From Deltaproteobacteria bacterium (GTDB taxonomy: Bacteria > Desulfobacterota > Syntrophobacteria > Syntrophobacterales > Syntrophobacteraceae), in contig JAKAJS010000235.1 in NCBI GenBank assembly GCA_021813685.1, positions 1 through 35,595 of the forward strand: a stretch of 35,595 bases of DNA. Reading direction: 5' to 3'. Position numbers and translations under genes: made by a program. Below the pieces are notes generated by a model that ran no database searches, was not told the DNA's origin, and saw only the letters and a program-made list of their open reading frames with translations. Positions 1 to 35,595 of the stretch are shown piece after piece. Position 1 is the first letter of the stretch. Each line of letters begins with the position of its first letter.

Positions 1-63
1 GCCATTTCCTCGCGTCCCGACCGGAAGTTGCGTTTATAGAGCATTCCCGTTTTGAATGCAAGC

Positions 64-1380
64 CTAAAATTCGATTTTAATGCGGTGGACCTTCTTCTTT
101 CCCGCCTTGAGCAAAAGAGAGCCTTCGCGCAGGTGCCCGAGCGCGATTCGCAACTCCTCATCGCCTATGCGCTCTTCGTTGACATAGGCCCCGCCCTGCC
201 GGATGAGGCGTCGCGCAGCGCTTTTCGAGTCGCAGAGCTCGACCAGGGCAAAGAGCTCGAAGGCCGCAATCCCCTCTTCCAACCGCTCTTTTGCAATGAC
301 AGTCGTGGGGACCCCCTCCGCCTTTTCTCCCGACACTCTGGGGATCGAGCTGGAAGGGAGCAGCTCGGGGGAAAGCCGCCTTTCGCCAAAGACCGAGGAC
401 GCAGCCTCAAGGGCCGCAAGTGCTGCGTCCCTTCCGTGCACAAGGCTTGTCACCTCGAAGGCCAGAATGGACTTGCACGCATTGAGATCCCGGCCTTCGA
501 GCGAGCTCACGGCGGCGATTTCGGAGACCGGAAGAAAGGTGTAGAGTTTGAGGAACCGCTCGACATCGCGGTCGTCGGTATTTACCCAGAACTGGTAGAA
601 GTCGAATGGCGAGGTCCTCTCGCCACTCAACCAGACAGCTCCTGCCGCCGTTTTGCCCATCTTGGCCCCTGACGCGGTGGTAAGGAGCGGAAAGGTGATA
701 CAGTGGGCGGTACGGCGCAGTTTCTTGCGGATGAGCTCGACACCTGCCAGGATATTTCCCCACTGGTCGTCTCCGCCCATCTGCAGGCAGCAATCGCAGC
801 TTTTCGCGAGGTGATAGAAATCGTAGGCCTGGAGCAGCATGTAATTAAACTCGATGAAGCTTAGACCGTTTTCCAGGCGAATCTTATAGCTTTCGGCGGC
901 AAGCATCCGGTTGACACTGAAGTGCTTGCCGATATCGCGCAAAAACTCGATATAGCGAAGCCCCACGAGCCATTCGGCGTTGTTAAGCAGAAGGGCCCTG
1001 CCATCGGTAAAATCGAGGAAGCGCGAGAGCTGCACCTTTAAGGCATCGACATTTGCCTGGATCTGCTCGAGTGTCAGCATCTGACGCATTTCGGTCTTTC
1101 CGCTCGGGTCCCCCACCAGCCCGGTGCCCCCGCCGACCAAAACTATGGGCCGGTGCCCCTCACGCTGCATGTGGGCAAGAGCCATAATGGGGACAAGGCT
1201 TCCGACGTGCAGACTGTTGGCGGTCGGATCGAACCCGATGTAGCAGGAGGAAGGTTTGGAGAGGTACTGCTTCAGTTCGTCATTGTCTGTGGCCTGGGCC
1301 ACAAAGCCGCGTTCGCTTAAGATATCGAAAACATCTTTCACGGGAGTAGTCTCGCATCCTTTGGAGGGTTCTAGGCTCAT
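64..1380 (-). CDS. tyrS: Tyrosine--tRNA ligase (TyrRS)
   Basis: Charges tRNA-Tyr with tyrosine in the cytoplasm; class I aminoacyl-tRNA synthetase, 438 aa, normal length for the bacterial enzyme. Visible motifs are the class I HIGH variant HVGS at residues 58-61 (after GFDPTANSL) and the KMSKS variant KMGKT at residues 240-244. The C-terminal 65 or so residues ([16 protein letters not shown]) are an S4-type RNA-binding domain that grips the tRNA. The ATG overlaps the TGA stop of rny as ATGA, which supports this start and suggests translational coupling. An in-frame GTG 14 codons downstream would remove a short N-terminal extension not typical of the family, but it lacks a Shine-Dalgarno sequence. 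The 63 bases beyond its stop show no terminator. Confidence 0.97.
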
Positions 1381-2939
1381 TTCGCAAACTCGACGGCCCT
1401 AGTTTCCCGGATCACGGTGACTTTGATCTGTCCGGGATAGGTAAGTTCGCTCTCAATCTTTTTGGCAATGTCGCGGCTAAGGAGCACGACGTCGGCATCT
1501 CCCACGACGTTGCTTTCGACCGTGATTCTCACTTCCCTGCCCGCTTGGATCGCATAGGCCTTGCCGATGCCTTTAAAAGAGGTCGCAATGCGCTCGAGCT
1601 CTTCGAGACGGCGAACGTAAGTTTCGAGCAGTTCCTTTCGAGCCCCCGGCCTTGCCCCGGAGAGCGCATCGGCAGCCTGTACGAGGGTGGCCAGCACGTC
1701 TTCGGCAGGGATGTCTTCGTGGTGGGCAGCTATGGCGTGCACGATAGCATGGCTCTCCCCGTAGCGCCTGGCAAGGTCGGCGCCAAGGGCTGCGTGGGGG
1801 CCTTCCATCTCATGGTCTACGGCCTTTCCGATATCGTGCAAAAGCCCCGCCCTCCTCGCCTGCTTTTCATTGAGCCCGAGTTCTGCGGCCATGATTCCGC
1901 ACAGAAAAGAGACCTCCCGCGCATGCTGCAGGACGTTTTGTGCATAGCTCGTGCGGAATTTGAGTTTGCCGATGAGTTTTATCAGCTCGGGATTCATCCC
2001 GTGGACGCCGACGTCGAACGCGGCCTGCTCGCCCGATTCCCGTATGGAAGTCTCGACTTCCGCATTCACCTTTTCGACGATTTCCTCAATCCTTGCCGGG
2101 TGAATCCTCCCGTCGGATATTAGCCTTTCCAGGGCAATCCTTGCCACCTCCCGGCGCACCGGGTTAAACCCCGAAAGAATCACCGCCTCGGGGGTGTCGT
2201 CGATGATAAGATCAACCCCCGTAATGGCTTCTATGGCGCGGATATTTCTACCCTCTCTTCCGATGATTCGCCCCTTCATCTCTTCGTTGGGAAGGGCTAC
2301 GACCGACACCGTCTTCTCGGCGACGTAATCGCCCGAGTATCTTTGAATGGCAAGCGAGATGATGTCTTTCGCCTTCCGGTCACCCACCTCGCGGGCTTCG
2401 GTTTCGATCTTTTTCACAATCAGGGCGGCATCATGGCGAGCTTCATTCTCCACGGAGCGCATCAGCAGTTCTTTGGCTTCCTGCCCGGACATCCCAGAGA
2501 TGGCTTCGAGCTTTGCCCTCTCCTCCTGAATTATCGCGTCGAGTTCCCTTTCGCGCCCCACAAGGTCCTTTTCCTGCTGCGCGAGCTGCCGTTCGCGCTT
2601 CCCCAGCCCCGCTTCCTTTCTATCCAACCCCTCGGCCTTGCGATCCAGGTTTTCCTCCTTTTGCAGAATCCGCTTTTCCAGGTTCTGGAATTCCTTCCTT
2701 CCCTCCTTGGATTCGCGTTCGAATTCGAGCTTCATCTGCAGCACGCTGTCCTTGGCCTGAAGGATGGCCTCCTTTTTGATCGTCTCGGCCTCCTTTTTGG
2801 CCTCGGCGATCAAATCGCGCGCCTCGTTTTCGAATTTTTTCCGCTCTTTCTGCAGTCGGAAAAACCTGCCGAAATACCCAACAGCCCCACCAGCAGCGAA
2901 TAGGACAATAAATCCCAATATCAGGAATATGTAACTCAT
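1377..2939 (-). CDS. rny: Ribonuclease Y
   Basis: Membrane-anchored endoribonuclease that initiates mRNA decay; 520 aa, typical family length. Domain order: N-terminal membrane helix (residues 3-22, [19 protein letters not shown]); a long charged coiled coil to about residue 200 with repeated E/K/R heptads; a KH RNA-binding domain around residues 210-275 with GREG as its GxxG loop; and an HD phosphohydrolase domain with LLHDIGK near residue 366 supplying the metal-binding His-Asp. The start follows GAAAGGAT at suitable spacing. It lies between the 6S RNA gene and tyrS, overlapping the latter by 4 bases, so the two proteins are probably made from one transcript. Confidence 0.97.
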
Positions 2940-3113
2940 TACGTAAATATCCTTTCAGGTATAACGGAAGCCAAATAATGGAAAACAGGCAGCGGAGGTG
3001 CGAGGGCAAACCGCTTCTGCTGCTTTTCGCTCATAAGTAGAGAGAATAAACCGGGATAGATATCGGAGGGCCATAGGCCGCCGGCAGGAACAGGAAAAAG
3101 GGCAAGAAGGGCA

Positions 3114-3292
3114 TTGCCCCCGCATTATGCCGTGTTGACAGGTGGTCTTGAACCTAAGGTTCAGGTGGGCGCCCTATGACTCCTTCAGGCTTCAGCACAG
3201 GGCTGTCTTGCACACCGGAGTCAGGCAGGGCCCCCGTTCAGTAAATGTTGGCTCAGAAACATTCTGCCAAATCACAAACACAGCAGGGGCAA
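3114..3292 (-). ncRNA. ssrS: 6S RNA
   Basis: About 179 nt that fold as a 6S RNA, the global regulator that mimics an open promoter and sequesters sigma-70 RNA polymerase. The ends pair (TTGCCCC at the 5' end with GGGGCAA at the 3' end), followed by TGTGTT/AACACG and TGGCAG/CTGTCA. The 5' side of the bubble carries CTGAGCCAACATTTAC, close to the conserved CTGAGCC segment of E. coli 6S RNA. The opposite side carries the hallmark small hairpin TGAACC-TTA-GGTTCA. The apical arm closes with GGGC/GCCC and a perfect TGACTCC/GGAGTCA stem. Placement upstream of rny agrees with proteobacterial synteny, in which 6S RNA often lies beside cell-division, folate-ligase or rny genes. Ends are inferred from pairing and may be off by a few bases. 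Confidence 0.92.
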
Positions 3293-3694
3293 ACCGAACA
3301 TTAACGATTTATTCTGTCGGCTCTGCGGATCGGACGCAACGACGACCAAATCCCTGAACCGGGACAAAAAATCATGTATTTCCGCCGAATAATTCGGTAA
3401 TGGGTGACCGGTTAAGCCGATCTCACCTTTAAGACGGTCTAAAGCAAATCTTCCCACACCCACCGCCTGGACGGCTGAATCTACGGTAGCATGAATGCAC
3501 CCCTCGCCTGCAGAGCCTGCGAAGGGATGCCGGCAAGTATGGGGATAGACTCTATATCCTCTCTCGCTAAGCATTGTAGCCAAATAATGATGCAATAGTC
3601 AAGTTCGATTATTACACACGGGAGGAGTGAACCGTTACGGGGGGCGGCTGGCGCCGCTGCTGGAGGGCTGGAGTGTGCACCCGAATCCATAGAA
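3293..3694. other. Intergenic stretch without a convincing gene
   Basis: The roughly 400 bases between the 6S RNA and the terminator of the ATP synthase operon hold only short open frames (up to 107 codons) with no recognisable domain, no good ribosome binding site and, in one case, overlap with the 6S RNA. The 6S RNA promoter must lie just above 3292 on the minus strand; AT-rich AATAAATCGTTAATG there is a plausible but weak -10 region. No tRNA is visible. Confidence 0.6.
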
Positions 3695-3724
3695 TAGGAA
3701 AAGCCTCCCGGCGAACCGGGAGGC
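3695..3724 (-). terminator. Rho-independent terminator of the ATP synthase operon
   Basis: On the minus strand a perfect 9-bp stem, GCCTCCCGG and CCGGGAGGC with a TTCG tetraloop, is followed by TTTTCCTATTCT. It begins 23 bases after the atpC stop codon and closes the operon. Confidence 0.9.
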
Positions 3725-3747
3725 CCATAGAAGGTGCAGAGGGGAAT

Positions 3748-4152
3748 CTACTGCCTCTCGGCAATCTTCAGGCGCGCCAGAGCCCTTTGCAGGGCAGCCT
3801 GTGCGCGGGCAAACTCCAATTTGTCCCTGGATTCGGCAAGACGCCTTTCGGCTCTTTCCCGTGCAGCCTTGGCGCGAATGACGTCAATATCGGTCGCGGC
3901 TTCAGCGGCAGTAGCAAGAATGGTGACCTGGTTATTGAGAACCTCGGCATACCCGCCCATTATGGCAACATGCTGCTGGGCGTTGCCCTGCCGAAACCGC
4001 AACTCCCCAACCCGCAGCTTGCAAAGGAAGGGAATGTGGCCGGGAAGAACGCCGAATTCTCCCATTTCTCCAGGCGCAACAACAATGTCAACGGTTTCGC
4101 TGACGACCTTTTTCTCCGGAGTAACGATCTCCAGGAAAATCTTTTCGGCCAT
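3748..4152 (-). CDS. atpC: F1F0 ATP synthase subunit epsilon
   Basis: Central-stalk subunit that links gamma to the c-ring and can inhibit ATP hydrolysis. 134 aa, the usual size. The N-terminal beta-sandwich (about residues 1-85) contains the family pattern APGEMGEFGVLPGH. The C-terminal part (90-134) is an alpha-helical hairpin rich in Ala, Arg and Glu, matching the mobile inhibitory helices. Last gene of the operon, 12 bases after atpD and just before a strong terminator. Confidence 0.96.
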   Translation of the reverse strand: MAEKIFLEIVTPEKKVVSETVDIVVAPGEMGEFGVLPGHIPFLCKLRVGELRFRQGNAQQHVAIMGGYAEVLNNQVTILATAAEAATDIDVIRAKAARERAERRLAESRDKLEFARAQAALQRALARLKIAERQ

Positions 4153-4164
4153 ACTCTCACCCCT

Positions 4165-5598
<1,434 letters not shown>

Positions 5599-6471
5599 TT
5601 ATTTCTTAAGGGCCTCAGCGCCGCCAACTATATCCATCAACTCCTTGGTAATACCCGCCTGTCGAGCCTTGTTATAGGTAAGAGTAAGCGTCCTTACCAA
5701 TTCCTTGCAGTTGTTAGTCGCGTTTTCCATGGCGGCCATGCGGGCGGCATGCTCGCCAACGGATGTCTGGTAAAGACTTTCAAGAACCTGCACATAAATA
5801 TAGTTGGGCAGCAGATCGGTCAACAGCGCCTGGTGAGAGGGCTCGAAGAGGTACTCGAACCCCTGATCCCCTTCCGCCTGAGCGGCAGGTGTAATGGGCA
5901 GAAGCCTCACTATCGAGGGCTGCTGTTTGACTATATTGATGAAATGGCTGTACAGTATGTAGACCTCGTCGGCGCCACCGGTTTCAAAGAGCTCGATGAG
6001 CCCGGAGCCAATCCGACGCGCGTCCTCGTAGGCAACCTTGTTGAGCAGCCCCGTGTGGCTTTCGCGCACATGGACAGGCCTTCTGCGGAAATAGTCCCTT
6101 GCCTTCCTTCCGGCATTGATGAGGCTCACTTCGATGCCTTCGGCCTTTTTGGCCCGGATAAACCGTTCGGCAGCGACCAGAAGGTTGGTGTTAAAGCTCC
6201 CGCAAAGTCCGCGGTCTGCAGTGACCAGCAAGAGCTCAACGGTCTTTACTTCCGGTTTGGGCGAAAGCAGCGTGTAGGCGCTGGTGTCTTCCACCCCCGC
6301 GGCGAGTCGTCCGATAAATTCGCGGAACTTCTGCGCGTAGGGGTGGAATTTCTCCATGTCGGCCTGGGCGCCGCGCAGTTTGGCCGCGGCGACCATATTC
6401 ATTGCCTTCGTGATCTGCGAGGTCTTCTTGACAGCGTCAATCTTCCTCTTTATGTCTCTTAGAGTTGCCAT
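5599..6471 (-). CDS. atpG: F1F0 ATP synthase subunit gamma
   Basis: Rotating shaft of F1, 290 aa. The N-terminal helix carries the conserved start MATLRDIKRKIDAVKKTSQITKAM. The C-terminal helix carries NCKELVRTLTLTYNKARQAGITKEL and ends in the typical EIVGGAEAL-like tail (DIVGGAEALKK). These two helices form the coiled coil that turns inside the alpha3beta3 ring. The middle is the less conserved Rossmann-like domain with ADRGLCGSFN. It is placed between atpA (35 bases upstream) and atpD (21 bases downstream). Confidence 0.97.
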   Translation of the reverse strand: MATLRDIKRKIDAVKKTSQITKAMNMVAAAKLRGAQADMEKFHPYAQKFREFIGRLAAGVEDTSAYTLLSPKPEVKTVELLLVTADRGLCGSFNTNLLVAAERFIRAKKAEGIEVSLINAGRKARDYFRRRPVHVRESHTGLLNKVAYEDARRIGSGLIELFETGGADEVYILYSHFINIVKQQPSIVRLLPITPAAQAEGDQGFEYLFEPSHQALLTDLLPNYIYVQVLESLYQTSVGEHAARMAAMENATNNCKELVRTLTLTYNKARQAGITKELMDIVGGAEALKK

Positions 6472-6506
6472 GTCAGATTCTGTCCTCTACTTGATTCCCG
6501 GACCTC

Positions 6507-8024
<1,518 letters not shown>

Positions 8025-8576
8025 TTATCCTACCGCACCCCTCTTCAAAGATTCTTTAAAAGTAAGAAGCTGACGCTTTACACTCCCGTCTAAAACAAAA
8101 TCGCCGATCTGCGCGAACACCCCGCCAAGAAGCGAAGGATCCAGCTCAAATTCGACGACGATTTTCTTTCCGATTCTTTTTTCGAGAGCTGCTGCGATTT
8201 TTTCGATCTCGGACGCATCAAGTTTTACAGCGGCCCTTACCTTCGCCCTCGAAATATTGGAATGCTCGTCGATCAACCTGTGGTAGTACTCGGTAATTTC
8301 GGGCAAGTGCTGAATGCGCTTTTTTTCGACAAGGAGGTTCAAAAAGCTGCCAACGATGGGCGAAAGCTCCAGGCTGGCGGCCACTTTCTGGAAAGTGTCC
8401 TTTTTAACCCCCTCGGGATAAAGCGGATTGCGCAAGAGGTTTTCAAAATCGGGGAGAGCCTTGAGGACCTTGTTGAAGCCGTCCAGCTCCGTTCCGTACT
8501 GTTCAATGGCCTGGCCCTCAGCGGCCAGATTGAACAGAGCCCTCGAATAACGCTTCGCGATAACTTGGTTTTTCAC
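8025..8576 (-). CDS. atpH: F1F0 ATP synthase subunit delta
   Basis: Peripheral-stalk cap that joins the b dimer to the top of F1, 183 aa. N-terminal helices (IAKRYSRALFNLAAE, then LRNPLYPEGVKKDTF) match the OSCP/delta family. The C-terminal part contains the family pattern DPSLLGGVFAQIGDFVLDGS. The start codon is GTG and overlaps the atpF TGA as GTGA; its own stop abuts the atpA start. Both junctions suggest coupled translation. Confidence 0.96.
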   Translation of the reverse strand: MKNQVIAKRYSRALFNLAAEGQAIEQYGTELDGFNKVLKALPDFENLLRNPLYPEGVKKDTFQKVAASLELSPIVGSFLNLLVEKKRIQHLPEITEYYHRLIDEHSNISRAKVRAAVKLDASEIEKIAAALEKRIGKKIVVEFELDPSLLGGVFAQIGDFVLDGSVKRQLLTFKESLKRGAVG

Positions 8577-9175
8577 TTCGCCTCCACCACCTTCGACATG
8601 AATTCGCTCACCAGACGCCTTTGATCATCGTTCTTCATCTTCTTTTCGATAATATTTTGAGCCGCCTCGACCGACAAGTCGATGACCTCGTCCTTCAACC
8701 GGTCGCGGGCAGCCTGAATCTCCTGCTCGATGGCGATCTGCGCCTGCTGCTGAATGTAGTCGGCCTCCCGGTGAGCAGCCTCGAGAATCTTTTGCTTTTC
8801 GGTTTCCCCCTCGGCAATCAGCTCATCGACGATCTTCCGGGTTTCCTCTTCAAGCTTTGCAAGCTTTTCCTGTACCTGCGCCTGTTCGGCCTTGGCCTCG
8901 GCGGTCTTGGTCTCCAGTTCGGCAAGCAGCCTCTGGATCTCCTCCCTGCGAGAACTCAGGAAGGTGGCAATGGGCTTTTTGAGCAGTTTTACGAGCACCA
9001 CGACAACGATGGTAGTCGCAACCACCCGGTAGGCGAAATCGGTCCAGTTAAGCGGCTCGGCAGCCTCGGCCTCCGCTGCAAACGCGGTGGTGAGCCAGGT
9101 CAAAGAAAGCGCTACCCCGGCCAGGGAGGCAAACAATCCGGATTTCAACATCTTTCCTCTACGACTCGCTAGCAT
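8573..9175 (-). CDS. atpF: F1F0 ATP synthase subunit b, with extra N-terminal hydrophobic segment
   Basis: Peripheral-stalk subunit of the membrane F0 sector, 200 aa from the chosen ATG. That ATG overlaps the b' stop as TGATG and sits 8 bases after GGGAGG. A TTG one codon earlier is possible but less likely. Residues 13-33 form a signal-peptide-like hydrophobic stretch ending AFA-A. A second helix at about 49-64 (VVATTIVVVVLVKLL) is the real membrane anchor. Residues 75-170 are a highly charged coiled coil with many E, K and Q residues. The longer N-terminus compared with the 156-aa E. coli subunit is therefore a probable cleavable signal or an added membrane segment. Partner of the preceding b'. 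Confidence 0.94.
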   Translation of the reverse strand: MLASRRGKMLKSGLFASLAGVALSLTWLTTAFAAEAEAAEPLNWTDFAYRVVATTIVVVVLVKLLKKPIATFLSSRREEIQRLLAELETKTAEAKAEQAQVQEKLAKLEEETRKIVDELIAEGETEKQKILEAAHREADYIQQQAQIAIEQEIQAARDRLKDEVIDLSVEAAQNIIEKKMKNDDQRRLVSEFMSKVVEAK

Positions 9176-9600
9176 CAAACCTTCCTCCCGAGAATCTTCT
9201 GCGCCAGTTCGCCCGAAAATGCCTTCACCTGCTGCTTTAGCTCCTTTCGAGCCACTGCAATGTCTTTTTCGATCTTTTCCCGCAGCTTTTGAACCTTCCC
9301 GGCAGTCTGCTCGGAGACCTGCCTCAGAAGCTCCTTTTCCTGCTCGTACCCGGCGGCCTTCAGTTCCTGAATCCTCTGAGCTCCGCTCAGCCGTGCCTCT
9401 TTCAGCCGCGTTTCATAGTCCGCCAACCCGGCCCGCATCTGTCCTTCGATGCTTTCAATCCCTTCCTGCTTCTCGACGATAAACCTCTTTCTCTCGGCGA
9501 CTATCCGACGAATCGGGCGGTACAGCACGAAATTCATCACGACAAGAAAGATCAGGAAATTGGCCATCTGGATTAAAAGCGAGTAATTGATTTCGACCAT
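9175..9600 (-). CDS. F1F0 ATP synthase subunit b' (second b-type subunit)
   Basis: First gene of the operon, 141 aa, a second b-type stalk subunit. A membrane helix at about residues 7-27 (LLIQMANFLIFLVVMNFVLY) is followed by YRPIRRIVAERKRF, the usual cytoplasmic exit, and then a charged coiled coil to the C-terminus. It would form a b/b' heterodimer with the following atpF, as in cyanobacteria, alphaproteobacteria and many deltaproteobacteria. The ATG is preceded by GGGAGGGTGGAG. Genes for the a and c subunits and AtpI are not beside it. Commonly labelled atpF' or atpX. Confidence 0.92.
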   Translation of the reverse strand: MVEINYSLLIQMANFLIFLVVMNFVLYRPIRRIVAERKRFIVEKQEGIESIEGQMRAGLADYETRLKEARLSGAQRIQELKAAGYEQEKELLRQVSEQTAGKVQKLREKIEKDIAVARKELKQQVKAFSGELAQKILGRKV

Positions 9601-10058
9601 CTGACTCCACCCTCCCGCTAAGACAAGAAATCATATGTCCTTCGACATACCTGCGCGCGCGGTCGATAACCAGCCTGGACCGACTGGCAAGGACTCTTCT
9701 ACTGCATGATTGGCCAGGAGCCAAGTCGAACAGACCGGAAGCGGCTGTGCCGCAACCGGGGCCCGGCACTTTCGCAGGGCGCCGTCCGACACGCCTCTGC
9801 GATAAAACCTCCCTCCACGACGGGGAGAGGCATTCCCATTTCCTTTGCCGGGCAAAAAAGCCCTTTTTCCCAAACCGGGAGCCCCTTTTTGCCTGACCGG
9901 AACAGCGGATGGTTGCGGCCGACTCAAACGGGCAAGACTGATGTTTCACACTGACACTTGGTTCTTGACATGGGCGTGCTTAGTAGCACAGGACGCCACT
10001 CTTGGCAAGTGAAAAGCGATAAAATTCACAACAATAATGCCCGGCTCCAAGGCCCGGC
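9601..10058. other. Spacer between rodA and the ATP synthase operon
   Basis: 458 bases with no convincing gene. Open frames of 82-98 codons on both strands are Arg/Pro/Gly-rich and domain-free. The stretch includes several homopolymer-flanked G/C blocks (for example GGGC-TTTTTT-GCCC on the minus strand near 9860) and a 9-bp direct repeat GCCCGGCTC near 10039-10060. It should hold the end of the rodA transcript and the ATP synthase promoter, but no classical terminator is visible. Confidence 0.55.
9663..9690 (-). promoter_or_regulatory. Possible promoter of the ATP synthase operon
   Basis: On the minus strand TTGCCA and TATCGA are separated by 16 bases, about 60 bases above the b' start codon. 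The match to the sigma-70 consensus is moderate, so this is only a candidate. Confidence 0.3.
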
Positions 10059-11174
10059 TCAGTGCGATTGGAATACGTATCGGCGCATGCTCACATTCTC
10101 CGCAAGCCCGATCGCAAGACACAGGGCGATTATCGACGAGCCTCCGTAGCTTACGAAGGGAAGCGTTATCCCCACCACAGGCAGAAGCCCCACCACCATG
10201 CCGATGTTGATGAGCGCCTGCCACATGATCAGCCCTCCCACACCGACAACAATGAGCGAGCCGAACCTGTCGCGCGACCTTGCTGCTATGCGCAGTATGA
10301 GAAAGATGAGCAGACAAAACAGCAGGATCAAAACGGTACAGCCCACGAATCCCCACTCTTCGGCCCAGACGGAGAAAATGAAATCGGTCTGCTTTTCGGG
10401 CAGAAAATGGAGCTTGTTCTGGGTACCTTTAAGAAACCCCTTCCCCCAAAGCTCTCCGGAACCGATCGCAATCTTTGACTGCCGGATGTGGTACCCGGCG
10501 CCGAGCGGATCGAGGTTGGGACTCATCAGGATGAGAATTCGCTGTTTCTGGTAGGGTTTCAACACATGATTCCATACAGGGAGAACGAGCGGCACGATGG
10601 CCAGGATAACAATCGCCAGGTATCTCCAGCGAACCCCCACAAAGAGGATCATGGAGCCGGCAACGGCAAACAGTGCGATGGCGCTTCCCAGATCGGGTTC
10701 GGCAAGAATCAGGAGCACGGGCAGCATGACCATCGCAACGGGAGGCAGGAGCTTTTTGATGCTCGGAAAATTCGTCATCTCCTGCGCCGAAAAGTAGCTG
10801 GCGAGTTGGATGATGATCACCACTTTTACGAACTCGGAGGGCTGGAACTGAAAGCCCGCGATCTCGAGCCACCTTTTGGAGCCGTGCGACACTCTTCCGA
10901 TCACGAGAACGGCGGCAAGAAGCAGCACTATCCCGCCATAGAGCCAGGGGCTGATGGCCCTCAGGCGCTGATAGTTGATAAAAAGCGAACCGCACATGAC
11001 TGCAAGACCGATCGTCAGCCACACAATCTGCTTTATGAAAAGATTGTTGGCCGGCCGCGCCTGGATCTGGGGATACACCGCGGAGTAGATGCTCAAAAGT
11101 CCGATGCATACGATCGCCAACACGGTCCAGATAACCGACCAGTCGAAATTTTCGATAAGGCGTCTGTCCATCAT
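10059..11174 (-). CDS. rodA: Rod-shape peptidoglycan glycosyltransferase RodA
   Basis: SEDS-family glycosyltransferase that polymerises glycan strands during lateral wall growth, working with PBP2. 371 aa, about ten membrane helices. Family landmarks are SHGSKRWLEIAGFQFQPSEF in the first half, HFLPEKQTDFIFSVWAEEWG (the catalytic-loop region), and the C-terminal GITLPFVSYGGSSI. The start is ATGATG; either ATG is possible. Last gene of the mre/mrd cluster, 173 bases after mrdA. Also known as mrdB. Confidence 0.96.
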   Translation of the reverse strand: MMDRRLIENFDWSVIWTVLAIVCIGLLSIYSAVYPQIQARPANNLFIKQIVWLTIGLAVMCGSLFINYQRLRAISPWLYGGIVLLLAAVLVIGRVSHGSKRWLEIAGFQFQPSEFVKVVIIIQLASYFSAQEMTNFPSIKKLLPPVAMVMLPVLLILAEPDLGSAIALFAVAGSMILFVGVRWRYLAIVILAIVPLVLPVWNHVLKPYQKQRILILMSPNLDPLGAGYHIRQSKIAIGSGELWGKGFLKGTQNKLHFLPEKQTDFIFSVWAEEWGFVGCTVLILLFCLLIFLILRIAARSRDRFGSLIVVGVGGLIMWQALINIGMVVGLLPVVGITLPFVSYGGSSIIALCLAIGLAENVSMRRYVFQSH

Positions 11175-11264
11175 AGCGAAAAATTACCTTCCTGGTGCGT
11201 CCTCAGGCCTCTTTCCGGGCAACGCCGCGCTTTTGCCCACCCTACCTCGGTGCGCACAGGGTGA

Positions 11265-11303
11265 AAGGTGCAGGTGGGGGGGAGCACAGCGAACCCCAAC
11301 CTT
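11265..11303. repeat. REP-like imperfect palindrome in the mrdA-rodA gap
   Basis: Begins AAGGTGCAGGTGGGGG and ends GAACCCCAACCTT, giving outer arms AAGGT/AACCTT and inner arms GGGG/CCCC. It resembles the short palindromic repeats commonly scattered between bacterial genes. The rest of the 173-base gap shows no gene. Confidence 0.5.
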
Positions 11304-11347
11304 CCCGCGCATTGCCCCAGGGCGTATATCGGGTCTCCAGACGCAAA

Positions 11348-13213
11348 CTACTTAGGCGGCGTACCGCTTTTGACTTTCAAATAGGCCTTCATCACCGCCT
11401 CGACGGTCGGCCCCGCAGCCGTTCCCCCATGGCCGCCGTGTTCGACAATTGCAGCCACACAAATTTTGGGATCGGAGGCGGGCGCCCAGCCGACAAACCA
11501 TCCGTCGTCCTTCGCCTTTTCCGCAGCGGCTTTCCCTTTCGTCACATGGCCCAGATTCACCACCTGAGCCGTGCCGGTTTTTCCGGCAATGGGGAGTGCG
11601 GGGTCGTAGAGGTGATGGGCCGTTCCCCGCGGGTCGCTTACTACCTCGGAGAGAGCCTTCTGCACCACTTCGAAATACTTCTGGTCTATGGGAATCTCGC
11701 GCTTGAGCCTCGGCTCGGCGCCCGGAACCTGCCCGGGGGCCATGCCCTCGATCTTGTTTACGACGTAGGGTGTCCACAGCTTCCCGCTATTGGCGATCGC
11801 GCTGTAGCCCATGGCCATCTGGAGGGGAGTCGCCAGGTCGTAGCCCTGCCCGATGGAGATCGATAGGGTTTCCCCCTTTTCCCAGGGATGGCCCGTTACC
11901 CGTTTTTTCCAGGCCGAACTGGGGACGAGCCCAGCGTTTTCCCCCGGAAGACCTATGCCCGTCTTTTGCCCGAGCCCGAACATTTTGACGTACTTGGCGA
12001 TTCGATCGACTCCGAGCAAGAGCCCGGTGTGATAGAAAAAAACATCGCAGGACTCAATCAGCGCCGTTTCCACCGGAATGGTACCGTGTCCGCCCTTTCG
12101 CCAGCAATGATAGTCGCGCCCGGCAAACGCCAGGTAGCCGGGACAAAAGAAGGTGGTGGACGGGGTGATCACTCCGCATTGCAGAGCGGCAAGAGCCAGG
12201 TACGGTTTGTAGGTGGACCCGGGTGGATAGGCGGCTCCGCAGACCCGGTTGAGCATGGGATGATCCGGGTCTTTGGCCATGGCGAGCCATTCCTTTTCGG
12301 TGAGCCCCTTGATGAACTGCTCCTGGTCGAAAGTGGGGGTGGAGACGAAAGCCAGAACCTGCCCGTTGTTGGGGTCAACGGCCACCAGAGCTCCGGCCTT
12401 TCCGGCCAAACCCGCCTCAGCCGCTCTCTGGGCGTCCATATCGATCGTTAGCCACAGGTCGTGGCCCGCAACGGGAGGCTGCTCTTCGAGCAATCCCACC
12501 CGCCTTCCAATCGCGTCGACCTCCACCTGCCGGTGTCCCCTCACCCCGTGAAGATATTTTTCGAAGGCGGCCTCGACACCCATCTTGCCGATGTCCTCCC
12601 CGGGATAGTAGCCGGGGTATTTTCCGCTCTTGAGCTCCGCCTCGGTAATCTGGCTCAAATACCCGATCAGGTGCGCAGCCGTTCCGTCAAAGTTGTACTC
12701 GCGCTTGGGCTCGATCTCTATTTCCACCCCGGGAAGCCGCACCAGTTCCGCCTCCACCCGGGCAAGGCAGTCCCTGTCCATGTCGGAGACAAGCCGTATC
12801 GGGTCAAACCGCGGAGTCTCCCGGTTGGCCTTGACGACCGCAAACAAATCGGAAGGGTCGCACCGGCACAGGCGCGCGACGGCATCGATCGTAGCCGGAA
12901 GGTCCTTTACGTCCTCACGCACGAGCATCAGGTCGTAGGCCGGCCGGTTCTCCACGATCGGAACGCCGTTTCTGTCATAGATGATCCCGCGCGGGGCCTC
13001 GATGTCTTCGGTGCGGATCCGGTTGTTTTGCGACTCGTAGCGGTAGTGTTCTCCGCGAAGCACCTGCAGAAACCACAGCCGTGAAACGTATATCGACATC
13101 ACCAGCAGCATCACGGCAAAAAAGACGATGTACTGCTTCTTGAAAGAAAGCGACTCGGCGTTTTCAACGTGCATCAGCTTGGGTCCGTCGACCTTCCTGA
13201 CCTTCGTCTTCAT
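11348..13213 (-). CDS. mrdA: Penicillin-binding protein 2 (peptidoglycan D,D-transpeptidase)
   Basis: Transpeptidase that cross-links peptidoglycan in the elongasome, paired with RodA. 621 aa with a short cytoplasmic N-terminus, one membrane helix (about residues 29-48), a pedestal domain including APRGIIYDRNG, and a C-terminal penicillin-binding domain. Catalytic motifs are STYK with nucleophile S333 and general base K336, an SxN-type motif present as SCD (in ESCDVFFYHTG), and KTG at residues 545-547. SCD instead of SxN is usual for PBP2. It lies 22 bases after mreD. Confidence 0.97.
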   Translation of the reverse strand: MKTKVRKVDGPKLMHVENAESLSFKKQYIVFFAVMLLVMSIYVSRLWFLQVLRGEHYRYESQNNRIRTEDIEAPRGIIYDRNGVPIVENRPAYDLMLVREDVKDLPATIDAVARLCRCDPSDLFAVVKANRETPRFDPIRLVSDMDRDCLARVEAELVRLPGVEIEIEPKREYNFDGTAAHLIGYLSQITEAELKSGKYPGYYPGEDIGKMGVEAAFEKYLHGVRGHRQVEVDAIGRRVGLLEEQPPVAGHDLWLTIDMDAQRAAEAGLAGKAGALVAVDPNNGQVLAFVSTPTFDQEQFIKGLTEKEWLAMAKDPDHPMLNRVCGAAYPPGSTYKPYLALAALQCGVITPSTTFFCPGYLAFAGRDYHCWRKGGHGTIPVETALIESCDVFFYHTGLLLGVDRIAKYVKMFGLGQKTGIGLPGENAGLVPSSAWKKRVTGHPWEKGETLSISIGQGYDLATPLQMAMGYSAIANSGKLWTPYVVNKIEGMAPGQVPGAEPRLKREIPIDQKYFEVVQKALSEVVSDPRGTAHHLYDPALPIAGKTGTAQVVNLGHVTKGKAAAEKAKDDGWFVGWAPASDPKICVAAIVEHGGHGGTAAGPTVEAVMKAYLKVKSGTPPK

Positions 13214-13235
13214 CTTTTGGCAACACCCCGGCCGA

Positions 13236-13757
13236 TCAACCGCCGATCGTTTCCCGGCCCAAAAGCGGGTAGATCACAAGGGGCGCGATTGTGGCCGTAA
13301 GCAATGTCCGAATGGACAGGCTCACCCAGATCGACCGCAGCGTAGCCGTATCCAGCGGGAAATAGGATAAAAACAGCCCCAGGGCAACCGACTGCCCCAG
13401 CGCACACAGCCCCACCAGCCCCATCTGGTAGCCCGGATTGTGACAGTCGAAATTTTCGGAGGCCATGTTCACAAGGCAAACCGCGACGATATAGGCCCCC
13501 ACGTGCAGCCCCCAGAACTCCCCGGAGAAAACATCGACGATAAACCCAAGAGAACCGGCCCACAGAACGCCTCCAAGAGGCGACCACTCCACCGCCACAA
13601 CGAACATGAACGGAAGAAACAGATCCACCCGCAAGGCGGCATACGGAAGATGCGGAACGAGTTGTGCCTGGAGCGCGAGCATCAGGAAACTGCACAGGGA
13701 AAATTTAACGGCCTTCTTCACGGTCGGGCCCTGCTCGATGGATTTGGAACCGATCAT
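13236..13757 (-). CDS. mreD: Rod shape-determining protein MreD
   Basis: Integral membrane component of the elongasome, 173 aa with about five or six hydrophobic segments (for example LCSFLMLALQAQLV, LFLPFMFVVAVEW, GLVGLCALGQSVALGLFL). Sequence conservation in this family is low. The call rests on the membrane profile, the motif-like GSLGFIVDVFSGEFWGLHVG (compare G-x-x-x-D in MreD), and its position between mreC and mrdA. Its ATG overlaps the mreC TGA as ATGA. Confidence 0.9.
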   Translation of the reverse strand: MIGSKSIEQGPTVKKAVKFSLCSFLMLALQAQLVPHLPYAALRVDLFLPFMFVVAVEWSPLGGVLWAGSLGFIVDVFSGEFWGLHVGAYIVAVCLVNMASENFDCHNPGYQMGLVGLCALGQSVALGLFLSYFPLDTATLRSIWVSLSIRTLLTATIAPLVIYPLLGRETIGG

Positions 13758-14863
13758 GGCCGTTCCTTTTTGGTTGCAGGCCTGAGGTGAACGCCCGTCA
13801 TCTTTCGAGGCTTCACCCGCGGTGGGCGCCCGTGCTCCCGGCCGCGCCTGTCGGCCGTAACGCGGGCTGCGCCGCCACTATCCGTCGCAGGCAAACGTTT
13901 CCCTCGGACCGAAGGCGTGGGCCGGGAGGCCTGCTTTCCCGCTCCGGAGGCGTCGGTAGCGGTTGCTCCCGCCCCCCCTGCCGAAGGCTGCACACTCTGG
14001 GGAAAACCGCTTTGCACCGGACCCATCTCGATTTTGGGTCGTTCAATGATGAGCACTTCCTCCAGTCGGCTCAGCTGCACGAGCGGCTTTACCTCGATTC
14101 TAAGAAACATGCTCGCCGGGTCCCGGTAGACCGCATGCACCACCCCGAGCCTCAGCCCCTTGGGGAAAATGCCGTCTTTTCCCGAAGTGATGAGCAGATC
14201 GCCTTCTTCGGTATCCAGGTTGGCGTTCACATACTTCAGGATACACCCGTTTACGTCTTTACCGCACAGAATCCCCCGCACGCGGTTTCGCTGGTCGATC
14301 GCATCGACGGCACTCCCCTGGTCGGTTATGAGCAAGACTCGGCTGTAGTGGCCGGAGACGTCGAGGATGCGCCCGATTACCCCTTCCTCATTAACCACCG
14401 GCATGTCCGCCGCCACCCCGTCGCGATATCCCTTGTCGACGATCAGCGTCTGGAACCAGCCGGTCAAATCGTGCACCACGACCTGGGCGGCTATCGTCTT
14501 GTAGCCCGTGGTCTTTTTGAAATCGAGCAGCCTTCGCAGCCGCTGATTTTCCACGAAGGCCTCCCGGTAGGCGGTCACCTGGTTCTGCAGATAGGCAACC
14601 TGCTGCTTTAACGCCGCATTCTCGGTGCGCAGGTTTTTGAGATAGATGTAGTCGTTGAAAAACTCCCCGAAAGAGGAAAACACATTTCCGACCAGTTGCA
14701 GTGGAGGACTTGCCACTTCCGTTACGAAGCGCTGCAGGTGATCCATCTTGTCCGGAGTTCGGAAATTCAAGGAAAAAATATAGAGGAAGGCGCTGACAAA
14801 CACGAGTACCAGCAGTGCGCCGCGTAACCGGCGAAGCCATACGCCCGTACTGAAAACTTTCAT
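13754..14863 (-). CDS. mreC: Rod shape-determining protein MreC
   Basis: Periplasmic scaffold that activates PBP2/RodA. The chosen ATG (MKVFSTGVWLRRLRG) gives 369 aa and places the membrane helix at about residues 16-34 (ALLVLVFVSAFLYIFSLNF), as expected. A GTG 11 codons upstream is possible, and neither start has a clear ribosome binding site. A coiled coil (residues 55-95) precedes the beta-rich core with VVVHDLTGWFQTLIVDKG and VINEEG-like VVNEEGVIGRI. After about residue 280 there is an unusual tail of roughly 80 residues rich in Pro, Ala, Gly, Ser and Arg and strongly basic at its end. Such tails are variable in MreC. Confidence 0.93.
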   Translation of the reverse strand: MKVFSTGVWLRRLRGALLVLVFVSAFLYIFSLNFRTPDKMDHLQRFVTEVASPPLQLVGNVFSSFGEFFNDYIYLKNLRTENAALKQQVAYLQNQVTAYREAFVENQRLRRLLDFKKTTGYKTIAAQVVVHDLTGWFQTLIVDKGYRDGVAADMPVVNEEGVIGRILDVSGHYSRVLLITDQGSAVDAIDQRNRVRGILCGKDVNGCILKYVNANLDTEEGDLLITSGKDGIFPKGLRLGVVHAVYRDPASMFLRIEVKPLVQLSRLEEVLIIERPKIEMGPVQSGFPQSVQPSAGGAGATATDASGAGKQASRPTPSVRGKRLPATDSGGAARVTADRRGREHGRPPRVKPRKMTGVHLRPATKKERP

Positions 14864-14924
14864 ATCAGGCACTTCGATTTCGATGCAAGAGACCACCGGG
14901 CACTCGATCCGCCCGGGCTAACAC

Positions 14925-16028
<1,104 letters not shown>

Positions 16029-16162
16029 TTATGGAGAAAATGTTACCGCAGAACCCATAATTTGGTACAATTACAGTCGTCGGGCCGTACAGGCTGCGGC
16101 GGGCGGGAACGATTTCGAGTTAGTGTCCATCCGAAACCCCATGTAAGCCACGCAGACGACCG

Positions 16163-16190
16163 TGGCTCCCCCCTTCTGCAAAGGGGGCCA
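16163..16190. repeat. Palindromic repeat, copy 1 (C5-G5 type)
   Basis: An imperfect inverted repeat with arms TGGCTCCCCCCTT and AAAGGGGGCCA around CTGC, in the spacer between mreB and rpmH. It belongs with the copy at 16232-16266 and the one inside the methyltransferase gene near 25068. Confidence 0.55.
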
Positions 16191-16231
16191 CAGAGGGGAG
16201 TTTAAAGGAGTATACATCTGATTTGCTTGCA

Positions 16232-16266
16232 AAATCCCCCTGAGTCCCTTTCCATAAGGGGGACTT
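16232..16266. repeat. Palindromic repeat, copy 2 (C5-G5 type)
   Basis: Runs from AATCCCCCTGAGTCCC to AAGGGGGACTT. The inner arms GTCCCTT and AAGGGGGAC form a stem, and the outer AATCCCCCT block matches the flank of the copy near 25056. About 40 bases separate it from copy 1. Confidence 0.55.
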
Positions 16267-16348
16267 GGGTTCGAATCGTCCGAGGCGAGGCGCGACGGCC
16301 TGGCACCCCGGTTGCTGCGATTCGCCGCCGGGAGCTGATTTTCAACCG

Positions 16349-16378
16349 TTGACAAAGGCGTCGTTTTTTCATTAAAAT
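16349..16378 (+). promoter_or_regulatory. Strong sigma-70-type promoter of rpmH-rnpA
   Basis: TTGACA (consensus -35) and TAAAAT (-10) are separated by 18 bases, giving a leader of about 85-90 bases before rpmH. Strong promoters are usual for this cluster. Nothing else gene-like is visible between mreB and here apart from the repeats. No DnaA-box cluster is seen, so an origin is not indicated. Confidence 0.8.
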
Positions 16379-16472
16379 AGAGTTTTTGTGTACGCCGCGT
16401 CGTTTTCAACGACTCCGGGCCAACTTCCCGCCCCTTTTTCGGCGGGCAAATTATACCAGTGAGGAAGCTTTT

Positions 16473-16610
16473 ATGTCTAAAAGAACGTTTCAACCCAGCA
16501 TCCTGAAAAGAAATCGCACCCACGGCTTCCTGGAACGTATGGCCACCAAGGCCGGCCGGGACGTCATCAAGCGCCGGCGCGCAAAGGGGAGAAAACGCCT
16601 CGCGTTGTGA
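16473..16610 (+). CDS. rpmH: 50S ribosomal protein L34
   Basis: 45-aa, very basic ribosomal protein of the large subunit. The sequence follows the family closely ([17 protein letters not shown], then a C-terminal stretch of Arg and Lys). The start is preceded by GAGGA at good spacing; the frame is open upstream but without family sequence. Its stop overlaps the rnpA GTG start as GTGA, a typical arrangement that couples the two genes. Confidence 0.98.
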
Positions 16611-17002
16611 GAGCAGATCGACTCCCGGAATCTTCGGACGGCAGATCGGTGAGGGGCTCCTGCACGTTTCGGCCTCATGAAAGGTTGCGTTGCTCCGCCG
16701 ATTTCCAGCGAGTCAAGATGGCGGGGAAACGGGCGAAATTCCTTCATTTCGGTCTCAATTTCATCGAAAACGGTCTGGAATACCATCGACTCGGCTTGGT
16801 GGTGCAAAAGCGCTTCTGGCCGGCCGCAGTTGCGCGAAACCGCATCAAACGGGTCATTCGCGAATGGTTCCGGCTCCATAAGGGTGAAATTGCCCGCCCC
16901 CCCAAAGATATTGTCGTCATTGCCCGCCCGGGGGCTGAAAGACTTTCGCCGGGAGATCTCCATGTCGAGTTCTCCCGAATTTTTCCAGGGACAGGGAAAT
17001 AG
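16607..17002 (+). CDS. rnpA: Ribonuclease P protein component
   Basis: Small basic protein that supports the RNase P RNA in 5' maturation of tRNA precursors; 131 aa with the GTG start that overlaps rpmH. The hallmark RNR motif is present in [16 protein letters not shown], the conserved helix contacting RNase P RNA. The pattern RCSADFQRV marks the start of the folded domain at about residue 28, so the N-terminus is slightly long; an in-frame GTG at 16649 is an alternative start. Confidence 0.93.
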
Positions 17003-17005
17003 TTG

Positions 17006-17293
17006 ATGATCCGGTCTATATTTCTGGGTCTCCTTCGAGCATATCAAATATTTATCTCGCCGCTGTTTCCTCAGGCCTGCCGATTCGCGCCGACTTGCTC
17101 TCACTACACCTACGAGGCAATCGAAACCTACGGCGTCCCCAGGGGGATCTACCTGGGTCTGCGGCGCATTTTGCGCTGTCATCCCTTTCACCCCGGGGGC
17201 TATGACCCTGTGCCCGTAAATGCCTTCCGGAACCACAAAAGATCATTTCATTGGAGTTTTACTGAATGGATTCAAAAGCCCTTTTGGCGATAG
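17006..17293 (+). CDS. yidD: Membrane protein insertion efficiency factor YidD
   Basis: Small membrane-associated protein thought to aid YidC-dependent insertion; 95 aa from the ATG (a TTG one codon earlier adjoins the rnpA stop). It shows the family signature [20 protein letters not shown] with its conserved cysteines, then [13 protein letters not shown]. An amphipathic N-terminal segment is likely the membrane-binding part. Its 3' end overlaps the start of yidC by 28 bases. Confidence 0.95.
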
Positions 17294-18942
17294 TTTTTTC
17301 GGTGCTGCTCTTTTTTCTCTGGCAGCATTACTTTGCCCCGCCTATAGCCCCACCCGGGCAGCACATCGCAACGACCACCACGACTGCGCCAAAGACCGCG
17401 CCTTCGCCCCCGGTCGCACTCTCGGCCCCCACCCTTCCCAAGGTGGACCTGTCCAAACAGAAGACCTGGACGATCGGCGACAAGCTCTACACTATGAAGA
17501 TCATTGCCCAGGGTGCGCGCCAGAGTTCCTTTGAGCTGCTGAAGTTCAAAAAGACTGTAAAGCCCGACTCCCCGCCCATCCAACTCGTGCGCGACACCTC
17601 CTATCTGCCCCTGGATGTTCAGCTTGTTTCGAACAAGGGGCTGGATCTGAGCGGTCTCGACTATTCGAGCTCGGCGCCCTCCAACGATCAAGTTCCCCCC
17701 GAGACGGCCTCCCGGAACGTCTCCTTCCAGGCCCAGGTCCCCGGCAGGCTTCGCATCACCAAAGTATTCACCGTGAAGCCCGATTCCTATGCCATGAACA
17801 TGCAGGTCCGCATCCGCAATCTTTCGGCGAAGGATTTTTCCGACCGCCTCGCAATCAGCTTCTATTTCAAACCCTACACGATCGGCGATCGCTACAATCT
17901 CTCGCGGCTGACCTACTCCCTAAACGGCTCAAACCATGATGTGGAGCCCAAAACCTTTGACAAGCCCGGGGTTATTCCCTCTTCGATCAACTGGCTCGCC
18001 TATCAGGACAACTATTTCATCCAGGCGATCGTCCCCCTTTCGAGCGGCGACTACCAGCTGATCCCCAGCGAAATAAACACCGGAAACCCCGAGGATCAAA
18101 TCACCCGGGTCGTCTACCTGACCAACACGTTCGACCTCAAACCCAATGAGGCCAAAACGTTCACCCTCGAACTCTACAACGGGCCAAAGGAGATGCCGGC
18201 TCTCGCCAAAGCCGGCCACGATCTGACCGCCTCGATCGATTACGGCTGGTTCAGCTTCCTCTCCAAACCCCTCCTGGCGGTGCTCACCTGGTTTTATTCC
18301 TATACGGGCAACTACGGGGTCGCCATCATTTTGCTGACGCTCGGCATCAAGATCATTTTCTGGCCTCTCACCCAGAAGAGCTACACGTCGATGCAGAAGA
18401 TGAAAAAGATCCAGCCGAAGATTGCGCAGCTACGCGAAAAGTACAAGGACGATCGCGAAAAACTCAACCAGGAACTCATGCAGATCTACAAGACCTACAA
18501 GGTCAACCCGATGGGCGGCTGCCTGCCCATGGTACTGCAGATCCCGGTTTTTTTCGCTCTCTACCGCATGCTCGAAGAAACGGTCGCACTTCGCCATAAA
18601 CCGTTCATGCTCTGGATAAACGACCTCACCGCTCCGGACCGTCTGCACATAGGCTCCTGGTTTTCGATCAATTTGACCGGTGTTCCGCTCCTTGGCACCT
18701 TCATCGGCGATTTGAACGGGCTGCCGGTCTTAACGATCCTCATGGGCATAACGATGTACCTGCAGCAGAAAATGATGCCCACCGGGGGCGATCCGATGCA
18801 GGAAAAGATAATGCTGATCATGCCCGTCATGTTCACCTTCTTTTTTCTCAATTTTCCTTCGGGCCTTGTTTTGTACTGGCTGGTTAACAATGTTCTCTCT
18901 ATTGCGCAGCAGTATTGGATCAATCGCCATGCCGCCGCGTAG
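17266..18942 (+). CDS. yidC: Membrane protein insertase YidC
   Basis: Insertase for inner-membrane proteins, acting alone or with SecYEG. 558 aa, the Gram-negative layout: an N-terminal membrane helix (about 4-22), a large periplasmic beta-rich domain (about 60-320), then the five-helix core. Core landmarks are [20 protein letters not shown] and [20 protein letters not shown]. The conserved positive residue of the hydrophilic groove (Arg366 in E. coli, in VRGIMYPL) is Lys362 here (GIKIIFWPL). The gene begins inside yidD, implying coupled expression. Confidence 0.97.
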
Positions 18943-18998
18943 GGGGTTGCCTCTCCACAAACCATCTAATACTATTTCCGTGAACGACGGAGGAGAGC

Positions 18999-19679
18999 AT
19001 GTCCACTGTGGAGTTTGAAGAAAAATCGGTCGAGGAGGCCATCGAGCTCGCCTGCAGGCACCTCAAACTTCCCCGTGAGAGCCTGGAGATCGAGATCGTC
19101 TCCAAAGGGTCTTCGGGGATCTTCGGAATCGTCGGAACCAGGAAGGCCAAGATTCGCGTAACGACCAAAGTTCCCCCGGCCGGCATGGCGGCGGAAAAGT
19201 CAAAGGAAGTCCTCGATGAGATTTTAAAACACGTCGATCTGCCCATGGTCGTCGAAGCCGAAGCAAGAGAGGGCTACTGCTACCTCAATATCATCAGCAA
19301 CGGCTCGGGGCTGCTCATCGGAAAGCGGGGCAAAACCCTCAATGCCCTCCAGTTTCTGGTCTCCAAGATCGTGAGCAGACAGACCGGGGAAAGCGTCTCT
19401 CTTGTCGTGGACACCGAGAACTACCGCTCCAAGCGCGAGGAGAGCCTCCAGGCGCTTGCGCGCCAGCTGTGCGAAAAGGTTAAAAAATCGCACCGCTCCG
19501 TGACCACCGGTCCTATGAGCGCCCAGGACCGCCGGGTGATTCACCTGGTGTTAAAGGACGATCACGAGGTACGGACCAAGAGCAAGGGAGAGGGGAACCT
19601 GCGACGCGTGATCATCTACCCGGTGCGAAAGGGCAAAGAACCCCGCAAGCCCGAAGAAAAGCAGGAACCGACGGAGTAG
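18999..19679 (+). CDS. jag: Jag/KhpB-type RNA-binding protein (Jag_N-KH-R3H)
   Basis: Cytoplasmic RNA-binding protein of the SpoIIIJ-associated (Jag) family, 226 aa. An N-terminal Jag domain (residues 1-52, ending GIFGIVGTRKAKIRV) is followed by a KH domain at about 80-150 with GKRG as its GxxG loop, and an R3H domain at about 155-215 (TTGPMSAQDRRVIHLVLKDD). The last 20 residues are charged and probably disordered. KhpB partners KhpA in other bacteria; KhpA is not in this window. A GGAGGAGAG ribosome binding site precedes the ATG. Confidence 0.95.
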   Translation: MSTVEFEEKSVEEAIELACRHLKLPRESLEIEIVSKGSSGIFGIVGTRKAKIRVTTKVPPAGMAAEKSKEVLDEILKHVDLPMVVEAEAREGYCYLNIISNGSGLLIGKRGKTLNALQFLVSKIVSRQTGESVSLVVDTENYRSKREESLQALARQLCEKVKKSHRSVTTGPMSAQDRRVIHLVLKDDHEVRTKSKGEGNLRRVIIYPVRKGKEPRKPEEKQEPTE

Positions 19680-19698
19680 GAAACAACCCGGCTACGTG

Positions 19699-21099
19699 AT
19701 GGACCCGGAATTTGCAAAGGACACCATTTGCGCCATCGCCACTCCGATTGGCGAGGCGGGCATCGGTCTCATCCGGTTGAGCGGCCCGGAAGCGCTCGAA
19801 GCGGTCCTGCGGATCTTTAGACCCAAGGAGCCCGCTCGGCCGCTCGCCTCCCACACCCTGCGCTACGGGTGGATCGCCGATCCATTTTCGAACGAGCTGG
19901 TAGACGAGGTCCTTGTGAGCTTCATGGCCGCCCCGCGCACCTACACGCGCGAGGATGTGGTCGAAATAAACTGCCACAGCGGCTTTGCGGTTCTCCATCG
20001 CATTCTCGGCCTTCTCCTGTCGGGCGGTGCGCGCCTCGCCCGACCCGGAGAGTTCACGCGCCGCGCCTTTTTAAACGGCCGCATCGATCTTTCCCAGGCC
20101 GAAGCCGTAATCGAGATGATCCGCTCGCGCTCCGACCAGGGTCTTTCGCTTGCCAATCGCCACCTGCGAGGAGATTTGCGCCTCCTCGTAGAGACCTGGC
20201 TCGAAACCCTCGAGCGTGCCCAATCCCATCTCGAGGCGCTGATCGATTTTTGCGAAGATATCGCCGAAGAGCCCTCCCCCTACCAGTCCATTCGGGAAAG
20301 CCTCTCCCTGGAAGTCGCAAACCCGCTTCGCACCGTTTTGAAAAATTTTGACGAAGGCCGCCTGCTGCGCGAGGGGCTGACCTTCGTTCTCGTTGGAAAA
20401 CCCAATGTGGGAAAATCTTCGCTTTTGAACGGACTTCTCGGAAAAAACCGCGCGATCGTGACGCCTTCCCCCGGAACCACCCGCGACGTGATCGAGGACA
20501 CCTTCCTTCTGGGCGGCGTGCAGGTGCGCCTCTTCGATACGGCCGGGATTCGCGGGGAGCCCGACGAAATCGAATCGCACGGCATCGAGATGACGATCCG
20601 CTCGCTTTCCGAAGCCGACGTCGCGCTCTGGCTTCTCGATCGCAGCAGGCCTCTTTCCGGTGAAGATGACCGAGTCTACGAGGCCATCGCACAAAAGCGT
20701 TGCGTCGTACTCGTAAACAAAAGCGATCTTCCCGCCGCCTTTTCCGCCCAAAGTGTTACCACCCGTTTTCCCGGGCTCGCTCCGGCCATGACGCTTTCGG
20801 TCAAAAACCCCTCCGATCTCGAAGGGCTGAAGCAGCGCCTCGCAGAAGAGTTTATCAAAAAGCCGGTCGAAACCTGCGGGTCGCAAATCGTTCCCAATCT
20901 GCGGCAAAAACAGCACCTCCAAAGGGCCGCCGACGCCCTTGCCAAAGCCGGGGAGCTCTTGGGCTCCGATGACTCTTACGGAGAACTCATAAGCTTTGAG
21001 ATCGAGTGTGCCCGAAGCGAACTCGAATCCGTTATCGGCCGCTCGCACGATATCGATCTTCTCGACAGGATATTTCTCCAGTTTTGCGTAGGTAAATGA
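19699..21099 (+). CDS. mnmE: tRNA uridine-5-carboxymethylaminomethyl modification GTPase MnmE
   Basis: GTPase that, with MnmG, modifies U34 of certain tRNAs. 466 aa. The N-terminal tetrahydrofolate-binding domain starts DTICAIATPIGEAGIGLIRLSG. The G domain has a P-loop GKPNVGKS at about residues 233-240, DTAGIR as G3 and NKSD as G4. The protein ends FCVGK, retaining the family's C-terminal Cys (residue 463) in the CxGK motif. ATG was chosen over a GTG one codon upstream. The stop overlaps the rsmG start as ATGA. Also called trmE. Confidence 0.97.
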   Translation: MDPEFAKDTICAIATPIGEAGIGLIRLSGPEALEAVLRIFRPKEPARPLASHTLRYGWIADPFSNELVDEVLVSFMAAPRTYTREDVVEINCHSGFAVLHRILGLLLSGGARLARPGEFTRRAFLNGRIDLSQAEAVIEMIRSRSDQGLSLANRHLRGDLRLLVETWLETLERAQSHLEALIDFCEDIAEEPSPYQSIRESLSLEVANPLRTVLKNFDEGRLLREGLTFVLVGKPNVGKSSLLNGLLGKNRAIVTPSPGTTRDVIEDTFLLGGVQVRLFDTAGIRGEPDEIESHGIEMTIRSLSEADVALWLLDRSRPLSGEDDRVYEAIAQKRCVVLVNKSDLPAAFSAQSVTTRFPGLAPAMTLSVKNPSDLEGLKQRLAEEFIKKPVETCGSQIVPNLRQKQHLQRAADALAKAGELLGSDDSYGELISFEIECARSELESVIGRSHDIDLLDRIFLQFCVGK

Positions 21100-21803
21100 T
21101 GGACTTTATCGATCTTCTTCTCTCGGTCGCAGCAACGGCGAACATCGCTTTGGACCAAACCCAGGCCGTCCTTTTGAGCCGCCATGTCGAGATCATGCTC
21201 GAGTGGAATTCCCGGATGAACCTCACCAGGATCACCACCCCCGAAGAAGTGATCGTAAAGCATCTGCTCGATTCGATCGCCCCGGCCAGATGCCTCCCCG
21301 CCTCGGGCCGCGCCCTCGATGTGGGAGCGGGCGCGGGATTTCCGGGCATCCCGCTAAAAATCGTGCGCCCCGACCTGGATATGCTGCTTCTGGAATCGAC
21401 CCGCAAGAAGGTGACCTTTCTAAACGCCGCCGCCGCCGCGCTCCAACTGCCGGGACTCTCCGCCCTGCATGAATCCTGGCAGGACTTCCGAAAGCGAAAG
21501 GAAAACGTCGGCACGTTTCAACTGATCGTCATGCGGGCGATAAAGCCCGAGCCCGAGCACATCAGCCGTCTTGCCTCCACACTTCTTGCTCCCGGCGGTT
21601 TTTTCGCCAGGTGGGAGGCCCTTGACGCCGAATCTCCCAAAAAAGCCCTGCACAAGACGAAGAAACACCATCGCCTCGACGTGGAATTTTACGGCGAGTT
21701 CGCCTATTCGCTCCCCGGCCTCGACCGCCCCCGGGTGGTGCGGCTGTGGCAAAAACCCGGCGCCGGCGGGTCGCCAGGGCCGGAGGGCCTGGCCCAGCTA
21801 TGA
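21096..21803 (+). CDS. rsmG: 16S rRNA (guanine(527)-N(7))-methyltransferase RsmG
   Basis: SAM-dependent methyltransferase that modifies G527 of 16S rRNA; 235 aa. Family marks are WNSRMNLTRI, HLLDSI, and the SAM-binding glycine loop DVGAGAGFPGIPL around residues 75-87, followed by LLESTRKKVTFL. The start ATGATG overlaps the mnmE stop; the second ATG is equally possible. The C-terminal 20 residues are Gly/Pro-rich and divergent. Last gene of the cluster, with no parA/parB following and no clear terminator. Also called gidB. Confidence 0.95.
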   Translation: MMDFIDLLLSVAATANIALDQTQAVLLSRHVEIMLEWNSRMNLTRITTPEEVIVKHLLDSIAPARCLPASGRALDVGAGAGFPGIPLKIVRPDLDMLLLESTRKKVTFLNAAAAALQLPGLSALHESWQDFRKRKENVGTFQLIVMRAIKPEPEHISRLASTLLAPGGFFARWEALDAESPKKALHKTKKHHRLDVEFYGEFAYSLPGLDRPRVVRLWQKPGAGGSPGPEGLAQL

Positions 21804-21888
21804 AATAAACCGGCGTGCCACCAGAGCCGGGTCGGCCAGCCCAGCTTTCTGTCCACACCCCCGAGTCGGCTTGCATCCCTCATCATCC

Positions 21889-21903
21889 GTTTCAATCCAC
21901 GCC
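21889..21903 (+). other. Isolated match to a type I-C CRISPR repeat end
   Basis: GTTTCAATCCACGCC equals the conserved terminal part of many type I-C CRISPR repeats read on the complementary strand. Only this one occurrence is seen; no array or cas gene is present. It may be coincidence. Confidence 0.2.
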
Positions 21904-21926
21904 TCCGCTTTGCACAAGGCTGGATA

Positions 21927-22076
21927 TCATGTTTCGACATAGGACCTATAGGTCATATAGGACCTATTTTTTTGATAACACAGTCCCGGGAGTTTTTGGG
22001 CCTGCGGGTGGTCTTTGAGCGGCAAGACGTGCTTCCTCAGGTCGTTCCGAACCATTTCCTCAAGGGCGGCCGCCAT
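21927..22076 (-). pseudogene. Truncated tandem copy of the four-helix-bundle suffix domain
   Basis: A 49-codon open frame (MAAALEEMVRNDLRKHVLPL...) starting 33 bases below the stop of the neighbouring four-helix-bundle gene. It aligns with that protein's middle part: LEEM vs LEEL, LRKHVLPLKDHPQAQKLPG vs LRQHGLPLWDKNHPSARKVRG, and LCYQKNRSYMTYRSYVE vs LCYQQNRSYMTYRSYIE. It then stops, lacking the C-terminal helices (AANTLICLIHQANYLLDQQL). The N-terminal domain is also missing. I infer a partial tandem duplication that has decayed; a small expressed protein cannot be excluded, since the frame is intact, but no good ribosome binding site is seen. Confidence 0.6.
21939..21967 (-). repeat. Tandem 9-bp repeat, copy in the truncated gene
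   Basis: 29 bases made of three 9-bp units on the minus strand, TAGGTCCTA, TATGACCTA, TAGGTCCTA, containing the perfect 12-bp palindrome GACCTATAGGTC. It encodes R-S-Y, M-T-Y, R-S-Y and is identical to the copy at 22293-22321. Confidence 0.85.
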
Positions 22077-22109
22077 CTTTATCGCTTACTAGCCCAACTT
22101 CGGAACAGC

Positions 22110-22703
22110 TCACGGTTTCCTGCTGTTGCCGCGCGCTTGCTGCCGCGCGTGATAGAGTCTTTCGGTGAAGCCCCCTTCCTTGAGAAACATCTGTTCGAGG
22201 GACCGCAACTGCTGGTCGAGAAGGTAGTTCGCCTGGTGAATCAGGCAGATGAGGGTGTTTGCGGCCGATTCGGCGTCGGCGGGGGCTTCAATATAGGACC
22301 TATAGGTCATATAGGACCTATTTTGTTGATAACACAGTCCCCGGACTTTCCTGGCCGACGGGTGGTTTTTGTCCCAGAGGGGCAAACCGTGCTGCCTCAG
22401 GTAGTCCTGGAAATCTAAAAGCAGTTCCTCCAGGCTGGCGCGAGCGCCCCCCAGTAGCTTTAATTCCGTTTTTTTGGAAGTTCCGGAAGCCATGCATCCT
22501 TCGGCGATATTCTGTTTTCCGCTTCTGGCCGCCTGGACCATCTGGTCGTTTGTGCGCGAGCGAACATCGATAAACCGATTACAGAACACCACCGTTCCGT
22601 CATGGATGATTTCGGCCGTCTGGTAGGATTTCAAATCGCGGTATCCGCCGTGGGGAGGGATGATTTGCGGCCCCGTTATTTCGTGGCTACATCTATTCTC
22701 CAT
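22110..22703 (-). CDS. Four-helix-bundle (S23/IVP-type) protein with suffix domain
   Basis: Member of the four helix bundle family related to proteins encoded by 23S rRNA intervening sequences; cellular role unknown. 197 aa from an ATG preceded by AGGAAGGAC (an upstream in-frame extension lacks this). Residues to about 100 form the core domain with RTNDQMVQAARSGKQNIAEG and GTSKKTELKLLGGARASLEELLL. The rest is the suffix extension: a Tyr-rich link NRSYMTYRSYIE encoded by a tandem 9-bp repeat, then SAANTLICLIHQANYLLDQQL and KEGGFTERLYHARQ. It stands alone rather than inside an rRNA gene. Confidence 0.85.
   Translation of the reverse strand: MENRCSHEITGPQIIPPHGGYRDLKSYQTAEIIHDGTVVFCNRFIDVRSRTNDQMVQAARSGKQNIAEGCMASGTSKKTELKLLGGARASLEELLLDFQDYLRQHGLPLWDKNHPSARKVRGLCYQQNRSYMTYRSYIEAPADAESAANTLICLIHQANYLLDQQLRSLEQMFLKEGGFTERLYHARQQARGNSRKP
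22293..22321 (-). repeat. Tandem 9-bp repeat, copy in the full-length gene
   Basis: Same 29 bases as at 21939-21967, in the same reading frame (R-S-Y, M-T-Y, R-S-Y) and in the same position relative to the flanking codons, although flanking sequence has diverged. Confidence 0.85.
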
Positions 22704-22969
22704 ATAGTCCTTCCTGTCACACCCAAGGCTATTGAAAAATGTGGGTCCTATCCACCATTCGAAAGCACAATGCAACTCAACTACTTGGCATTACTTGTAA
22801 ACATTTTGTCTGACAGTGGCGCTTAAAGATAAAAACTCTGAGGATAATAAATGAAGTGATTCAAAGCCGAGCCTACCACCGCCCGCCCGGGAATAAAAGT
22901 CAAATAGCAATCGAAGCGGAGCGGGTGTGAAGTTTTTGCGTTGGAATAAAAACCACCTGTCAACGGCCG
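22704..22969. other. Spacer between two minus-strand genes, no gene seen
   Basis: 266 bases between the PLP-protein gene and the four-helix-bundle gene. Short frames only; no hairpin with a T-run and no convincing promoter found. Confidence 0.5.
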
Positions 22970-23662
22970 TCACGCCGCACGCCGCCCGAAGATGGCGGTG
23001 CCGACCCGCACGATGGTTGCTCCTTCTTCGATTGCGACTTCGAAGTCGCCGCTCATGCCCATGGAGAGTTCGCTGAGACCGGGGGCTTCGTTTTTGAGGG
23101 TGTCGAGCAGTTGGCGCATGCGTCGGAAGTAGGGCCGCACCCGTTCGGGCTGATCGAAAAAGGGAGGAAGCGCCATGAGCCCCCGAACGTCCAGCCGGTC
23201 GAGCCCGCGGCAAAATGTGAGGAGAGAGGCCGCCTGGGCCTCGCCCGTGCCGCTCTTTGTCTCTTCTTCCCCGATATTTATCTGGATGAGCACGGGTATT
23301 TTTCTGCCCAGGCCTGCGGCCCTGCGGTCAAGCTCGAGTGCGAGGCTCTCGCGGTCGACCGTCTGGATCAGATCGCAGCACTCGAGGGCGGTCTTCACTT
23401 TGTTTGACTGCAAGTGGCCGATGAAGTGCCAGGCGACAGGCAATCCCGCAAGGGCCTCCCGCTTGCTTTTGGCCTCCTGGATATAGTTTTCGCCGATAAT
23501 TTCCAGACCGGCTTCTATGGCCTCCCGGATTCTTTCTGCGGGCACCGTCTTGGTCACCCCCACCAGCTTCACTTCTGAAGCGTTTCGTCCCGCCCGGGCG
23601 CACGCATCCGCGATACGCCCGCGAACACCGGCCAGGTTTTCGGCAACATAGCTTTTCTCCAC
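22970..23662 (-). CDS. YggS/PLPBP-family pyridoxal phosphate homeostasis protein
   Basis: Alanine-racemase-like TIM-barrel protein that binds PLP and is involved in vitamin B6 homeostasis, without known racemase activity. 230 aa, the usual size. The PLP-binding lysine is K38 in LVGVTKTVP. Other family patterns are GENYIQEAKSKRE, WHFIGHLQSNKVK, and the phosphate-binding end SMGMSGDFEVAIEEGATIVRVG followed by TAIFG. It is transcribed away from the oxidoreductase genes. GGAGGTG lies just above the ATG. Confidence 0.95.
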   Translation of the reverse strand: MEKSYVAENLAGVRGRIADACARAGRNASEVKLVGVTKTVPAERIREAIEAGLEIIGENYIQEAKSKREALAGLPVAWHFIGHLQSNKVKTALECCDLIQTVDRESLALELDRRAAGLGRKIPVLIQINIGEEETKSGTGEAQAASLLTFCRGLDRLDVRGLMALPPFFDQPERVRPYFRRMRQLLDTLKNEAPGLSELSMGMSGDFEVAIEEGATIVRVGTAIFGRRAA

Positions 23663-23707
23663 CTTTCACCTCCGAAAGACCCGCTTATACCATACCCAAT
23701 GACAAGG

Positions 23708-23736
23708 TTGACTCTTAATCGTTAAAAAGATATTAA
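23708..23736 (+). promoter_or_regulatory. Promoter of the oxidoreductase gamma/delta genes
   Basis: TTGACT and TATTAA are separated by exactly 17 bases in an AT-rich patch, about 50 bases before the gamma-subunit ATG. Confidence 0.7.
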
Positions 23737-23785
23737 TCGGCTCTACAAAAATCACAAGCAACGGAAAAGGTGAGGTCGCTGTTGT

Positions 23786-24361
23786 ATGGACAACAATTAC
23801 ATCGAGGTTAGATGGCACGGCCGGGGTGGTCAGGGCGCGGTCACAGCCGCGGAAATCCTGGCTCAGGCCGCCTTTTATGACGGGTACAAGGGAGTGACGG
23901 CGGCACCCTTCTTCGGGGCCGAAAGAAGAGGCGCTCCCGTGATCGCCACAAACAGGCTCGCGCGCGAACCGGTAAGGACTCTCTCGCTCGTTCAGAAGCC
24001 CTCGGTAGTGGTGGTGCTCGATGAAACGATTTTGCGCGTGGTAGACGTCGCAGCGGGCATACGGCCGGACGGGCTGATCATTATAAACAGCAAAAAGTCG
24101 CCGGATCGGATCGCTTTGCCGCCCTCCCTTCGGATTGCGGTGACCGACGCAACACGGTGGGCCACAGAAGCCGGCCTCATCATCTCCGGAACCGTCCTTT
24201 TCAACACGTCCATCCTGGGGGGCTTTTCCAAGGCTACGGGCCTCGTCTCCATGGAGAGTGTGGAAAAAGCGCTTCGGGAACACTTCCACGGCGAGGCGTG
24301 CGAGAAGAATGTGCTTGGCGCAAGACTTGCCTGCGAAGGAACGGTTGTTTCACGGACTTGA
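23786..24361 (+). CDS. 2-oxoacid:acceptor oxidoreductase, gamma subunit
   Basis: Gamma subunit of a pyruvate/ketoisovalerate-type 2-oxoacid:ferredoxin oxidoreductase, which decarboxylates 2-oxoacids to acyl-CoA with reduction of ferredoxin in anaerobes. 191 aa, full length. Family marks are VRWHGRGGQGAVTAAEILA (GRGGQG at residues 12-17), AAPFFGAERRGAPV, and the C-terminal NTSILGGFSKATGLVSMESVEKAL. The delta subunit follows immediately (one base after the stop). No alpha or beta subunit lies beside them, so the substrate cannot be assigned; PorC is the closest familiar name. Confidence 0.9.
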   Translation: MDNNYIEVRWHGRGGQGAVTAAEILAQAAFYDGYKGVTAAPFFGAERRGAPVIATNRLAREPVRTLSLVQKPSVVVVLDETILRVVDVAAGIRPDGLIIINSKKSPDRIALPPSLRIAVTDATRWATEAGLIISGTVLFNTSILGGFSKATGLVSMESVEKALREHFHGEACEKNVLGARLACEGTVVSRT

Positions 24362-24362
24362 T

Positions 24363-24686
24363 ATGAGCAAAGGAAAGATAGAGATGGGAGTTGGCAAAGC
24401 TCACAACGACCCCTTTACGATTGCCAGATCCAAACTGTGCGAAGCCGAAGCCGGTAAGACCGGCGACTGGAGATCTTCGCGCCCTGTTATAGACCACTCC
24501 AAATGCATTCCTTCCAAAACGGGCAAAAAATCCTGCTTTCTTTGCTGGATGTATTGCCCCGAGGGGATCGTAGCAAAGACCATCCCTGTCGAAATCGACT
24601 ACGATTACTGCAAGGGCTGCGGAATATGCGCGGAGGAGTGCCCTGCCGGAGCCATCGAAATGATCGACGAACACGAGGCCGATTAG
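24363..24686 (+). CDS. 2-oxoacid:acceptor oxidoreductase, delta subunit (2x[4Fe-4S] ferredoxin-type)
   Basis: Electron-transfer subunit of the same enzyme, 107 aa. The ATG lies one base after the gamma-subunit stop. Eight cysteines form two clusters. Cluster I is C48-x9-C58-x2-C61-x3-C65-P, where nine residues replace the usual two between the first ligands. Cluster II is the standard C83-x2-C86-x2-C89-x3-C93-P. The PorD-like segments GDWRSSRPVID and IDYDYCKGCGICAEECPAGAI are clear. Its TAG stop overlaps the stop of the convergent methyltransferase gene (shared bases TTAG), leaving no room for a terminator or for alpha/beta genes. Confidence 0.9.
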   Translation: MSKGKIEMGVGKAHNDPFTIARSKLCEAEAGKTGDWRSSRPVIDHSKCIPSKTGKKSCFLCWMYCPEGIVAKTIPVEIDYDYCKGCGICAEECPAGAIEMIDEHEAD

Positions 24687-25447
24687 GCCGTCCTGGCGAA
24701 GACAAAGACAGCCCTGTCAAAGAATTCGTCCATAGTTTCGGCAACCAGATCGCGATTGGAAAACCCGGCGGTTTCGAATCCCTCGATCAACTCTTCCCGG
24801 CTAAGAGCGCCGTTCATGCACCACGCCCAGGCGTCGGGCTCTGCGGCGAAATAGTCGGGCAAGGCCCCCTTTCGACATAAATCGGCGCCGGCGACTATTC
24901 CGCCCGGTGTGAGCACGCGGTGCATTTCTTCGATCAGTTCCGCTTTTTCCGGAAAGAGGTTGAAGACCCCATTGAGGATGATCCACTGGAAGGAGCCGGG
25001 CGCAAAGGGGAGAGCAGCCCCATCGGCGCACAGGAATTCTGGTCCCTGGCTTGGAAATCCCCCCTGTCCCCCTTTGACAAAGGGGGGAAAGTGGGCTCCT
25101 TTTGAAACGGGGAGAGATAGAGCCGCATCCCGGGCCTTTACCAGCACCGGAAAGACATTGTCGAGGTTTATCACGGTAAAGGCAGAACGGGCCGAAAGCT
25201 TCAAAAGCAGGGAATCCACCCCGGCCCCGCACCCCAGGTTCAAGACCCTGTCGCCCTCCCCCGGGTCGATTCGCACAAGGACATTCCCGCAGGGCAAAAA
25301 ATCCTCCCACACTTTGGCCGGGAGCTTATCGAGCAAGTCGGGTGGATAGCCCAGTTCGACTGCAAGCGACTTTCCGCCCAAGCGCCCCGCCCCGCCGCCT
25401 CCCGCCAGATAGCGCCGCTCGTAGAATCGCCGGATGTGCTTTTTCAT
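24683..25447 (-). CDS. Class I SAM-dependent methyltransferase (substrate unknown)
   Basis: 254 aa Rossmann-fold methyltransferase. Motif I is VLNLGCGAGVDS at about residues 68-79; the acidic strand-2 end is INLDN (93-97), motif II-like FLCADGAALPFAPGSFQWI runs from about 138, and LTPGGIV matches the post-motif loop of UbiE/ARSM-like enzymes. Residues about 116-133 (SKGAHFPPFVKGGQGGFP) are not family sequence. They are the in-frame translation of a palindromic repeat that sits between strand 3 and motif II. Substrate not predictable. It starts 14 bases after the flavodoxin stop, so the two are probably co-transcribed. Confidence 0.85.
   Translation of the reverse strand: MKKHIRRFYERRYLAGGGGAGRLGGKSLAVELGYPPDLLDKLPAKVWEDFLPCGNVLVRIDPGEGDRVLNLGCGAGVDSLLLKLSARSAFTVINLDNVFPVLVKARDAALSLPVSKGAHFPPFVKGGQGGFPSQGPEFLCADGAALPFAPGSFQWIILNGVFNLFPEKAELIEEMHRVLTPGGIVAGADLCRKGALPDYFAAEPDAWAWCMNGALSREELIEGFETAGFSNRDLVAETMDEFFDRAVFVFARTA
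25054..25095. repeat. Palindromic repeat inside the methyltransferase gene
   Basis: Core CCCCCTTTG-A-CAAAGGGGG at 25068-25086 has perfect 9-bp arms. It is preceded by GAAATCCCCCCTGT, like the flank of the copy at 16232. Read on the minus strand it encodes FPPFVKGGQGGF. Confidence 0.85.
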
Positions 25448-25461
25448 AAGACTTCTGCTGC

Positions 25462-25998
25462 CTACACCCGTAGAATTCCAACCACTTTTTCGGCCACCTC
25501 CCGCAGGTCGGCTTCATTGGGCCTTCCCACGATATTTCCCATCCGCCCGTTGGTCGAGTGGGGCTGGAGCTTTCCGTGGTATTCGCCGACAAAGTACCAC
25601 TCGCCGATAACTTCATAGCCCAGGTGATCGAAGAGCTGCGCCATGTGCTTGACCGCAGGGACGGCCTCGTTTATCCCCGTGTGGACACCCCCGTAGGAGC
25701 AATAGACAACCGCCTTCCTGCCCTGGCGCCTGGGGGAGGCGGGCTTTATTTCGCCTTCCCGAAAGTATTTTTCCACAAGCTTCCCCCAAAGCGTCTGCAT
25801 CGGTTTTCCCGGAAGCCAGTGATAGACCCCGGAGCCGGAAAAAATGAGGTCATAGGCAAGGATGTCCGGCTCGGAGGTGTCCGGTCCCACCTTGACGCTG
25901 TCCACCTCATGGCCCTGCTCGTGAAGCGTCTTTTCAATCTGTTTTGCGATTTTTTCCGTGTTCCCTGTTGCCGTAAAATAAAGATTGAGAACCCGCAT
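25462..25998 (-). CDS. Flavodoxin-family protein
   Basis: Short-chain FMN-binding flavodoxin-like protein, 178 aa. The chosen ATG follows GGGAGGG; upstream frame is open but not family-like. The phosphate-binding loop TATGNT is at residues 9-14, directly after strand 1 (MRVLNLYF). Further flavodoxin landmarks are SGSGVYHWLPGKPM (loop after strand 3) and AVVYCSYGGVHTG (strand 4 with the aromatic flavin-stacking region). A likely electron carrier; the partner is unknown. First gene of a two-gene unit with the methyltransferase. Confidence 0.88.
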   Translation of the reverse strand: MRVLNLYFTATGNTEKIAKQIEKTLHEQGHEVDSVKVGPDTSEPDILAYDLIFSGSGVYHWLPGKPMQTLWGKLVEKYFREGEIKPASPRRQGRKAVVYCSYGGVHTGINEAVPAVKHMAQLFDHLGYEVIGEWYFVGEYHGKLQPHSTNGRMGNIVGRPNEADLREVAEKVVGILRV

Positions 25999-26293
25999 GA
26001 CCGCCAACCCTCCCTTTCGCGTTTCTGGTATACTCATTCCCGCTCTCCTCATGATACTCTTGTCCTGAAGGTTGTGCAAACTCCCCCTTTTGCTGTCGGG
26101 CGCCTCTTACGCCTGCCGTACGGATATGACCATATTTGCTTTCGAGAAGGTTTTACACTATTTTACTGGTAGCTGCCTGAGCTAAAGGAGCCGGAGCCCC
26201 GGAGGTTCCCCCGATTGACTTTTTGACCGAGTTGGTTCATTTTGGCCCGGTGATAGTAACCAAGCCTCTTTACCTTCGCTTATGGAGGAATTC
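25999..26293. other. Divergent spacer between flavodoxin and metallo-hydrolase genes
   Basis: 295 bases without a convincing gene. TTGACTTTTTGACC near 26216 could supply a -35 box for the rightward genes, but a matching -10 is weak. Confidence 0.4.
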
Positions 26294-26938
26294 ATGAAGA
26301 TAGAACAGATTCCGGTCGGTTTCATGCAGGTCTTCTGCTACCTGGTCTACGACGAGGAAAAAAAGGAAGGTATTCTGATCGACCCTGCCGGAAATGAAAA
26401 GGAACTCCTGGAGCACCTCAGGCAAAAGGGCATAACCCTGCGCTATATCGTAAACACCCACGGACATGCCGATCATACGTGCGGAAACCGTCCCATCCGT
26501 GAGGCCACCGGGGCAAAAGTGGTGATGCATGCCGAAGACGATTCCTTTTTTGAAAGGCCGGAAAACAAGATGTTTGCCCGCAGCATGGGATTTGCGGACC
26601 CGGGCGTAGTGGACGTGGATGTAGAGGATGGCGAGGAGCTTTCGTTTGGAAATCTCAAGATGAAATTCCTCCACACCCCCGGCCACACGCCCGGGGCCTG
26701 CTGCATTCTCATCGAGGGAAACCTGTTCACCGGAGACACCCTGTTTGTCGGGGCGGTCGGCCGCACCGATCTGCCGGGGGGCTCCTACGAACAGCTCATC
26801 CGGTCTCTTCAGGACCTTGTGCGCAAACTTCCGCCGGATACCGTCGTGTGGCCGGGCCACGACTACGGAGACAGGCCCCGGTCTACCTTGAAGCATGAAG
26901 CCGAGACCAATCCGTACATAGCCGAGTACATGGAATAA
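26294..26938 (+). CDS. MBL-fold metallo-hydrolase (glyoxalase II-like)
   Basis: Metallo-beta-lactamase-fold hydrolase, 214 aa. The ATG 5 bases after GGAGGAAT was preferred to one 4 codons upstream. Metal ligands are visible: H56-G-H58-A-D60-H61, then a His in HTPGHTPG, an Asp in FTGDTLF and a His in WPGHDYG, so the full di-metal site is intact. The sequence is of the glyoxalase II/YcbL type that hydrolyses small thioesters, but the true substrate is unknown. It precedes inositol-phosphate synthase by about 75 bases, so it may share a transcript. Confidence 0.9.
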   Translation: MKIEQIPVGFMQVFCYLVYDEEKKEGILIDPAGNEKELLEHLRQKGITLRYIVNTHGHADHTCGNRPIREATGAKVVMHAEDDSFFERPENKMFARSMGFADPGVVDVDVEDGEELSFGNLKMKFLHTPGHTPGACCILIEGNLFTGDTLFVGAVGRTDLPGGSYEQLIRSLQDLVRKLPPDTVVWPGHDYGDRPRSTLKHEAETNPYIAEYME

Positions 26939-26952
26939 TTCTGAAGATCCGG

Positions 26953-26981
26953 CTTCTATCGGAATGCTCGCACGATAGAAG
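26953..26981 (+). promoter_or_regulatory. Inverted repeat between metallo-hydrolase and ino1
   Basis: CTTCTATCG and CGATAGAAG form a perfect 9-bp stem with an 11-base loop, 15 bases after the metallo-hydrolase stop and about 30 before the ino1 start. There is no T-run directly after it, so a role as an mRNA-stabilising hairpin, operator or weak terminator is open. Confidence 0.55.
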
Positions 26982-27013
26982 TTCTGAATACTTATTTCAG
27001 GGAGGGGAATACG

Positions 27014-28366
27014 GTGAAAGCGGGAAATCTGAAAAAGGGAGCGGCTATCACACCGGCGAAAGGCAAGTTGGGAATCCTCATCGCCGGCATAGGGGGGGCC
27101 GTCAGCACCACCTTTATGGCCGGAGTCGAGCTTGTGCGGCGCGGTCTTGCCGAACCGGTGGGCTCTCTTACTCAACTCGGAACCATCAGGCTCGGAAAAC
27201 GCTTCGAGAAGAGATCCCCCAAGATCAGTGAGTTCGTTCCCCTGGCGGGCCTCGACGATCTCGTCTTTGGCGGCTGGGACATCTACGAGGCCAACTGCTA
27301 CGAGGCCGCCCTGTACGCACGCGTCTTGCGGCGCGACCATCTCGATGGGGTAAAGGACTTTCTTTCCTCCATTTCGCCTATGAAAGCGGTTTTCGACCGC
27401 CGGTTCGTAAAAAATCTCGACGGCGCCCATGTCAAGGAGGCCCCCGGACTGCGCGGGAAGCTCGAAGAAATAAAGGCGGATATCGCAGAGTTTAAAGCTC
27501 GAAACGGGGTGGAAAGATGCGTCATGATCTGGTGCGGAAGCACGGAGGTGCACCTGAAGCCCGGGGAAATCCACCAGTCGATCGAAGCACTGCGGCAGGC
27601 CGTCGATGCAAACGACCCGACCATTCCCCCGAGCATGCTCTATGCCCTGGCCGCCCTGGAAAGCGGTTTGCCGTTCATAAACGGCGCCCCCAACCTCACG
27701 ATCGATATCCCTGCGATGCTCGAACTGGCCGAGATCGTGAAAGCGCCCATTACGGGCAAGGATTTCAAGACCGGGCAGACGCTTATGAAAACCATTCTCG
27801 CCCCGGGCCTCAAATCCCGACTGCTCGGCCTGGAAGGCTGGTATTCGACCAATATCCTGGGGAACCGCGACGGACTGGTCTTAGACGATGCCGAATCGTT
27901 CAAGACAAAAGAGGAGAGCAAGCTTTCCGTTCTCGAATACCTCTTGCAGCCTCATCTCTACCCCACCCTCTACAAGAACTATTATCACAAGGTGACTATC
28001 AACTACTATCCGCCCAGGGGGGACAACAAGGAAGGCTGGGACTGCATCGACATCTTCGGATGGCTCGGATACCCCATGCAGATAAAGGTCGATTTCCAGT
28101 GCCGCGACAGCATCCTGGCCGCCCCCCTCATCCTTGACCTGGTCCTCTTCATGGACCTCGCGCAAAGGGCCGGAATGAGCGGCATCCAGGAATGGCTCTC
28201 CTTCTATTTCAAAAGCCCCATGGTGAAAGAGGGCCTCTATCCCGAACACGACCTTTCCATCCAGTCGATGAAGCTCAAAAACACCCTGCGCTACCTCATG
28301 GGAGAGGAGCAGATAACCCATTTCGGCCTGGACTATTACATGAGTGAAGAGGAGGGAGGAGCTTAA
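27014..28366 (+). CDS. ino1: Inositol-3-phosphate synthase
   Basis: NAD-dependent enzyme converting glucose 6-phosphate to 1L-myo-inositol 1-phosphate, the entry to inositol lipids and inositol-based compatible solutes. 450 aa. The Rossmann NAD loop is GILIAGIGGAVSTTF at about residues 20-34. Further family patterns are FGGWDIYEANCYEAA, NGAPNLTIDIPAM, the active-site region GKDFKTGQTLMKT, and GWYSTNILGNRDG. The start is GTG after GGAGGGGAAT. It follows the metallo-hydrolase and an inverted repeat. No downstream inositol-lipid or solute gene is in the window. Confidence 0.93.
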   Translation: MKAGNLKKGAAITPAKGKLGILIAGIGGAVSTTFMAGVELVRRGLAEPVGSLTQLGTIRLGKRFEKRSPKISEFVPLAGLDDLVFGGWDIYEANCYEAALYARVLRRDHLDGVKDFLSSISPMKAVFDRRFVKNLDGAHVKEAPGLRGKLEEIKADIAEFKARNGVERCVMIWCGSTEVHLKPGEIHQSIEALRQAVDANDPTIPPSMLYALAALESGLPFINGAPNLTIDIPAMLELAEIVKAPITGKDFKTGQTLMKTILAPGLKSRLLGLEGWYSTNILGNRDGLVLDDAESFKTKEESKLSVLEYLLQPHLYPTLYKNYYHKVTINYYPPRGDNKEGWDCIDIFGWLGYPMQIKVDFQCRDSILAAPLILDLVLFMDLAQRAGMSGIQEWLSFYFKSPMVKEGLYPEHDLSIQSMKLKNTLRYLMGEEQITHFGLDYYMSEEEGGA

Positions 28367-28417
28367 GCAAAAAAAGGGCGGAGGGAGCCTCTCCCCGCAT
28401 GCACGAAGGAGAAGCAC

Positions 28418-28906
28418 ATGGAATGGCGTGAAGTAGTCGAGCACCCGGACTTGCGAAACCTTCCTTTCAAGATCGAGACCAACGAATGGGGAAAGATCCT
28501 GATGACGCCGATTTCGGGCACGCATGAATTGTATCAGTCCGAGATCGGCCGGTTACTCAAACGCCTTGAGAAAGGCGGCAGGACCTCGATGGAATGCCCC
28601 ATTCAGACTTCTCAAGGCGTAAAAGTCGCCGATATCGTCTGGGCAAGCACTGCATTTCTTCAAAAGCACGGCGCGCGCATTCTTCTTTTCCCGGAATCCC
28701 CCGAGGTGGTCGTTGAAGTGCAATCGACATCCAACTTTGCAGCCGAAATGGAAGAAAAGAAACTGCTCTATTTTGAAGCAGGCGCAAAGGAGCTTTGGCT
28801 TTGCGATGACGAAGGAAACATGCGTTTCTTAAACCCCGAGGGAGAACTGGAAAGAAGCCAAGTATTTGGAGATTTCCCCAAACACATCGATATAGAGATG
28901 GAGTAA
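28418..28906 (+). CDS. Uma2-family (DUF820, PD-(D/E)XK-like) protein
   Basis: 162 aa. Uma2 proteins have a restriction-endonuclease-like fold; their role is unknown. Candidate active-site residues are D72 (VADIVWAS) and E100 (PEVVVEVQS), plus K114 or K115 within the helix MEEKKLLYFEAGAKELWLCD, which is the typical Uma2 C-terminal pattern. GGAGAAG precedes the ATG. It follows ino1 by about 50 bases on the same strand. A heptanucleotide repeat starts 6 bases after its stop. Confidence 0.85.
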   Translation: MEWREVVEHPDLRNLPFKIETNEWGKILMTPISGTHELYQSEIGRLLKRLEKGGRTSMECPIQTSQGVKVADIVWASTAFLQKHGARILLFPESPEVVVEVQSTSNFAAEMEEKKLLYFEAGAKELWLCDDEGNMRFLNPEGELERSQVFGDFPKHIDIEME

Positions 28907-28912
28907 GGCAAA

Positions 28913-28947
28913 GAAGCGGGAAGCGGGGAGCGAGAAGCGCGAAGAAA
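28913..28947 (+). repeat. Heptanucleotide tandem repeat (GAAGCGG)n
   Basis: Five 7-base units: GAAGCGG, GAAGCGG, GGAGCGA, GAAGCGC, GAAGAAA. The same unit recurs at the right end of the window. Confidence 0.8.
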
Positions 28948-28987
28948 ACCGTCCCGTCCGCTTTCATAGTCCCGGGGTGCGCCCGAA

Positions 28988-30106
28988 TCAATCACTTTCC
29001 ACATACACGCGCGGCACACGCCGGGAAACCGCGCAGGTAAGCTCGTAGGGGATCGTGCCTATTCTTTCGGCCACATCGAGCGTCTGGATGGTCCCCCGGG
29101 CCGTTTCCCCCCACAGGAGCGCTTCATCTCCCACCGCAACAGGCCCTTTTCCGACCTCCACCATGATACAGTCCATGGTGACCGTTCCCACGATGGGATA
29201 GAGCCTCTCCCCGATGAGCACTTCCCCGTTGTTGGTCAATCTGCGGCTGAGGCCGTCGGCATACCCGATCGGAAGCACGGCGACTCTGGTTTCCCCCGGT
29301 GTGGTCCATCTCCTGCCGTAGCTGACGGGATAGCCGCCGGGCATCTCGCGCAGGTGCGCAACATAGGTCTTTAGCGACATCACCTGCCTCGGCGCAATGG
29401 ACCCGCTCGTCTCCCTGGAAGGATAATGGCCGTATAGCAGTATACCGGGCCGCACGGCGTCGAAATAGCTCTGCGGGATATCCAGGATTGCCCCGCTTGC
29501 CGCCATATGGATCATTTTGGGCCTAGCGCCTGCTTTGGAAAGGGCGGAGGTCGCCTCGCCAAACCGGGCAAGCTGGAGATTGGCGTAGGTTTTATCCTTC
29601 TCGTCGGCCGTCGAAAAATGGGTATAGAGTCCCTCCCAGGCGCAGGCGGTCGACCCGCAGAGCCGGTCGAACAGGTCGGCGGCCCTGTGCCACAGCTCCC
29701 CCACTCTCCCCATCCCCGAATCGAGCTTGCAATGGACCCGGGCGCGCAAACCGGAGAGACCCGCACAGCCCTTTTCGATCCACGCGATGTCCTCCGGACC
29801 GAAAACTGTGATGCTCAGGCCCGCTTTCACCGCCTCCGGGATCTGTTCGGGAAAAAGCCTGCCGAACACCAGGATTTGCTGTACGATTCCGCTCTGCCTC
29901 AGTTCCATTGCTTCTTCGAACCGGGCGACCGCAAACATCGAGGCCCCTTCCCGAACAAGCCGCCTTGCCACAACCACTGCGCCATGCCCGTAAGCATCCG
30001 CCTTGATGACGGGGATGACCCCGGCCGCTCCCACCTTTGCCCTGATGTTCCTGAAATTGTAGGCAAGGTTATCCAGGTTTATTTCCGCATACGTCTTACA
30101 ACTCAT
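28988..30106 (-). CDS. alr: Alanine racemase
   Basis: PLP enzyme interconverting L- and D-alanine for peptidoglycan. 372 aa from an ATG preceded by GGGGAT; the frame is open 64 codons further upstream into the neighbouring gene but without family sequence. The PLP lysine is K35 in VIKADAYGHG. The second catalytic Tyr lies in PVSYGRRW, followed by PIGYADGLSR, and the C-terminal domain includes TMDCIMVEVG. It lies 50 bases downstream of the HD-family gene on the same strand, so the two likely form an operon. Confidence 0.97.
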   Translation of the reverse strand: MSCKTYAEINLDNLAYNFRNIRAKVGAAGVIPVIKADAYGHGAVVVARRLVREGASMFAVARFEEAMELRQSGIVQQILVFGRLFPEQIPEAVKAGLSITVFGPEDIAWIEKGCAGLSGLRARVHCKLDSGMGRVGELWHRAADLFDRLCGSTACAWEGLYTHFSTADEKDKTYANLQLARFGEATSALSKAGARPKMIHMAASGAILDIPQSYFDAVRPGILLYGHYPSRETSGSIAPRQVMSLKTYVAHLREMPGGYPVSYGRRWTTPGETRVAVLPIGYADGLSRRLTNNGEVLIGERLYPIVGTVTMDCIMVEVGKGPVAVGDEALLWGETARGTIQTLDVAERIGTIPYELTCAVSRRVPRVYVESD

Positions 30107-30156
30107 AAAATCCCCGTATCGACCCGCATCGGGTGTAAATGAAAACGCAAATCCTC

Positions 30157-32379
30157 TCAGTTTTTGACGGAAGCAGGGGAAACATCGCCGCCTGCCTCCT
30201 CCTGCCACGGATAGGACACGCGGCTGTGAAACGCCGCCGAAACGGCGTCTACCAGCGCAATCCTCACCCTTCCGAGTTCCTCGGTCGTCAGATCGCACTC
30301 GTCTAATTGCCCGTCATCCAACCGTTTTTCGATAATATAGCGAACGATCGCTTCGACTGCAGCCCGGCTGGGCTCGGGCAGGGTTCGCGAGGCGGCTTCG
30401 ACCGCATCGACGATCATGAGGATCGCGGCCTCCCTGCTTTGCGGTTTAGGCCCTGCGTAGCGAAACTCCTTTTCCTCCGGATGGAGATCCGGATCGCCAT
30501 GCCGAGCTTTGTCCCAGAAGTATTCCAAAATCATCGTCCCGTGATGCTGCGGAATGAAATCGAGGATTTTGGGAGGCAGTTTCGCCTTCTTCCCGATGCG
30601 CAGGCCGTTTGTGACATGGGCGATGATGATCTTGGCGGACTCGACGGGCTCCAGTTCGTCATGCGGATTGGAGCCGTTCCCCTGGTTTTCGGTGAAATAG
30701 CCGGGAGTCGCCATTTTCCCGATGTCATGAAAATAGACTCCGGCCCGTAGAAGGGGCACGTTCACCCCGATAGCCTCCCCGGCAGCCTGGGCGAGACTGG
30801 CGACGGACATAGTGTGTTGATAGGTCCCGGGGGCTCTGCTCAGCAGGTCTTTCAAGATCGGGTGTTCCAAATTCGTCCATGCCCCGATTTTGAAGGTGGA
30901 AGTGGAGTGCAGAAAAAATTCGAAAAAAGGCAGGACCGCTGCGGCAAGCGGCGCTGCAGCCAACCCGCCGGCCACCGCCCATCCCACATCATGAAAGGAC
31001 GAAAGGCCGGGAAGGGCGAGCATCAAGGTAGAGGCATTCAACCGGGCGTGAAAAGCCTGGACAAGCCCCTCCCCGTCCAGACTGAAAGCAAGGGCGATAA
31101 GGCCGCAAAAGGCGCCCGCCGCTGCGGCGGGGACAAGGAGTTGGCTCCTTTTTCGTATTGTCCCGCAAGTCAGCAGCGCGGCCATGCCGCCGACCAAAAA
31201 AAAGACCAGGCTCTCTATATTACGCCCGGACATAAAGGCCGCCACAATTGCTGCCATAACGGTCGTAGAGGCAACGGAAACCGGTCTTTGGCCGAGCAGG
31301 ATCAAAGTGAGAGGGACGAACGCGATCGGAAGAAAATAGAGCGGCCAGGAGGTGAGGAGCAGCAGGCCTGCAAAAATCAGTATGGATACGATGAGGGTCG
31401 AGAAGTGAACCGCGTAGGACGGAGCTTCCCCTCTGCGCATCCTGCCCACTTTTGACAGGGCCTCATCATGGAAGACCAGGAGGATGATCAGCGCCACGGC
31501 CACCCAGGATACGCTCAGGTAGAAATCTTTTCGCTGCGCCTGGCGGTTTACGCCAAGAAGCAGCACGTCCGCTTCCGTAAGGGTTTTGCGCACAGGCACG
31601 AGAACCTCCCCGGCATCGTAGTGGATCACGGTGGACGGGTAGCGCTGCACGATTTCTTCGATCCGTCTCTCATTTTCCTTTTGATCATATATCAGGTTGG
31701 GAGCCAGACTGGCGGAGGCGATCGCGATGACCGGGTCGAGCACCTGTTTATCGACCTGCCAGAAAATTTTTTCGGCTTGCCTTCGAAGCTGCTCACGAGC
31801 CTGTCTGATCGTGAGAAACCGGGCGGCGGGATAGGCCACCGTGCCCATAGGCGCGGGGTAGCGCACCTCGGCGGTTTCCTTCCCCTTAAGGGGCCCCGGC
31901 TCCTTTAAAATCCTGTCCTGTAGAAGGGAGTCTTCGATGGCCAGCATGCCTTCGAGCAAATTTTGAAGTCCGGGATAGGCAAGAAGCCGCGAGGCATCAG
32001 CCGGGGTGAGATTTTCGCCGAATTCCTTCTGCACGTAGGCGGAAAGCTCGCCGGCGTCCATAGGGCTCCCCTTGGCCGACGCAGATATTGCGGCGAGCAA
32101 ATTCGCCATCCGCTGCCTGCCGGACCGCTCCTCTGCGGCGGAAAAAATGTAGAGCGGCACATACTGAGAAAGGGCAAGGTTGCGCCTGCCGCCGAAAGCC
32201 TTGGCCTGGTCGAAATCAAAAGGGCGGTATGCCCGAAAAGTAATGGGGGCGGACACCCCCGGCTGGAGACGGAAAAATTTGAGGCCGAAGTTTTGCGCGT
32301 AACTCGCTAGCAGGCTTACAGCTATGCAGATCGCTATCCGGATCGGTTTCATCATATCCCAGCGGTTCGAATCATCCAT
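30157..32379 (-). CDS. 7TM-HD family phosphohydrolase (PgpH-like)
   Basis: 740-aa membrane protein of the 7TMR-HD family. Domain order: an N-terminal membrane helix (about 11-27); a long extracytoplasmic domain to about residue 280 (7TMR-HDED type, Arg/Gln/Glu-rich); a block of about seven hydrophobic helices (about 285-480); and a cytoplasmic HD domain. The metal pair is H551-D552 in YFHDIGKM, with an upstream His in TYQHTMSVA and PQHHGTMILEYF further on. Relatives (Listeria PgpH) hydrolyse c-di-AMP; that substrate is inferred for this protein. The start could also be an ATG 8 or 9 codons later. Family members often sit beside ybeY; here the neighbour is alr. Confidence 0.9.
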   Translation of the reverse strand: MDDSNRWDMMKPIRIAICIAVSLLASYAQNFGLKFFRLQPGVSAPITFRAYRPFDFDQAKAFGGRRNLALSQYVPLYIFSAAEERSGRQRMANLLAAISASAKGSPMDAGELSAYVQKEFGENLTPADASRLLAYPGLQNLLEGMLAIEDSLLQDRILKEPGPLKGKETAEVRYPAPMGTVAYPAARFLTIRQAREQLRRQAEKIFWQVDKQVLDPVIAIASASLAPNLIYDQKENERRIEEIVQRYPSTVIHYDAGEVLVPVRKTLTEADVLLLGVNRQAQRKDFYLSVSWVAVALIILLVFHDEALSKVGRMRRGEAPSYAVHFSTLIVSILIFAGLLLLTSWPLYFLPIAFVPLTLILLGQRPVSVASTTVMAAIVAAFMSGRNIESLVFFLVGGMAALLTCGTIRKRSQLLVPAAAAGAFCGLIALAFSLDGEGLVQAFHARLNASTLMLALPGLSSFHDVGWAVAGGLAAAPLAAAVLPFFEFFLHSTSTFKIGAWTNLEHPILKDLLSRAPGTYQHTMSVASLAQAAGEAIGVNVPLLRAGVYFHDIGKMATPGYFTENQGNGSNPHDELEPVESAKIIIAHVTNGLRIGKKAKLPPKILDFIPQHHGTMILEYFWDKARHGDPDLHPEEKEFRYAGPKPQSREAAILMIVDAVEAASRTLPEPSRAAVEAIVRYIIEKRLDDGQLDECDLTTEELGRVRIALVDAVSAAFHSRVSYPWQEEAGGDVSPASVKN

Positions 32380-32474
32380 TCACGTCAAAGTTTACGAATT
32401 TCTACACTGTATCACTTTAAGGTATTCTGATAAATTAGACAAGTTAACGTCTTGGCGGGAGAGGAGCAGTTACG

Positions 32475-33320
32475 ATGCGTATCATTGAAAAAGTCTGCGA
32501 GATGCAAGAGGTGGCTGACACCTGGCGCTCCGAGCGGGAGAAGATAGCGATTGTCCCCACGATGGGTTTTTTGCACGAAGGCCACCTCAGCCTTTTGCGC
32601 ACCGCGCGAAAGCTCGGAACAAAGTGCGTGATCACGATTTTCGTCAATCCCACGCAATTTGCGCCCACCGAGGATTTCGAAAGTTATCCGCGAGACCTGC
32701 GCAAGGATATTGAGCTTGCCGCCGAAATCGGAACGGACGCAGCGTTTGTCCCGACTATCGAAGAGATGTATCCCGAAGGGTTCCAAACTTTTGTCGAGGT
32801 AACCCGAGTGACCCAAAATCTTTGCGGCGCAAGCCGCCCGATTTTCTTTCGCGGCGTCGCCACGGTAGTGAGCAAATTGTTCCATGCGGTAAAACCCCAT
32901 GTAGCCGTATTCGGCCAAAAGGATTTCCAGCAGCTTGTAGCCGTACGGCGAATGGTGAGGGATCTGAATATGGACATTGAAATCGTGGGCCAGCCGATTG
33001 TGCGCGAAAAGGACGGACTTGCCATGAGCAGCCGCAACGCATATCTGCGCGCCGAGGAGCGGCCCGTGGCCCTGCGGCTCAGCCGCTCCCTGCAGCTTGC
33101 CCGCGAACTGGTCGGTTCGGGCGAAGTGAGCGGAGCGGCGATTTTGAAGACGGTTAACGATTGCCTTACCGCCGGCGGTGGCGCCAGGGTCGATTACGCC
33201 AAGCTTTGCAACCCCGACACCATCGAAGAGGTGCAGACCGTGGAAGGCCCTACTCTTCTGGCCCTGGCCGTGTGGGTAGGAAAGACCCGCCTCATAGACA
33301 ACTGCGTGCTGGGCGGCTAG
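32475..33320 (+). CDS. panC: Pantothenate synthetase
   Basis: ATP-dependent ligase joining pantoate and beta-alanine, the last step to pantothenate for CoA. 281 aa, normal length. The class I nucleotidyltransferase motif HxGH is in PTMGFLHEGHLSLL. Other family patterns are IFVNPTQFAP, VFGQKDFQQLV and the KMSKS-like AMSSRNAYL. The GGGAGAGGAG ribosome binding site is clear. It is divergent from the HD-family gene across a 95-base AT-rich spacer. Its TAG stop overlaps the stop of the convergent ppiD-like gene (shared bases CTAG). panB and panD are not in the window. Confidence 0.97.
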   Translation: MRIIEKVCEMQEVADTWRSEREKIAIVPTMGFLHEGHLSLLRTARKLGTKCVITIFVNPTQFAPTEDFESYPRDLRKDIELAAEIGTDAAFVPTIEEMYPEGFQTFVEVTRVTQNLCGASRPIFFRGVATVVSKLFHAVKPHVAVFGQKDFQQLVAVRRMVRDLNMDIEIVGQPIVREKDGLAMSSRNAYLRAEERPVALRLSRSLQLARELVGSGEVSGAAILKTVNDCLTAGGGARVDYAKLCNPDTIEEVQTVEGPTLLALAVWVGKTRLIDNCVLGG

Positions 33321-35212
33321 ATTTTTCGCAAATATTCGACCTTGGTCTTTTTGGCTATCTCGCCAAGCCAGGTTCTCCACACTGCGGCCTGTTTCTGCTG
33401 CAGGATGGTGGCCGAAATTTGTTCTTCCTGCCTGCTGGTGGGCGCGCCTGCCGGCTTTTTGCCCATAAGCTGGCAGATCATATAGTTGGTCCCGTATTCC
33501 AACGGCTGCTCCGGAAACGGCCGGGATTCCCGAAGCTTGAAGACGCTTTCGAGGCTCTCCCCCTTCAGCAGCGGCATGTACTTGTTCGCATCCTGGCGCG
33601 AGAAGTACTGGCTCTGCAGAAAATCGATCTTGTCGGTTTTTGCCGCAGCCGCAAGGTTTTTTTGCGCCCTTGCCATTTGCAGCGTTGCAGAAGCCTGCTT
33701 GAGGGCGAGTTTCCTTGCTTCGGCCATGCGGAAATCATTTGTGACCCTGTCTTTAACTTTTTCCAGAGGCGCCGGAGCAGGTTTTTGTATCGCTTGCACC
33801 TGCGCCACTGCATAGCCGCCGGGAATCTTCAGCATGTCGCTTATGTCCCCCTGACCCAACCCGAAGAGCTTTTCCCGGACCGAACGGTCAAAGGGGCTGC
33901 CCTGCGCCTCTTTTTCCGAAAGAGTTATCCAGACCGGTGCGGAAGCCTTCATTTTCAGCTCAAGGGCCGCTTTGCCCAAATCCTTCCTGGCATAGGCAAG
34001 ATCTCGAAGATCCTGCGCCTGCTTGTAGGCAAGGTCGCCTGCCCCCTGGCGTTGGAGCTCCTTTACGACCCGGTCTTTTACCTGCTCCAGCGGCAGGACG
34101 CCCGCCTTCTTTTCTTCCTCGACCTTGATGATGTTAAGGCCCGAAGGAGTGCGCACAATCCCGCTTATTTCCCCCGGCTTGAGGGCGAATGCCGCCTTGG
34201 CAAAGGCCGGATCTTTCTGCTTGTAGGAAAAAAACCCCAACTCTCCGCCGTTTTTGGCCGTCGCCTGATCCTGAGAATACTTCTTGGCAAGCGTTGAAAA
34301 ATCCGTTCCCTTTTGCGCCTCCCCCAGGATCTTTTCCGCCTGCGCATTGACCTTTTGCAATTCGGCCTTGGATGCGTCAGGCTTTAGCCGCAGGAGAATG
34401 CGTTGGGCTCGCACCTCTTTTGGCTGCATGAAATCCGCCTCGTTATCTTTGTAATAGTGCTCTATCCGGCTTTCACTCGGGTTGATGCCGTTCTCAAGCT
34501 CTTTCGTGTTGAAGGCGACGTAGGCGATTTCGCGCTTCTCCGGTTCCATGTAGTTGTTCTGGTGCTTCTTGTAGTAGGCCTCGAGGGCAGACTCGTCGAC
34601 GCTCACCCCTTTTTCGAAGGAATAGGGGTCGAACAGCATGTAGGCCACCTGTATCCGGTCATTGTCAAAATGGTAGTAGGACTCGATTTCCTCGCGGCTA
34701 ACGACCGCCTGGCCCGTTATGAACGCCTGGACGTTGGTCGCCGTGATCTCGTCGCGCATCTCCTTTTCGAATATCTCCGGGGTCATCCGATTCTGGTACA
34801 AAACGGCTCGGTACCGCTCAAGATTGAATTTTCCGTTGCTCTGAAAGGCGGGTATTCCGGCGATGGCGGTCCGCACCTGATCGGGAGTCGCCTGCAGACC
34901 AAGCTCTCTCGCCCCCCGCAGAACCAGGTACTGACGCACCAGAGCATCGAGGGCCTGCCTTTTGATGTCGAGCGCGTCCATCAGCTTCTGGGGCACCGTA
35001 CCGCCGAACTGCTTGCGGACCATTTCCACCATATTCTCATATTCTTTTTGATATTCGCTCTGAGTTATATAGTGGTCTCCCACCACCGCGATGTCGGTTG
35101 CATGGCGGGTTTGATAGAGGTAGCCGCCCCATCCGACAAAAACTATGATCAGAGCGATGAGAAGTACCTTTATTCCCCAAGACCGCGAGTGTCTTCTGAC
35201 AAAATCGAGCAT
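33317..35212 (-). CDS. ppiD: PpiD-like periplasmic chaperone / peptidyl-prolyl isomerase
   Basis: Inner-membrane-anchored folding factor, 631 aa (E. coli PpiD is of similar length). An N-terminal membrane helix (about 14-33, IKVLLIALIIVFVGWGGYLY) is followed by a SurA_N-like chaperone region (about 40-200, IPAFQSNGKFNLERYRAVLY). A parvulin domain spans about 265-365, with VRAQRILLRL, FSTLAKKYSQD and GGELGFFSYKQ. A second partial rotamase-like segment and a helical C-terminus follow. It is 52 bases after the small membrane protein gene. It ends on bases shared with the panC stop. Confidence 0.9.
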   Translation of the reverse strand: MLDFVRRHSRSWGIKVLLIALIIVFVGWGGYLYQTRHATDIAVVGDHYITQSEYQKEYENMVEMVRKQFGGTVPQKLMDALDIKRQALDALVRQYLVLRGARELGLQATPDQVRTAIAGIPAFQSNGKFNLERYRAVLYQNRMTPEIFEKEMRDEITATNVQAFITGQAVVSREEIESYYHFDNDRIQVAYMLFDPYSFEKGVSVDESALEAYYKKHQNNYMEPEKREIAYVAFNTKELENGINPSESRIEHYYKDNEADFMQPKEVRAQRILLRLKPDASKAELQKVNAQAEKILGEAQKGTDFSTLAKKYSQDQATAKNGGELGFFSYKQKDPAFAKAAFALKPGEISGIVRTPSGLNIIKVEEEKKAGVLPLEQVKDRVVKELQRQGAGDLAYKQAQDLRDLAYARKDLGKAALELKMKASAPVWITLSEKEAQGSPFDRSVREKLFGLGQGDISDMLKIPGGYAVAQVQAIQKPAPAPLEKVKDRVTNDFRMAEARKLALKQASATLQMARAQKNLAAAAKTDKIDFLQSQYFSRQDANKYMPLLKGESLESVFKLRESRPFPEQPLEYGTNYMICQLMGKKPAGAPTSRQEEQISATILQQKQAAVWRTWLGEIAKKTKVEYLRKI

Positions 35213-35264
35213 TGTTCATCCAATCCTTTTTCCAATTTCAGAATCAGGGCGTGCCCCGCAGGGA

Positions 35265-35474
35265 TCAAAGCGGCTCGGTATGGCGCCGGGCCACGGCAAA
35301 ATAGAGGATCGCGCCCAAAACGGGCAAAGTAGCGACCAGCGCAAACCAGATCACCTTCCATCTTGTCCTGGAAAACCGCCGTCTCGGCACATCCACTATG
35401 GCCCAGAGCGTAGGGATAATCGGTATGAGAAGTATAACAAAAAGTATGAGCATGTTGTACGGGTTGAAGGTCAT
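35265..35474 (-). CDS. Small two-helix membrane protein (PLDc_N-type domain)
   Basis: 69 aa with two membrane helices (about 8-25 and 42-60). The loop between them carries AIVDVPRRRFSRTRWKVIW, and the end reads PVLGAILYFAVARR, matching the phospholipase-D N-terminal anchor domain that often occurs alone as a small protein. Function unknown. The ATG 7 bases after GGGGAG was preferred to a TTG two codons upstream. Probably co-transcribed with the PpiD-like gene. Confidence 0.75.
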   Translation of the reverse strand: MTFNPYNMLILFVILLIPIIPTLWAIVDVPRRRFSRTRWKVIWFALVATLPVLGAILYFAVARRHTEPL

Positions 35475-35573
35475 CGGCAAACTCCCCTGCGCCCTTTTCT
35501 CGACTTGTGGTCCGAAATTCTTCGGGCCGAATTGTTTCGTTTAACGGGAATTTAGCAAAAAGTCAAAAGAAAC

Positions 35574-35595
35574 GAAGCGAGAAGCGGGAAGCGAG
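35574..35595 (+). repeat. Heptanucleotide tandem repeat, second locus (runs off the window)
   Basis: GAAGCGA, GAAGCGG, GAAGCGA and one further base, continuing past the window end. Same unit as at 28913-28947. Confidence 0.75.

Follow-up and report, generated by a model that had tools for sequence, protein, structure and literature searches.

The ATP synthases of chloroplasts and cyanobacteria are built with a b/b' pair of stalk subunits. Among bacteria, a doubled b is described for delta- and epsilonproteobacteria, acidobacteria, deferribacteres, aquificae and other lineages, and an interruption of the gene order between c and b (the 0C/0B break) is described for the same named groups in PMC4154653; a second survey puts the break between c and b, with the same gene order, at 76.3% for Deltaproteobacteria (PMC5709465). 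One species listed in the former, Desulfococcus oleovorans, has a duplicated ectopic Fo (double 0A-0C-0B'-0B; PMC4154653). Fused rotor subunits are also on record: the rotor of Acetobacterium woodii combines a c1 of two hairpins with a single c (PDB 4bem), and the archaeal A/V-type c/K spans 3 hairpins in Methanocaldococcus jannaschii and 13 in Methanopyrus kandleri (PMC2359735). For ion binding, the reference used here is the Na+ c ring of Fusobacterium nucleatum, where the site comprises Glu32 (Gln in Ilyobacter), the Val63 backbone, Glu65, Ser66, a water at Thr67, and Tyr70 (PMC3692424; all c residues are given in Ilyobacter numbering).

The window analysed here is a 35,595-nucleotide stretch (G000:C35:1-35595) of a Syntrophobacteraceae-like draft genome of 5.06 Mb (285 contigs, 97% complete, 6% contamination). 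A Pfam profile search of its reading frames places seven F1 and stalk genes on the minus strand, all above the Pfam cut-offs, in the order b'-b-delta-alpha-gamma-beta-epsilon (9600 to 3748). The cluster opens with the b' stalk subunit (atpX/atpF', 141 aa, 9175..9600; PF00430, E 2.1e-15), whose top NCBIfam match is the subunit B' model, below the cut-off of that model; an ATG at 9175 in the following b gene (atpF, 201 aa, 8573..9178; PF00430, E 1.2e-17) overlaps the b' stop (TGATG). The b gene in turn overlaps delta (OSCP; atpH, 8025..8576; PF00213, E 7.8e-50) by four bases, and delta is followed by alpha (atpA, 6507..8024; PF00006/PF00306/PF02874), gamma (atpG, 5599..6471; PF00231, E 2.4e-95), beta (atpD, 4165..5577; PF00006/PF22919/PF02874) and epsilon (atpC, 3748..4152; PF02823/PF00401). 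Flanking genes on the same strand lie outside the enzyme: upstream are rodA (10059..11174; PF01098, E 1.4e-109), mrdA/PBP2 (11348-13213) and, further upstream, mreC and mreB, with a 173-aa frame among the mreB/mreC/mrdA genes that is mreD by position only, and downstream of epsilon are RNase Y and then a Trp/Tyr-class tRNA synthetase. The profile search of the window returned no match to a (PF00119), c (PF00137) or atpI. An earlier note, made from the DNA letters of this window, had described F1 and stalk genes only, with paired b/b', in a cluster starting at b' and lacking atpI, atpB and atpE, and the seven Pfam matches bear this out; the coordinates it gave (9175-9600) are those of b' itself, and the cluster spans 3748-9600.

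The other half is present in the same genome. Its sole PF00119 match (C89:25375-25956) sits 25 kb inside a different contig, in the order hemL-atpZ-atpI-atpB-atpE-rex, with c at 26191-26382; atpZ (PF09527), atpI (PF03899), a, c and Rex are assigned by Pfam, hemL by NCBIfam, and rex by NCBIfam as well. The note's prediction that rotor and channel genes would be found elsewhere is thus supported, and its refuting case, a and c just beyond the window in the same operon, can be rejected, as a lies between atpI and c on C89 with hemL before and rex after; since the assembly is a draft, contig flanks set the only limit on how close Fo and F1 could lie in this genome. Profile searches found a single copy each of a, delta, gamma and alpha in the genome. 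Tetranucleotide use correlates between the C89 stretch and the window at r 0.96 (G+C 55.7 and 56.7%), a match that shows kinship rather than identity since near relatives also reach r 0.95 to the window (L006). In a tree of a proteins the a of this genome groups among its nearest relatives, and the closest named relatives (drafts labelled Syntrophobacteraceae or Deltaproteobacteria) have an a of 91-92% identity. Signal-peptide-like N-termini were seen by eye in both c (L001:2128-2565) and b (window 8573-9178).

The genome encodes an F-type ATP synthase, having genes for alpha, beta, gamma, delta, epsilon, a, b and c. The presence of delta, and the separation of a and c, set it apart from the N-type (no delta; beta-epsilon-...-a-c-b-alpha-gamma in one cluster), and the window genes are F-type rather than the A, B, C, D, E, F, I and K of the A/V-type. 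We read the window, with a probability of roughly 0.93, as encoding F1 and the stalk of an ordinary bacterial F1Fo-ATP synthase that is split over two separate gene clusters. The gene content and the separation are observed; assembly and function would follow the family. The window cluster would supply b', b, delta, alpha, gamma, beta and epsilon, and the C89 cluster would add a as the channel, c as the rotor, and AtpZ and AtpI as helpers. Products of both clusters would meet at the membrane, where the c ring and a would form the ion path, b and b' a heterodimeric stalk linking a to delta, and F1 would make ATP.

This arrangement extends across the relatives. Fifty-nine genomes, including that of the window, were searched, and in all 56 that have both an a and a strong delta match the two are separated by a contig boundary or by at least 0.57 Mb; none of the 56 has them within 20 kb on one contig. 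Seven genomes carry both on one contig, at least distances of 0.57 to 1.24 Mb, and in the remainder they fall on different contigs, so that in principle the breaks in the assemblies allow some doubt. The weak delta matches of three genomes (G016, G020, G024) were left out; that of G020 lies 1.5 kb from an N-type a. N-type ATPase clusters are scattered in the family (L109, L113 and L114, from G001, G020 and G024), and the only a found in G001 lies in such a cluster. On the Fo side, 21 of the 32 named loci (L004-L035) have all six genes of hemL-atpZ-atpI-atpB-atpE-rex, the other 11 being without one or more, some owing to a contig end; an F1 gene lies beside Fo in none of the 32 (3.7 to 20.7 kb of DNA per locus). 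Applied as a control to 48 other loci (L036-L083), this search detects alpha next to a in 33, and many of the 15 loci without it come from Acidobacteriota, in which the locus is likewise split in print (PMC4154653). On the F1 side, mrdA and rodA precede b' in 20/20 relatives' loci that were fetched, in keeping with the note's argument that rodA makes an adjacent a and c unlikely, and 18 of these 20 hold all seven F1/stalk genes plus mrdA-rodA, L088 being cut and L105 incomplete. The F1 cluster of L105 (G044) seems to stop in gamma, with a second alpha, and the gamma match, ~0.8 Mb away, which seems to be a rearrangement or an assembly fault.

Doubling of b is general, as at least two PF00430 matches occur in all 56 of the 59 genomes that have any. 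The gene clusters of chloroplasts and cyanobacteria differ from that of the window, whereas the published deltaproteobacterial layout does not: the window genome has the same c/b break and the same order, with b' and b beside F1, and a, c and I elsewhere, and nothing of substance is different. Since the split and the doubled b are already in print for Deltaproteobacteria, the layout of the window is known and ordinary for its class.

Control of the two clusters was considered from the rex gene directly after atpE on C89, Rex being an NADH sensor by family. The Rex motif has three matches in the window against 2.1 expected, none of them near b', and none in the C89 stretch. A looser scan of the same genome gave a best score of 8 of 14 before atpZ (reached by 154/200 shuffles) and 10 of 14 before b' (reached by 18/200); across the regions before b', 12 of 19 score 10 or 11 of 14, at scattered places. 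Rex is therefore not supported as a shared regulator of the two clusters in this genome, neither of which has a convincing site. A Rex-like palindrome (GTGAACATTTACAC and similar) stands close before atpZ in eight of 13 loci (L008, L009, L010, L012, L015, L017, L023 and L034), scoring 10 to 12 of 14 and reached by 0-15 of 200 shuffles; it is absent from the window's own genome and from L004-L007 (8 of 14). Within the window, the 458-base gap between rodA and b' (9601-10058, minus strand) contains a promoter-like block, TTGCCA-17-TACTAA (9980..10008, minus strand), toward its rodA end, ~380-400 bases before b'; it was picked out by eye in a six-row alignment, is not in the consensus-scan list, and its surroundings are conserved in the genus, which suggests that the F1 cluster may have its own transcription start. 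After epsilon lies a terminator-like hairpin of 11 pairs, 8 of them GC (3701..3726, minus strand), a pattern match only, in a region (3000-10500) where 12 such hairpins were found against 8.4 expected.

Gene counts in the relatives point to a further layer. Among genomes with at least one gamma, a outnumbers gamma in 23 of 59, and in 37 of 296 sampled across the phylum (the latter count read by eye); the reverse, gamma above a, occurs in 1/59 and 7/296, which sets the noise level of draft genomes. Twelve relatives (G020, G026, G028, G030, G033, G034, G036, G037, G038, G039, G042 and G046) were chosen for fetching on the strength of a and c matches suggestive of a second Fo. All 12 have one (at L106, L107, L108, L111, L112, L116, L117, L120, L130, L134, L135 and L136), consisting of an a of 224-235 aa, a fused c, a single c, b' and b, and no F1 gene adjoins it in the fetched flanks of any of the 12 (those of G036 and G039 being short on one side). 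Eleven of the 12 also have the usual a and c, followed by rex, and the c site in all 11 is Gln-Glu-Ser-Leu; atpZ, atpI and hemL were not seen in the usual cluster of G046, nor hemL in that of G036, and in G039 no usual a was found. Ten of the 12, among them Desulfacinum hydrothermale DSM 13146 (G028), thus combine the usual Fo and a second Fo with only one delta-type F1. The two a genes of G028 share their coordinates with those of G360, the genome that contains locus L034. Each of these ten has one strong delta match, and each one gamma except G020, whose second gamma lies within its N-type cluster; G046 has one delta and no gamma match. Alpha counts agree: leaving G020 aside, eight of the nine genomes have a single match, and G033 adds to its one match a weak second that misses the cut-off.

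In the a tree, the second-Fo proteins group as a single clade (13 rows, 100/100) separate from the usual a; its join with the N-type rows may be a long-branch effect, of which the program warned. Seven further second-Fo loci came from elsewhere in the phylum, one in G074 and six among ten a-bearing loci, the other four being of the usual type. In G074, G190 and G286 (L133, L137, L141) an Fo of the second type immediately precedes delta-alpha-gamma-beta within a single cluster, which shows it to be part of an F1Fo enzyme; no adjoining F1 was seen in G193, G270, G211 and G171. Counts of a and gamma are two and one in G074, G190 and G270, and three and two in G193, G211 and G286; G171, with two of each, shows no excess. 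Nine neighbouring proteins at three loci (L,D-transpeptidase, patatin, MFS, SRP54 and others) gave no functional hint. No second Fo was found in the genome of the window, and the 11 genus members have one a each, that of G001 being N-type.

In the rotor of the second Fo, the single c reads Glu32-Val63-Ser64-Glu65-Ser66-Thr67-Tyr70 in 17 of 19 loci, the other two differing only at position 64, and so resembles a two-carboxylate Na+ site, sharing Glu32, Glu65, Ser66, Thr67 and Tyr70 with the Fusobacterium ring (PMC3692424). Two carboxylates alone are no proof of Na+, since an N-type c ring with two carboxylates is described as proton-binding in PMC5376962; that ring has Thr and Met where the second Fo has Ser and Thr. 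The fused c, which the Fusobacterium ring lacks, comprises two, three or four hairpins in the 12 relatives, five in G190 and six in G286. Hairpins past the first often have Gln for Glu65, and many are without the ion-binding Glu: Glu65 is kept in one of six hairpins of the 483-aa protein of G286 (L141:5783-7234; six Pfam domains), with Gln in the other five, and in two of four hairpins of the 324-aa protein of G026 (L106:7115-8089; four Pfam domains), with Gln in the other two, and Gln replaces it in four of five in G190 (L137:1832-3040). Both fused hairpins keep Glu65 in G042, G046 and G039. A parallel in rotor make-up is Acetobacterium woodii, where a fused c also stands beside a single c and one fused hairpin has Gln for Glu in our alignment; the relatives differ in fusing two to six hairpins and in having no F1 beside Fo in 16 of 19 second-Fo loci. 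The genome of the window has no such fused c. Archaeal c/K chains share the multi-hairpin form and the loss of ligands after duplication, yet they belong to A/V-type enzymes, whereas the fused c here lies beside F-type a, b' and b. Like the ectopic set of Desulfococcus oleovorans, the second Fo is an a-c-b'-b set away from F1, found here in several families rather than one listed species; the available text of PMC4154653 makes no mention of a fused c or a shared F1, and a literature search of partial coverage returned nothing recognisable on one F1 with two Fo, or on a fused F-type c, in Desulfobacterota.

For the window's own enzyme, the aligned c has Gln32, Met63, Ile64, Glu65, Ser66, Leu67 and Tyr70. 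A c was recovered from 31 of the 32 named loci (none from L020): 23 read the same, seven have Met at 32, and L035 has Gln32-Glu65-Ser66-Ile67, such that Glu65-Ser66 is present in all 31 and Gln32 together with Glu65 and Ser66 in 24. The Na+ side-chain ligands are thus present and the water-holding Thr67 is replaced by Leu. Relative to the Fusobacterium ring, the own c differs in Gln32 and Leu67 (PMC3692424); relative to the chloroplast c, which pumps H+ (PMC3971453) and has a Gln-Glu-Ala-Leu site (Ala66, Leu67, in the context Gln-...-Glu-x-Leu-Thr-Ile-Tyr), it shares Gln32 and Leu67 and has Ser66 in place of Ala. The earlier note had asked that atpB and atpE be located and the ion residues inspected; the genes were found, and the site is ambiguous. 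Its suggestion that the split bears on the driving ion is weakened, as the split itself says little on H+ versus Na+.

These residues, and the second c-like gene of the genome, bear on which rotor and which ion the window F1 would use. The search found just one further c-like gene in the genome, the PF00137 match on C183, which is in that sense a candidate partner; it belongs, however, to a whole A/V-type cluster (C, I, K, F, E, A, B, D; L085:4158-12087, G000:C183), whose E subunit falls just below the Pfam cut-off, and a true a and c exist on C89, leaving this pairing with next to no likelihood, and we reject it. The same observation means that the genome has two kinds of rotary ATPase. The A/V-type cluster sits downstream of a formate/nitrite transporter gene. 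With the C89 c as the rotor, Na+ coupling could still arise if Gln32, Glu65 and Ser66 bound Na+ without Thr67; the three ligands occur in the own c and most named loci, and a 2008 criterion (Gln/Glu32, Glu65, Ser/Thr66; PMC2359735) would class this c as Na+-capable. Leu67, however, cannot hold the water seen at Thr67 of the Fusobacterium ring (PMC3692424), and the relatives' second Fo sets, with their fuller Glu32-Glu65-Ser66-Thr67-Tyr70 site, indicate that the lineage knows a more complete Na+ site, which the main c does without. Judged from these residues, Na+ coupling appears the less probable outcome, at little better than one chance in three, and H+ is somewhat more likely to be the driving ion.

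A broader reading of the split is that separation frees F1 for alternative Fo sets, such that in the relatives the usual Fo and a second, Na+-type Fo would share the single F1. The surplus of a over gamma in 23 of 59 genomes, the 12 second Fo sets without adjoining F1 (ten of them with the usual cluster and one delta-type F1), and the joined clusters of G074, G190 and G286, the first two of which have two a and one gamma, argue for it. Set against these are the window's genome and the 11 genus members, with no second Fo and one a each, respectively; the second Fo comes with b and b' genes of its own and might not be expressed, and the delta of a shared F1 would have to fit both stalks; and draft genomes miss genes, at the rate that the reverse imbalance (1/59, 7/296) indicates. 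We place this reading just short of an even chance. The wider proposal that the split is a functional modularity, in which many Desulfobacterota could mount a single F1, of the kind that lies beside mrdA-rodA in the window, on two rotors and so switch ion and ions per ATP, is a shade more tentative still. Under such modularity, one rotor would be the usual Fo with its Gln-Glu-Ser-Leu site and the other the Na+-type Fo, its single c mixed with a fused c of two to six hairpins, many without a carboxylate; exchanging Fo would alter the ion and the number of ions per ATP with F1 constant, and the genome of the window would represent the one-rotor state.

For the window itself, then, nothing is missing: its enzyme's other half has been located, and the layout matches that of its class. 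For two rotors to share one F1 would be unusual, and Desulfacinum hydrothermale is a named strain showing both Fo sets. Should a single F1 indeed serve two Fo, the ion-to-ATP ratio, usually taken as fixed per enzyme, would become a choice of gene expression, with a bearing on how anaerobes near the energy limit make ATP.
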